A stretch of DNA of 42,807 nt, taken from NCBI GenBank assembly GCA_021162685.1, contig JAGGYF010000031.1, forward strand, positions 1 to 42,807, read 5' to 3'. Positions 1 through 42,807 of this stretch are shown piece by piece. Source of the stretch: Candidatus Iainarchaeum sp. (GTDB lineage: Archaea; B1Sed10-29; WALL01). Numbering within the stretch: the first letter of the stretch is position 1; each line of letters opens with the position of its first letter. Both the position numbers and the translations under genes were made by a program. The notes under the pieces are model-generated. The model was not told where the DNA came from. It made no database searches and was given only the letters and a program-made list of their open reading frames with translations.

Positions 1-591
1 AAGATAGCAAAAGAGATACGAAACTTAGCAAGAAGCGAGATAAAAGAAGTTGAAGAACCATTTGAGAAAAAGCAAGTTGGCTCATCAACAATGCCGCAGA
101 AAAGAAACCCCCACAAGAGCGAAAGGGTGTGTGGCTTAGCAAGAATACTGAGAGCAAACGTTATGACTGCATTAGAGAATATTGCGCTTGAACATGAGAG
201 AGACCTGACAAACTCATCTGCAGAGAGAATAATGATTCCAGAGAGTTGTATCCTTATTGATTACATGTTAAAGCAGATGGAATACGTACTTAATGGGTTG
301 ATTGTTTACAAGGACAGAATGAAACAGAACCTTAAAGAAGATCCATTTGTAATGGCTGAAAGTGTTATGCTAGCACTAGTGAAAAAGGGAGTAGGTAGAC
401 AGGAAGCGCACGAGTTGGTCAGAAAAGCTGCGATGAAAGCATTCACTGAGAAAAAGAGTTTCAGAGAGGTACTCATGAAAACAAGGGGAATGGTCTTAAC
501 AGAGAAAGAATTAGATAAGGCACTAGACCCTAGGAATTACTTGGGGAGGACTGATGAGATAATAAACAAAGTCCTGAAGGAGCTGAAATAA
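1..591 (+). CDS. purB: Adenylosuccinate lyase, C-terminal part (partial at window edge)
   Basis: The reading frame is open from base 1, so the N-terminal part lies outside the window. PurB cleaves SAICAR to AICAR plus fumarate, and adenylosuccinate to AMP plus fumarate. The visible part contains SSTMPQKRNPHKSE (bases about 79-120), the signature loop of the fumarase/aspartase superfamily carrying the catalytic serine, followed by the helical C-terminal region. The internal ATG at base 91 is the M of this signature and not a true start. The stop codon overlaps the next ATG by one base (TAATG), which suggests translational coupling. It heads the visible part of a purine operon, which fits the assignment. 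Confidence 0.95.
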   Translation, partial: KIAKEIRNLARSEIKEVEEPFEKKQVGSSTMPQKRNPHKSERVCGLARILRANVMTALENIALEHERDLTNSSAERIMIPESCILIDYMLKQMEYVLNGLIVYKDRMKQNLKEDPFVMAESVMLALVKKGVGRQEAHELVRKAAMKAFTEKKSFREVLMKTRGMVLTEKELDKALDPRNYLGRTDEIINKVLKELK

Positions 592-1226
592 TGAAAATTA
601 CATACTATGGACATGCTGCGTTTCAGATTGATGACTTGGTTATAGACCCCTTTCTGTCTGGAAATCCTCATTGTAGAACAAGGCCAGAAGATGTAACATG
701 TAGCGTGATATGTGTTACGCACGATCATGAGGACCATATAGGGGATGCTATTGATATAGCAAAAAGAAACAATGCAACGATTGTTGGGATTCATGAGATA
801 GATGTTATGTGCAGGGGAAAAGATGTAAAATCCATAGGAATGAATTTTAGTGGAACTATTGATATCAATGGCTGGAAGATAACCATGGTTGAGGCATGGC
901 ATTCAAGTTATTCTGGAATGCCGTGTGGTTACATAATTGAGAAAGGAGGAAGAATATTATATCATGCTGGTGATACTGGATTATTTGGGGATATGAAACT
1001 TATAGGAGAGATGTACCATCCAGAAATAGGATTCATACCAATAGGCGGTCATTATACAATGGGTATAAAGGAAGCAGTTAAAGCATGTGAATTATTGGGG
1101 ATAAAAACTGCAATCCCAATGCACTACAACACTTTTCCTGTAATACAAGCTGACCCTAACGAGTTCAAAGAAAAAGCCCCATGTGAAGTCATTGTTATGG
1201 AACCCAACACAACAATAGAGGTGTAG
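591..1226 (+). CDS. UPF0173 family metal-dependent hydrolase (metallo-beta-lactamase fold)
   Basis: The 211-residue protein has the metallo-beta-lactamase motif THDHEDHIGD around residues 43-52 (H44, H46, D48, H49). It also has later metal-site candidates in EAWHSSY, HAGDTG and a C-terminal PMHYNT. Length and motif spacing match the UPF0173 family of archaeal and bacterial hydrolases, whose substrate is not established. It overlaps purB by one base and ends two bases before purM, so it is transcribed with the purine genes. A role in purine metabolism is inference from context only. Confidence 0.88.
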   Translation: MKITYYGHAAFQIDDLVIDPFLSGNPHCRTRPEDVTCSVICVTHDHEDHIGDAIDIAKRNNATIVGIHEIDVMCRGKDVKSIGMNFSGTIDINGWKITMVEAWHSSYSGMPCGYIIEKGGRILYHAGDTGLFGDMKLIGEMYHPEIGFIPIGGHYTMGIKEAVKACELLGIKTAIPMHYNTFPVIQADPNEFKEKAPCEVIVMEPNTTIEV

Positions 1227-1228
1227 AT

Positions 1229-2221
1229 TTGAAACCAAAATCATATGCCGAAGCAGGTGTTGATATAAAACAGGATGATAAGGCAATCATGAGTATCGCA
1301 AGATGGTGTGAGAAAACATTTGAGTTCAGAAAAGGGAAAAAAGGGGAAGTTGTGTCACATATTGGCCATTTCGCGAATCTTATAAAGGTGGGTAATCAAC
1401 AGCTTGTCTTAAGCACTGATGGTGTTGGGTCAAAGATATTGGTTGCTGAGAGACTTGGGAAATACGACACCCTTGGTTTTGACCTCATGGGGATGCTTGT
1501 TAATGATGTGATCTGTGTTGGTGCTGAACCACTTGCAGTCGTTGATTATATAGCAATGAAGAAACCAGACGAAAGGATTATGAGCGAAATAGGGAAAGGG
1601 CTATACGAAGCTGCAAAGGAGGCAGATGTTGCTGTAATTGGCGGAGAAACAGCCACACTCCCTGAAATGATAACTGGGATAGGAGAAAACCCATTTGACC
1701 TAGCAGGTACTGCATTAGGAATAGTAGGTGTTGGAGAAGAGATAACAGGAAGACGTATAAGTGAGGGAGATGTCCTAATCGGCTTGGAAAGTTCTGGTAT
1801 ACATTCCAATGGATTAACATTGGCTAGAAAGGTTTTAGATGACTGGTCTGAATTAATTGAGCCAACAAGAATTTATGTGAAACCCATAATGGAACTGATA
1901 AAGCAATGCGATGTTAAAGGCCTTGCAAACATAACAGGAGGTGGGATGTTAAATTTACTTAGATTGGGGTGTGGATTTGAGATAACAAATCTTGCAGAAC
2001 CGCAAAAGGTTTTCTTGGATATACAGGAAGCTGGACATATATCAGATGAGGAGATGTACAAAACATTCAATATGGGTGTTGGTTTTTGTGTTGTAGTTCC
2101 AAAAACATCAGTTGATACTGCTTTGGATGTGCTCAAAAGGTATGTTCATGCATGGGAAATGGGAAAGGCAATAGTGGAAAAGAAAGTTGTGTTAAAACAG
2201 AAAGGTATTAGTTTGATGTGA
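1229..2221 (+). CDS. purM: Phosphoribosylformylglycinamidine cyclo-ligase (AIR synthetase)
   Basis: PurM closes the imidazole ring, converting FGAM plus ATP to AIR. The 330-residue protein shows family hallmarks: LSTDGVGSK near residue 60, DLMGMLVNDVICVGAEPL near residue 90, GGETATLPEM near residue 140 and GLESSGIHSNG near residue 185. The start is TTG at 1229. A GAGGTG ribosome binding site at 1218-1223 lies five bases before it, and no ATG fits the family N terminus. It sits two bases after the UPF0173 gene and four bases before purL, all on the same strand. Confidence 0.96.
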   Translation: MKPKSYAEAGVDIKQDDKAIMSIARWCEKTFEFRKGKKGEVVSHIGHFANLIKVGNQQLVLSTDGVGSKILVAERLGKYDTLGFDLMGMLVNDVICVGAEPLAVVDYIAMKKPDERIMSEIGKGLYEAAKEADVAVIGGETATLPEMITGIGENPFDLAGTALGIVGVGEEITGRRISEGDVLIGLESSGIHSNGLTLARKVLDDWSELIEPTRIYVKPIMELIKQCDVKGLANITGGGMLNLLRLGCGFEITNLAEPQKVFLDIQEAGHISDEEMYKTFNMGVGFCVVVPKTSVDTALDVLKRYVHAWEMGKAIVEKKVVLKQKGISLM

Positions 2222-2225
2222 TTAT

Positions 2226-5195
2226 ATGGTAAGAAGAATTGAAGTAAAATTCAAACCAGAATTTAGGGATGCCAGGGCAGAGTATGTGAAGAGGAAGGTT
2301 AAAGAATACTTAGGTATTGACGTAGATGTTGAGAGGATTGATGTATACACAATTGATATCAATCTCAACGATGAGCAATTCAATAGGATAAAAGAGGGAC
2401 TATTCTATGACCCTGTGACGCAGATTGCATCATTTGAGCCAATTGAAGGGGTATTTGACTACCTCCTTGAAATTGGCTTCCTTCCAGGAGTTAAAGATAC
2501 TGAAGGAGAGACTGCAGCAGATGCAATCGCTGATTTATTGGGAATCCGTATCAAAGAAGGAGAAGGCGTGTATACATCAACGCAATATAGGCTCTCTGGA
2601 GATATAAAAAAAGAAGATGTTGAGGATATAGCCAAGAATCTACTCGCGAATGAGCTAATAGAGCACTGGAGGATCATTGACTTCAATGACTGGAAAGCTA
2701 ATGGTATTAGTGCTATTGTTCCAAAAGTTGAACTGAAACACAAACCAAGAGTTGAGGAAATAGATCTTAACGTCTCTGATGAAGAGCTTATACAACTCAG
2801 CAATAAAAGATCATTGGCATTGAGCCTTGCAGACATGAAAACAATACAAGCTTATTTTGGAAGAGAGGATGTGATAAATGAGAGGAAGAGGGTTGGTCTT
2901 GGAGAGAAGATTACGGATGTTGAACTTGAAGCAATTGCACAAACGCAAAGTGAGCACTGCAAACATAGGATATTCAATGGGATTATACATTACAGAGATG
3001 GTGAAAAAAATGAAACAATAGATAGCTTATTCAAAACATACATAAAAGGTTCAACAGAGAAGATTGCTGAGGAAAAGGATTGGATTGTTTCAATGTTTTG
3101 GGATAACGCAGGTGTTGCAAAACTAAACGAAGAATGGAATTACATTGTAAAATGCGAAACACATAACAGCCCAAGTGCTTTAGACCCATATGGAGGAGCA
3201 ATGACTGGCATTGTTGGAGTTTATAGAGACCCAATGGGGACAGGCAAGGGCTCAAAAATTGTCGCAGGAACATACGGTTTCTGCACTGGGTCACCGTTCT
3301 ATGATGGAGAGTTATTGCCAAGAATGCATCCAAAAAGGCTCTTAGATGGCATTGTTGAGGGAGTAAGAGATGGAGGAAACAAAAGTGGAATTCCAACAGT
3401 ATACGGAAGGGTGTTCTTTGATGATGGATTTATAGGAAAACCACTAGTATATGTATCAGCCATAGGAATTGCGCCATCTGAGATCAATGGGGAGCCATCG
3501 CACGAAAAAGGTATTGAGCCAAACGATCTTATTGTCATGTGCGGAGGAAGGGTTGGAAAAGATGGTTTACATGGTGTTACAGAATCATCGCTTGAACATG
3601 GTGCATGGATAACTGCAGGACATGTGCAGATTGGCGACCCATTTACACAAAAGAAGGTACATGACTTCCTTCTGGAAGCACGTGACTTGGGCCTATATAG
3701 GTGTATTACTGATTGTGGAGGCGGTGGTCTATCATCTGCTATTGGAGAAACTGCCCGTTTCAGTAATGGATGTGAAATACATCTAGATAAGGTGCCACTA
3801 AAATATGCGGGTTTGGATCCCTGGGAAATTCTTCTCTCAGAATCTCAGGAGAGGATGGTTCTTGCAGTTGACCCAAATAAAATCAACAGACTAAAGGAGT
3901 TAGCAAAAAAACATGATGTTGAAGTGAGTGTAATAGGAAAATATACAAACAGCGGGAAATTCCACGTGTTATATGAAGGAAAAACTGTTGCCTATCTCAA
4001 CATGGAATTTTTACATGGTGGTTTCCCACGGCTAATCCTTGAGGCAGAATGGAATGCCCCAGAGTATGAAGAGCCGAGCATAGATGAAAGCAACCATAAC
4101 AAAATATTGAAATCCATGCTTTCAAGGATAAACATAGCTAGCAAAGAATGGATACAAAGGCAGTATGACCATGAAGTTCAGGGAGGTAGTGTCATAAAGC
4201 CGTATATTGGCATAAAAGATGATGTATGCGGAGATGCTGCTGTTATAAAACCAATTCTAGACAGAAAAGAGGGCTTGGCAATTGCTGCTGGAATAAACCC
4301 AAAATATAGCCAAATAGATGCGTATTATATGGCTGCATGTGCACTTGACGAAGCAATAAGAAGGGTTTTAGCTGTTGGAGCAAATCTTAATCATATCGCC
4401 CTGAATGATAATTTTTGTTGGCCAAACTCAATATATGATGAGAAAAAGAACCCCGACGGGAAACACAAACTTGCGCAGTTAGTAAGAGCAAACAAAGCAC
4501 TATATGAATATACAACATATTTCAAGACACCTTGTATCTCAGGAAAGGATTCTATGTTTATAGATGGAAACATAAAGACAAAACAAGGAACTGTAAAGAA
4601 AATTTCTGGTTTACCAACATTACAGTTTACTGCTGTTGCAAAAGTTGATGATGTTGAAAAGTGTGTCACTATGGATGTAAAACATGCAGGTGATTTAGTA
4701 TACATCATTGGAGAAACCATGGATGAACTTGGTGCATCAGAGCTCTATGAGATGTTTGGAGAGATAGGAAAAAATGTTCCAAAGGTAAACAAAGAGGTTG
4801 CTCTGCGCATATATCAAACCGTGGAAAAAGCAATAAAAGAAGGAGTTATAGAATCATGTCATGGATGTTATAGAGGTGGTTTAGCAATCGCACTTGCAGA
4901 GAAGGCATTTGCTGGTGGCTTTGGTATGGAGATACATCTCTCAAAGGTGCCTTCAAATCTTGTTGAGGATTACAAGATTTTATACTCAGAGACCCCATCC
5001 AGATTTGTGGTGACTGTCAAACCAGAAAACATTGAGAAGTTTGAAGAGATGTGTAAAAACGTGGTTTTCAGCAGGATAGGTAGAGTTAGGGAGGATACAC
5101 AATTTATAGTATATGGTCTGGATGGGAACAAGATCATTAACGCTGATATAAATGAGTTAGAGGAGGCGTGGAAGAGTACGTTTAAGAACTTTTAG
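2226..5195 (+). CDS. purL: FGAM synthase, large-type synthetase subunit with N-terminal PurS-like domain
   Basis: This 989-residue subunit makes FGAM from FGAR, ATP and ammonia. Residues 1 to about 155 resemble two tandem PurS-like modules, one at about 1-75 and a second at about 85-155 (from LPGVKDTEGET). Then come the linker and two AIR-synthetase-like halves. SEHCKHRIF lies near residue 240, ETHNSPSALDPYGGA near 310, and ISGKDSM near 770. The architecture matches large-type PurL of about 1300 residues without its C-terminal glutaminase. That domain is supplied by the separate purQ eight bases downstream. No separate purS is seen in the window, consistent with the built-in domain. Confidence 0.95.
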   Translation: MVRRIEVKFKPEFRDARAEYVKRKVKEYLGIDVDVERIDVYTIDINLNDEQFNRIKEGLFYDPVTQIASFEPIEGVFDYLLEIGFLPGVKDTEGETAADAIADLLGIRIKEGEGVYTSTQYRLSGDIKKEDVEDIAKNLLANELIEHWRIIDFNDWKANGISAIVPKVELKHKPRVEEIDLNVSDEELIQLSNKRSLALSLADMKTIQAYFGREDVINERKRVGLGEKITDVELEAIAQTQSEHCKHRIFNGIIHYRDGEKNETIDSLFKTYIKGSTEKIAEEKDWIVSMFWDNAGVAKLNEEWNYIVKCETHNSPSALDPYGGAMTGIVGVYRDPMGTGKGSKIVAGTYGFCTGSPFYDGELLPRMHPKRLLDGIVEGVRDGGNKSGIPTVYGRVFFDDGFIGKPLVYVSAIGIAPSEINGEPSHEKGIEPNDLIVMCGGRVGKDGLHGVTESSLEHGAWITAGHVQIGDPFTQKKVHDFLLEARDLGLYRCITDCGGGGLSSAIGETARFSNGCEIHLDKVPLKYAGLDPWEILLSESQERMVLAVDPNKINRLKELAKKHDVEVSVIGKYTNSGKFHVLYEGKTVAYLNMEFLHGGFPRLILEAEWNAPEYEEPSIDESNHNKILKSMLSRINIASKEWIQRQYDHEVQGGSVIKPYIGIKDDVCGDAAVIKPILDRKEGLAIAAGINPKYSQIDAYYMAACALDEAIRRVLAVGANLNHIALNDNFCWPNSIYDEKKNPDGKHKLAQLVRANKALYEYTTYFKTPCISGKDSMFIDGNIKTKQGTVKKISGLPTLQFTAVAKVDDVEKCVTMDVKHAGDLVYIIGETMDELGASELYEMFGEIGKNVPKVNKEVALRIYQTVEKAIKEGVIESCHGCYRGGLAIALAEKAFAGGFGMEIHLSKVPSNLVEDYKILYSETPSRFVVTVKPENIEKFEEMCKNVVFSRIGRVREDTQFIVYGLDGNKIINADINELEEAWKSTFKNF

Positions 5196-5203
5196 GTGTT
5201 CCT

Positions 5204-5977
5204 ATGGTAAAAGTGTTAATCTTGGTTGGGTATGGAATAAATTGTGACTACGAAACAGAGCATGCGTTCAGGTTAGCAAATGCGGAAACAGAAAGAGTAC
5301 ATGTTAATGAACTTATCACTAGAGAGAAAAACCTTGAAAACTATGATATAATGGCGATACCTGGCGGTTTCTCCTTTGGTGACGACCTATCAGCAGGTAA
5401 GGTATTAGCAAATAAAATGAAAACAAACCTACATGATGAGGTTATGGAGTTTGTCAAGTCTGGAAAGCTTATCATAGGAGTGTGCAACGGATTCCAAGTA
5501 CTTGTGAAATATCCTCTCTTGCCATCCATGGAAAAGCAGGAAGCAACACTAACATTTAACGATTGTGGAAGGTTTTTGGATAGGTGGGTTTACCTAAGAA
5601 TAAATGAAAAGAGCAGATGCATATGGACAAGAGGGATAACCCAACTGTACCTACCAATAAGACATGGTGAAGGAAAGTTTGTTGTAAAAGATGAGAATGT
5701 GAGAAAAAAACTCCATGACGAAGGGCTTATAGCATTACAATACTGTGATAAACAAGGCAATATAACTGATGAATTTCCATGGAATCCTAACGGAAGCATT
5801 GACAGTATTGCCGGCATTTGCGACAAAACAGGAAGGATCTTTGGATTAATGCCTCACCCAGAGGGATACTTATACAAAACAAATCATCCCAGATGGACAA
5901 GGGGAGAATCAGAAAAAGGCGAAGGGTTAAAAATATTCAGAAATGCTGTTGAGTATGCTGAGGAGAATTTAGTTTAA
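5204..5977 (+). CDS. purQ: FGAM synthase, glutamine amidotransferase subunit
   Basis: A class I glutamine amidotransferase of 257 residues that supplies ammonia to PurL. The nucleophile is Cys94 in GVCNGFQ, and His218 with Glu220 in MPHPEGY complete the triad. PGGFSFGDDLSAGK at residues 53-66 is typical of PurQ. It is longer than common small PurQ (about 225 residues) and resembles the glutaminase domain of large PurL, including the KTNHPRW segment near its end. It lies eight bases after purL. A short T-rich stretch follows the stop (near 6003) before a remnant on the other strand. Confidence 0.95.
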   Translation: MVKVLILVGYGINCDYETEHAFRLANAETERVHVNELITREKNLENYDIMAIPGGFSFGDDLSAGKVLANKMKTNLHDEVMEFVKSGKLIIGVCNGFQVLVKYPLLPSMEKQEATLTFNDCGRFLDRWVYLRINEKSRCIWTRGITQLYLPIRHGEGKFVVKDENVRKKLHDEGLIALQYCDKQGNITDEFPWNPNGSIDSIAGICDKTGRIFGLMPHPEGYLYKTNHPRWTRGESEKGEGLKIFRNAVEYAEENLV

Positions 5978-6024
5978 GCACCATCTGTGTTGGGTTGCAA
6001 GCCTTTTTATATTGCTCACAGTTA

Positions 6025-6299
6025 TCACGCAGAAGAGTTCTTTTGGAAATTTATTGGTGGGTAAAGAAACAAAGCTATATTCTCTAAAAATTCTGTTCTC
6101 TTGTATTCATCAACAACAGAGTCTAATTTATAATACTTGCCAACCTTTCTAAGTGCAACATATCTAACTATTCTATTGTTTACTACTGCTTTCCATGCTT
6201 TAATTACGTCTTTAAATCCAATGTTTTCTATATTGTATTTTTTGGCTAATTCCTCTATTCGTGCATATCAATAAGCTCAGATGTCTTTGTTATTTTCAC
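6025..6299 (-). pseudogene. Frameshifted remnant of a small protein gene
   Basis: The gap between purQ and purC holds a coding remnant on the minus strand. A frame open from about 6266 to the stop at 6025-6027 reads RIEELAKKYNIENIGF, then KDVIKAWKAVVNN and later KLDSVVDEYKR, with ordinary codon use. It has no start: TGA lies just upstream. Shifting one base near 6261-6266 joins it to an upstream frame beginning with GTG at 6299 and reading KITKTSELIDMH. The joined product would be about 92 residues. A possible minus-strand TATA element at 6322-6333 lies about 29 bases upstream. I do not recognise the family. It may be a real frameshift or a one-base sequence error. Confidence 0.6.
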
Positions 6300-6306
6300 A
6301 CCCCAA

Positions 6307-6317
6307 GATATTTAAAA
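6307..6317 (+). promoter_or_regulatory. TATA-like element upstream of purC
   Basis: The run gatatttaaaa lies about 45 bases before the purC ATG at 6358. This would place transcription start near 6335-6340, ahead of the ribosome binding site GGGGTG at 6343-6348. It suggests that purC and the genes after it have their own promoter, separate from the purB-purQ block. Confidence 0.45.
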
Positions 6318-6357
6318 CCCTAAAACTATAACTTAGTATGGCGGGGTGCTATTTGTT

Positions 6358-7245
6358 ATGGTAGCAAATGTTATTACACAAACTAGTCTCAACTTTCCAA
6401 AAAGGCAGGGGAAAGTAAGGGATATTTACGATCTTGGTGATTCTCTGTTGATGATATCAACAGATAGGATATCTGCATTTGATTGTGTTTTGCCAAATGG
6501 CATACCCTACAAGGGAATATGTTTGAATCAGTTATCCTTGTTTTGGTTTGATAAAATGAAGGATATCATTGATAATCACATTATTACAGGGAATTTTGAT
6601 GAGTTCCCAGATGAATTGAAAGAGCACTCAGAGCTGAAAGGAAGAAGTGTAATAGTAAAAAAGGCAAAACCAATACCAATAGAGTGTATTGTTAGAGGTT
6701 ATTTAACAGGTTCAGCGTGGAGGGATTATAAGAAGACTGGGAAAGTATACGGCATAGACATACCAAAAAATATGAAAGAATCAGAAAGGTTTCCAGAACC
6801 ACTGTTCACACCAACAACCAAAGCAGAAAGTGGTCATGATGAACCCATAAGCTTTGAACAAATGAGAGCAATAGTAGGGGAAGAAATAGCTGACATACTG
6901 AAAAGCAAAAGTTTGGAGATATACAAGAAAGCAAACGAATATGCTGAAAGTCGTGGCATACTTATCCCAGATACAAAATTTGAATTTGGATTACTAGGCG
7001 ATAAGGTGATTTTGATTGATGAGCTGCTAACCCCAGATTCCTCACGTTTCTGGTATGCTAAGGACTATGAACCAGGAAAACCAATAAAGCAGATGGACAA
7101 GGAGTATGTTAGGAGGTATCTAATGAGTGTAGATTGGAACAAAGAGCCACCTGCACCAGCGCTACCAGAGAAAGTTGTTGAAGAGACAAGTAGGAGATAT
7201 TTGGAGATATTTAGAGCAATCACGGGGAAGGACTTAGATGTTTAA
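6358..7245 (+). CDS. purC: Phosphoribosylaminoimidazole-succinocarboxamide synthase (SAICAR synthetase)
   Basis: PurC ligates aspartate to CAIR to give SAICAR. The protein shows [14 protein letters not shown] near the N terminus (nucleotide-binding loop), [35 protein letters not shown] and [14 protein letters not shown], all family signatures. The product is about 295 residues, which fits the longer PurC type. A GTG at 6346 would add four residues. I prefer ATG 6358 because GGGGTG at 6343-6348 then sits nine bases upstream as ribosome binding site. Its end overlaps guaAB by eight bases. Confidence 0.95.
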
Positions 7246-8191
7246 TCCTGAGAAGTTTATTGAAGAGCAGATAGAATTTATGAAAAACAATGTTAATGGT
7301 AACGCTGTTATTGCCACATCTGGTGGTGTTGATTCTACTGTTGCTGCTGTTCTAGCACATAGGGCGATTGGGCATAAGTTGCATTGTATATTTGTGGACA
7401 CAGGATATATGAGGAAGAATGAGGCAAATAACGTGAAGGAAATGTTCAAAATATTGGGTATTGATGTTGAAGTTGTTGATGCAAGTCAAAGGTTTTATGA
7501 TGCATTGAAAGGTGTAACTGATCCAGAAAAGAAGAGGAAGATTATTGGCGAATTATTTATAAGGGTGTTTGAAGAAGCAGCAAAAAAGGATAATGCAGAA
7601 TACCTGATACAAGGTACTATCGCTCCTGATTGGATTGAGAGTGGTTCTGGTCTAAGAGACAACATAAAAAGTCATCATAACGTTGGTGGCCTACCAGAAA
7701 AAATGGGATTAAAACTCATAGAGCCATTAAGAGACCTGTATAAAGATGAGGTCAGAAAGGTTGGAAAAGCATTGGGTATACCAGAACATGTTTACAATAG
7801 ACAACCATTCCCTGGGCCTGGACTTGCGATAAGAATAATAGGTGAAGCAACACCAGAGAGGGTTAAGATACTCCAAGAAGCGATAGCGATTGTAGAGGAA
7901 GAAATAGAGAATGCTGCCAAAAATAAAGAGATGGAACTACCATGGCAGTACTTCGCTGTGTTGCTCCCTATGAAAACTGTTGGTGTGTTGGGAGATAAGA
8001 GAGCATACGGATACACAATAGGGATAAGGGCTGTTCAGAGTATAGATGGGATGACAGCAAAGTATTCAGAAATTCCACATAGTGTTTTACAGAGGATGTC
8101 GGAAAGGATAACTAGAGAATTGAAAGATTACATTAACAGAGTTGTGTATGATATAACATCAAAACCGCCAGGTACAATAGAGTGGGAATAA
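7238..8191 (+). CDS. guaAB: GMP synthase, ATP pyrophosphatase subunit
   Basis: Archaeal GMP synthase is split into two proteins. This is the synthetase subunit, which adenylates XMP and aminates it. The PP-loop motif SGGVDS is at residues 28-33. [17 protein letters not shown] near residue 187 and the C-terminal [14 protein letters not shown] are the dimerisation and XMP-binding signatures. The length of 317 residues is normal. It overlaps purC by eight bases at its start and shares TAATG with guaAA. Placing GMP synthesis inside a purine operon links IMP production to GMP. Confidence 0.96.
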
Positions 8192-8754
8192 TGAATGTTT
8201 TAGTTGTTGATTTTGGGTCACAATGGACACATAGAATATGGAGACGATTACGATATCTAGAATGCGAAACAAAGATTATTCCAGTCACTACTCCTGTGGA
8301 GGAGATAGATGCAGATGGATTAATCCTCTCTGGTGGAGCAGTTAGGATAGGGTCTGGTGGGGAAGAAGAGGTTGGTTATGCACATGAATATTTAGATGAG
8401 TTACACATACCTATACTAGGGATATGTGCTGGTCAACAGTTTATAGCATTGCATTTTGGTGGTGATGTACAACCTGCAAGACATACTGAATATGGTAGAG
8501 TGGAGATAATTATTAAAGAAACAGATGATTTATTTGTAGGTGTCCCAGAACGATTTGTTGCATGGGCATCCCACAATGATGAGATTATAAACTGTCCTGG
8601 ATTTGACATCCTTGCTGTCTCAAAAGATGATGTCAATCATGCAATAAAACACAGGAAAAAGCCAATATATGGTACACTATTTCACCCAGAGGTTGAACAT
8701 ACTGAATATGGAGAAACAATCATGAAAAACTTTTTAGAGGTGTGTAAGCAATGA
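8191..8754 (+). CDS. guaAA: GMP synthase, glutamine amidotransferase subunit
   Basis: This class I glutaminase provides ammonia to the GuaAB subunit. With the start at ATG 8191 it has 187 residues, with nucleophile Cys79 in GICAGQQ and the His165-Glu167 pair in LFHPEVEHTEYGE. LSGGAV near residue 47 forms the oxyanion strand. A GTG at 8182 would add three residues, but ATG 8191 overlaps the guaAB stop as TAATG, like the purB/UPF0173 junction. The end overlaps the next gene as ATGA. Confidence 0.95.
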   Translation: MNVLVVDFGSQWTHRIWRRLRYLECETKIIPVTTPVEEIDADGLILSGGAVRIGSGGEEEVGYAHEYLDELHIPILGICAGQQFIALHFGGDVQPARHTEYGRVEIIIKETDDLFVGVPERFVAWASHNDEIINCPGFDILAVSKDDVNHAIKHRKKPIYGTLFHPEVEHTEYGETIMKNFLEVCKQ

Positions 8755-9881
8755 TTGAAAGAAAAGAAATACAAAAAATCGCTGAAGGTTATGATGGAGA
8801 TATAACAATTGGGGTATTAGGAAGTCACTCAGCGGAAGAGGTAGGGATGGCTGCAAAAGCAGCTGGAATGAAATGTGTGGTGATATGTCAGAAAGGAAGG
8901 GAACAATTGTATGCAAAACATTCAAAACATCTATTCAGCGATATTATTGTGCTGGAGAAGTTTTCAGATATGACCAATGATGAAATCCAGGAAAAACTTA
9001 TTGAAATGAATACTGTGTTCATCCCAAACAGGAGCTTTTCTGTTTATGTCGGATATGATAACATAGAGAATATATTTAAGATTCCAATGTATGGTAATAG
9101 GTTTATTTTAAGAGCTGAAGAAAGAACTGCTCCGAGGAACCAGTACTGGTTACTTGAAAAAGCGGGGATAAGGTTTCCAAAGGAATTCAAAAAGCCAGAA
9201 GAAATAGACAGAATGGTAATAGTCAAAGTGCAGCAAAAGGACAATCCGCTAGAGAGAGCATTCTTTTACCCAAGCTCAGCAGAGGAGTTCTATGAGCAGG
9301 GGGATAAACTGATAAAAGAGGGGATAATATCCGAAGAAGGACTCAAAAAGGCGAGGATTGAGGAGTTTGTGCTGGGCCCGAGGTTTAATGCCAATTTCCA
9401 GGGTTATGCACTAAAGGATGTTTTCGGAGAGCTTGATTTTCTTGGTTTGGAGGACAGGATACAGACAAATATTGGAGGAATACTAAACCTTCCAGCAAAG
9501 GAACAACTTAAAATCAATGTGTACTTGAAGAATGAAGAGGTAGGACACAAAGGCGTAACAATGAGGGAGTCTCTGAAGCCACAACTGTATGATGCTGCAG
9601 AGAAATTTATGAGGGTAGTTGAAGAGGAATATCCGCCTGGTATGATTGGGCTGTTCAGTCTTCAAGGGGCAATGCCTTATGGGAAGAACAACAGACCAGA
9701 ATTTGTTGTATTTGATGTAAGCCCAAGAATTCCAGGATGCCCGTGCGTTGGACCTACAAGTCCAGAAATGAGAAGGTTGAGCTTGAAATATGGAAAAGAC
9801 ATTGAAGCACCGCTTGATCTAAGTATAATGGAGATAGGGTATGCAGCAAAAAACGGAAGGTTGGCAGAGGTGGTAACATGA
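8751..9881 (+). CDS. PurP-family ATP-grasp protein (divergent FAICAR synthetase paralogue)
   Basis: This 376-residue protein is a PurP homologue, with GVLGSHSAEEVGMAAKAAG at the N terminus, IPNRSFSVYVGYDNIE, PMYGNRFILRAEER and the C-terminal ATP-grasp region FVVFDVSPRIPGC. The PurP family makes FAICAR from AICAR, formate and ATP. It is clearly less canonical than the PurP encoded next to it; the residues after GNR and the central loop differ. It may have another substrate or a supporting role. Paralogous PurP pairs are known in other archaea. It overlaps guaAA and the next purP by four bases each (ATGA). Confidence 0.85.
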   Translation: MIERKEIQKIAEGYDGDITIGVLGSHSAEEVGMAAKAAGMKCVVICQKGREQLYAKHSKHLFSDIIVLEKFSDMTNDEIQEKLIEMNTVFIPNRSFSVYVGYDNIENIFKIPMYGNRFILRAEERTAPRNQYWLLEKAGIRFPKEFKKPEEIDRMVIVKVQQKDNPLERAFFYPSSAEEFYEQGDKLIKEGIISEEGLKKARIEEFVLGPRFNANFQGYALKDVFGELDFLGLEDRIQTNIGGILNLPAKEQLKINVYLKNEEVGHKGVTMRESLKPQLYDAAEKFMRVVEEEYPPGMIGLFSLQGAMPYGKNNRPEFVVFDVSPRIPGCPCVGPTSPEMRRLSLKYGKDIEAPLDLSIMEIGYAAKNGRLAEVVT

Positions 9882-10966
9882 TACCAAAAAAGAGGATTGA
9901 TGAAATACTAGATGGATATGGAGATGACATAACAATAACAACTGTTTGTTCACATACAGCACTTCAGATATTTCATGGAGCGAAGAAGGAAGGATTCAAA
10001 ACATTGGGAATTGCCACAAGAGACAGGATAAATACGTACGATGCTTTCCCTCTTGCAAAACCAGATGAATATATTGTTGTTGACAAAATGAGTGATATAT
10101 TGAATGAGAACATACAGGAACAACTAAGAGAAAGGCACGCTGTTATTGTTCCACATGGTTCATTTGTGGAATATGTTGGGTCAAAAAATATAGAGGATAG
10201 ATTAGAGGTGCCAATGCTTGGCAACAGGGCAGTACTAGATTGGGAGAGTGATAGAGAGAAAGAGAGAAAATGGCTAAAAGAAGCAGGATGCAAGGTGCCA
10301 CCACGAATAAAAGACCCATCGCAGATTGATAGGCCATGTCTAGTAAAATTTTGTGGAGCAAAGGGTGGAAGAGGGTTTTTCATAGCCCTTAATGAAGAGG
10401 AATTTTATAGGAAACTTGGGGACAGAAACGAGGATTATATAATTCAAGAGTTCATACTTGGAACAAGGTACTACCACCACTTCTTCTACTCTCCATTATC
10501 TGATATAGGATATAAGGCAGGTGAAGGGCACATAGAGCTGTTAGGTATTGACAGACGAAACGAATCAAACATTGATGAACTTCACAGGTTTGGCTTTACA
10601 AGAGATGAGCTTGAGAGAGTTGGTGTGAAACAAACATTTGTTGTTACAGGAAATCTACCACTAGTAGTAAGGGAATCGTTACTCCCAAAAATCTTTGAGA
10701 TGGGAAGGAGCGTAGTTGATAAATCAGTTGAGTGGTTTTATCCAGGTATGGTTGGTCCATTTTGCCTTGAAACAATATGCACAGATGACCTTGAATTTTA
10801 TGTATTTGAGATCTCCGCGAGGATCGTTGCTGGAACAAATCTCTATCCTATGGGTTCCCACTACTCATACTATATGTATGACGAACCAATGAGCACTGGG
10901 AGGAGGATTGCAATTGAGTTGAAGAACGCAATAAAGCAAAACAGAGTAAAAGAGGTGGTTTATTGA
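9878..10966 (+). CDS. purP: 5-formaminoimidazole-4-carboxamide ribonucleotide synthetase (formate-dependent)
   Basis: The 362-residue protein matches canonical archaeal PurP, which uses formate and ATP to formylate AICAR. Visible signatures include TTVCSHTALQIFHGAKKEGF, VPHGSFVEYVG, PMLGNRAVLDWESDR, KFCGAKGGRGFF (ATP-grasp glycine-rich loop) and YVFEISARIVAGTN near the end, which carries ligand-binding residues. The start ATG overlaps the upstream stop (ATGA) behind GAGGTGG. It ends in TGATG with purH. Having purP beside a full purH gives two candidate enzymes for one step. Confidence 0.93.
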   Translation: MIPKKRIDEILDGYGDDITITTVCSHTALQIFHGAKKEGFKTLGIATRDRINTYDAFPLAKPDEYIVVDKMSDILNENIQEQLRERHAVIVPHGSFVEYVGSKNIEDRLEVPMLGNRAVLDWESDREKERKWLKEAGCKVPPRIKDPSQIDRPCLVKFCGAKGGRGFFIALNEEEFYRKLGDRNEDYIIQEFILGTRYYHHFFYSPLSDIGYKAGEGHIELLGIDRRNESNIDELHRFGFTRDELERVGVKQTFVVTGNLPLVVRESLLPKIFEMGRSVVDKSVEWFYPGMVGPFCLETICTDDLEFYVFEISARIVAGTNLYPMGSHYSYYMYDEPMSTGRRIAIELKNAIKQNRVKEVVY

Positions 10967-12489
10967 TGTTGGCATTGATTAGTGTCTCTGACAAAACAGG
11001 TATTGTAGAGTTTGCCAAAGGTCTAAAAGAGTTAGGATATGACATCATATCAACGGGTGGAACAGCAAAGGTACTTAGGGAATCAGGAATAGACGTTATT
11101 GATGTATCTGAATATACTGGTTTCCCTGAGATGATGGATGGGAGGGTAAAAACCCTACATCCTAAAATACATGCTGGAATCCTCGGGCTGAGAAACAAAG
11201 AGGAACATATGAGACAGATGGAAGAACATGGCATAAAACCAATAGACCTAGTTGTTGTTAATCTATATCCTTTTGAGCAGACCGTATCTAAAGGTTGCTC
11301 ATTAGAGGAGGCAATAGAGAACATAGACATTGGTGGGCCAACATTGCTTCGTTCTGCTGCGAAAAACTTTGAGAGTGTGGTTGTAATTTGCAACCCAAAG
11401 AGGTATAATGAGATACTAGAAAAATTGAGGAAAGGTTCGGTTGATCTAGAAACAAGAAAAATGCTCGCTGCTGAGGTCTTTATGCATACAGCTCACTATG
11501 ATACTATAATAGGTAACTATCTAAAAGAGGAGAAGTTCCCAACTACATTAAACCTGACATACGAAAAGGTTCAGAATTTAAGATATGGAGAAAACCCTCA
11601 CCAAGAAGCTGCATTCTACAAAGAACCGTTTGTTACAGATTCCTGTTTAGCAACAGCAGAGCAGCTGCATGGAAAAGAATTAAGCTTCAATAATATCCTT
11701 GATATGGACTCTGCATTGAAACTTGTGAAGGAATTTGATGAAATCGCATGTGTAATAGTAAAACATAATAATCCATGTGGAGCAGCAATAGCAGATAAGC
11801 AGATTGATGCGTACAGAAAAGCATTAGAAACAGATCCCATCTCAGCATTTGGTGGCATTATAGCATTCAATACACCAGTAGAGGAAGAGACTGCACAAGA
11901 GATCATTAAAAGATTTTATGAGTGCGTAATTGCTCCTGGATACAGTGAAAAGGCACTTGAGGTACTAAAAACAAAGAAGAAATTGAGATTAATGAAAGTG
12001 CCACCATTTAGAGGGAAGAAGGATAACAAGTCCCTTGAAATAAAGAGGGTTGTTGGTGGCATATTAATACAGGATAGGGATCAAGAACTCTACAAGGAAC
12101 TAAAAGTTGTAACCAATAGAAAGCCAACTGATGAAGAGATGAAAGCTATGATCTTTGCATTGAAGGTATGTAAACACGTAAAAAGCAATTGCGTAGTATA
12201 CGCAAAGCAGGATAGAACCATAGGGATAGGTGCGGGTCAGATGTCAAGAGTAGATTCCTCAGTTATCGGAGCGATGAAAGCAAAAAACGCGGGTTTGGAC
12301 ACAAAAGGCACTGCATTAGCATCAGATGCATTCTTCCCGTTTAGGGATGCTGTTGATGCAGCTGCAGAAGCAGGAGTGACAGCCATTATCCAACCAGGCG
12401 GCTCTATAAGAGACCAAGAAGTAATAGACGCCTGCAACGAGCACAACATCGCGATGGTGTTTTCTGGGATGAGACATTTTAATCATTGA
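10966..12489 (+). CDS. purH: Bifunctional AICAR transformylase / IMP cyclohydrolase
   Basis: The 507-residue protein has both PurH domains. The IMP cyclohydrolase part covers about residues 1-190 (LISVSDKTGIVEFAK, STGGTAKVL, DGRVKTLHPKIHAGIL, NIDIGGPTLLRSAAKN). The folate-dependent AICAR transformylase part follows (NLRYGENPHQEAA, IVKHNNPCGAA, DPISAFGGIIAFN, DAFFPFRDAVDAA, QPGGSIRDQEV). ATG 10966 is chosen because GAGGTGG at 10952-10958 is well spaced and the ATG overlaps the purP stop. A TTG three bases earlier is possible. The last 39 bases of the gene are part of a 42-bp repeat copied downstream. Confidence 0.96.
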   Translation: MLALISVSDKTGIVEFAKGLKELGYDIISTGGTAKVLRESGIDVIDVSEYTGFPEMMDGRVKTLHPKIHAGILGLRNKEEHMRQMEEHGIKPIDLVVVNLYPFEQTVSKGCSLEEAIENIDIGGPTLLRSAAKNFESVVVICNPKRYNEILEKLRKGSVDLETRKMLAAEVFMHTAHYDTIIGNYLKEEKFPTTLNLTYEKVQNLRYGENPHQEAAFYKEPFVTDSCLATAEQLHGKELSFNNILDMDSALKLVKEFDEIACVIVKHNNPCGAAIADKQIDAYRKALETDPISAFGGIIAFNTPVEEETAQEIIKRFYECVIAPGYSEKALEVLKTKKKLRLMKVPPFRGKKDNKSLEIKRVVGGILIQDRDQELYKELKVVTNRKPTDEEMKAMIFALKVCKHVKSNCVVYAKQDRTIGIGAGQMSRVDSSVIGAMKAKNAGLDTKGTALASDAFFPFRDAVDAAAEAGVTAIIQPGGSIRDQEVIDACNEHNIAMVFSGMRHFNH

Positions 12490-12585
12490 TGTTTTAATAG
12501 TGGGGTCTTGTGCCCCACGGCTCCCAGGGTGCCAACGCTGATTGCGATGGTGTTTTCTGGGATGAGACATTTTAATCATTGATGT
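12451..12585 (+). repeat. 42-bp perfect direct repeat (end of purH and a copy 93 bp on)
   Basis: Bases 12451-12492, which are the last coding bases of purH plus three beyond the stop, recur exactly at 12544-12585. The match continues with one mismatch two bases further upstream. Between the copies is a GC-rich 51-bp stretch carrying a hairpin. The second copy lies directly in front of the DUF72 gene, and its TTTTAAT (about 12571-12577) sits about 25 bases before that start codon, where a TATA box would be expected. Duplication, insertion or an assembly effect could each explain it. Confidence 0.9.
12500..12518 (+). terminator. GC-rich hairpin after purH
   Basis: GTGGGG at 12500-12505 pairs with CCCCAC at 12513-12518 around a seven-base loop, eleven bases after the purH stop. 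No long T-run follows, so a terminator role is uncertain. A second GC-rich stretch (CTCCCAGGGTGCC, 12521-12533) follows directly and resembles a stretch near 23586. Confidence 0.4.
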
Positions 12586-12598
12586 GTAGTGAAAACAC

Positions 12599-13288
12599 AT
12601 GAAAGTTGGTTGTTGCGGTTGGAGCTATCTTGATGCAAAAGCATATTTTGGTGATAGGTGGAAGGAAAGATTTGAATCTAAGCTTGCTGCATACGCCTCT
12701 TTATTTGAGTTGGTTGAAATTAACTCAACTTTTTACAGGATACCAAAAGAAAAAACTGCGGAGAGATGGAGAAATGAAGTTCCAAAAGAATTTGAATTCA
12801 CTGTTAAATGTTCTCAGATTGTCAGCCATAAAGATAGATTTAGAACAAATGTCTCTCTGGAAGCATTTAATCAAACAAAAAGAATAGCCGAGATACTTAA
12901 TGCCAGGATTATTCTAATACAATGCCCACCAAGCTGGCATATCAATGATGAGAATGAGAGATTATTTAGAAGGTTCATGGAATCAATAGATTGGAATGGA
13001 AAAATTGCTTGGGAGTATAGGGGGAAAGAAAACAAGGAACGAGTAAAAGAACTGTGCAAGGAGTTTTCGCTAATACATTGTGTTGATCCGTTAAGGGAGA
13101 GAAGCCTAAGTAAAGGCATTGGTTACTACAGACTCCATGGATTCGGAAAACCTAGCATGTATAATTATAGGTTCAGTGATGAGGAACTGGAAAGAGTTAG
13201 GAGAAACGTAAGGAAGAAAAGCTATGTCTTATTTAACAATATATATTGCTATGAAGATGCATTAAGATTTATGAGGATGATACAATGA
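12599..13288 (+). CDS. DUF72 family protein (YecE-like TIM barrel)
   Basis: The 229-residue protein begins KVGCCGWSYLDAKAYFGDRW and contains FELVEINSTFYRIP, FTVKCSQIVSH and YYRLHGFG. These are the conserved segments of DUF72, a TIM-barrel family of unknown function found widely in bacteria and archaea. No ribosome binding site is obvious; a TATA-like run in the duplicated purH tail lies about 25 bases upstream, so the mRNA may be leaderless. It overlaps the next gene by four bases (ATGA). Confidence 0.88.
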   Translation: MKVGCCGWSYLDAKAYFGDRWKERFESKLAAYASLFELVEINSTFYRIPKEKTAERWRNEVPKEFEFTVKCSQIVSHKDRFRTNVSLEAFNQTKRIAEILNARIILIQCPPSWHINDENERLFRRFMESIDWNGKIAWEYRGKENKERVKELCKEFSLIHCVDPLRERSLSKGIGYYRLHGFGKPSMYNYRFSDEELERVRRNVRKKSYVLFNNIYCYEDALRFMRMIQ

Positions 13289-13686
13289 AACTAACATTGG
13301 GAGATTGGCTGGAATTTGTATTATCTGGACTGCCTCCTGTGGATTGGTACTATGCACTAAGCCACAAGCCCACAAGGGTTGAGAAGGCTTTATTCCCAAA
13401 ATTTGTCAAAAGACCACATAAAGAATGGATTATTGCGACTGCTGAACATATTATTTATTTAATCCTTGGTTTTTGTTTTACATATTTTATCAACTTGGAC
13501 TGGTCATTAAAAGTTGGTGTGTTTGCTATCTTTATAGTCATTCCATTAGAGTTTTTATACTTCAAATGGAGGGTTGCACTGTTCAAAGAAATGGATTGGT
13601 GGAGATTAGGAATAGCAGCACTCTGGAATATGTTCAATATTTTGATGTATTGGTTGATTGGGATTGCTATTGCCCTACGGTTTTAG
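13285..13686 (+). CDS. Small integral membrane protein
   Basis: I do not recognise this 133-residue protein. It has a Trp- and Tyr-rich N-terminal part (GLPPVDWYYALSHKP), then about three hydrophobic segments near residues 50-70, 72-90 and 110-130. It overlaps the DUF72 gene by four bases, so the two are probably co-translated. Its end overlaps the convergent UPF0248 gene by 20 bases. Confidence 0.7.
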   Translation: MKLTLGDWLEFVLSGLPPVDWYYALSHKPTRVEKALFPKFVKRPHKEWIIATAEHIIYLILGFCFTYFINLDWSLKVGVFAIFIVIPLEFLYFKWRVALFKEMDWWRLGIAALWNMFNILMYWLIGIAIALRF

Positions 13687-13903
13687 GCCATACTTGGATG
13701 TTATTCTGTGTTATCCTAACTATTCTATGATACGGTATATTTGTGCCATTTGAAAGAACCATGGCAAATGGTCCAAGTTCAACAATATCCTCAAAACGTA
13801 TATGCTTTATGTTCCCTTTTGCACCCCTATGTATAATCTCAATTGTTATTCCCTTCTCATTGTTCCACTTGAATTTATTTAGGAGGTTTCTTAATCCTCT
13901 CAT
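13667..13903 (-). CDS. UPF0248 (DUF504) family protein
   Basis: The 78-residue protein has the pattern of the archaeal UPF0248/DUF504 family: RNLLNKFKWN, IIHRGAKGNIKHIRFEDIVEL, then IPYHRIVRI and a final Trp segment. The function is unknown; small RNA-related roles have been proposed for family members, but nothing here tests that. It starts nine bases after the UPF0047 stop, behind a GGGAG element, so the two are likely co-transcribed. Confidence 0.82.
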   Translation of the reverse strand: MRGLRNLLNKFKWNNEKGITIEIIHRGAKGNIKHIRFEDIVELGPFAMVLSNGTNIPYHRIVRITQNNIQVWPKTVGQ

Positions 13904-13912
13904 CTGCTCCCA

Positions 13913-14326
13913 TCACTCTCCTATTATTGTTAGTATAACTTCACGGTTTCTTGCCTTAAAAAATTCAATAAAGAATATCCTCTGCCATGTACCAAGTGCT
14001 AGGTTGCCATTTATTATAGGAATTGTTGTACTTGAGCCAAATAGCTGGTTTTTTATGTGTGCGGTTGCATTTATGTTCCCTTCGTAGTCATGCCTGTATT
14101 TCTTGTTTAGGGGCAGAATATCCTTGAGGAATTCCTTTGTATCAGAATGCATATCTTCATCTGCCTCTTGTATAGTTATGGCTGCTGTGGTATGCTCAGA
14201 GAATATATTTAGAATACCCTGGTTTATGCCTGTCTCTTTGACAAATGACTGTGCTTCATCTGTTATATCAATATATTCGTGATCGTGTCTTGTTTTTACT
14301 CGGATTCTTTTTGTTTTCACCTTCAT
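13913..14326 (-). CDS. UPF0047 (YjbQ) family protein
   Basis: The 137-residue protein carries the UPF0047 hallmarks HTTAAITIQEAD, NATAHIKNQLFGSS, PIINGNLALGTWQRIFFIEF and a final VILTIIGE strand. The YjbQ family is annotated as having thiamine-phosphate synthase side activity; its true role is open. A TATA-like AATTTAAAC at about 14349-14357 lies some 27 bases upstream of the ATG, suggesting a leaderless mRNA. Confidence 0.88.
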   Translation of the reverse strand: MKVKTKRIRVKTRHDHEYIDITDEAQSFVKETGINQGILNIFSEHTTAAITIQEADEDMHSDTKEFLKDILPLNKKYRHDYEGNINATAHIKNQLFGSSTTIPIINGNLALGTWQRIFFIEFFKARNREVILTIIGE

Positions 14327-14368
14327 ATTTTAGATAGTGTGTATGGAGGTTTAAATTGCTTTTGGGCA

Positions 14369-15238
14369 TTAAGAGAGGAGTATCCAAAATAGTAAATCGC
14401 CAGTTAGTAATGTGAGGACAAGGGAGATGAATATAAATGGTCCAAATCTTGGGAGATATTCATTCACAGGTATTGTTTTTATTTTATGCTTCTTTGCATT
14501 TTTCTTTATCTGCGAAAGTTGTGGTTCCCAGAGTGTTCTCTGCTTACCAAGCCCTAGGGCTTTTTTCATTTTTTCGTCTATAAGCTCTAATGCAAGAACA
14601 TCATCATCATTTAGTTTTGAGATTGGTTTTGACTTTACAATATACATCTTTAGTATGTCCTCCTTAAAGGCTAAAACAAATGCTCCTAGTATCATAGGTA
14701 TTGCTATTATGAGCATTCTTGCGTTCAAGATGTACCAAACATAGAACATTGGTAGCATAATGGCACATATCCCAATGCCCTTAATTGTTTTTCTATTGAA
14801 TTGCTTTATCCTTTTTCTATCATTGTATATGCGAAAGATATAACCAAGAGAGACAAAGAACATTGCGATGATTACTGCTGTGAAGAATATAGATACTATT
14901 GGAGGATATGGTGGAACAACCCTTATGTGTGTAAAAGAGACTAATTGCTCTGGGTATTTTGGGATTAGGAGAGACAATGCAGTAAATAGTTTTACATCAC
15001 CTCCTCCTAACTGGCCAAAGAAATAGAAGACTAATCCAACCAAGAATACTATGCCTGCAATTCCGTAATATAGTATTGCAGTCTCTAATCCGTAAACAAA
15101 TGGTAAGATAATTGCTCCTATTGCTATCATAGCGTATGTTAGGGTGTCGGATATGTAACTGGTTTTCCAGTCCTGATATCCTGCTATAAGTGTCCCTACT
15201 ACAGCAACAAATATGCTAATCCATTGTAACGTGTTCAT
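14369..15238 (-). CDS. A24-type prepilin peptidase (archaeal PilD/FlaK-like)
   Basis: The 289-residue membrane protein has the two aspartates of aspartic prepilin peptidases: one in GYQDWKTSYISD near residue 22 and the GGGDVKL (GxGD) motif near residue 80. Several hydrophobic segments follow, with a cytosolic stretch rich in Lys (SKPISKLNDDDV to KKNAKKHKIK), then a final pair of membrane segments. Such enzymes cut signal peptides of archaellin or pilin-like proteins at the cytosolic face. The start overlaps the end of pus10 by 23 bases. No pilin gene is seen in the window. Confidence 0.9.
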   Translation of the reverse strand: MNTLQWISIFVAVVGTLIAGYQDWKTSYISDTLTYAMIAIGAIILPFVYGLETAILYYGIAGIVFLVGLVFYFFGQLGGGDVKLFTALSLLIPKYPEQLVSFTHIRVVPPYPPIVSIFFTAVIIAMFFVSLGYIFRIYNDRKRIKQFNRKTIKGIGICAIMLPMFYVWYILNARMLIIAIPMILGAFVLAFKEDILKMYIVKSKPISKLNDDDVLALELIDEKMKKALGLGKQRTLWEPQLSQIKKNAKKHKIKTIPVNEYLPRFGPFIFISLVLTLLTGDLLFWILLS

Positions 15239-16472
15239 GCACCCCTAATACATTCAATTCTTTACACACACAGCCGGGGAGAATATCCGAAAAACTTGGC
15301 TTTGTTCTCCCATCATCTCCAGATATAATCTCCTTTATGTATGTACCTGATTCTGCTGTTATTACTGCTCTAAACGTGTGGTTATCTATTTTCTCACATC
15401 TCACTTCCTTTATTCTTTTCCTTCTCGTTAGGTCTGCTCTTCTATGCAGGACTCTCTTTGGTGTTCTCTGTGATATTGTGGTTTCTGAAAATGTCTTCTC
15501 TATCTGCTTGAGTTTCTCTTCTGTTACTTCTACATCACAGGAGATTATTGCCTCGTAGGTCTTATCATATTTTATAGCCTTCAAAAACCTTACCTCTTCT
15601 TTTGAGGACTTCCTCATATCCTTTACTTCTACTTTTCCTTCTGCATAAATATTGATGGTATGCATGAGTGACTGAAAATCTATGTTTCTCTTTATTGGCT
15701 CTTTTATCTCAATAACAAATGGTCTCCATCCCAACATCTTCGCATCTATGTCTTCCCTACCCGAACCATGGAATTTGTGGGCCTTACCTGCTGTTACATC
15801 CATGATGGGTTTTGCTATTATCTCTTCCACACTCTCCTTGTACATCTTTCCAGTATAGTTGCATTTTTCGCATCCTCTCCCATGACAATATCTACAATAC
15901 CATTTTGTTTGTGGTATCCCAGAAACTAATTTCCTATATCTTCCAAAGATAAACAAGGGATGGGATAGTATAGTCACTCTTACATCTTCTCCCCTTAAAT
16001 CTACAAGAATAGTTATATCTGGGTTTCTAAACTCTGCCTTCTTTCCCGTTTTCTTCTCTATTGCTCTTCCTATCTCCCTAACAATGTCCTTTTTTATGGG
16101 TTCACAATAAGCTGCCCCTACTTCCTCCCATATCTTTTCCTCTGCAACCAATAGTGACTCATCAACAGTTGTGCCAACAACAAATGTATCAAAATCATAA
16201 TTTTGAATCATCTCTTCAGCATACTCTATTGCTTTTGGAATCTTGTAGAAAATCCCTCTACACAATGGGCATTGTTTGCTCATTTTTGGCTTCGCGCTCT
16301 TTGTTTCAAGTAATGTCCTTGCCTCATCTATGCTCTTTGCATTACGTATTGCCCAGCCTATCTCATCTGTGTTATGCCCTTTAAACAATAACGAGAACTG
16401 CCTTCCAATACATCTATCACAGAGCCCCTTATTGACAAGCTTTGCTTTCATCTCATTGAAGTCAATTTCCAT
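15216..16472 (-). CDS. pus10: tRNA pseudouridine synthase Pus10
   Basis: Archaeal Pus10 makes pseudouridine 54 and 55 in tRNA. The protein has an N-terminal zinc and THUMP-like part (LCDRCIGRQF, CPLCRGIF), a second CxxC pair (YCRYCHGRGCEKC) and the catalytic segment HGSGREDIDAKMLGWRPF, with the aspartate in REDID. The C-terminal TESGTYIKEIISGDDGRTKPS is the usual end of the family. I choose ATG 16472 (MEIDFNEMKAKL) over the longer frame from 16526 because AGAGGT lies just upstream and the longer start would run deep into the preceding gene. It overlaps that gene by 11 bases. Confidence 0.94.
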   Translation of the reverse strand: MEIDFNEMKAKLVNKGLCDRCIGRQFSLLFKGHNTDEIGWAIRNAKSIDEARTLLETKSAKPKMSKQCPLCRGIFYKIPKAIEYAEEMIQNYDFDTFVVGTTVDESLLVAEEKIWEEVGAAYCEPIKKDIVREIGRAIEKKTGKKAEFRNPDITILVDLRGEDVRVTILSHPLFIFGRYRKLVSGIPQTKWYCRYCHGRGCEKCNYTGKMYKESVEEIIAKPIMDVTAGKAHKFHGSGREDIDAKMLGWRPFVIEIKEPIKRNIDFQSLMHTINIYAEGKVEVKDMRKSSKEEVRFLKAIKYDKTYEAIISCDVEVTEEKLKQIEKTFSETTISQRTPKRVLHRRADLTRRKRIKEVRCEKIDNHTFRAVITAESGTYIKEIISGDDGRTKPSFSDILPGCVCKELNVLGVHEHVTMD

Positions 16473-16986
16473 ACCTAAACCTCTTCTCTTCACCCTCAAC
16501 ATATAATCTAATAAGTACTTCATCACTGAAATCCATTATGCAAAAGGATTGCTTCATATCTGCATTTCCGCCCCCCCATACACCACAAGCACTGCCCGGG
16601 TTCACAAATAGAGTATCATTATATATGCTGATATCTGACACGTGTGTATGGCCATGTATTAGTATATTTGCGTTCATCTTCTTCGCATACATATAAAGTT
16701 GGGGGATATCTCCCCTTGGAACAATCTCTGTGCCATGCATCATCCCTATCTTCCATTTCCCTATCCTCTTCTCTATGTGATGGGGCAGATCCAAATAATC
16801 CATATTTCCCTCAACTGCAAAGACTGGTGCAAAAGAATTAAGATAGTCAAGTGTCTCCTGATTTGTTATATCCCCTGTACAAAAGATCATATCTGGCCCT
16901 GCCTCATTCATTATATCAATTATCCAACTCGGTATAACCTTTGCCCTGTTAGGTATGTGAAAATCCCCTATTGCTACTATCCTCAA
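16462..16986 (-). CDS. MJ0936/YfcE-type metallophosphoesterase
   Basis: The 174-residue protein shows the calcineurin-like motifs in order: GDFHIP (D8, H10), CTGDIT, EGNMD, MMHGTE and HGHTHVS, then NPGSAC. This matches the small archaeal YfcE/MJ0936 phosphodiesterases, which bind two metal ions. The natural substrate is not known. The start is TTG at 16986, supported by AGGTGAT about six bases upstream, which overlaps the srp54 stop region. It lies between srp54 and pus10 in a tightly packed series. Confidence 0.9.
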   Translation of the reverse strand: MRIVAIGDFHIPNRAKVIPSWIIDIMNEAGPDMIFCTGDITNQETLDYLNSFAPVFAVEGNMDYLDLPHHIEKRIGKWKIGMMHGTEIVPRGDIPQLYMYAKKMNANILIHGHTHVSDISIYNDTLFVNPGSACGVWGGGNADMKQSFCIMDFSDEVLIRLYVEGEEKRFRYGN

Positions 16987-16990
16987 CTAA

Positions 16991-18307
16991 TCACCTAAAT
17001 CGCTTCATCAGTGAGGAGAGATTGGAAGGTGGTCTCTTCCCCTTCTTCATCTTTGAAAACATCTTCTTTGCTAGATTAAATTGTTTTAAAAGTTCTCTTA
17101 CTTCTTCTTCCTTTCTCCCTGATCCCTTTGCTATTCTTTCTATTCTGCTCTTCTTAATAATATCTGGATTCTTTCTCTCCTCCTCTGTCATACTATCTAT
17201 AATGACTTTGTATATCCTCAATTTCTCTTCGCTTTTTTCTATGTCCTCATCTGATATCTTCATAGATAATCCCAATTGCTCTAACACCTTAGATAATGGT
17301 CCCATTTTTCGTGTTGCTTCAAGTTGTTTATAAAATGTCTTTAATGTAAACTCCCCCTTCAGCATCTCCTCGGGTGATAATTCCTCCTCTTCTACTATCT
17401 CCCTTACCTTGCTCAAAAGGGAGGATAGGTCTCCATATCCTAATAAACGTGAGATGTATCGTTCTGCATTATATATCTCGAAATCATCTATCTTCTCTCC
17501 TGTTCCAATAAAGACTATTGGTACCTTTGCCTCAGCACATGCAGAAAGTGCTCCTCCTCCTTTTGCACTTGAATCCATCTTTGTTATAATAACTCCAGTA
17601 AGACCTACTGCATCATTAAACTGCTTTGCTTGCTTTGATGCAGTCTGTCCCATATCTGCTCCAATAACAAGATATGTTTCATCTGGTTTTAGAACCTGAG
17701 CTATCTTATTTATTTCATCTATCAATTCCTTATTTATTGAATCCCTTCCAGCAGAATCTACAATTATTACATCAAATCCCTTGAATGTGTCTAATCCCTT
17801 TTTTAGTATAGATATTGGGTCTCTCTCTTCTGGCATACCAAAGGAGGGAATATTGATTTTGTCACCAAGTTGTTTTAACTGCTCGTATGCTGCTGGCCTC
17901 CAGGTATCTGTAGTTATCATTGCAGTTTTTAGTCCTCTTTTTGAAAAGAATTTCGCAAGTTTTGCTGTTGTACTTGTCTTGCCGTGTCCATATGTCCCAA
18001 CAAGCAGGATCTTTTGAGGTTTTATGTCTGGTGTGTGTCCTTCTCCAACAAGACTGACAAGTTCGTCATATACAATCTTTATAAAGTGTTCCTTTTGGCT
18101 TAGTCCTTTTGGTGGCTTCTCTGATTTAACCCTCTCTCTTATCCTCTTGGTCATCTCCAAAACAAGCTTTACATTAACATCTGCTTGTATCAATGTTCTT
18201 TGCAGTTCTCTAATGCTCTGGTTTAGGAGTGTTTCATCAATGATTGGTGCTCCAGATATTTTGCTTATGACATTTCTCAACCCTGCTGCAAATTTTGAAA
18301 TGGGCAT
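16991..18307 (-). CDS. srp54: Signal recognition particle GTPase SRP54
   Basis: SRP54 binds 7S RNA and signal sequences and delivers ribosomes to FtsY. The 438-residue protein has an N domain (1 to about 90), a G domain with P-loop GTYGHGKT at residues 104-111, DTWRPAAYEQLKQL, DSAGRD and ITKMDSSAKGGGALS, then an M domain from about 300. The M domain ends in a basic RPPSNLSSLMKRF segment. It follows ftsY by 30 bases. The 7S RNA gene is not in the window. Confidence 0.97.
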   Translation of the reverse strand: MPISKFAAGLRNVISKISGAPIIDETLLNQSIRELQRTLIQADVNVKLVLEMTKRIRERVKSEKPPKGLSQKEHFIKIVYDELVSLVGEGHTPDIKPQKILLVGTYGHGKTSTTAKLAKFFSKRGLKTAMITTDTWRPAAYEQLKQLGDKINIPSFGMPEERDPISILKKGLDTFKGFDVIIVDSAGRDSINKELIDEINKIAQVLKPDETYLVIGADMGQTASKQAKQFNDAVGLTGVIITKMDSSAKGGGALSACAEAKVPIVFIGTGEKIDDFEIYNAERYISRLLGYGDLSSLLSKVREIVEEEELSPEEMLKGEFTLKTFYKQLEATRKMGPLSKVLEQLGLSMKISDEDIEKSEEKLRIYKVIIDSMTEEERKNPDIIKKSRIERIAKGSGRKEEEVRELLKQFNLAKKMFSKMKKGKRPPSNLSSLMKRFR

Positions 18308-18337
18308 AATATCTTTATCTCCACAATACTATTAAAA

Positions 18338-19288
18338 CTAACCCAATATTCTTGATACAATTACTTCTGGCTCAAATGGCTCTATGTCATCATATTCCTG
18401 CCCAACCCCAATGTAGAGTATTGGTTTTCCTGTCTCTTTTGTTATAGATATTGCTCCTCCTCCCTTAACATCAACATCCATTTTTGTTAATATGATGCCA
18501 TCAATTCCAACTGCTTCATCAAACTGCTTCACACGCTCAACAAGAACATTTCCCGCAAGAGCTTCATCTACATAAATCTTAAGCGTTGGTTCTGCTACTC
18601 TGGCCACTTTCCTTAACTCTTCTATGAGGTTTTTGTTTGTCTCCTGTCTTCCTGCAGTATCAATAAGAACGCAGTCTATGCCTCTTGCTTTTGCGCTTTT
18701 TATGGCATCAAATGCAACTGCTGCAGGATCTGCCCCATAGCTATGCTTTACTAACTTAATACTCAATCTCTTGGCGTGCTCTTCCAGTTGCTCAATACTT
18801 GCTGCCCTAAATGTATCCGATGCTGCGAGTATGACAGAGAAGTTTTTATTCATTAAGAGGTGCGCAATCTTTGCTATTGTCGTTGTTTTGCCTGCTCCAT
18901 TTGGGCCAAGAAACATAATGACGCATGGTTTTGTTTTACTCACAACATCAACAATATCTATATGCTTTGGGGAGGAGAGGATATTTAGCAAAGTATCCTT
19001 AAATATGTTTTGTATTGTCTTCTCTATGTTCTCTCCCCTCTTGAATTTTGTCTTCATAAGTCTTGTTTTTATTTCCTCACATATTGCCTCTGCTGTATCC
19101 CTCGCAACATCTGATTCAAGAAGGGATATCTCTAAGTCCCACATGAATCTATCTATCTCTTCTTCAGATATAGTGAACTCCTTTGCTACCTTCTCTTTTA
19201 TTTTTGTTTTTACTGAAAGCTTTGCTGAGGTCTGCTTTGTTATCTTTTTTGTTATATCCTTTATCTTATCCTTGAGGAATTCAAACAT
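18338..19288 (-). CDS. ftsY: Signal recognition particle receptor FtsY
   Basis: FtsY is the membrane-associated GTPase partner of SRP54. From ATG 19288 the protein has 316 residues, starting MFEFLKDKIKD, a typical FtsY start. The NG domain shows GPNGAGKTTT at about 128-137, ASDTFRAASIEQLEEHAKRL, DTAGRQETN and LTKMDVDVKGGGAIS. The acidic A domain is minimal, as in many archaea. A TTG at 19300 would add four residues and overlap pfdA, so the ATG is preferred. Confidence 0.95.
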   Translation of the reverse strand: MFEFLKDKIKDITKKITKQTSAKLSVKTKIKEKVAKEFTISEEEIDRFMWDLEISLLESDVARDTAEAICEEIKTRLMKTKFKRGENIEKTIQNIFKDTLLNILSSPKHIDIVDVVSKTKPCVIMFLGPNGAGKTTTIAKIAHLLMNKNFSVILAASDTFRAASIEQLEEHAKRLSIKLVKHSYGADPAAVAFDAIKSAKARGIDCVLIDTAGRQETNKNLIEELRKVARVAEPTLKIYVDEALAGNVLVERVKQFDEAVGIDGIILTKMDVDVKGGGAISITKETGKPILYIGVGQEYDDIEPFEPEVIVSRILG

Positions 19289-19292
19289 GGAA

Positions 19293-19727
19293 TCAACCAA
19301 TCACAGGAACATTGCCTTCCTTCTCTCTGCTTCTTAGATATTCCTCAAGTTTCTGCCTTATCTTTGACGCCTCAGTACCTATTTTCTTTGCTGTCTGTTG
19401 GAGGTTTTCTATGGTTGCAACTAGTTGTTTTTCCCTTTCTTCAAGAAGAGATAGTACCTCAGATATATTTTTCTCAACAACAACATCAGAACCAACATTT
19501 ATAGGCACTTTGCTTTCTTTGCCTAATTTTGCTGGGAGGTATACCCCAACTCCAACTGGAATAAGACACTCTCTTTCCTCACTCGGAAGACTTGAAAGGG
19601 TATTCTTTGTCAAACGCAATTCGTTAAGTGTTGCTATGATTGTGTTTATCTGTCTTTCTATATCTGCTATCCTCGCTTCATCATACTGTAATCTTGCGGC
19701 TGCTTCTTCTGGACTTAGTTCTACCAT
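19293..19727 (-). CDS. pfdA: Prefoldin subunit alpha
   Basis: Prefoldin alpha is one of the two archaeal prefoldin subunits, a jellyfish-shaped hexameric holdase. The protein has two helical coiled-coil arms (about 5-50 and 90-135) around a beta segment containing CLIPVGVGVYLPAKL and VPINVGSDVVVEK, the standard pattern. I choose ATG 19727 (MVELSPEEAA) because GTGGTGA lies just upstream. GTG codons at 19739 and 19736 are in frame but would overlap the preceding stop. It is four bases from ftsY. Confidence 0.94.
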   Translation of the reverse strand: MVELSPEEAAARLQYDEARIADIERQINTIIATLNELRLTKNTLSSLPSEERECLIPVGVGVYLPAKLGKESKVPINVGSDVVVEKNISEVLSLLEEREKQLVATIENLQQTAKKIGTEASKIRQKLEEYLRSREKEGNVPVIG

Positions 19728-19728
19728 T

Positions 19729-19959
19729 TCATTCACCACTCAATTGTTTCACTAGAAGGCTTTTACTTTCCTCTGGTGGTATCTCCTTTACTTCCTTTAT
19801 CTTTATACTCCTCTGTTTCAGTTTATGTCTTGAACCAAGATTGGAAAAAACCCTGTGCAATGCTGTTGCTGCGTTTAAAGCCCTTACATCAATTGTAAAA
19901 TTATGATCCTTTCTATTTTGTCTGAATGTTCCTTTAACCCTAAATATCTTTGTTGTCAT
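19729..19959 (-). CDS. rplX: 50S ribosomal protein LX (L18a/L20a)
   Basis: The 76-residue product from ATG 19959 reads TTKIFRVKGTFRQ, then ALNAATALHRVFSNLGSRHKLKQRSIKIKEV, the archaeal LX (eL20 family) pattern. GGTGAT lies seven bases upstream of the ATG, which supports this start over an upstream in-frame one. In archaea this gene normally sits next to eif6 and prefoldin alpha, as it does here. Confidence 0.93.
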   Translation of the reverse strand: MTTKIFRVKGTFRQNRKDHNFTIDVRALNAATALHRVFSNLGSRHKLKQRSIKIKEVKEIPPEESKSLLVKQLSGE

Positions 19960-19963
19960 CACA

Positions 19964-20629
19964 TCACCTTCCAAAGAATAATGCTTCATCTATTCTCCCT
20001 ATTTCAAATGGAGTGGCCAGTGAACCGATAATTGCTCCATTTACGTTGGCGAGTATTCCACTCTTAACAAAAGGATTCCCATAATTTACAGAACCAATGT
20101 CACCTGGAACGCCAAATATCTTCTCTAATGCTTTTATCTCTTCCTTTGTAGTGTTCGGGTTTGCAAGAAATCCCTTGTTTGTTGCAATAACGCATGAACC
20201 ACAGGTATCTATCCCTGCTACTTTCATTTTTGTTATATCCACGCCTAATGCCTTCTCCATTGTCTTTATTGTTTTATCCGAGAATAGGGGACTGGCGACT
20301 GCGCCTGCATCATTACATGTTATCAGGTTTCCTATTGCTGTATAATCCTTTATAACCGCCACATTATCAAAATGCTCTGAGAGTAGCTCCTGCTCCTCCT
20401 TGTATATGCATTCTGGAACTACTATCCCATTATTGTTCATGCAGCAGAAAACACCAATGAGAGATGAGTTGTATATTGTTGTTTTCACTGGCTTAGTCTT
20501 CAACACCTCTCTCACAAGGGACTCAAATTCGCCACTCGCCTGATGAGGGAGTAATGTTATATTATCATTTGTAGAGGAGAACACCCCAACAAACGGGTTG
20601 CCTATTATATTCGCTTGCTCAAGATACAT
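19964..20629 (-). CDS. eif6: Translation initiation factor 6
   Basis: aIF6 binds the large ribosomal subunit and prevents early joining of the small subunit. The 221-residue protein starts MYLEQANIIGNPFVGVFS and shows repeated pentein-type modules, with GVFCCMNNNGIVVPE, ITCNDAGAVASPLFSD, CVIATNKGFLANPNTT and LANVNGAIIGSLATPFEI. ATG 20629 fits the family N terminus; an upstream frame start at 20650 would overlap rpl31e. Confidence 0.95.
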   Translation of the reverse strand: MYLEQANIIGNPFVGVFSSTNDNITLLPHQASGEFESLVREVLKTKPVKTTIYNSSLIGVFCCMNNNGIVVPECIYKEEQELLSEHFDNVAVIKDYTAIGNLITCNDAGAVASPLFSDKTIKTMEKALGVDITKMKVAGIDTCGSCVIATNKGFLANPNTTKEEIKALEKIFGVPGDIGSVNYGNPFVKSGILANVNGAIIGSLATPFEIGRIDEALFFGR

Positions 20630-20633
20630 AACA

Positions 20634-20978
20634 TCACGCAGGCTCGGCAATTGCTTTTTCCTCTTCCTCTAAAATCTTTATCTTTACCTTCCTTGGTGGG
20701 TTCTGTATACCACTCTTCCATATTAACCTGTTAAGTTGCTCAGAAATCAAAACATTCTCCTTCCTTGTGTGTTTTTTTAGGTATCTCTTTATTATTTGGA
20801 CTGCTGCCCTGGCTCTCTTTGTGCGAGGCTTCTCCCATGCATCTGACAGATTAACAGTATGGACTGTTTCCTTCATCTTCTTTGGTTTTGGTTTTTCCTC
20901 TATCTTTTTCTTCTTCTTTTGTTGTTCTTCCTTTGCCTTAACCTCTTCTTTTTTGCTTTCTTTCTCATCTGTCATCAT
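20634..20978 (-). CDS. rpl31e: 50S ribosomal protein L31e with long charged N-terminal extension
   Basis: The L31e domain covers about residues 35-114 (HTVNLSDAWEKPRTKRARAAVQ, then KENVLISEQLNRLIWKSG and PPRKVKIKI). It is preceded by about 35 residues rich in Lys and Glu (EEQQKKKKKIEEKPKPKKMK), which is unusual for archaeal L31e. Two ATGs lie in tandem (20978 and 20975) behind GAGGGG, and either could be used. It lies between rpl39e and eif6, a common archaeal order. Confidence 0.93.
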   Translation of the reverse strand: MMTDEKESKKEEVKAKEEQQKKKKKIEEKPKPKKMKETVHTVNLSDAWEKPRTKRARAAVQIIKRYLKKHTRKENVLISEQLNRLIWKSGIQNPPRKVKIKILEEEEKAIAEPA

Positions 20979-20986
20979 AATCCCCT

Positions 20987-21172
20987 CTACTCACTGTTTT
21001 TTAGTATTCTCCTTATCTTCTTACCCTTTTTCGTTCTTCTCCAGTGATGCTGTTTTGGGTTTACTGTCACGCTTCTATCTGTTTTCATCATCACCCAAAC
21101 AGGCACACGCTTGTTACTCTTTCTCATGCTTGTAAGCATTTCTTTAACCTTTTGGCTCTTTCTGCTTGGCAT
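20987..21172 (-). CDS. rpl39e: 50S ribosomal protein L39e
   Basis: The 61-residue basic protein contains NKRVPVWVMMKTDRSVTVNP and HHWRRTKKGKK, the L39e signature, and lines the exit tunnel of the ribosome. It is slightly longer than the usual 51 residues. The ATG at 21172 follows GTGAGGATT, which overlaps the pdcd5 stop. Confidence 0.95.
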   Translation of the reverse strand: MPSRKSQKVKEMLTSMRKSNKRVPVWVMMKTDRSVTVNPKQHHWRRTKKGKKIRRILKNSE

Positions 21173-21177
21173 AATCC

Positions 21178-21498
21178 TCACTTCCTTATGATTCTCGGTT
21201 CTCTCCTTCTACCTTGTATTTTATATAAAATTGTTTTGAGTTGATTATCATCTATTTTGGCTATTTGGCCAGATTGGTACAGGTATATAATCAAATTCTC
21301 AACCTGTGATGCAATTGTTGGGTTTGCTAATTTTAGATTTGTTAGTCTTGACCTTGCTTCTGTTGTAAGAACCCTTTTTAGTATCGCTTGTTTTTGTACC
21401 TCAATTGCTGCTGCCTTCTCCTCTGCTATCCTCTGCGCTTCCATTTGTTGTCTCAGAAACTGCATCTTCTTTTCCCTTATCTGCTCCAAATCACTCAT
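21178..21498 (-). CDS. PDCD5/TFAR19 family DNA-binding protein
   Basis: The 106-residue helical protein reads EQIREKKMQFLRQQMEAQ, then KQAILKRVLTTEARSRLTNLKLANP and QVENLIIYLYQSGQ, the PDCD5 family pattern. Archaeal members are compact helical proteins with reported DNA-binding ability; the cellular role is not settled. It overlaps rps19e by eight bases and is followed by rpl39e, the usual archaeal context. Confidence 0.93.
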   Translation of the reverse strand: MSDLEQIREKKMQFLRQQMEAQRIAEEKAAAIEVQKQAILKRVLTTEARSRLTNLKLANPTIASQVENLIIYLYQSGQIAKIDDNQLKTILYKIQGRRREPRIIRK

Positions 21499-22000
21499 CC
21501 TTCTCCTCCTTTTTCTCTGATTTTTTAGCTGATTTTTTTGATTTCTTTGTCTTCTTCTCTGGTTTCTTCTGCTTTTTCTCCTTTCTTGGTATACTCTCTG
21601 CCGCTATCTTATCAAGTAATGATTGTCCTTTGCTCGTTATAATTCTTCCACCTTTCTTGTGCTTCTCAACAAGTCCTGCCTTTTCCAAACTCTGAAGTGC
21701 TGTTCTTATAATCTTCCCACTGGCGTCAACGTGCTTCTCTGGCTTAACTCCTCTATTCTTTTTTCCACCATACCATTTCCTAAGCTTTTGAACACCAATT
21801 GGTCCTTGTATGTATATTTTTCTCAAAATGGATGCGCAACGCACATACCACCAATCTGGATTATCTGGTTTTCTTTCAGCATGGGCTCCTGTTTTTACCC
21901 ATTTTGTCCATTCTGGTGCCTTCATCTCAGGCATTTGCTTAAACTGTTCTGCTACTTTTTGTATAATAACCTGTGCTGGTACATCATTGATAGATGCCAT
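21491..22000 (-). CDS. rps19e: 30S ribosomal protein S19e with charged C-terminal tail
   Basis: Residues 1 to about 140 form the S19e winged-helix domain (VPAQVIIQKVAEQFK, PEWTKWVKTGAHAER, WWYVRCASILRKIYI, GPIGVQKLRKWYGG, GRIITSKGQSLLD). A further 30 residues are almost all Lys, Glu and Ser. GAGGTG precedes the ATG, and a TATA-like CCAATATAGG lies at 22024-22033. It is probably the first gene of the long minus-strand cluster. Confidence 0.95.
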   Translation of the reverse strand: MASINDVPAQVIIQKVAEQFKQMPEMKAPEWTKWVKTGAHAERKPDNPDWWYVRCASILRKIYIQGPIGVQKLRKWYGGKKNRGVKPEKHVDASGKIIRTALQSLEKAGLVEKHKKGGRIITSKGQSLLDKIAAESIPRKEKKQKKPEKKTKKSKKSAKKSEKKEEKDE

Positions 22001-22023
22001 TAATACACCTCTGCTTCCGCTAA

Positions 22024-22033
22024 CCTATATTGG
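22024..22033 (-). promoter_or_regulatory. TATA-like element upstream of rps19e
   Basis: On the minus strand CCAATATAGG lies about 28 bases before the rps19e ATG. A palindrome follows eight bases further upstream at 22041-22052. It would drive the rps19e to prepilin peptidase cluster. Confidence 0.4.
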
Positions 22034-22040
22034 ACTCTTA

Positions 22041-22052
22041 TGTGAGCTCACA
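22041..22052. promoter_or_regulatory. 12-bp perfect palindrome TGTGAGCTCACA upstream of rps19e promoter
   Basis: TGTGAGCTCACA reads the same on both strands and sits just upstream of the TATA-like element of rps19e, a position typical of archaeal activator sites. A second palindromic stretch, AGCCCTGGGCT, is at 22076-22086. No regulator is known from the sequence, and chance is possible. Confidence 0.4.
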
Positions 22053-22095
22053 AACAAACAACGCCGCTAGAAATGAGCCCTGGGCTGAGCTCTTC

Positions 22096-22446
22096 CTATT
22101 TTTCTGTTTTCTTCCTTTTTAAATGTTTGCTTTCTAGGTATAATCTTGATACATGGCCACATTCCTTGCAGGTTATAGTCATGTGTGGTTTTGGTCTGCT
22201 CTTCTTTCTTATGATTGCTGTTCTTCCTGGCTTTAAGTATATATAGCAGCCCTTACATATTCTTGCTTTCAGCTCCTTTGGAATCGTAACATTATACCTC
22301 CGCGACATGTATATTGCTAACCTACAATACCTCCTTGCCCTCTCCTTGTCTTTTTTTACCACACGAGATGCAAGCGAGATAAGTTGCTTTATGTGGTTTA
22401 ATGCTATCCTTTTTACCCATTTTGGCTTTTGCCTTCGTTTTCCCAT
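22096..22446 (-). CDS. rnp4: RNase P protein component 4 (Rpp21)
   Basis: The 116-residue basic protein has the Rpp21 plan: N-terminal helices (RIALNHIKQLISLASRVVKK, ARRYCRLAIYMSRRY), then a zinc ribbon with CKGCYIYLKPG and CKECGHV separated by a basic loop (RKKSRPKPHM). It is a protein subunit of archaeal RNase P, which matures tRNA 5' ends. It lies upstream of rps19e on the same strand, separated by 95 bases with their own promoter-like signals. Confidence 0.94.
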   Translation of the reverse strand: MGKRRQKPKWVKRIALNHIKQLISLASRVVKKDKERARRYCRLAIYMSRRYNVTIPKELKARICKGCYIYLKPGRTAIIRKKSRPKPHMTITCKECGHVSRLYLESKHLKRKKTEK

Positions 22447-22506
22447 GTTTCACATAACACACTAAATATATAAAAATAAGATGCTATTATATGAAGCGGT
22501 GTTTGC

Positions 22507-22788
22507 TTGAAAAGGAAGAGCGATATAATAAATCTTGCAAAACTAACTGCAATCCAGATTGGTGTTTTCATCATATTTGAGGTCATTGTGTTCTTGCTCA
22601 TTGCTATTGGAGTTGTGCCAGCCTCATTGATGCTCACAACAATGGGCGTGCTAACATTAAGGATAAGTACTGTTTATCTTGTTCTCGCTGGCCTTGTGAT
22701 TGTGCTCGTATCTGCGTTTTGGCTTGCTATTCTTGTTCATTACAATATTGTTGAAGTGAAAGACATTGACTTGGGGTTTAGATGGTAA
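22507..22788 (+). CDS. Small two-segment membrane protein
   Basis: I do not recognise this 93-residue protein. It has a basic N-terminal segment (KRKSDIINLAKL) and two long hydrophobic stretches (about 15-45 and 52-80). The start is TTG at 22507 behind GCGGTG. It overlaps the following pseudogene by seven bases, and AT-rich promoter-like sequence lies between it and the divergent rnp4. Confidence 0.6.
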   Translation: MKRKSDIINLAKLTAIQIGVFIIFEVIVFLLIAIGVVPASLMLTTMGVLTLRISTVYLVLAGLVIVLVSAFWLAILVHYNIVEVKDIDLGFRW

Positions 22789-23550
22789 GTATTGTTATCT
22801 ATGACCTTAAAGGAAGAACTGTAAGCGAATGGTTTGTAAAAGAGCTTGAAAATTTTGTTATTATCACAAAGATATTTGATCACTTCAAACCAGAAGTGTT
22901 CCAAAAAGCAAAAAGATTATATCACAGAGGCTGTTGCAGAGCTTGCGATTTCAGCCATGCTAAATATCATGAGAAGAACCTATGAAGCAATGAGGCAGTG
23001 TGATGAGGGTGATTATGATTTTAGAAAATTGCTGAGCAATGAGTTGAATGGTAAAACACTTGGCATCATAGGATATGGAAGGATTGGTAAAAGGGTCGCT
23101 GAACTAGCAAAATGTTTTGGGATGAGGGTTGAGTACTATTCTAGGTCTAGTAAAACCATGGAACTGGATGAACTAATTAGAACATGTGACGTGATTTCTG
23201 TTCATTGCCCCCTTACAAAGGAGACTGTTAATCTTTTGGACGAAAATAGAATTAAAAAAATGAAAAGTGGGACTGTTTTAATAAATACATCAAGAGCAGA
23301 GATATGCGATATGGAAGTAATCATTGAGATGGCCAGCAAAGGTAGGATAAGGGCCTATTTTGATGAAATTATTGACAAGGAAGTAAGGGAGAGATGTAGA
23401 AAAAACAAAAACATATTCTTAACTCCTGATTATGGATGGTGGACAGAAGAGGCACAGGAAAGGTTGGAAAAGGAGACAATAGAGAACGTAAAGGCCTGGC
23501 TTAATGGTAAGCCAAAGAATGTTGTAGTAGGTCAGGGGGCTTCGAACTAA
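22782..23550 (+). pseudogene. Decayed D-2-hydroxyacid dehydrogenase gene (frameshift plus internal deletion)
   Basis: Two overlapping frames together resemble a D-isomer-specific 2-hydroxyacid dehydrogenase. The first starts at ATG 22782 (VSIVIYDLKGRTVSEWFVK) and the second continues with DYITEAVAELAISAML, the NAD site GIIGYGRIGKRVAE and VHCPLTKETVNLL. They join if one A is skipped in the A5 run at 22910-22914. Only about 44 residues precede TEAVAEL instead of roughly 95-100, so some 50 residues are missing. The usual TPH catalytic histidine is replaced (LTPDYGWWTEEA), while the arginine in TSRAE is kept. Loss of function is likely; a neofunctional short protein starting inside is less likely. 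Confidence 0.7.
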
Positions 23551-23576
23551 TTATCAAAAGATTTATAAGAAGGGAA

Positions 23577-23635
23577 AGGGTGGGCTTCCCAGGGTAGCCA
23601 GGGGAAACCGTAGGTGTCCCCTAGGGACGCTGTAG
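23577..23635. other. GC-rich intergenic segment with hairpin potential
   Basis: A GC-rich block stands out against AT-rich flanks between the pseudogene and tRNA-Val. AGGGGA (about 23599-23604) can pair with TCCCCT (about 23616-23621), extended outward by TCCC/GGGA. A plus-strand TATA-like ATTTATAAG at about 23567-23575 lies some 25 bases before the hairpin. It could be a small RNA gene, a processed tail of the tRNA-Val transcript, or a remnant; I cannot tell which. Confidence 0.35.
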
Positions 23636-23708
23636 TGGGCTTGGGCGGGTTCGAACCGCCGATCTCTGCCTTGTAAGGGCAGCGTCATAACCACTAGACC
23701 ACAAGCCC
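23636..23708 (-). tRNA. tRNA-Val (anticodon TAC)
   Basis: The 73-base minus-strand sequence folds as a full cloverleaf. Acceptor GGGCTTG pairs with CAAGCCC, the anticodon stem CTGCC/GGCAG encloses loop CTTACAA with anticodon TAC, and the T stem GGCGG/CCGCC encloses TTCGAAC. The discriminator base is A and no CCA is encoded. No intron is present. A TATA-like run (ATATATAAAAAG, about 23733-23745) lies 25-30 bases upstream. Confidence 0.96.
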
Positions 23709-23763
23709 GCGCTCTTTATTTTGGGCATATATCTTTTTATATATTGAGGTGGTATGTGTAAAC

Positions 23764-24108
23764 ATGCACAGAATTGTATTATTGAAGATTGGTGGGAAAA
23801 GGTTGCAGCTAATAAAGATTGTTGGTGCGCTAATTGTTTGCGCTGCTTCCTTGGGTGTCCTTGATTCTATAGCTACGCTCTTTAGGATAATAAAACAGGT
23901 TGAGATTGCTAAGACCAGCGAACAAATTGCGTTATCTGTATTTGGGCTGCCACCAACAGCACTAACAAGTGATGTGGTCATGGGATTTTTTATGCTCCCA
24001 ACAGCGATATTTATGCTTTGGCTTGCTGTTTTTGTAATAGGGGCAATGGTATACAGAAGTGGTGGCGTTATCCTCCCAGTAGAGGAAAATGTTGAGATCT
24101 CAAAGTGA
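23764..24108 (+). CDS. Small membrane protein of unknown function
   Basis: From ATG 23764 the product has 114 residues, with hydrophobic segments at about 17-40 and 72-95 and short hydrophilic ends. I do not recognise the family. GAGGTGG at 23746-23752 could serve as ribosome binding site, but a TATA-like run overlapping 23733-23745 would put transcription start at the ATG, so the start is uncertain. A GTG at 23749 is in frame. Its end overlaps the convergent dnaG by nine bases. Confidence 0.6.
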   Translation: MHRIVLLKIGGKRLQLIKIVGALIVCAASLGVLDSIATLFRIIKQVEIAKTSEQIALSVFGLPPTALTSDVVMGFFMLPTAIFMLWLAVFVIGAMVYRSGGVILPVEENVEISK

Positions 24109-25326
24109 TGCGCCAACCACTATTGTTTTTACCTTCTTTGGTTTTGATATCTTTGCTTGCTTCAAGCCGACAAGCTTTGCTATTCCTTTTGAGTCCGCGA
24201 GTTCAACAAGCCTCTGTGTTATTATTCCATCAAACACAACTGCGTATATGCCCTTTGTATTCTTTATGGCATCTATCATTTCCGCAACTGGAACCTCTGC
24301 TATTACCTCATTGTTTTTGTTCACTAGTGCTGCCATCATACTTCCTTTTAATCCATCGTATATGTGCAATAGCCTCTCATCTTCTGGTTTTATGATGTGT
24401 CTATACTTTTCTCTTCTCCTTGTTGCAGTTCTCTGTGTCTGCCTCCTCTTTCTAAATTCAGGTCTCCTTGTCTGCTTTTTGATAGGTATCCTCAATGAAC
24501 TAACTTGTTTTAAGAACCTGTCCACTGGCATCTTATTACGTAGACATTTTATAATCTCCTTTTTCGTTAGCTCTTCCACCTCTTTTCCGTCTGGCGCTTT
24601 TGCAACATAATCTACTGCTCCTTCATAAACTAGCTGAGCAACGACCATGTCTCCTCCTCTATCCCCATCAACAAATGCTGTTACCTGTTTTTTCTTTGCC
24701 AATTCCACAACTGTTCGCGGTATCTTTTGTCCACTTAGTGCTATAACGTTTTTTATACCATAACTCAGAAGATTTAAAACATCTGCTCTTCCTTCAACAA
24801 CTATAATCTCCTCTGATGTATCTATATCTGGCCCTGCAGCCAACTTTTCCCTGCCATACTCTTGAAGCTCTGCCATCTTTGCCTCTGCTCTTACCTTTTC
24901 TGATATCTCCTTGCTTTCTGGGATTGTCTCTTCCATTTTCTCCAAAAGTTCTTTTGCTCTCTGGACTACAAACTGTCTCTTCGTTGAACGGGTGTCCTCT
25001 ATCTTCTCCACTGTTATCTTTGCTGTACACGGTCCTACTCTATCAACTGTTTCAAGTGCTGCTGCAATGATGGATGTCTCTGCCCTATCAAGAGAACTTG
25101 GGACAATGATGTGACCTATTGTTTTGCCACTCTTTGTCTCAACTGTTACCTCTATTCTTCCTATTCTGCCAGATTTCTGAAGTTCTCTTAGGTCAAGATC
25201 CTCTCCTAAAAGTCCCTCTGTTTGGCCAAAGATTGCTCCAACAATATCTGGCTTCTCCACAATGCCATCAATCTCTACTTTTCCTTTTATAACATACTTT
25301 ACTGTATCAATATACGTCTTGCCCAT
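24100..25326 (-). CDS. dnaG: Archaeal DnaG-like primase (Toprim domain)
   Basis: The 408-residue protein has the archaeal DnaG N-terminal part (KYVIKGKVEIDGIVEKPDIVGAIFGQTEGLLG), a Toprim domain with IIVVEGRADVLNLL near residue 172 and AFVDGDRGGDM near 217, and a basic stretch (RRPEFRKRRQTQRTATRRR) before a C-terminal domain. Archaeal DnaG has been linked both to primer synthesis and to exosome-mediated RNA turnover. It is the last gene of a set with UPF0292 and UPF0235, twelve bases after the former. Confidence 0.95.
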   Translation of the reverse strand: MGKTYIDTVKYVIKGKVEIDGIVEKPDIVGAIFGQTEGLLGEDLDLRELQKSGRIGRIEVTVETKSGKTIGHIIVPSSLDRAETSIIAAALETVDRVGPCTAKITVEKIEDTRSTKRQFVVQRAKELLEKMEETIPESKEISEKVRAEAKMAELQEYGREKLAAGPDIDTSEEIIVVEGRADVLNLLSYGIKNVIALSGQKIPRTVVELAKKKQVTAFVDGDRGGDMVVAQLVYEGAVDYVAKAPDGKEVEELTKKEIIKCLRNKMPVDRFLKQVSSLRIPIKKQTRRPEFRKRRQTQRTATRRREKYRHIIKPEDERLLHIYDGLKGSMMAALVNKNNEVIAEVPVAEMIDAIKNTKGIYAVVFDGIITQRLVELADSKGIAKLVGLKQAKISKPKKVKTIVVGASL

Positions 25327-25338
25327 AAATATCTCCTC

Positions 25339-25719
25339 CTATTCTTCTCTTATTTCTTCTATGATTTTGGGCAAGTCCTCGAATTGCACAACTCCAACCA
25401 GCTTGTTTAATTTTTCTCTATATGAGAGATCTGGTTGGATAGCCTCATTCAAGAAAAAGTTCTTGAGTTTTTCAGCAGCTTTATTTCCAAACGGGTCAAG
25501 ATCTGTTAGGATTATTGCTTTCTTCACGCCCTTCTGTGAAAGTGCCTGTGTGAGTTCACTGAGGGTTGTCTTGGAGAGTGTCATAATCTCACCATGCAAC
25601 CCTAGTCTGCTCAACGCTTTTTTGTCATTTATACCTTCAACGATAATCGGAACGCCCTGCAATAGTTCGTATTGCAGGTCATCCAATATCCTATCTATTT
25701 TGTCTCCCTTTGTCATCAT
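25339..25719 (-). CDS. UPF0292 family Toprim-domain protein
   Basis: The 126-residue protein is a stand-alone Toprim domain with PIIVEGINDKKALSRLG (catalytic Glu) and AIILTDLDPFGNKAAEKL (the DxD motif). This fits UPF0292, an archaeal family related to the RNase M5/primase Toprim fold whose substrate is unknown. The ATG overlaps the UPF0235 stop (ATGATGA), and dnaG follows after twelve bases, which hints at a nucleic-acid role. Confidence 0.88.
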   Translation of the reverse strand: MMTKGDKIDRILDDLQYELLQGVPIIVEGINDKKALSRLGLHGEIMTLSKTTLSELTQALSQKGVKKAIILTDLDPFGNKAAEKLKNFFLNEAIQPDLSYREKLNKLVGVVQFEDLPKIIEEIREE

Positions 25720-25994
25720 ATCCTTAATTTGTTTTTTATTTCATCTATTGTTAGGCCTTCAACAAGAATCCTCTTCTTGTTTGAACCAAGGCCAGATATG
25801 ATCTTGACTTCAGTATCAAGAACCTTTCTCAAATGGGCTAGCAATTCTCGGTTTGCCTTGCCCTTTTTTGGTTCACTCACCACCTTTATTTTTAGTTCTT
25901 TTGTCCACTCATCCACACCAACAATGCTGAATGCATCTGCGTTTGTGATGACGTGGACATCAATAACTACCCCAAAAGGGGTCTGAGTAAACAT
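25716..25994 (-). CDS. UPF0235 (DUF167, YggU) family protein
   Basis: The 92-residue protein has VVIDVHVITNADAFSIVGV, then EPKKGKANRELLAHLRKVL and IISGLGSNKKRILVEGL, the DUF167 pattern. The function is unknown. It is first in the UPF0235-UPF0292-dnaG set. Its ribosome binding site GGTGAT (26000-26005, minus strand) lies within a small hairpin next to the H/ACA RNA. Confidence 0.9.
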   Translation of the reverse strand: MFTQTPFGVVIDVHVITNADAFSIVGVDEWTKELKIKVVSEPKKGKANRELLAHLRKVLDTEVKIISGLGSNKKRILVEGLTIDEIKNKLRI

Positions 25995-25995
25995 A

Positions 25996-26014
25996 ATACA
26001 TCACCAGGATGTAT
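25996..26014 (-). promoter_or_regulatory. Hairpin covering the ribosome binding site of the dnaG set
   Basis: On the minus strand ATACATC (26014-26008) pairs with GATGTAT (26002-25996) around the five-base loop CTGGT. The ribosome binding site GGTGAT is half in the loop and half in the 3' arm, and the ATG of UPF0235 follows one base later. It may limit translation. The hairpin begins where the upstream H/ACA RNA ends. Confidence 0.45.
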
Positions 26015-26130
26015 GTTGCCCCATTGTAACACCCTCCTTCATAGCATATGCTTAGAGGGCTGACCAATGGGGCTGTACTGTTTCTTGTTGACTACCTCCT
26101 CATGAATCAGAGGTGTCACCCAGAAACAGC
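26014..26130 (-). ncRNA. Two-hairpin H/ACA guide RNA (candidate)
   Basis: Reading the minus strand, hairpin 1 has outer stem CTGTTTCT/AGAAACAG (26129-26122 with 26085-26078), inner stem ACCTC/GAGGT and an 11-base apical loop TGATTCATGAG of K-loop type. The trinucleotide ACA follows one base after the stem (26076-26074). Hairpin 2 has outer stem GCCCCATTG/CAATGGGGC (26073-26065 with 26026-26018), inner stem CCCTC/GAGGG and a further palindrome AGCATATGCT at the tip. ACA again follows one base later (26016-26014). The internal loops lie about 14-16 bases from each ACA, as expected for pseudouridine guide pockets. A TATA-like run is upstream at 26152-26161. Confidence 0.72.
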
Positions 26131-26151
26131 ATTTATATTTGCAGTGGTTAT

Positions 26152-26161
26152 TGTTTATAAA
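26152..26161 (-). promoter_or_regulatory. TATA-like element upstream of the H/ACA RNA
   Basis: The minus-strand run ATTTATAAAC lies 25-30 bases before the predicted 5' end of the H/ACA RNA and after the stop of the 4-CBS gene. A second AT-rich run (CAAATATAAAT, about 26131-26141) is too close to serve the same start. Confidence 0.5.
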
Positions 26162-26181
26162 TGTTATGTATATTTATTGCA

Positions 26182-26979
26182 CTATTTTGATGCCACGTAT
26201 TTTGTTATGTCTGTTTTTGTAATTATGCCATTTAATACATTTTTTTCTGAAACAATGACGCTTCCAACCCTCTTTTTAATCATAAGGTGTGCTGCTGTAG
26301 CTGCATCCGATTTTGGAGCAATTTTGACCAGTTCTGTCTTCATAATGTCCTCTACGATAAGAGGGACTAGAACTACGCTCTTTCTTTTCTTATTTTTTGA
26401 TGCTCTCACAATTCTTCTAGGTCTTAATCCAAACGTGGATAATGCAATGTCCTTCTGGGAGATTATACCATAGATCGGTGGTTCCCATACAACGAGCTGC
26501 TCAATGCCATATCTCTCCATTTCTTTCAATGCATGGAATATAGATTGTTGTGGTTTGATTGTTCTGACCTTTTTCTCCATGATGTCCTTTGCTTTGATAA
26601 TGCCTTTGTAGTAACTTGCAAAATACTTTGTGAAATCTGTCTTCGTCACTATGCCCATTATCTGTTTGTCATAGACAATTATTGCATGTGCATTTTTTGA
26701 GATAAGAACCCTGGCTGCATTCTCTACACGCGTGGTTGGCTTTACTTTTACAAAAGATTTGCTCATAATGTTCTTTGCTTGTATGCTGTCAATGGGCTTT
26801 CTTGATGCGAAAAACGCATCAGCCAAATCTTTGTCTGTTATTATTCCTATTGGTTTATCCTTATCAACAACAAGAAGAGAGCTTATCTTATGTCTAACCA
26901 ACATGTTTCGTACATGTGCAACAGTATCTGTTGGTGAGACAACATAAACTCTCGATGTCATGATTGCGTGTATTTCCAT
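26182..26979 (-). CDS. Protein with four CBS domains
   Basis: The 265-residue protein is made of four CBS motifs in two Bateman modules, starting at about residues 1, 66, 131 and 208. Each has the pattern of an IM-S/K start followed by GIITDKDL, GIVTKTDFT, GIISQKDIA or GIITKTDIT. CBS pairs usually bind adenosyl ligands such as AMP, ATP or SAM and sense energy status. There is no attached enzyme domain. The gene starts three bases after the next CBS gene, so they form a pair. Confidence 0.92.
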   Translation of the reverse strand: MEIHAIMTSRVYVVSPTDTVAHVRNMLVRHKISSLLVVDKDKPIGIITDKDLADAFFASRKPIDSIQAKNIMSKSFVKVKPTTRVENAARVLISKNAHAIIVYDKQIMGIVTKTDFTKYFASYYKGIIKAKDIMEKKVRTIKPQQSIFHALKEMERYGIEQLVVWEPPIYGIISQKDIALSTFGLRPRRIVRASKNKKRKSVVLVPLIVEDIMKTELVKIAPKSDAATAAHLMIKKRVGSVIVSEKNVLNGIITKTDITKYVASK

Positions 26980-26982
26980 GTG

Positions 26983-27522
26983 TTATTCACCTGCACACTC
27001 TTCACAGAGAAGTACACCATTTACCAACCTGAGGGACTCAGAATACTCACCACATCCCTCACAGATTCCAGAAAATCGTTTTTCTGGTTGTGTGCTATAC
27101 TCACTCCTCATTTTTGCTCTTTCAGAAACTATCTCAAACAAAGCAGGGGATAATGTAATAAGGTCTGTTTCTGTGATTATCCCAACTATTTTACCATCAT
27201 CAACAACAGGTAAACGTTTTATGGATAGGTCTCTCATGATTCTCATCGCCTCTTCTACATCTGTATCTGGGGTAATTGTTCGTATAGGGTGGCTCATTAC
27301 TTCTTTTACCTTTACCTTCTTTGGGTCTTTTTCCTTGGCAAAAACCCGTTCAAGTAGATTTGAATCTGTCAATATTCCTATTGGTTTCTTCTTTTCAGCT
27401 ACAATCACTGAACCTATGTCCAAATCAACCATATACCTCAATGCTTTATCACAGGTATCATCTGGACTGACTGTTATTACTCCCTTTCTCATTGCGTCTG
27501 ATACAGGTACTCCTACTGCCAT
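26983..27522 (-). CDS. CBS-domain pair with C-terminal zinc ribbon
   Basis: Residues about 5-60 and 70-125 are CBS motifs (PIGILTDSNLLERV and VGIITETDLITL). The tail carries CEGCGEYSESLRLVNGVLLCEEC, a CxxC...CxxC zinc ribbon. Such CBS-zinc ribbon proteins occur in many archaea; the ligand and target are unknown. It is followed within three bases by the four-CBS gene and preceded by a tiny zinc-ribbon gene. Confidence 0.9.
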   Translation of the reverse strand: MAVGVPVSDAMRKGVITVSPDDTCDKALRYMVDLDIGSVIVAEKKKPIGILTDSNLLERVFAKEKDPKKVKVKEVMSHPIRTITPDTDVEEAMRIMRDLSIKRLPVVDDGKIVGIITETDLITLSPALFEIVSERAKMRSEYSTQPEKRFSGICEGCGEYSESLRLVNGVLLCEECAGE

Positions 27523-27561
27523 GCTATCACTATTAAGTATTAGGAGCCAAAGGATTTAAAT

Positions 27562-27672
27562 TTATTCCTTCTCCTTCTTCTCTTTCTCCTCCTTTTCACA
27601 TTGTTTACATATCCCTCTTGATGTTAATTTTGTGTATCTTCCGCATCGCGGACAGTTCTGTTTAAATGACAT
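27562..27672 (-). CDS. 36-residue zinc-ribbon protein
   Basis: A short gene reads MSFKQNCPRCGRYTKL, then RGICKQCEKEEKEKK. Two CxxC pairs separated by 12 residues suggest a small zinc ribbon, followed by a Lys/Glu tail. The ATG at 27672 has GGTGA five bases upstream. It begins four bases after the cyclase gene stop and is on the same strand as its neighbours. I do not recognise a named family. Similar tiny zinc-finger proteins are common but often missed in archaeal genomes. Confidence 0.75.
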   Translation of the reverse strand: MSFKQNCPRCGRYTKLTSRGICKQCEKEEKEKKEKE

Positions 27673-27676
27673 GTAT

Positions 27677-28297
27677 TCACCTTATTATTGCAATTACTCT
27701 TGCCTGCGCACCATCCACTCCATTTATTAGGAGAGGGAATGCATATATGTGACATTGTTGTGGTAGTTTATCCAAGTTTACAAGAAATTCAATAATCAGA
27801 ATATTTCTTGACAAAAGGTATTTATGTGTTTCAAAATTATATTTGCTGTCTCCTGGGCTTGTAGAGTCTATGCCTATCATCTTCGCTCCTTTTGCAGCTA
27901 AATACTTTGCTGCATCAAGCGTTAAATGAGGTTGCCTGTCTAATGATATTCCTCTTCTCATGATTCTTTTCATCTCTCCTGTCCTTATGAGAACTATATC
28001 TCCCCGTTTTATAGGTGCTTTTTTGAATGGCTCGCTGGTTATCTCCTTCTCTTTGCAATCAACAACAATTGCTCTTCCAAAAAAATGCTCTGGTTTGAAC
28101 TTATCTATGCTCTTCCCCTTTGTTAACATGTGCATCGGTGCGTCTATGTGCGTACCAATATGTGTTTGTAGAGATATAGAATGCTCGCACCATCCGTGCT
28201 TTTTTACTGTATTGACATTCTTTATCATTGGTTTTGGCTCGCCTGGATAAACAACCATATCTTCAGAGATAGGATATGTCAGGTCTACTACTCTCAT
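27677..28297 (-). CDS. Cyclase-family protein (kynurenine formamidase-like metal hydrolase)
   Basis: The 206-residue protein contains DLTYPISEDMVVYPGEP at the N terminus and QTHIGTHIDAPMHML near residue 45, the metal-binding HxGTHxDxPxH motif of the cyclase/formamidase family. GIDSTSPGD later forms another conserved element. Members hydrolyse amides or act on cyclic substrates; the substrate here is unknown. It lies four bases after pth2 and before the small zinc-ribbon gene. Confidence 0.9.
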   Translation of the reverse strand: MRVVDLTYPISEDMVVYPGEPKPMIKNVNTVKKHGWCEHSISLQTHIGTHIDAPMHMLTKGKSIDKFKPEHFFGRAIVVDCKEKEITSEPFKKAPIKRGDIVLIRTGEMKRIMRRGISLDRQPHLTLDAAKYLAAKGAKMIGIDSTSPGDSKYNFETHKYLLSRNILIIEFLVNLDKLPQQCHIYAFPLLINGVDGAQARVIAIIR

Positions 28298-28301
28298 GCT
28301 A

Positions 28302-28649
28302 TCACAGCAATTTTAGTTTTGAGAAGACTTTGTCTATTTCTGGTTCTGGCGCTGGACCTGCTCCAAAACATGTTACTGTTCCTTCCTCTACTTGTGTTCT
28401 TCCAGCATCAACAACAAGTTTTGCTGGCAAGTACTTCTTAGCAGCATTATATAGGTCCATTAGTTCCTCCTTTGAATTAACTTTTAGCACAACTACCTTT
28501 TCACCTTCTGCTAACCAGCCAACTGCATAATCTGGTCGTATCCTAACTGCCTCAAGATAAGTATCAAGAACAGCATGACTTGCCTGTGCACACATCTTTC
28601 CTTTTCCCATTTCTATATCTGTTCTCATCACCACTGCCATCTTATACAT
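28302..28649 (-). CDS. pth2: Peptidyl-tRNA hydrolase (Pth2 type)
   Basis: Pth2 releases peptides from stalled peptidyl-tRNA. The 115-residue protein has KMAVVMRTDIEMGKGKMCAQ, ASHAVLDTY, VVLKVNSKEEL, LVVDAGRTQVEEGTVT and CFGAGPAPEPEIDKV, all typical. ATG 28649 overlaps the HIT stop as TGATG; an in-frame TTG lies just before it. Confidence 0.96.
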   Translation of the reverse strand: MYKMAVVMRTDIEMGKGKMCAQASHAVLDTYLEAVRIRPDYAVGWLAEGEKVVVLKVNSKEELMDLYNAAKKYLPAKLVVDAGRTQVEEGTVTCFGAGPAPEPEIDKVFSKLKLL

Positions 28650-29062
28650 CAAACCACCACATATTTCTTTATCTCTTCTGCGACCTCACCTAATGTTCTT
28701 CTATCTGGCCTATGATATGGGAAATGTATTTCTATTCCATCACCAGTAAATCTAGGTAAGATATGAAAATGGATATGTTTTATGTGTTGTCCTGCTGCTT
28801 TTCCGTTGCTCTGTATTATATTTATTCCCTCTGCATTCAATGCCTGCTTTACTGCCTTTGTTATAATGTATACTGTTCTTGCTAAATGCAATGCATCTTG
28901 CTCGCTCATTTCATCAATGGTTTCTATATGCCTTTTTGGTATCACAAGGACATGGCCTTTTGTAACCTGGCCTATATCCATGAATGCCAGTGTATGTTCA
29001 TCCTCATATATTTTACTCGCCTTTTCCTTTCCTGCTACAATGTCACAAAAAACACAGTCCAT
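28649..29062 (-). CDS. HIT-family nucleotide hydrolase
   Basis: The 137-residue protein starts DCVFCDIVAGKE, contains VLVIPKRHIETIDE and ends with the histidine triad in GQHIKHIHFHILPR. HIT proteins act on nucleoside phosphoramidates or dinucleoside polyphosphates. The N-terminal cysteines may bind zinc. AAGGTG lies before the ATG, and the promoter region is shared with the divergent nurA. Confidence 0.94.
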   Translation of the reverse strand: MDCVFCDIVAGKEKASKIYEDEHTLAFMDIGQVTKGHVLVIPKRHIETIDEMSEQDALHLARTVYIITKAVKQALNAEGINIIQSNGKAAGQHIKHIHFHILPRFTGDGIEIHFPYHRPDRRTLGEVAEEIKKYVVV

Positions 29063-29089
29063 AGATGCACCTTGGAAAGCTATACACTA

Positions 29090-29102
29090 CACTATATTTA
29101 AA
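29090..29102. promoter_or_regulatory. Shared TATA region between HIT and nurA
   Basis: The run ctatatttaaag gives TATA-like elements on both strands. It lies about 31 bases before the nurA ATG on the plus strand, implying a leaderless mRNA, and about 34 bases before the HIT ATG on the minus strand. Confidence 0.5.
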
Positions 29103-29127
29103 GTTACCTAAGTATATTATATTAACT

Positions 29128-30168
29128 ATGGGATCAAATTTAAGGGATATTATTGAGTTTCTTGGAAAGAGGTATGTTGCGGACAAGGTTATACCTCCTA
29201 CTACTATGTACTCATCGGAGAAGAGGAGGTATAGGCTTTTCCCTATAACAGAACATTCGTTCAAAAATTATAACCCTCTCTCCCTAGATGCTGCGTTTTC
29301 TGTTGTTGCTATTGATGGTGGTTCTGCAGAGGTATTTGATACTGCGTACTGGGGTATTGGATACATAAAATTAAGGGCAAGAAAGATTGTATTTGACCCT
29401 AAAAAGAAGATTGCGAAGACCATTGAAACAGAATCAAAGGACAAGTTTGTATTATTTTTAACAGAGGATGAGATAGAAACAAAAAATGATGATGTTGTCA
29501 AGAGGAAGTTTTATGAAAAGGGTAATTATCTGAAAAGAGAGGAGACGAGATTCGCCAGAGAACTAACAAAAAAAGGGTTTGTTGATAAAGATGAACTTGT
29601 TCTCATTGATGGAACACTAAGTACGCAGGGATTTTATGAGCAGGAATTAGTTAAGGTCCATGATAACATCCTAGGGATATCAAAAAGGAGCGGTATGACA
29701 ATAAATAGGTATGCTGCTTCATCTTATCTTTCAAAGCTTGCTATGAGATATAAAAAGAATAGTATGCCTTGGTACTGTTATCCGCTGGTCGCAGAGTATC
29801 CTGGAAAGGAAAAGCCAATTGCTGAGATTATGTTTGCGAGTTTTGTTAGTAATAGCATACATTGTTTTAGGATTGACTTCCCTAGTAATGTATTAAATAA
29901 GCTTGATGAGAAAGACAGAGAAGAGCATATAAGTGAACAGCTATCAAAGGTTGCGATGTTCAGCTTGGAACCAAAATATAGGAACTATCCTTATCCTCTT
30001 GGTGCTGTTCACACAGACGCTGTTATGAGACCGAGAGATAGGGAATATGCACAAGAATATGTTAAAAAGGTATTGCTTAATACGAACATGGACAAGGACG
30101 TTGCTGATCTGATAAAAAGAGATATTGAAGAAGATTTATGGTATGAGAGATTTAGGAGGAGAGCGTGA
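29128..30168 (+). CDS. nurA: NurA-type 5'-3' nuclease
   Basis: NurA works with the HerA translocase to resect DNA ends. The 346-residue protein shows FSVVAIDGGSAEVFD near residue 60 with the first metal-binding aspartate, ELVLIDGTLSTQ near residue 170, and YPLGAVHTDAVMRPRDREY near the end, the three conserved NurA blocks. ATG 29128 is chosen because it starts the family-like MGSNLRDIIEFLG and lies about 31 bases after a TATA run; the frame extends upstream without support. It shares TGATG with herA. Confidence 0.9.
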   Translation: MGSNLRDIIEFLGKRYVADKVIPPTTMYSSEKRRYRLFPITEHSFKNYNPLSLDAAFSVVAIDGGSAEVFDTAYWGIGYIKLRARKIVFDPKKKIAKTIETESKDKFVLFLTEDEIETKNDDVVKRKFYEKGNYLKREETRFARELTKKGFVDKDELVLIDGTLSTQGFYEQELVKVHDNILGISKRSGMTINRYAASSYLSKLAMRYKKNSMPWYCYPLVAEYPGKEKPIAEIMFASFVSNSIHCFRIDFPSNVLNKLDEKDREEHISEQLSKVAMFSLEPKYRNYPYPLGAVHTDAVMRPRDREYAQEYVKKVLLNTNMDKDVADLIKRDIEEDLWYERFRRRA

Positions 30169-31748
30169 TGAAAAAGGTTGGAAAAGTAGATTATTTTGAT
30201 GGGAACAAAGGAAAGCTGTTCTTCTTTGTTGAAGATGAGAATGGGGTGGAGGAGGAAGGATTTTATAAGGTAGAAAACGATGAAAAGGTGTTCTACATCT
30301 TTGTTACCAGCCTCTGTGAAATGCCTTTAGACTCTGAATTAAGAGCGAGGTATTCAAAGTATGATTATGCATTTGATACTGAAGAACGATACCTCTTGTA
30401 TGCACAGGCAACTATCCTACTTGAATATAGAAAAGGGGATAAAAAGAAGATAATAGGTTACAAAACAATCCCAAGACATAATGAACTTGTTTATGTGTTA
30501 GAAACGCATGACTTTGATATCCTTGGTCTGCCAAAACTTGATTTTGCACATGTTAGGTCGGGGTCACATCACTTTGACACAAAAGCAGGTTTCAGAAAGG
30601 AAGCATATATTACTCATTGGCTCCTATGCGGCTGGACAAACTCTGGGAAAACAAATGCCGCAAAGGTATTACTAAATGTAACAATAAAAGGAGATGGAGA
30701 ACCGTTTGCTGGAGGAGTAGTTATAGACCCACATGGAGAGTATTATCAGGAGCTTAAACATTTCAATACTGTTGGTGCGCCAAGGGTTATACACTATACT
30801 GTTGGCGCTGGAAATGATGAATTTGAGAAGGAGTTAAAGATTTCATATCAGAACATATACCCTAGTTATCTGACAGAGGTGTATGAATTCAGGGAAGATA
30901 CACAAGTAAACTTTATGAATCAGTGTGTACGCTGGAAAGGCAGGAAAGACTGGATAAGATATCTGCTTGATACACCAGTTGAGAAAATTGTTGATGACTT
31001 CAAGAATGAGGAGAAAGGAGAGTTATCTCCCTTAACTGTCATGGCTGTGAAGAATAGACTAAATGGTATATTCAAAGAAGACGAAGAGGTTTGGACAGCA
31101 GAATCAAATAATTTTATTAGTACTATTGTGGAAGGTGTCACAAGAGGAAATTGGTATATAATAGATGTTAGCTCTATTGGTGAGAGAACAACAAAGGTCA
31201 TTACAGCGATGATCGCAAAAAGTATTTTCTCAAAGTATAAATCACAGAGAGTTAGAAACTATAACGAGTGGAAAAAATACAAGCCAGCTGGTATCCTGGT
31301 GGAGGAGGCACATAATTATTTAAGTCCTGAGGAGACAGGAAAGGGCAATGTAATCGCAAAAATAGCAAAGGAAGGAAGAAAATTTCATGTATTCACCATT
31401 GTTGTTGAACAGGATCCAGGAGGAATTGATCATAGAATATTGAAACAGATACACAACAAGGTGATTTTGCAGCTTATCCCTTCTGACGCAAGAGTGATTG
31501 CAGAAACAACACCCTATGTCAATGAACTTGAGAAGAAGATACCTTATTACAGTATAGGAGAGGGTCTCTTTGTTTCAACTGGCTCGTTTAATTTTGCACT
31601 TCCTGTAAAGTTTCCGAGGATATCCGAATGGATTGATAATAATATAGATAAATGTAAGAGATGTGGCAAGCCAACAATGAGCATAACTGGCCTATGCCTA
31701 AACTGTCAGAATGTAAAGAAAAACAGAGATATCAGCGCATTTATGTAA
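30168..31748 (+). CDS. herA: HerA-type DNA translocase with C-terminal zinc ribbon
   Basis: The 526-residue protein is the hexameric ATPase partner of NurA. The N-terminal barrel (1 to about 110) is followed by Walker A GWTNSGKT at about 156-163, Walker B ILVEEAHNYL at about 375-384, then VVEQDPGGIDHRILKQIHNK and the arginine-finger region. Two CxxC pairs near residues 495-513 (CKRCGKP and CLNCQN) form a C-terminal zinc ribbon. ATG 30168 follows AGGAGG by nine bases. The pair stands without mre11/rad50 nearby. Its end overlaps the convergent thiC by eight bases. Confidence 0.92.
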   Translation: MKKVGKVDYFDGNKGKLFFFVEDENGVEEEGFYKVENDEKVFYIFVTSLCEMPLDSELRARYSKYDYAFDTEERYLLYAQATILLEYRKGDKKKIIGYKTIPRHNELVYVLETHDFDILGLPKLDFAHVRSGSHHFDTKAGFRKEAYITHWLLCGWTNSGKTNAAKVLLNVTIKGDGEPFAGGVVIDPHGEYYQELKHFNTVGAPRVIHYTVGAGNDEFEKELKISYQNIYPSYLTEVYEFREDTQVNFMNQCVRWKGRKDWIRYLLDTPVEKIVDDFKNEEKGELSPLTVMAVKNRLNGIFKEDEEVWTAESNNFISTIVEGVTRGNWYIIDVSSIGERTTKVITAMIAKSIFSKYKSQRVRNYNEWKKYKPAGILVEEAHNYLSPEETGKGNVIAKIAKEGRKFHVFTIVVEQDPGGIDHRILKQIHNKVILQLIPSDARVIAETTPYVNELEKKIPYYSIGEGLFVSTGSFNFALPVKFPRISEWIDNNIDKCKRCGKPTMSITGLCLNCQNVKKNRDISAFM

Positions 31749-32949
31749 CAAAGTCGCCAAAAAGTTTCATTGCACAAAGTTCTCCACACATTGTGCATTT
31801 CCTCCTATTTACTGGTGGCCTCCTCTTTATATACTGCTTCGGTTTGGATTTCTCTATTGCATATCTCAGTTGTTTGTTCCAGTCTAATGCTCTTCTAACA
31901 ATGGCCATATTATTATCTCTATCAACATCAATACCTTTTGCTATATCTGCTACATGCGCAGCTATCTTTGCAGTGATTGTTGCTTGTTTTATGTCATCTT
32001 CATCTGGAAGGCATAGATGCTCAGAAGGCGTTACATCACATAGAAAATCTGCACCATAAGTTGCTGCTAATGCTCCTCCAATTGCTGCTACTATATGGTC
32101 ATATCCCGGAGCTATGTCAGTCACCAATGGACCTAAAACATAAAAAGGTGCATTATGGCAATATCTCTTCTCCAATCTAACATTCTCTGCCACTTGATTT
32201 ATTGGTATGTGACCCGGGCCTTCAACTATTACCTGTACTCCTCTCTTCCTAGCCCTTAATACTAGCTTCCCTAATGTTTTTAGCTCTGTTATTTGCGCTT
32301 TGTCAGTTGCGTCTGCAATACAACCTGGCCTAAGACCATCTCCCAAGCTTATGACAACATTGCTCTCTTTTAATATATCTAGTATATAATCAAAGTTTTT
32401 ATATAGTGGGTTTTCTTCTCCATGCTGTTGCATCCATGCAGCTAATATGGATCCACCTCTGCTAACAATGCCTGCCATCCTTTTTCTTGCCTTTTTCACA
32501 GCTTCCTTTGTCACACCTGAGTGAATTGTGACAAAATCCACACCATCTCTCACGTGTTTCTCTATCGCATTAATCATATCATCCTTTGTCATGTCAAAGA
32601 TTGTTTTGCCTATTATTGCTTGATATATTGGGACTGTTCCGACAGGCACACACGTACCTTTTATGATCTTCTTTCTCGTCTTATCTGGGAAGCGGGTGCT
32701 GAGGTCCATAACAGTGTCTGCTCCATATTCTATTGCAATCCTTGCCTTTTTCAATTCCGTTCTAATATCTGCGATGTCTGAAGACGTGCCAATATTCACA
32801 TTGATTTTTGTCCTCATGCCTTCACCTATGGCAACTGGAGTGATGTTTTCTCTCCTATTGTTCTTAAGCACCACAACGGCTCCCTTCAGGATTTTCCTTC
32901 TTAGTTGGTTCTCTGATATGTTTTCTTTGGTTGCTACCTTTCGGATCAT
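31741..32949 (-). CDS. thiC: Phosphomethylpyrimidine synthase
   Basis: ThiC rearranges AIR into HMP phosphate for thiamine, using a 4Fe-4S cluster and SAM. The 402-residue protein contains NINVNIGTSS, FVTIHSGVT, SRGGSILAAWM, SLGDGLRPGCIADA, IVEGPGHIPI and GADFLCDVTPSEHL, then the C-terminal cluster motif CTMCGELC (CxxCxxxC-like) near residue 390. AIR is made by PurM, encoded in this window. I see no TPP riboswitch in its short leader. Confidence 0.95.
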   Translation of the reverse strand: MIRKVATKENISENQLRRKILKGAVVVLKNNRRENITPVAIGEGMRTKINVNIGTSSDIADIRTELKKARIAIEYGADTVMDLSTRFPDKTRKKIIKGTCVPVGTVPIYQAIIGKTIFDMTKDDMINAIEKHVRDGVDFVTIHSGVTKEAVKKARKRMAGIVSRGGSILAAWMQQHGEENPLYKNFDYILDILKESNVVISLGDGLRPGCIADATDKAQITELKTLGKLVLRARKRGVQVIVEGPGHIPINQVAENVRLEKRYCHNAPFYVLGPLVTDIAPGYDHIVAAIGGALAATYGADFLCDVTPSEHLCLPDEDDIKQATITAKIAAHVADIAKGIDVDRDNNMAIVRRALDWNKQLRYAIEKSKPKQYIKRRPPVNRRKCTMCGELCAMKLFGDFVT

Positions 32950-32982
32950 ATTCTCACCAATAATAACATTTATTAATGGGCT

Positions 32983-32992
32983 CCTATAAAAA
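32983..32992. promoter_or_regulatory. Divergent promoter region of thiC and rpoK
   Basis: CCTATAAAAA on the plus strand, with TTTTTATAGG on the minus strand, sits between the two divergent genes. It is about 30-35 bases from each ribosome binding site region, so one AT-rich element may serve both directions. Confidence 0.4.
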
Positions 32993-33021
32993 TAATACGC
33001 TACTTCTGGAGGGTAGATAAT

Positions 33022-33192
33022 ATGGAGAAATTAACAAGATTTGAGAGGGCAAGGATTATAGGAGCAAGGGCTCTGCAGTTAGCTATGGGTGCGCCTCCAC
33101 TCATACCTACAAATAGGTTTTCCGCTCCACTTGAAGTTGCAAAAGAGGAGTTCAAAAAGGGAGTGGTACCCATAACTGTTATCAGGGAGTGA
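33022..33192 (+). CDS. rpoK: RNA polymerase subunit K
   Basis: The 56-residue protein reads [20 protein letters not shown], then GAPPLIP and [18 protein letters not shown], the full RpoK (omega/Rpb6 homologue) pattern. It stabilises archaeal RNA polymerase. GGAGGG lies about ten bases before the ATG. Its stop overlaps a GTG of the following ribosomal gene frame. Confidence 0.95.
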
Positions 33193-33197
33193 AGAGC

Positions 33198-33407
33198 ATG
33201 GGAAAGCAGATGAGCAAGGTTCTGAAAGCAAAGGCAATAAAGTTGTTCAGTATGTTCCCGGACAAATTTACTACTGACTTTGAAAAGAATAAACAGATTC
33301 TGGATGAATATAAAATTTTTAGTTATTCAAAAGTGGATAGGAATATTGTTGCTGGGTATATCACCAGAATAAAGACAATGACAGAAAAACAGAGTAAAGT
33401 TGAGTAG
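33198..33407 (+). CDS. rps17e: 30S ribosomal protein S17e
   Basis: The 69-residue protein contains KLFSMFPDKFTTDFEKNKQIL and IVAGYITRIKTM, the archaeal S17e pattern. I choose ATG 33198 with AGGGAG eight bases upstream; a GTG at 33189 overlapping the rpoK stop is an alternative. It lies between rpoK and a glycosyltransferase. Confidence 0.9.
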   Translation: MGKQMSKVLKAKAIKLFSMFPDKFTTDFEKNKQILDEYKIFSYSKVDRNIVAGYITRIKTMTEKQSKVE

Positions 33408-34124
33408 ATGCTCTCTGTTATTATTGCAGCATATAATGAAGAGCAAAATATAGGCAGATGCCTTACATCTATCAGGGCACAAGATTTTGATGATTATGAA
33501 CTAATTGTTGTTGTTGCTGGTAAAGACAGAACATATGATATAGCTAAGGAATTTGCGGATAAAGTGATAAGGGACAAAAAGGAGAAAGGAGCAGGACCTG
33601 CTAGAAACATAGGGGCAAAAAAATCCAGAGGAGATGTGTTGATATTTACAGATGGAGATGTTGTTGTTGCTAAGGATTGGTTAAAAAAATATAATGAAGT
33701 GTTTTGTGATAAAGATGTTATCGCTGCTGGTGGAGCAGTAAGGACATTAGATGGTGGGCTACTTGAAGAAATAATATATAAAACAAACTCAGATTGGTTG
33801 TATAGGATTACTCCTCTTTTTGGTTTCTATCAGTTGAGTGGGAATAATTGTGCATATAGAAAAGAAATGTTTATGAAGGTTGGAGGGTTTGATGAGACAC
33901 TTAGTATGCTGGAGGATACAGAACTGCCCAATCGTATAAAGAGATACGGAAAAATTGTATTTAGGCCAGACATTATTGTGTATGCATCTGCACGCAGGAT
34001 CATGGAGCAGGGATACTGGCATCTGTTTTTTAAGTATATGAAAGCATACTATACATTATATATAAAGAAGGCTCCTGTGAAACAGCCCTATTTTATGTCT
34101 GCTCTAAAACATAATAAATATTAA
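33408..34124 (+). CDS. Family 2 glycosyltransferase
   Basis: The 238-residue protein starts LSVIIAAYNEEQNIGRCLTSI, has the donor and metal motif TDGD near residue 84 and NNCAYRKEMFMKVGGFDE with LEDTELPNRI as acceptor-side signatures. GT2 enzymes transfer sugars from nucleotide donors to lipids, proteins or polysaccharides. The acceptor is unknown. No membrane segment is evident, so it is probably cytosolic or membrane-peripheral. It follows rps17e with no gap. Confidence 0.9.
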   Translation: MLSVIIAAYNEEQNIGRCLTSIRAQDFDDYELIVVVAGKDRTYDIAKEFADKVIRDKKEKGAGPARNIGAKKSRGDVLIFTDGDVVVAKDWLKKYNEVFCDKDVIAAGGAVRTLDGGLLEEIIYKTNSDWLYRITPLFGFYQLSGNNCAYRKEMFMKVGGFDETLSMLEDTELPNRIKRYGKIVFRPDIIVYASARRIMEQGYWHLFFKYMKAYYTLYIKKAPVKQPYFMSALKHNKY

Positions 34125-34130
34125 GGTGTA

Positions 34131-35339
34131 TTGAATAGTTTCATTATGGAATTTTTGTTGGTGCTCGCTGTTATTGTTCTTGTATCAAAATTTTTTGGTG
34201 AAATTGCAGAGCGTTTGCAATACCCGAGTGTTTTGGGGTATATCATTGCTGGTCTTCTTTTCTCTCCTGTCCCTGCATTGGTTTTGGGAAAGCCGCTCAT
34301 ACCTCCCTCAAATGAGCTTGCGGTTTTTGGTGAACTTGGTGCAATACTCATTCTATTCTCTGCAGGAATCAGAGAGATAAACATAAACTTTCTTTTGAAG
34401 AACAAGGTGGCCTCATTTGCATCTTCAGTGTTTGGCTATATTTTCTCGTTTGCTATTGTGCTTTTTGTGGGTATGGGTTTGAAGAATATAAATAGTATTT
34501 TTGTTCTGACACCAGTTCAGCTACTCATCGCTGCAACTGCCTTTTCCATAACATCCATAACAACAAGTGTTAGGGCGCTGATAGACATTAAGAAGCTAAA
34601 TACAGATATGGGGAGAACTATCCTCGCATCATCTGTTATTGATGATATTCTTGGCCTTGTGTTGTTTGTTCTTATCTACAGTACATTAGCAGAATACCAC
34701 CTTTCCATAAGTAGTATATTGAAAATTGGTCTCTTTGCTGCAATCACCTTCCTTGTTTTTGTTATTGGGAGTAAAACCCTACCAAATGTTGTTGGGAAAC
34801 TCAAGAGTCTTGAGGTGGAAGAGGCACAGTTTTCTATTGCTTTCATACTGATGCTCGCCTTTGCGTACATGACGCAGCTCTTTGGGTTTCATGGTGTTAT
34901 TGGTGCTTTTCTGGCTGGCATGGTGATATCAAGAACTACACTGAAAGATAGTGGGTTTTCTGAGAAGCTAGCTTCTCTCACATATGGTATATTTGCTCCT
35001 CTGTTCTTTGCTTGGGTTGGGATGATGGTTAATCCCGTTTGCCTCACTTTTGTAATATTCCTTATAATTGCTGGTGTGCTTGCAGCAAACTTTATAGGTT
35101 CGTTCATTGGAGCGATTATTGGTAAGATGGACTCATTAAATGCTGTTGGTGTTGGTATTGGTGTTCTCCCAAGAGGAGGGTTTGATCTTATCATATTGGC
35201 AATAGCAAAAAGTTCAGGTATATTGAATGGTGTTGCATCAGATATTTTGTTTAATGCTGGTGTCATGCTTGCACTTGTTAGTATAATTATAACTCCTATT
35301 TTGTTCAGGATTGTTGTAGAAGGAAAAGAGCTGGAATAG
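34131..35339 (+). CDS. Cation/proton antiporter, CPA2 family (NapA/KefB-like)
   Basis: The protein of about 400 residues has around 12-13 hydrophobic segments. SVLGYIIAGLL near residue 33, GELGAILILFSAGIRE near 65, SSVIDDILGLVLFVL near 165 (an Asp-Asp pair as in the transport site) and FHGVIGAFLAGMVIS near 260 match CPA2 antiporters. It has no C-terminal TrkA-N domain. The start is TTG 34131, directly behind AAGGTG, or ATG 34146 fifteen bases on; I cannot decide between them. Confidence 0.9.
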   Translation: MNSFIMEFLLVLAVIVLVSKFFGEIAERLQYPSVLGYIIAGLLFSPVPALVLGKPLIPPSNELAVFGELGAILILFSAGIREININFLLKNKVASFASSVFGYIFSFAIVLFVGMGLKNINSIFVLTPVQLLIAATAFSITSITTSVRALIDIKKLNTDMGRTILASSVIDDILGLVLFVLIYSTLAEYHLSISSILKIGLFAAITFLVFVIGSKTLPNVVGKLKSLEVEEAQFSIAFILMLAFAYMTQLFGFHGVIGAFLAGMVISRTTLKDSGFSEKLASLTYGIFAPLFFAWVGMMVNPVCLTFVIFLIIAGVLAANFIGSFIGAIIGKMDSLNAVGVGIGVLPRGGFDLIILAIAKSSGILNGVASDILFNAGVMLALVSIIITPILFRIVVEGKELE

Positions 35340-35397
35340 GGTAAAATTCCACATGTTTTAAATAACTTGTTATTAATAAAATAGTGCACGTTGTTAT

Positions 35398-35472
35398 AGC
35401 GGGGTGGAGCAGCTAGGAGTGCTCGTCGGGCTCATAACCCGAAGGTCGTTGGTTCAAATCCAACCCCCGCTA
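35398..35472 (+). tRNA. Initiator tRNA-Met (anticodon CAT)
   Basis: The 75-base sequence folds with acceptor AGCGGGG/CCCCGCT, an anticodon stem TCGGG/CCCGA around CTCATAA, and T arm GTTGG/CCAAC around TTCAAAT. The A1-U72 pair and three G-C pairs next to the anticodon loop are the marks of an archaeal initiator tRNA. The discriminator is A, and no CCA is encoded. TATA-like runs lie at 35355-35384 and a T-rich stretch follows at about 35480. Confidence 0.95.
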
Positions 35473-35485
35473 CTATCCTCATTTT

Positions 35486-35791
35486 TTACTTCGTTCGCTT
35501 GAAGTGATAAAGAACTCTATCCAAATCTTGCACTTTATCTCCCTTTATAACTATACCCTCTTCTCTCAAGCGCCTTTTCTTTTCCCTTGCCCCTTTTGAA
35601 TATCCTCCTAGTCTGCCGTCTGACATGATCACTTTATAGCAGGGGTATTTATCTGGATATTTATTTGTTCTCAATAATGTTGCTACTGCTCTTGGTGATG
35701 TCTGCAATACTTCTGCAAGTTCTTTGTATGTTGTTATCTTTCCTTTTGGTATCTTAAGAAGGTAACAATTCAATCGTTCCCTTAGTGACAT
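35486..35791 (-). CDS. ogt: Ogt/MGMT-type alkyltransferase domain protein
   Basis: The 101-residue protein has IPKGKITTYKELAEVL, SPRAVATLLRTN and KYPCYKVIMSDGRLGGY, the DNA-binding and active-site parts of O6-alkylguanine transferases. The acceptor cysteine is kept in PCYKV, but the usual histidine of PCHRV is tyrosine, as I would expect in some archaeal homologues. The N-terminal ribonuclease-H-like domain is absent. It may repair alkylated DNA or act as an alkyltransferase-like protein. Confidence 0.85.
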   Translation of the reverse strand: MSLRERLNCYLLKIPKGKITTYKELAEVLQTSPRAVATLLRTNKYPDKYPCYKVIMSDGRLGGYSKGAREKKRRLREEGIVIKGDKVQDLDRVLYHFKRTK

Positions 35792-35812
35792 GGGCCCCCC
35801 TCACTTCCTGTA

Positions 35813-36031
35813 TTATTTTGGTTTTATGATTGTTAGTGCCCCATCCCCTAATTTAATAATGGTTACACTATCTTTTAATACTGGAGGTATAAACCTTCCC
35901 TTTCTATCATAATAACCATATATGTAATTACATATGGTTGCTGGGCTTAGTCCTGCTCTTCTGGCTATTTCTCTTATCCACAACCCATTTGGGTGTTGTT
36001 TTATTATATTTAACACACGCTCATGTGACAT
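35813..36031 (-). CDS. Small HTH DNA-binding protein
   Basis: The 72-residue protein begins SHERVLNIIKQHPNGLWIREIARRAGLSPATICNYIYGYYDRKG, a clear winged helix-turn-helix, followed by a short beta-rich part (DSVTIIKLGDGALTIIKPK). It is probably a transcription regulator. A candidate operator, TGAACA-C-TGTTCA (36114-36126), lies upstream. It is followed by the Ogt gene 21 bases on. Confidence 0.7.
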   Translation of the reverse strand: MSHERVLNIIKQHPNGLWIREIARRAGLSPATICNYIYGYYDRKGRFIPPVLKDSVTIIKLGDGALTIIKPK

Positions 36032-36113
36032 ATTCTATACCTCTTAGTCTGTTGTGTTATTATGAATTGTTCTTTGATATTGAAATAATATATGTCAAAT
36101 CAAATATTAATAT

Positions 36114-36126
36114 TGAACACTGTTCA
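36114..36126. promoter_or_regulatory. Palindrome TGAACACTGTTCA upstream of the small HTH gene
   Basis: Two six-base arms (TGAACA/TGTTCA) flank a central C, about 85 bases upstream of the HTH gene start and within the 164-base space before the next gene. An operator role is inferred only from shape and position. The rest of this space (36032-36195) is AT-rich, with promoter-like runs and no other feature that I see. Confidence 0.35.
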
Positions 36127-36195
36127 GTCATCATTTAATATTTATAATATCATCGTTTTTATAACTTCATGTTTAATTTCATGCATTCCTTTTCA

Positions 36196-36819
36196 TCATT
36201 TCACAGAAAATCGTGACAAAAATCCTTTTGCTTCATCAACATCTGGTTTGAATGGAAAATGTATACCCTTGAATAATTCACCATACTCTAATACCTTTTC
36301 TAGTAATTCAATTTCATCGTAATCAAGAGGAAGGATATACAAGTGAACCCTTAGGTCATCCCTTACTCCCTTATCAGATGCACACATAAGAAGGTTTAAC
36401 ATCTCCCATGTGAAATTTTTTGGTTTTTTGAAACGTGATAAAAAGGCATTTATTTCCAAATTAACGTCTGGTGGCGCATCTGGGAGTGAATAAATATTAG
36501 GTAATGTAGTGTTCTCACCTAAATATAAGAAATGGGTTTGGTACAATTCACTTACCTTTCTCGGGGTTGGCAACCTTCTCTTTTTTGCATCAATCTTTGA
36601 TAATATAATTGCCTTTTCCCATACTTCACCTTGATCAGGGGAGTATTTGAGTAGTATATTCTTATCCACTAAAGGAGAAAAAACCTCTCTTTTCAGCTTG
36701 TAAATTACTTTTCTCGGCTTCTTTGATATAAAATACCCTCTTTTCTGGAGCAGCCTAACAATGTTTACCGGAAGTATGGGGGCACCCTGGCCGCAGATAT
36801 TAATAATATCTACAATCAT
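36196..36819 (-). CDS. Unrecognised 207-residue protein
   Basis: I do not recognise this protein. Its N-terminal part (ICGQGAPILPVNIVRLLQKRGYF and KKPRKVIYKLKREVFSPLV) suggests a winged-helix-like fold. The rest is charged and helical, with a Pro-rich middle (NIYSLPDAPPDVNLE) and a final DVDEAKGFLSRF. It has no membrane segment. The gene stands alone with a TATA box at about 36843-36851, 29 bases before its ATG and framed by an inverted repeat, which suggests a regulated and perhaps self-regulating gene. Confidence 0.65.
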   Translation of the reverse strand: MIVDIINICGQGAPILPVNIVRLLQKRGYFISKKPRKVIYKLKREVFSPLVDKNILLKYSPDQGEVWEKAIILSKIDAKKRRLPTPRKVSELYQTHFLYLGENTTLPNIYSLPDAPPDVNLEINAFLSRFKKPKNFTWEMLNLLMCASDKGVRDDLRVHLYILPLDYDEIELLEKVLEYGELFKGIHFPFKPDVDEAKGFLSRFSVK

Positions 36820-36828
36820 AGGTTATTT

Positions 36829-36871
36829 TATGTTCTTATACAAATATATAAGTTTGTGTCCCAAGAACATA
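36829..36871. promoter_or_regulatory. Nested inverted repeats around the TATA box of the 36196-36819 gene
   Basis: TATGTTCTT (36829-36837) and AAGAACATA (36863-36871) are exact reverse complements. Inside them ACAAA (36840-36844) and TTTGT (36853-36857) form a second pair around a TATA run at 36843-36851. Nested symmetry centred on a promoter is typical of operators. Confidence 0.5.
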
Positions 36872-36993
36872 GGACTTAATCATTGTTCGCGCAACATATA
36901 AAAATACTATAATTATTGCAAAATATACCTATATACCACCAATCTTAAATATGAAAAGTTATACAATAAACACAAAAACAAGGGTTGTTTGCT

Positions 36994-37749
36994 ATGAAAA
37001 AGGTAGCAGTTGTATTCAAAAAGGAGTTCCCACGCTCAATGAAAGAGAAGATACAGAAGGAGATAAAAAGAGCAGGATTTAGTATATCAAAAGATTTTGA
37101 TTTTGTTATTGTTTTTGGCGGGGATGGCACAATATTTGAGACAGAGATGTCAAAAGCCAGAGGAAAGCCAATATTAGCGCTAAATGCAGGAGATCTGGGC
37201 TTTTTAACACAAGGAGAAGCAACAGATATAAGGAAAGTACTCTCAGCTGTGAAGAAAAACGATTTCTTCATAGAGGAGAGGGCCAAGCTCTACCTCTCTG
37301 TAAACCACAAAAAACAGGCAGAAGCCCTAAATGATATATATATAACAAGCGCGATACCTGGGAAAGCGATAAGGGTTGAGGTAGGAGTAGACACAAAGAA
37401 CATCTGCTCCTTGATATGTGATGGAGTTCTTGTCTCAACACCAACTGGGTCAACAGGATATAATATATCAGCAGGGGGCAGCATTATAGAGCCGCGATGT
37501 AAGGTTATAAGTATAACCCCAGTAAACCCCCATATCTCCTCTATAAAACCCATAGTAATAGATGATGAGCATGAGATACAGATAAGGGCAAAACAGAACA
37601 CTAAAATAGTAGGAGTAATAGATGGTATAAAAGAGGTGCAGATAAAACCAAATGCACTAATAACCATAAAGAAGTCTAAGAATACAGCAAAATTCATAAA
37701 AATAGGGAAAACGACATATTTTGATAAGATCAACAAATACTTTACCTAG
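36994..37749 (+). CDS. nadK: NAD kinase
   Basis: NadK phosphorylates NAD to NADP. The protein has the family motif FGGDGTIFE near residue 48, NAGDLGFLTQ, DGVLVSTPTGSTGYNISAGGS and PVNPHISSIKPIV, all standard. I choose ATG 36994 (MKKVAVVFKKE, 251 residues) over a TTG at 36985. A TATA-like CTTAAATATG is at about 36944-36953. Its end overlaps the convergent PRC-barrel gene by eight bases. Confidence 0.94.
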   Translation: MKKVAVVFKKEFPRSMKEKIQKEIKRAGFSISKDFDFVIVFGGDGTIFETEMSKARGKPILALNAGDLGFLTQGEATDIRKVLSAVKKNDFFIEERAKLYLSVNHKKQAEALNDIYITSAIPGKAIRVEVGVDTKNICSLICDGVLVSTPTGSTGYNISAGGSIIEPRCKVISITPVNPHISSIKPIVIDDEHEIQIRAKQNTKIVGVIDGIKEVQIKPNALITIKKSKNTAKFIKIGKTTYFDKINKYFT

Positions 37750-38089
37750 TCCTACCAAGAAGGCTTCGTGATGTTCTTCTCATCGTTCCCATAGCCGGCT
37801 TTCTGTATCCTCTTCTTTCTGCTTCTATCTCTCCTTCTTCTGGCATCACATTCTTTCCTTTTCCTACAATAATGATATCCCCAACAGCAACAACATTCCT
37901 ATACAAAACACTCTTTTCTCTGAGGACTTCTTTTGCCTTCTCCTTTGAGATTGATCTCAGAGGTTCTGTTGTCAGACGCACGATCTTTCCTGTTTCAAGG
38001 TTTAGTATTATGTCATTTACTTTTCCAATATACCTTGCATCATCATTGTATATGTCCATGCCATAGAGCTCTGATATATACATTGCCAT
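37742..38089 (-). CDS. PRC-barrel domain protein
   Basis: The first 80 residues form a PRC barrel (ISELYGMDIYNDDARYIGKV, DIILNLETGKIVRLTT, VVAVGDIIIVGK). The tail is basic and Arg-rich (RRGYRKPAMGTMRRTSRSLL). Archaeal PRC-barrel proteins include cell-division and RNA-related members; the role here is unknown. GGGGTGG precedes the ATG. Confidence 0.85.
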   Translation of the reverse strand: MAMYISELYGMDIYNDDARYIGKVNDIILNLETGKIVRLTTEPLRSISKEKAKEVLREKSVLYRNVVAVGDIIIVGKGKNVMPEEGEIEAERRGYRKPAMGTMRRTSRSLLGRTR

Positions 38090-38161
38090 TTTTCCACCCC
38101 AAACTATTAATATCAGTAACTAATTAATTCGTTGGGGTATTTAAACCTTATAGATGGTTTT

Positions 38162-38836
38162 ATGGATATATATGATATCAAAATAGGAGATAAACACATA
38201 AGAATAGTGGGCACTGGCCATGTAATAAAACAATCCATCAAAACAATAGAAAAGGCAATAGAGGAATTTAACCCAGAGGTCATATGTGTTGAGCTTGACA
38301 TGTTCAGAGTAATTAACATGAGGAAAAAAAGAAAACCATCAATAAAACAAGCAGTATCAGGCAGAAACAAGCTTCAAAATATTATCTATTTCTTGCTTTT
38401 CTCTTTGCAGAAAAGGGCAGGAAAAACAATGGGAATGAAGCCAGGTGCAGATATGATGTATGCTATAAATGAGGCAAGGAGAAGGGGGATACCCATCTTC
38501 CTCATTGATAGAGACATAAGGGAAACAATGGAAGATATGATGAAATCTATGTCCTTTTTAGAGAAAATGAGACTCATAAAAGCAATATTTCTTGGGTTTT
38601 TTGAAATGGGAGACAAAGAAGCGATTTCTACTGTCGTAGACCAAAAAGAGGAGATTATGAGAGAGTTTAAAAAGGAATTTCCCTCTTTGTACTACGTGCT
38701 TGTGACAAAACGCAACAGATATATTGCAGAAAACATACTCTCGCTTCCTAACAAGCGCATAATGGTAGTTATTGGTGCTGGTCATGTACCTGGTGTAATA
38801 CGTAATATACAGTCAAGAAAGCGTAAGTTTACGTAA
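38162..38836 (+). CDS. TraB/PrgY-like family protein (short form)
   Basis: The 224-residue protein begins MDIYDIKIGDKHIRIVGTGH and has VIKQSIKTIEKAIEEFNPEVICVELD, then INEARRRGIPIFLIDRDI and MVVIGAGHVPGVI, the TraB/PrgY pattern. TraB relatives are thought to be membrane-linked proteases or chelatase-like. Longer archaeal members have C-terminal membrane segments, which are missing here. The chosen ATG lies about 20-24 bases after a TATA-like TATTTAAAC (38138-38146), so the mRNA may be leaderless; a TTG at 38132 is an alternative. Confidence 0.82.
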   Translation: MDIYDIKIGDKHIRIVGTGHVIKQSIKTIEKAIEEFNPEVICVELDMFRVINMRKKRKPSIKQAVSGRNKLQNIIYFLLFSLQKRAGKTMGMKPGADMMYAINEARRRGIPIFLIDRDIRETMEDMMKSMSFLEKMRLIKAIFLGFFEMGDKEAISTVVDQKEEIMREFKKEFPSLYYVLVTKRNRYIAENILSLPNKRIMVVIGAGHVPGVIRNIQSRKRKFT

Positions 38837-38854
38837 ACTTTACGTAAAGTTTAC
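38833..38854. terminator. 22-bp perfect palindrome between convergent genes
   Basis: The palindrome is centred on TTTACGTAAA and overlaps the last bases of the TraB-like gene. An overlapping 16-bp palindrome, AAGTTTACGTAAACTT, lies at 38825-38840. Its place between two convergent genes fits a two-way terminator hairpin. A protein-binding site is also possible, because GTTTACGTAAC recurs at 39585-39595. Confidence 0.5.
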
Positions 38855-38858
38855 ATAT

Positions 38859-39548
38859 CTACATAGCAATGATCTGGTATTTTGTTCGTCTCCCTTTCTT
38901 AATACTCCTCACATATCCTGCTTCTTGCAATGCCTTCAACCTCTCCCATATATACTGCCTTGTATAACCCACTCTATCAACAAGCTCCAATGTGCTTAGT
39001 TCCTCTTTAGCAAGCGCATCCAATATCTTCTTATCTGCTTCTAATAATTCAATTGTTTGTTCTACATGTGTCAACTCCGTAATATCTTGTGTCAGTTGAC
39101 GTGTCGTATTGTCAATTTGACGTGTCAACTCTGCTTTTCGCTCCTCCAGTTCCCTTATCCTATCATTGATATCCACAATCCCTGACAAGATCCTATCCTC
39201 CTTGACTATGTCTTCATTTATTAATGCCTTTATATCCTCTAAATCGTGCTTTTTGGCCATATCTTCCCCAATAACGTCCAATTTTTCGTTTATAGACCTA
39301 TATAACTCCTCTAACTTGCTTATTCTGTCTTGGATTGTTAGTAGAGGATGTTCAACAGCAGGCGAGTAAACCCTCTGTTCTGGAGCATTTAACGATTCTA
39401 ATGCAATTGTTTGCTCTTTAATTCCAGAAATAAGCTCCTTTTTTTTATTCACCTGTATTTCTTCCTCTTTTCTGTGTTTTAAAGGCTCTTCTTCATTTTT
39501 CTTTTCTTCGCTTCTCTTCTTCTTAAGCAGCCATGACAAGAAACCCAT
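38859..39548 (-). CDS. Coiled-coil protein with C-terminal winged helix
   Basis: The 229-residue protein has a short N-terminal hydrophobic and basic patch (GFLSWLLKKKRSEEKK) that could touch a membrane. A long coiled coil follows (about 70-170, with ISKLEELYRSINEKL and RIRELEERKAELTRQID). It ends in a winged helix (TLELVDRVGYTRQYIWERLKALQEAGYVRSIKKGRRTKY). I know no exact family. A DNA-binding tail on a coiled coil suggests a regulator or a DNA-organising protein. Its promoter carries paired operator-like boxes, and similar boxes recur inside the gene. Confidence 0.75.
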   Translation of the reverse strand: MGFLSWLLKKKRSEEKKNEEEPLKHRKEEEIQVNKKKELISGIKEQTIALESLNAPEQRVYSPAVEHPLLTIQDRISKLEELYRSINEKLDVIGEDMAKKHDLEDIKALINEDIVKEDRILSGIVDINDRIRELEERKAELTRQIDNTTRQLTQDITELTHVEQTIELLEADKKILDALAKEELSTLELVDRVGYTRQYIWERLKALQEAGYVRSIKKGRRTKYQIIAM

Positions 39549-39558
39549 GTGTATATTA

Positions 39559-39613
39559 TGTCAGTTGACATATTTAATCATTTAGTTTACGTAACCTTAC
39601 ATGTCAACTGACG
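39559..39613. promoter_or_regulatory. Paired TGTCA/TGACA boxes and a TTTACGTAA palindrome in the promoter
   Basis: TGTCAGTTGACA (39559-39570) and TGTCAACTGACG (39602-39613) are near-palindromes 43 bases apart, about four helical turns. GTTTACGTAAC (39585-39595) lies between them. A TATA-like run on the minus strand (about 39571-39579) sits next to the first box, 27 bases before the ATG of the coiled-coil gene. The layout suggests a repressor or autoregulator site. Confidence 0.55.
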
Positions 39614-39643
39614 TATTTATTATTACATCAAATATAATAAGAA

Positions 39644-39943
39644 CTCTCACTTTTAATGTTTTTGGGCCATTTTTACATTTTCTACCCTCTTCTCTCACTT
39701 TTTTGGTATGCTCCCTCACTTCTCTCACTTTTCCTGTATGTGAATACCGGAAGTAAACCCCTTGGTTAGAACTCTCACTTTTTCTATTTCCCCAAGGAAC
39801 TCTCACTTTTTAGGCCTTTATTTTCTATCTCCCCTTGCTTACTCTCTCCTTTTTAATGTTTGATGTATGGATCTCTCACTTTTTTGTGATGGCCTGTGGC
39901 ATGTTTAGTGGTAGGGATCTCGTTGCCGAGAACTCTCACTTTT
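39644..39943 (+). repeat. Array of seven CTCTCACTTTT repeats in a gene-free region
   Basis: The 11-mer CTCTCACTTTT occurs exactly at 39644, 39692, 39722, 39772, 39800, 39873 and 39933. Degenerate copies are near 39714 and 39844. Four copies are preceded by AA and most are followed by more T. Spacings are 48, 30, 50, 28, 73 and 60 bases; copies 1, 3 and 5 are exactly 78 bases apart. The spacers are unrelated apart from AATGTTT after two copies and CCTTGG/CCAAGG arms around the fourth. The array fills most of a 546-base space between two divergent winged-helix genes. Confidence 0.85.
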
Positions 39944-39983
39944 TTTAGGTAGGAGAAGAGCCCCAAAAACGTATAACCAAATA

Positions 39984-40075
39984 ATCCTTTTATAAAATAT
40001 ATAATATAATATACATCTTATATAAGACATTTCTGAAAGAAACCTTTATAAATATCCTTTTACAAAGTATATAAC
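39984..40075 (+). repeat. Imperfect direct repeat in the promoter of the 40095 gene
   Basis: ATCCTTTTATAAAATATATA (39984 onward) recurs as ATCCTTTTACAAAGTATATA (40054 onward), 70 bases apart. A further TATA-like run, CCTTTATAAATATCC, lies just before the second copy. This may be a duplicated promoter or a pair of binding sites ahead of the winged-helix gene at 40095. Confidence 0.5.
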
Positions 40076-40094
40076 AAAAAACAATGGTGGGTGT

Positions 40095-40364
40095 ATGGAG
40101 CCTGAATTTTTTATAAGAACAAAGCCAGTAAGGGCATTAGTTGCCTTATCTGACAAAAATAGGGAATGGTACGCACATTTATTGGCAAAGGAGATAGATT
40201 GTACCTATGCACATCTAATAAAGCTTTTAGATACCATGGCTGAAGCAAACATAGTAATATTTGAGAGAGAGGGAAGGATAAAGAAGGTAAAACTGACAGA
40301 ATTTGGAGAAGAGTTAGCACATGATTTTGAGACAGTTTTGAGGAGATTAGAAAAGATAAAATAG
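40095..40364 (+). CDS. Small winged-helix protein
   Basis: The 89-residue protein has PVRALVALSDKNREWYAHLL, AKEIDCTYAHLIKLLDTMAE and IVIFEREGRIKKVKLTEFGEEL, a classic MarR-like winged helix with a C-terminal helix. It is probably a transcription regulator. GGTGG lies seven bases before the ATG. It diverges from the coiled-coil gene across the repeat array. Confidence 0.75.
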   Translation: MEPEFFIRTKPVRALVALSDKNREWYAHLLAKEIDCTYAHLIKLLDTMAEANIVIFEREGRIKKVKLTEFGEELAHDFETVLRRLEKIK

Positions 40365-40428
40365 AAAAATATACCGAGAAAAAGAGTTTTGGAAAATACC
40401 AAAATGTTTGGTAAAACATTATTGCAAA

Positions 40429-40632
40429 TCATTGCTGTGCCATGTAAGAGATTGTTATAAAACCCACCCATACTGGGGCGAGGACAGGCAGAATAGTGGT
40501 TATTGGAATGTTAAGAAGGTGGAGAATAACCCCTAATACGAATGAGATCACCGTGCTTATACCAATAGAGAGCAGAATAGAAGTATCCCTCCTATGTGGA
40601 GGGTGCGGAGGGTGAGGCGGTTTTGGTGGCAT
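40429..40632 (-). CDS. Small membrane protein with Pro/His-rich N terminus
   Basis: I do not recognise this 67-residue protein. It starts PPKPPHPPHPPHRRD, a Pro/His repeat that could bind metal or partners, followed by two hydrophobic segments (about 18-40 and 44-62). It starts two bases after the 40634-41104 gene stop and is the last gene of a three-gene minus-strand set. Confidence 0.6.
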   Translation of the reverse strand: MPPKPPHPPHPPHRRDTSILLSIGISTVISFVLGVILHLLNIPITTILPVLAPVWVGFITISYMAQQ

Positions 40633-40633
40633 A

Positions 40634-41104
40634 TTAAACCCCTATTGCAATAATTGATAAAACCAATATCTCCTCTTCTTCTGGCTTAAGATCAAAAAAT
40701 TCCCCCTCAATGCCCTTTCCAAGATTTGAGAGTAGTGGTATGTATACACCAATAGAACGCAATCTCCCAATGGCCTTATGGTTCTTCATAATCTTGAACT
40801 CCTGGGTGAATAATGTCTCATGTTCATGTATATCAAATAACTTCTTCGCCTTTCTGAATACATCAAAATGCGTCATAATCCCTATTCTCTCATAAACCGA
40901 GCCAATATACTCTCCTTGCTTGTATATTTTTGCATTCCTCACTATTATACCTGACCTCACAATAGTGTAATGTGTATCAAACCAATCCACTTCAAGAACA
41001 TCTTTGTAAAATGGCCGCTCTATTCGTATGATCTCAGTAGAGCTCCCCCTCCTTATCTTCATCAATGCTCCCTTCAATCCAGCACTTAGTTCAAAACTTA
41101 CCAT
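40634..41104 (-). CDS. Unrecognised 156-residue beta-rich protein
   Basis: I do not recognise this protein with confidence. It is rich in short beta strands (YTIVRSGIIVRNAKIYKQGEYIG, TLFTQEFKIMKNHKAIGRLR) and ends with a hydrophobic helix (EEILVLSIIAIGV). This recalls LURP-one/Tubby-like scramblase folds, but the similarity is only by eye. It lies between a winged-helix gene and the Pro/His-rich membrane protein, with spaces of five and one bases. Confidence 0.6.
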   Translation of the reverse strand: MVSFELSAGLKGALMKIRRGSSTEIIRIERPFYKDVLEVDWFDTHYTIVRSGIIVRNAKIYKQGEYIGSVYERIGIMTHFDVFRKAKKLFDIHEHETLFTQEFKIMKNHKAIGRLRSIGVYIPLLSNLGKGIEGEFFDLKPEEEEILVLSIIAIGV

Positions 41105-41109
41105 CTATA

Positions 41110-41466
41110 TCAGCTCACCGGCGTTTTCCACCTCTTTATGAAACTTTGCCAGATATCTGCCATTTCTTGGCATCTATTGGCAAATTGTTCGGATAATATC
41201 CATTCTCCATCTACCTTTGTTATCATACCAGCATCCCTGAGCTTATCAATCATTGTGTAGTATTCCTGGTGCGTACATCCAAATTCTTTTTGTAGGGCTT
41301 CCCATTCCTTTGCTGGTATTCTCTTCCTCTTTATAAGCGCATAGATGAATGATTCTGCTTTTTGGCTCAATTCTGGCTTTCTGTAGAACAAGCCCTCTAG
41401 TATTGTTCTTAGGTCAGGGATACGTTCCCTTGCTTTGATCTTTATGGTTGTCTCGTACTTTGCCAT
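41110..41466 (-). CDS. Winged-helix-like protein
   Basis: The 118-residue protein has an N-terminal charged stretch, then SQKAESFIYALIKRKRIPAKEW, LQKEFGCTHQEYYTMIDKLRDAGMITKVDGEWILS, which looks like a winged helix, and a final Trp-rich helix (ADIWQSFIKRWKTP). It heads the three-gene minus-strand set. GTGGTGG lies before the ATG and a TATA-like run is at about 41493-41503. Confidence 0.65.
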   Translation of the reverse strand: MAKYETTIKIKARERIPDLRTILEGLFYRKPELSQKAESFIYALIKRKRIPAKEWEALQKEFGCTHQEYYTMIDKLRDAGMITKVDGEWILSEQFANRCQEMADIWQSFIKRWKTPVS

Positions 41467-41672
41467 TCCACCACGCTATAATAATATTAAAAACTCATAT
41501 ATATTAGTTGTAGTTCAAGTATAATAAGCACAGAAACCGCAAACAAACAACCCATACCTCAGTATATATCTTATCCTAATACACTATCTTCCGCCTCAAA
41601 TCCCCTAGATTAACAGTAAGATATAGTAAAAAAGAGCACAACCCCGTATTGCTAGTATATCATATCAAAATA
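41467..41672. other. Intergenic space, promoter-like runs only
   Basis: This 206-base AT-rich stretch carries a TATA-like run near 41493-41503 for the minus-strand gene at 41466. I see no gene, RNA fold or repeat in the remainder. Confidence 0.5.
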
Positions 41673-42038
41673 TTATACAACCCTTAGCGTGGCAGTGGTT
41701 TTCACCTGTCCTGTTGCTTTGTCAAACCTTACCTCATGTTCCCTAACTGTTATCTCAATATTATAGCTACCTGGCTGGATATTATACTTCCCATATATCT
41801 TGAATATAGCATCCTTTGATTGATTAGGCTCTATTCCCCCTAATCTGACCCTTTTCTCCTTTAGCAGGTTTTCTCCTACAAAATTCAGGACAAATGGCAA
41901 TTTTACACTAACAGAGTAGTTCTTTGCAGTATTGCTCCTATTCTTTACCTCAACTGCAAGGATCACTGTTTCCTTTCTTCCAGCAACCATTCTCAATGGC
42001 GTAAAACTTGTTCTGACGCGCATCTGCGGCTCTTCCAT
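41673..42038 (-). CDS. Ig-like beta-sandwich domain protein (cytosolic)
   Basis: The 121-residue protein has the alternating strand pattern of an Ig-like/CARDB-type sandwich: KETVILAVEVKNRSNTAKNY, VSVKLPFVLNFV, GGIEPNQSKDAIFKIYGKY and PGSYNIEITVREHEV. There is no signal peptide or membrane segment, which is unusual because such domains are mostly outside the cell. ATG 42038 follows AAGGTGG; a TTG three bases earlier is also in frame. It diverges from the winged-helix gene at 42084. Confidence 0.6.
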   Translation of the reverse strand: MEEPQMRVRTSFTPLRMVAGRKETVILAVEVKNRSNTAKNYSVSVKLPFVLNFVGENLLKEKRVRLGGIEPNQSKDAIFKIYGKYNIQPGSYNIEITVREHEVRFDKATGQVKTTATLRVV

Positions 42039-42049
42039 CAAACCACCTT

Positions 42050-42059
42050 ACTATTTATA
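42050..42059 (+). promoter_or_regulatory. TATA-like element before the 42084 gene
   Basis: CTATTTATAC lies about 29 bases before ATG 42084, with no ribosome binding site between them, so the mRNA is probably leaderless. Confidence 0.45.
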
Positions 42060-42083
42060 CATCTTCTTAGAATAAATACCCAT

Positions 42084-42536
42084 ATGATTCCAGAAAGGGA
42101 GTATATTAAGAGAAGATATATAATAAGGGATATGCGCTACCCAACAAGCGTGAAACTAACAAAGAATTCACTACTTAGATGGTTCTGTCTGAGCATTGGA
42201 TTGCTTTCTGAGGACGAGTCACGGCAGAGTGTAGTACCTATTCTTGATGCATTTTTACACCTACAACTAAGTGAGAGAAGGAACCCAACTATACCAGAGA
42301 TTGCAGAACTAGCAAAACAGCCAGAAAAGGCAGTTAGATACCATATGAATAAACTTGTAGACCTAGGCATTGTAGAGACAAATTCTAGGCAATATAGGTT
42401 TGTGCTGGATGAGCAATCTGATACCCTAGACCTTGTTGAGTCCTTCAAACAGCATTTCTCAAAAAACGTGGAAAAAACCCTGAAAAACATAGAGAAGGCA
42501 GTTTCAGAAATCCAACGCCAGTATAGCCAAGGTTAA
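42084..42536 (+). CDS. Winged-helix protein with C-terminal coiled coil
   Basis: The 150-residue protein has a helical N-terminal part, a winged helix at about 70-115 (NPTIPEIAELAKQPEKAVRY, HMNKLVDLGIVETNSRQYRF) and a C-terminal coiled coil (LVESFKQHFSKNVEKTLKNI). It is probably an ArsR/MarR-type regulator that dimerises through the tail. It is the last gene in the window. Confidence 0.75.
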   Translation: MIPEREYIKRRYIIRDMRYPTSVKLTKNSLLRWFCLSIGLLSEDESRQSVVPILDAFLHLQLSERRNPTIPEIAELAKQPEKAVRYHMNKLVDLGIVETNSRQYRFVLDEQSDTLDLVESFKQHFSKNVEKTLKNIEKAVSEIQRQYSQG

Positions 42537-42807
42537 ACAGCAAAAAAACCCTAAAAAATATCACTTTTTAGATAAGCAATATTTTAGCTTAAATTCAGAT
42601 TATATTAGAAAAAATAAGACTGTATAGTATAAAACAGCGTAAAATAAGGTTTTAATACAAAATAAAACAATATCTTACTGTTTTTACGAAAAGAAGTGCT
42701 ATTCTTCCCTATCCTATTTTTGGGCATAAAACATACTTGTAAGAAGAATTCTTTTAAAAGAAGCTTTTTTAAAATATTCTTCATAAATATATTATAACAT
42801 AGTATAT
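42537..42807. other. AT-rich stretch without a gene
   Basis: I see no gene in these 271 bases. They hold A/T runs and short palindromes such as AAGAATTCTT and AGAAGCTTTTTT near 42745-42770, which could be promoter or terminator sequence of a gene beyond the window. Confidence 0.5.

Follow-up and report, generated by a model that had tools for sequence, protein, structure and literature searches.

The stretch of archaeal DNA analyzed here (hereinafter, the window; 42,807 nucleotides of a 1.11 Mb genome) encodes, at positions 26130–26014 of the minus strand, an RNA that, as judged from its sequence, is a two-hairpin archaeal box H/ACA guide RNA of a known kind; all elements of this RNA, its promoter and the three genes behind it lie on that strand. 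We consider it highly probable that this RNA is a guide for helix 69 and the A-loop of 23S rRNA, is equipped with its own TATA promoter, and also serves as the 5' leader of the mRNA for the UPF0235-UPF0292-dnaG genes. The helix-69 guide appears to be physically joined to the DnaG messenger. This arrangement, which persists in 20 or more families of archaea, suggests that a single transcript is used for rRNA modification as well as for a gene set involved in RNA decay, and offers a case in which the double role of a guide RNA as an mRNA leader can be tested.

Structure and homology of the guide RNA

The 117 bases of the locus fold into two H/ACA hairpins, with an ACA after each, and the fold energy of the 121-nt RNA is −57.6 kcal/mol compared to a mean of −32.1 kcal/mol for 200 shuffled sequences (z = −6.9). 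Hairpin 1 (26077–26130), delineated by the sequence, the fold and the pair changes in relatives, consists of an outer stem of 8 pairs (GCUGUUUC/GAAACAGU, 26130–26123 with 26084–26077), the 5' pocket arm UGGGUG (26122–26117), the 3' pocket arm CAACAA (26090–26085), a tandem GA (UGA...UGA; 10 pairs above the pocket) and the K-loop UGAUUCAUGA (26109–26100); its ACA box forms the hinge (26076–26074) and is invariant in alignment A1. Hairpin 2 (26018–26073), recognized by its sequence, the Rfam HgcG alignment and a score of 56.5 bits with our model R2 (see below), has an outer stem of 9 pairs (26073–26065 with 26026–26018), the 5' arm GUCA (26064–26061), an upper stem with a k-turn-like motif (26060–26031; UAUGA at 26043–26039), the 3' arm GUUA (26030–26027) and an ACA box (26016–26014) that marks the 3' end of the guide RNA. 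In the k-turn of this hairpin, UGA is opposite AA, that is, an A-A replaces the second G-A pair, and the upper stem contains one bulge.

In both hairpins, the ANA box is located 14 nt from the top of the pocket (26090–26077 in hairpin 1 and 26030–26017 in hairpin 2), and the archaeal H/ACA rule calls for 14–15 nt between this box and the pair that closes the pocket (PMC4652768). The two hairpins had been placed here by a previous sequence-only reading, and the stems, the ACA boxes and the fold energy bear it out; the functional pocket of hairpin 1 is specified here as UGGGUG/CAACAA, with the 14-nt spacing. A smaller pocket in hairpin 1, UGGG/ACAA, would form a plausible duplex with U2555 as the target but lies 12 nt from the ACA, at variance with the 14-nt rule; we prefer the pocket with 6/6 arms because of its 14-nt spacing and stronger duplex.

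At curated cut-offs, Rfam search of the whole window yielded tRNAs only. A permissive search of the locus retrieved HgcG/Pab40, a Pyrococcus H/ACA guide (RF00064; E = 1.3e-10, 42.1 bits) whose family has its last hairpin in alignment with hairpin 2, as well as SNORA74/U19 (E = 1.4e-5, 27.9 bits, below the cut-off). The HgcG score is also below the curated gathering cut-off (42.1 vs 77 bits), such that the window RNA is homologous to this family while formally staying outside of it as curated. The 77-bit cut-off misses many apparent relatives: matches with E <= 0.001 were found in 61 of the 297 archaeal genomes, with only 20 above the cut-off. The coordinates of the match in one genome, G065 (382332–382604), are those published for Pab40 of P. 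abyssi, so this genome is evidently P. abyssi. Cbf5, the sole protein of the guide machinery that was checked, is encoded in the genome that contains the window (338.7 bits).

Model R1, built from five members of the family and order, finds the guide RNA in 10 of the 11 genomes of the order, the exception being a 61%-complete assembly. In the five-sequence alignment, 96.8% of the pair cells are standard, and 11 of the 25 pairs are changed on both sides, including 6 of the 8 pairs in the outer stem of hairpin 1; none of 500 shuffles equaled this compensatory signal, and no slid register came near it. Both ACA boxes are kept in this alignment, as is AUGA in the upper loops, with one exception, and the ANA box is present in nearly all distant relatives. 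For model R2, which represents the helix-69 hairpin alone in 14 archaea, both-side changes were detected in 9 of the 12 pairs (again, 0 of 500 shuffles). Strong folding alone would be compatible with a terminator, a riboswitch or a chance structure, but the compensatory changes, the ACA spacing, the homology to Pab40 and the rRNA targets described below all contradict such an origin, and no other Rfam family reaches the cut-off in the locus; we consider the probability of this explanation negligible.

rRNA targets and guide-target co-evolution

Every uridine of the 16S and 23S rRNA from the same genome was scanned as a potential target, and each pocket has one clear fit in 23S rRNA. The best target of hairpin 2 is position 1984, GUAAC-[UC]-UGACC, in the helix-69 loop (5+5 bp; the runner-up is 10 kcal/mol weaker), and the single target of hairpin 1 is position 2660, GUUG-[UU]-CACCCA, in the A-loop (4+6 bp; no runner-up); shuffled pocket arms reach the respective target energies in 3 and 8 cases out of 1000. 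The equivalent E. coli positions, U1915 and U2554, were assigned by visual comparison of the conserved loop sequences. Hairpin 2 is most likely a guide for Cbf5, which would convert U1915, a uridine of helix 69 that is conserved universally, to pseudouridine, and hairpin 1 most likely guides the same modification of the A-loop uridine (U2554), both predictions coming from the complementarity of the pockets. The pseudouridines of helix 69 are among the few rRNA marks common to all domains of life, and the yeast counterpart of U2554 is a pseudouridine. Compared to the earlier proposal for hairpin 2, with arms GTCAG/TGTTA (GUCAG/UGUUA in the RNA) and a target of the form UAACA-UN-CUGAC, the arms turned out to be one base off, since G26060 and U26031 close the upper stem; the one-base-shorter pocket, which matches helix 69, was adopted, and the target becomes UAAC-UC-UGAC. 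These assignments supply targets for RNAs that are missed by the Rfam cut-off and predict an A-loop pseudouridine for the whole order.

To follow the guide and its target across archaea, we paired the guide arms with the helix 69 of the same genome in 26 genomes from 18 families, with one genome per family included in the statistic. Watson-Crick pairs occupy 104 of the 108 positions, compared to a mean of 76 and a maximum of 92 when the guides are shuffled among families (P = 5e-5, a value that is indicative only because the families are not fully independent). The guide follows no fewer than seven distinct versions of the target. The 3' side of the helix-69 target occurs as UGACCC, UGACUC, UGACCG, UGACGA, UGACGG, UGAUCG, UGAGGG, UGAGGU or UAACCC, and the guide carries the complement of the respective variant nearly always. 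On the other side, where helix 69 contains AUAAC instead of GUAAC, the 3' arm is GUUAU instead of GUUAC. For the A-loop, the guide and the target change in step in a single genome, G007 (CACCCA to CACCUA in the rRNA and UGGGUG to AAGGUG in the guide); 23S rRNA is absent from 4 of the 10 genomes of the order that carry the RNA. In G002 (locus L085) and G004 (L084), the 23S genes are unassembled, and the hairpin-1 guide UGGAUG predicts CAUCCA in the A-loop; the 3' arm of hairpin 1 in G004 is also altered, to CAACGC.

The RNA could, in principle, be a cis-acting, protein-binding leader, comparable to the 5' UTR of L7Ae that is bound by L7Ae itself, with the guide function lost and regulation of the dnaG operon as its sole remaining role. 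Its location immediately ahead of the start codon is compatible with this explanation, and archaeal L7Ae is known to repress translation via k-turns in leaders (PMC5539422). However, both pockets match functional sites of the 23S rRNA from the same genome, and the pockets co-vary with helix 69, which would be needless for pure regulation; because the pockets track the rRNA targets, we regard a purely regulatory leader as very unlikely and favor a functional guide for helix 69 and the A-loop. Taken together, the homology, the compensatory changes in relatives, the rRNA targets and the co-variation support the original identification of an H/ACA guide RNA ahead of the UPF0235-UPF0292-dnaG set.

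Promoter, probable leader role and linkage to dnaG

A TATA box, TTTATAAA (26154–26161), is located 31 bases before the first base of hairpin 1, and in all 10 members of the order that carry the RNA, the same sequence or a close variant starts 29–32 bases upstream of the first pair in the outer stem of hairpin 1. The spacing between the TATA box and the transcription start in archaea is known, and with the TATA box at −29 to −32, the expected start coincides with the 5' base of the RNA. At the other end, the ATG of the UPF0235 gene is 20 bases past the last ACA (2–60 bases in most relatives). The sequence-only reading had described both the TATA box at the right distance upstream and the 20-base gap before the first gene, and was correct on each. 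It also proposed a hairpin across the ribosome-binding site; such a local hairpin is predicted in this genome (25996–26014; arms 26014–26008 and 26002–25996), but folding of the leaders from ten members of the order gave no consistent structure, and we rejected a conserved hairpin at this position.

The first gene behind the RNA encodes a UPF0235/DUF167 (YggU) protein (25716–25994; PF02594, 55.5 bits), and is followed by the genes for UPF0292, a small Toprim protein (25339–25719; PRK04017 family and Pfam Toprim matches), and archaeal DnaG, the exosome-associated Toprim protein (24100–25326; NF003108, 485 bits). Given that the start codon follows the ACA by 20 bases, which leaves no space for a second promoter, the RNA is best read, from this arrangement of the DNA, as the 5' leader of the putative UPF0235-UPF0292-dnaG operon; a separate promoter would have to lie within the guide RNA, and therefore a shared transcript is the simplest reading. 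In family f3 (G006 and G009), the usable start codons of UPF0235 fall within the 3' stem or on the ACA box itself. The UPF0235 coding sequence of these genomes (loci L039 and L089, respectively) apparently starts inside the guide RNA, so that GTG GGG CAA CAY would be the 3' stem and ACA box of hairpin 2 and also the first codons.

Model R2 was run against 393 genomes of archaea, plus 156 from a second phylum, and the neighbor genes were called by iterated profile searches. The helix-69 hairpin is located directly upstream of UPF0235, UPF0292 or DnaG, whichever comes first, on the same strand, in at least 20 families (f1, f2, f3, f4, f14, f22, f27, f52, f54, f71, f77, f93, f100, f104, f105, f124, f138, f141, f151 and f152; in f4, represented by G007, the linkage was read by eye from a UPF0292 start at the contig edge). 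An RNA near UPF0235 in G121, without a clear helix-69 pocket, was left out of this count. Among 80 named dnaG loci, there were two clear matches, L207 and L253, which are the already counted G009 and G201 (by identity, 'archaeon isolate Dive96_bin3.446' and Thermococci archaeon B88_G9). The dnaG upstream regions of 39 further genomes yielded only a 24.5-bit and a 13.8-bit match, and no linked RNA was found in G014 (by identity, Candidatus Micrarchaeota B47_G15, of the same class as the window). Weak R2 matches (24–27 bits) were also observed on the dnaG strand, 1.6–1.7 kb ahead of the gene, in L215 (Baldrarchaeota, 1774–1848), L260 (Bathyarchaeota, 1837–1910) and L195 (G193, 1217–1291), with the 5' arms GAGAG or AAGAG, not GUCA; those in L215 and L260, which came from the named loci and lie about 1.6 kb from dnaG, were excluded from the linkage count.

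The surroundings and the companion of the helix-69 hairpin vary. Upstream of the RNA, the window contains two CBS-domain genes (26182–27522), and in many linked genomes, CBS genes likewise lie ahead of the RNA. The first hairpin, where present, differs from that of the window in G112, G147, G201, G234 and their relatives (L050, L054, L159 and L049), several first hairpins of distant families contain GGGUCCC, and f22 and f27 seemingly have the helix-69 hairpin alone. The hairpin is located elsewhere in the genome in Thermococcales (f15), f17, f21, f31, f49, f55, f63, f69 and other families, and therefore, linkage to dnaG is not obligatory for the guide function.

These unlinked copies indicate that the guide can be a gene of its own and would be compatible with two separate, abutting units, the guide ending at the ACA and the mRNA using its own promoter. 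Against this arrangement, most linked genomes have the start codon only 2–60 nt past the ACA, and in f3 the available start codons fall within the RNA or at its end, with no space for a TATA box, and the adjacency persists in at least 20 families; we consider separate units unlikely. Under the preferred interpretation, a leader shared with the dnaG operon, the RNA would be transcribed from its own TATA promoter with read-through into UPF0235-UPF0292-dnaG, and a cut or trimming just past the ACA box would free the guide particle, so that the remaining mRNA would have almost no leader. The leader position would then entail shared expression of the guide with the three genes. A further, tentative and on balance doubtful possibility is that each transcript becomes either a guide particle or the dnaG-operon messenger, not both, with the assembly of L7Ae and Cbf5 blocking translation or triggering the cut. 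Regulatory coupling would be plausible because, in Sulfolobus, DnaG binds rRNA and allows the exosome to tail it (PMC4227792), and L7Ae represses translation via leader k-turns. If the either/or scenario is true, the expression of the exosome-linked DnaG operon would be tied both to ribosome building and to how much of the guide-RNP proteins is available, and such coupling would span many small-genome archaea.

Relation to known guide RNAs and leaders

The window RNA is related to a known family of guides from which it has diverged, and its deep linkage to dnaG appears to be new. Our literature search found no report of the A-loop companion hairpin or of a guide that is consistently located in front of the dnaG operon, as seen here in at least 20 families; this silence is weak evidence of novelty because most subscription papers lay outside the search.

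The counterparts of hairpin 2 are the third hairpin of Pab40, stem III of Pf7, Afu4.3 and Haloferax HP2. Pab40.3, Afu4.3 and HP2 target the same helix-69 site (P. abyssi U2016, equivalent to E. coli 1915), and in vitro modification of this site by Pab40 has been demonstrated (PMC2584109, PMC4652768). With Pab40/HgcG, hairpin 2 shares the pocket plan GUYA/GUUA, the ANA box, the k-turn UGA and the helix-69 target. However, Pab40 contains three H/ACA motifs, 40.1, 40.2 and 40.3 (PMC4652768), whereas the window RNA has two hairpins between the TATA box and the start codon; the companion hairpin in the window is predicted to target the A-loop rather than the other sites of Pab40; and the window RNA heads the dnaG operon, whereas Pab40 is not near dnaG. 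Human U19/SNORA74 and yeast snR191 guide the same two uridines of helix 69 (PMC2584109) but differ from the window RNA in their eukaryotic structure, genomic setting and, for the match, a score below the cut-off. In Nanoarchaeum equitans, the single H/ACA sRNA, which was detected by RNA-seq and is 159 nt long, is similar by description, with two hairpins split only by ACA, a k-turn bulge in each of them and an identifiable promoter box (PMC3491384). Finally, like the leaders bound by L7Ae, the window element is a k-turn RNA in a putative 5' leader beside a start codon (PMC5539422), but unlike those simple k-turns, which have a regulatory role only, it appears to be a complete guide RNA.
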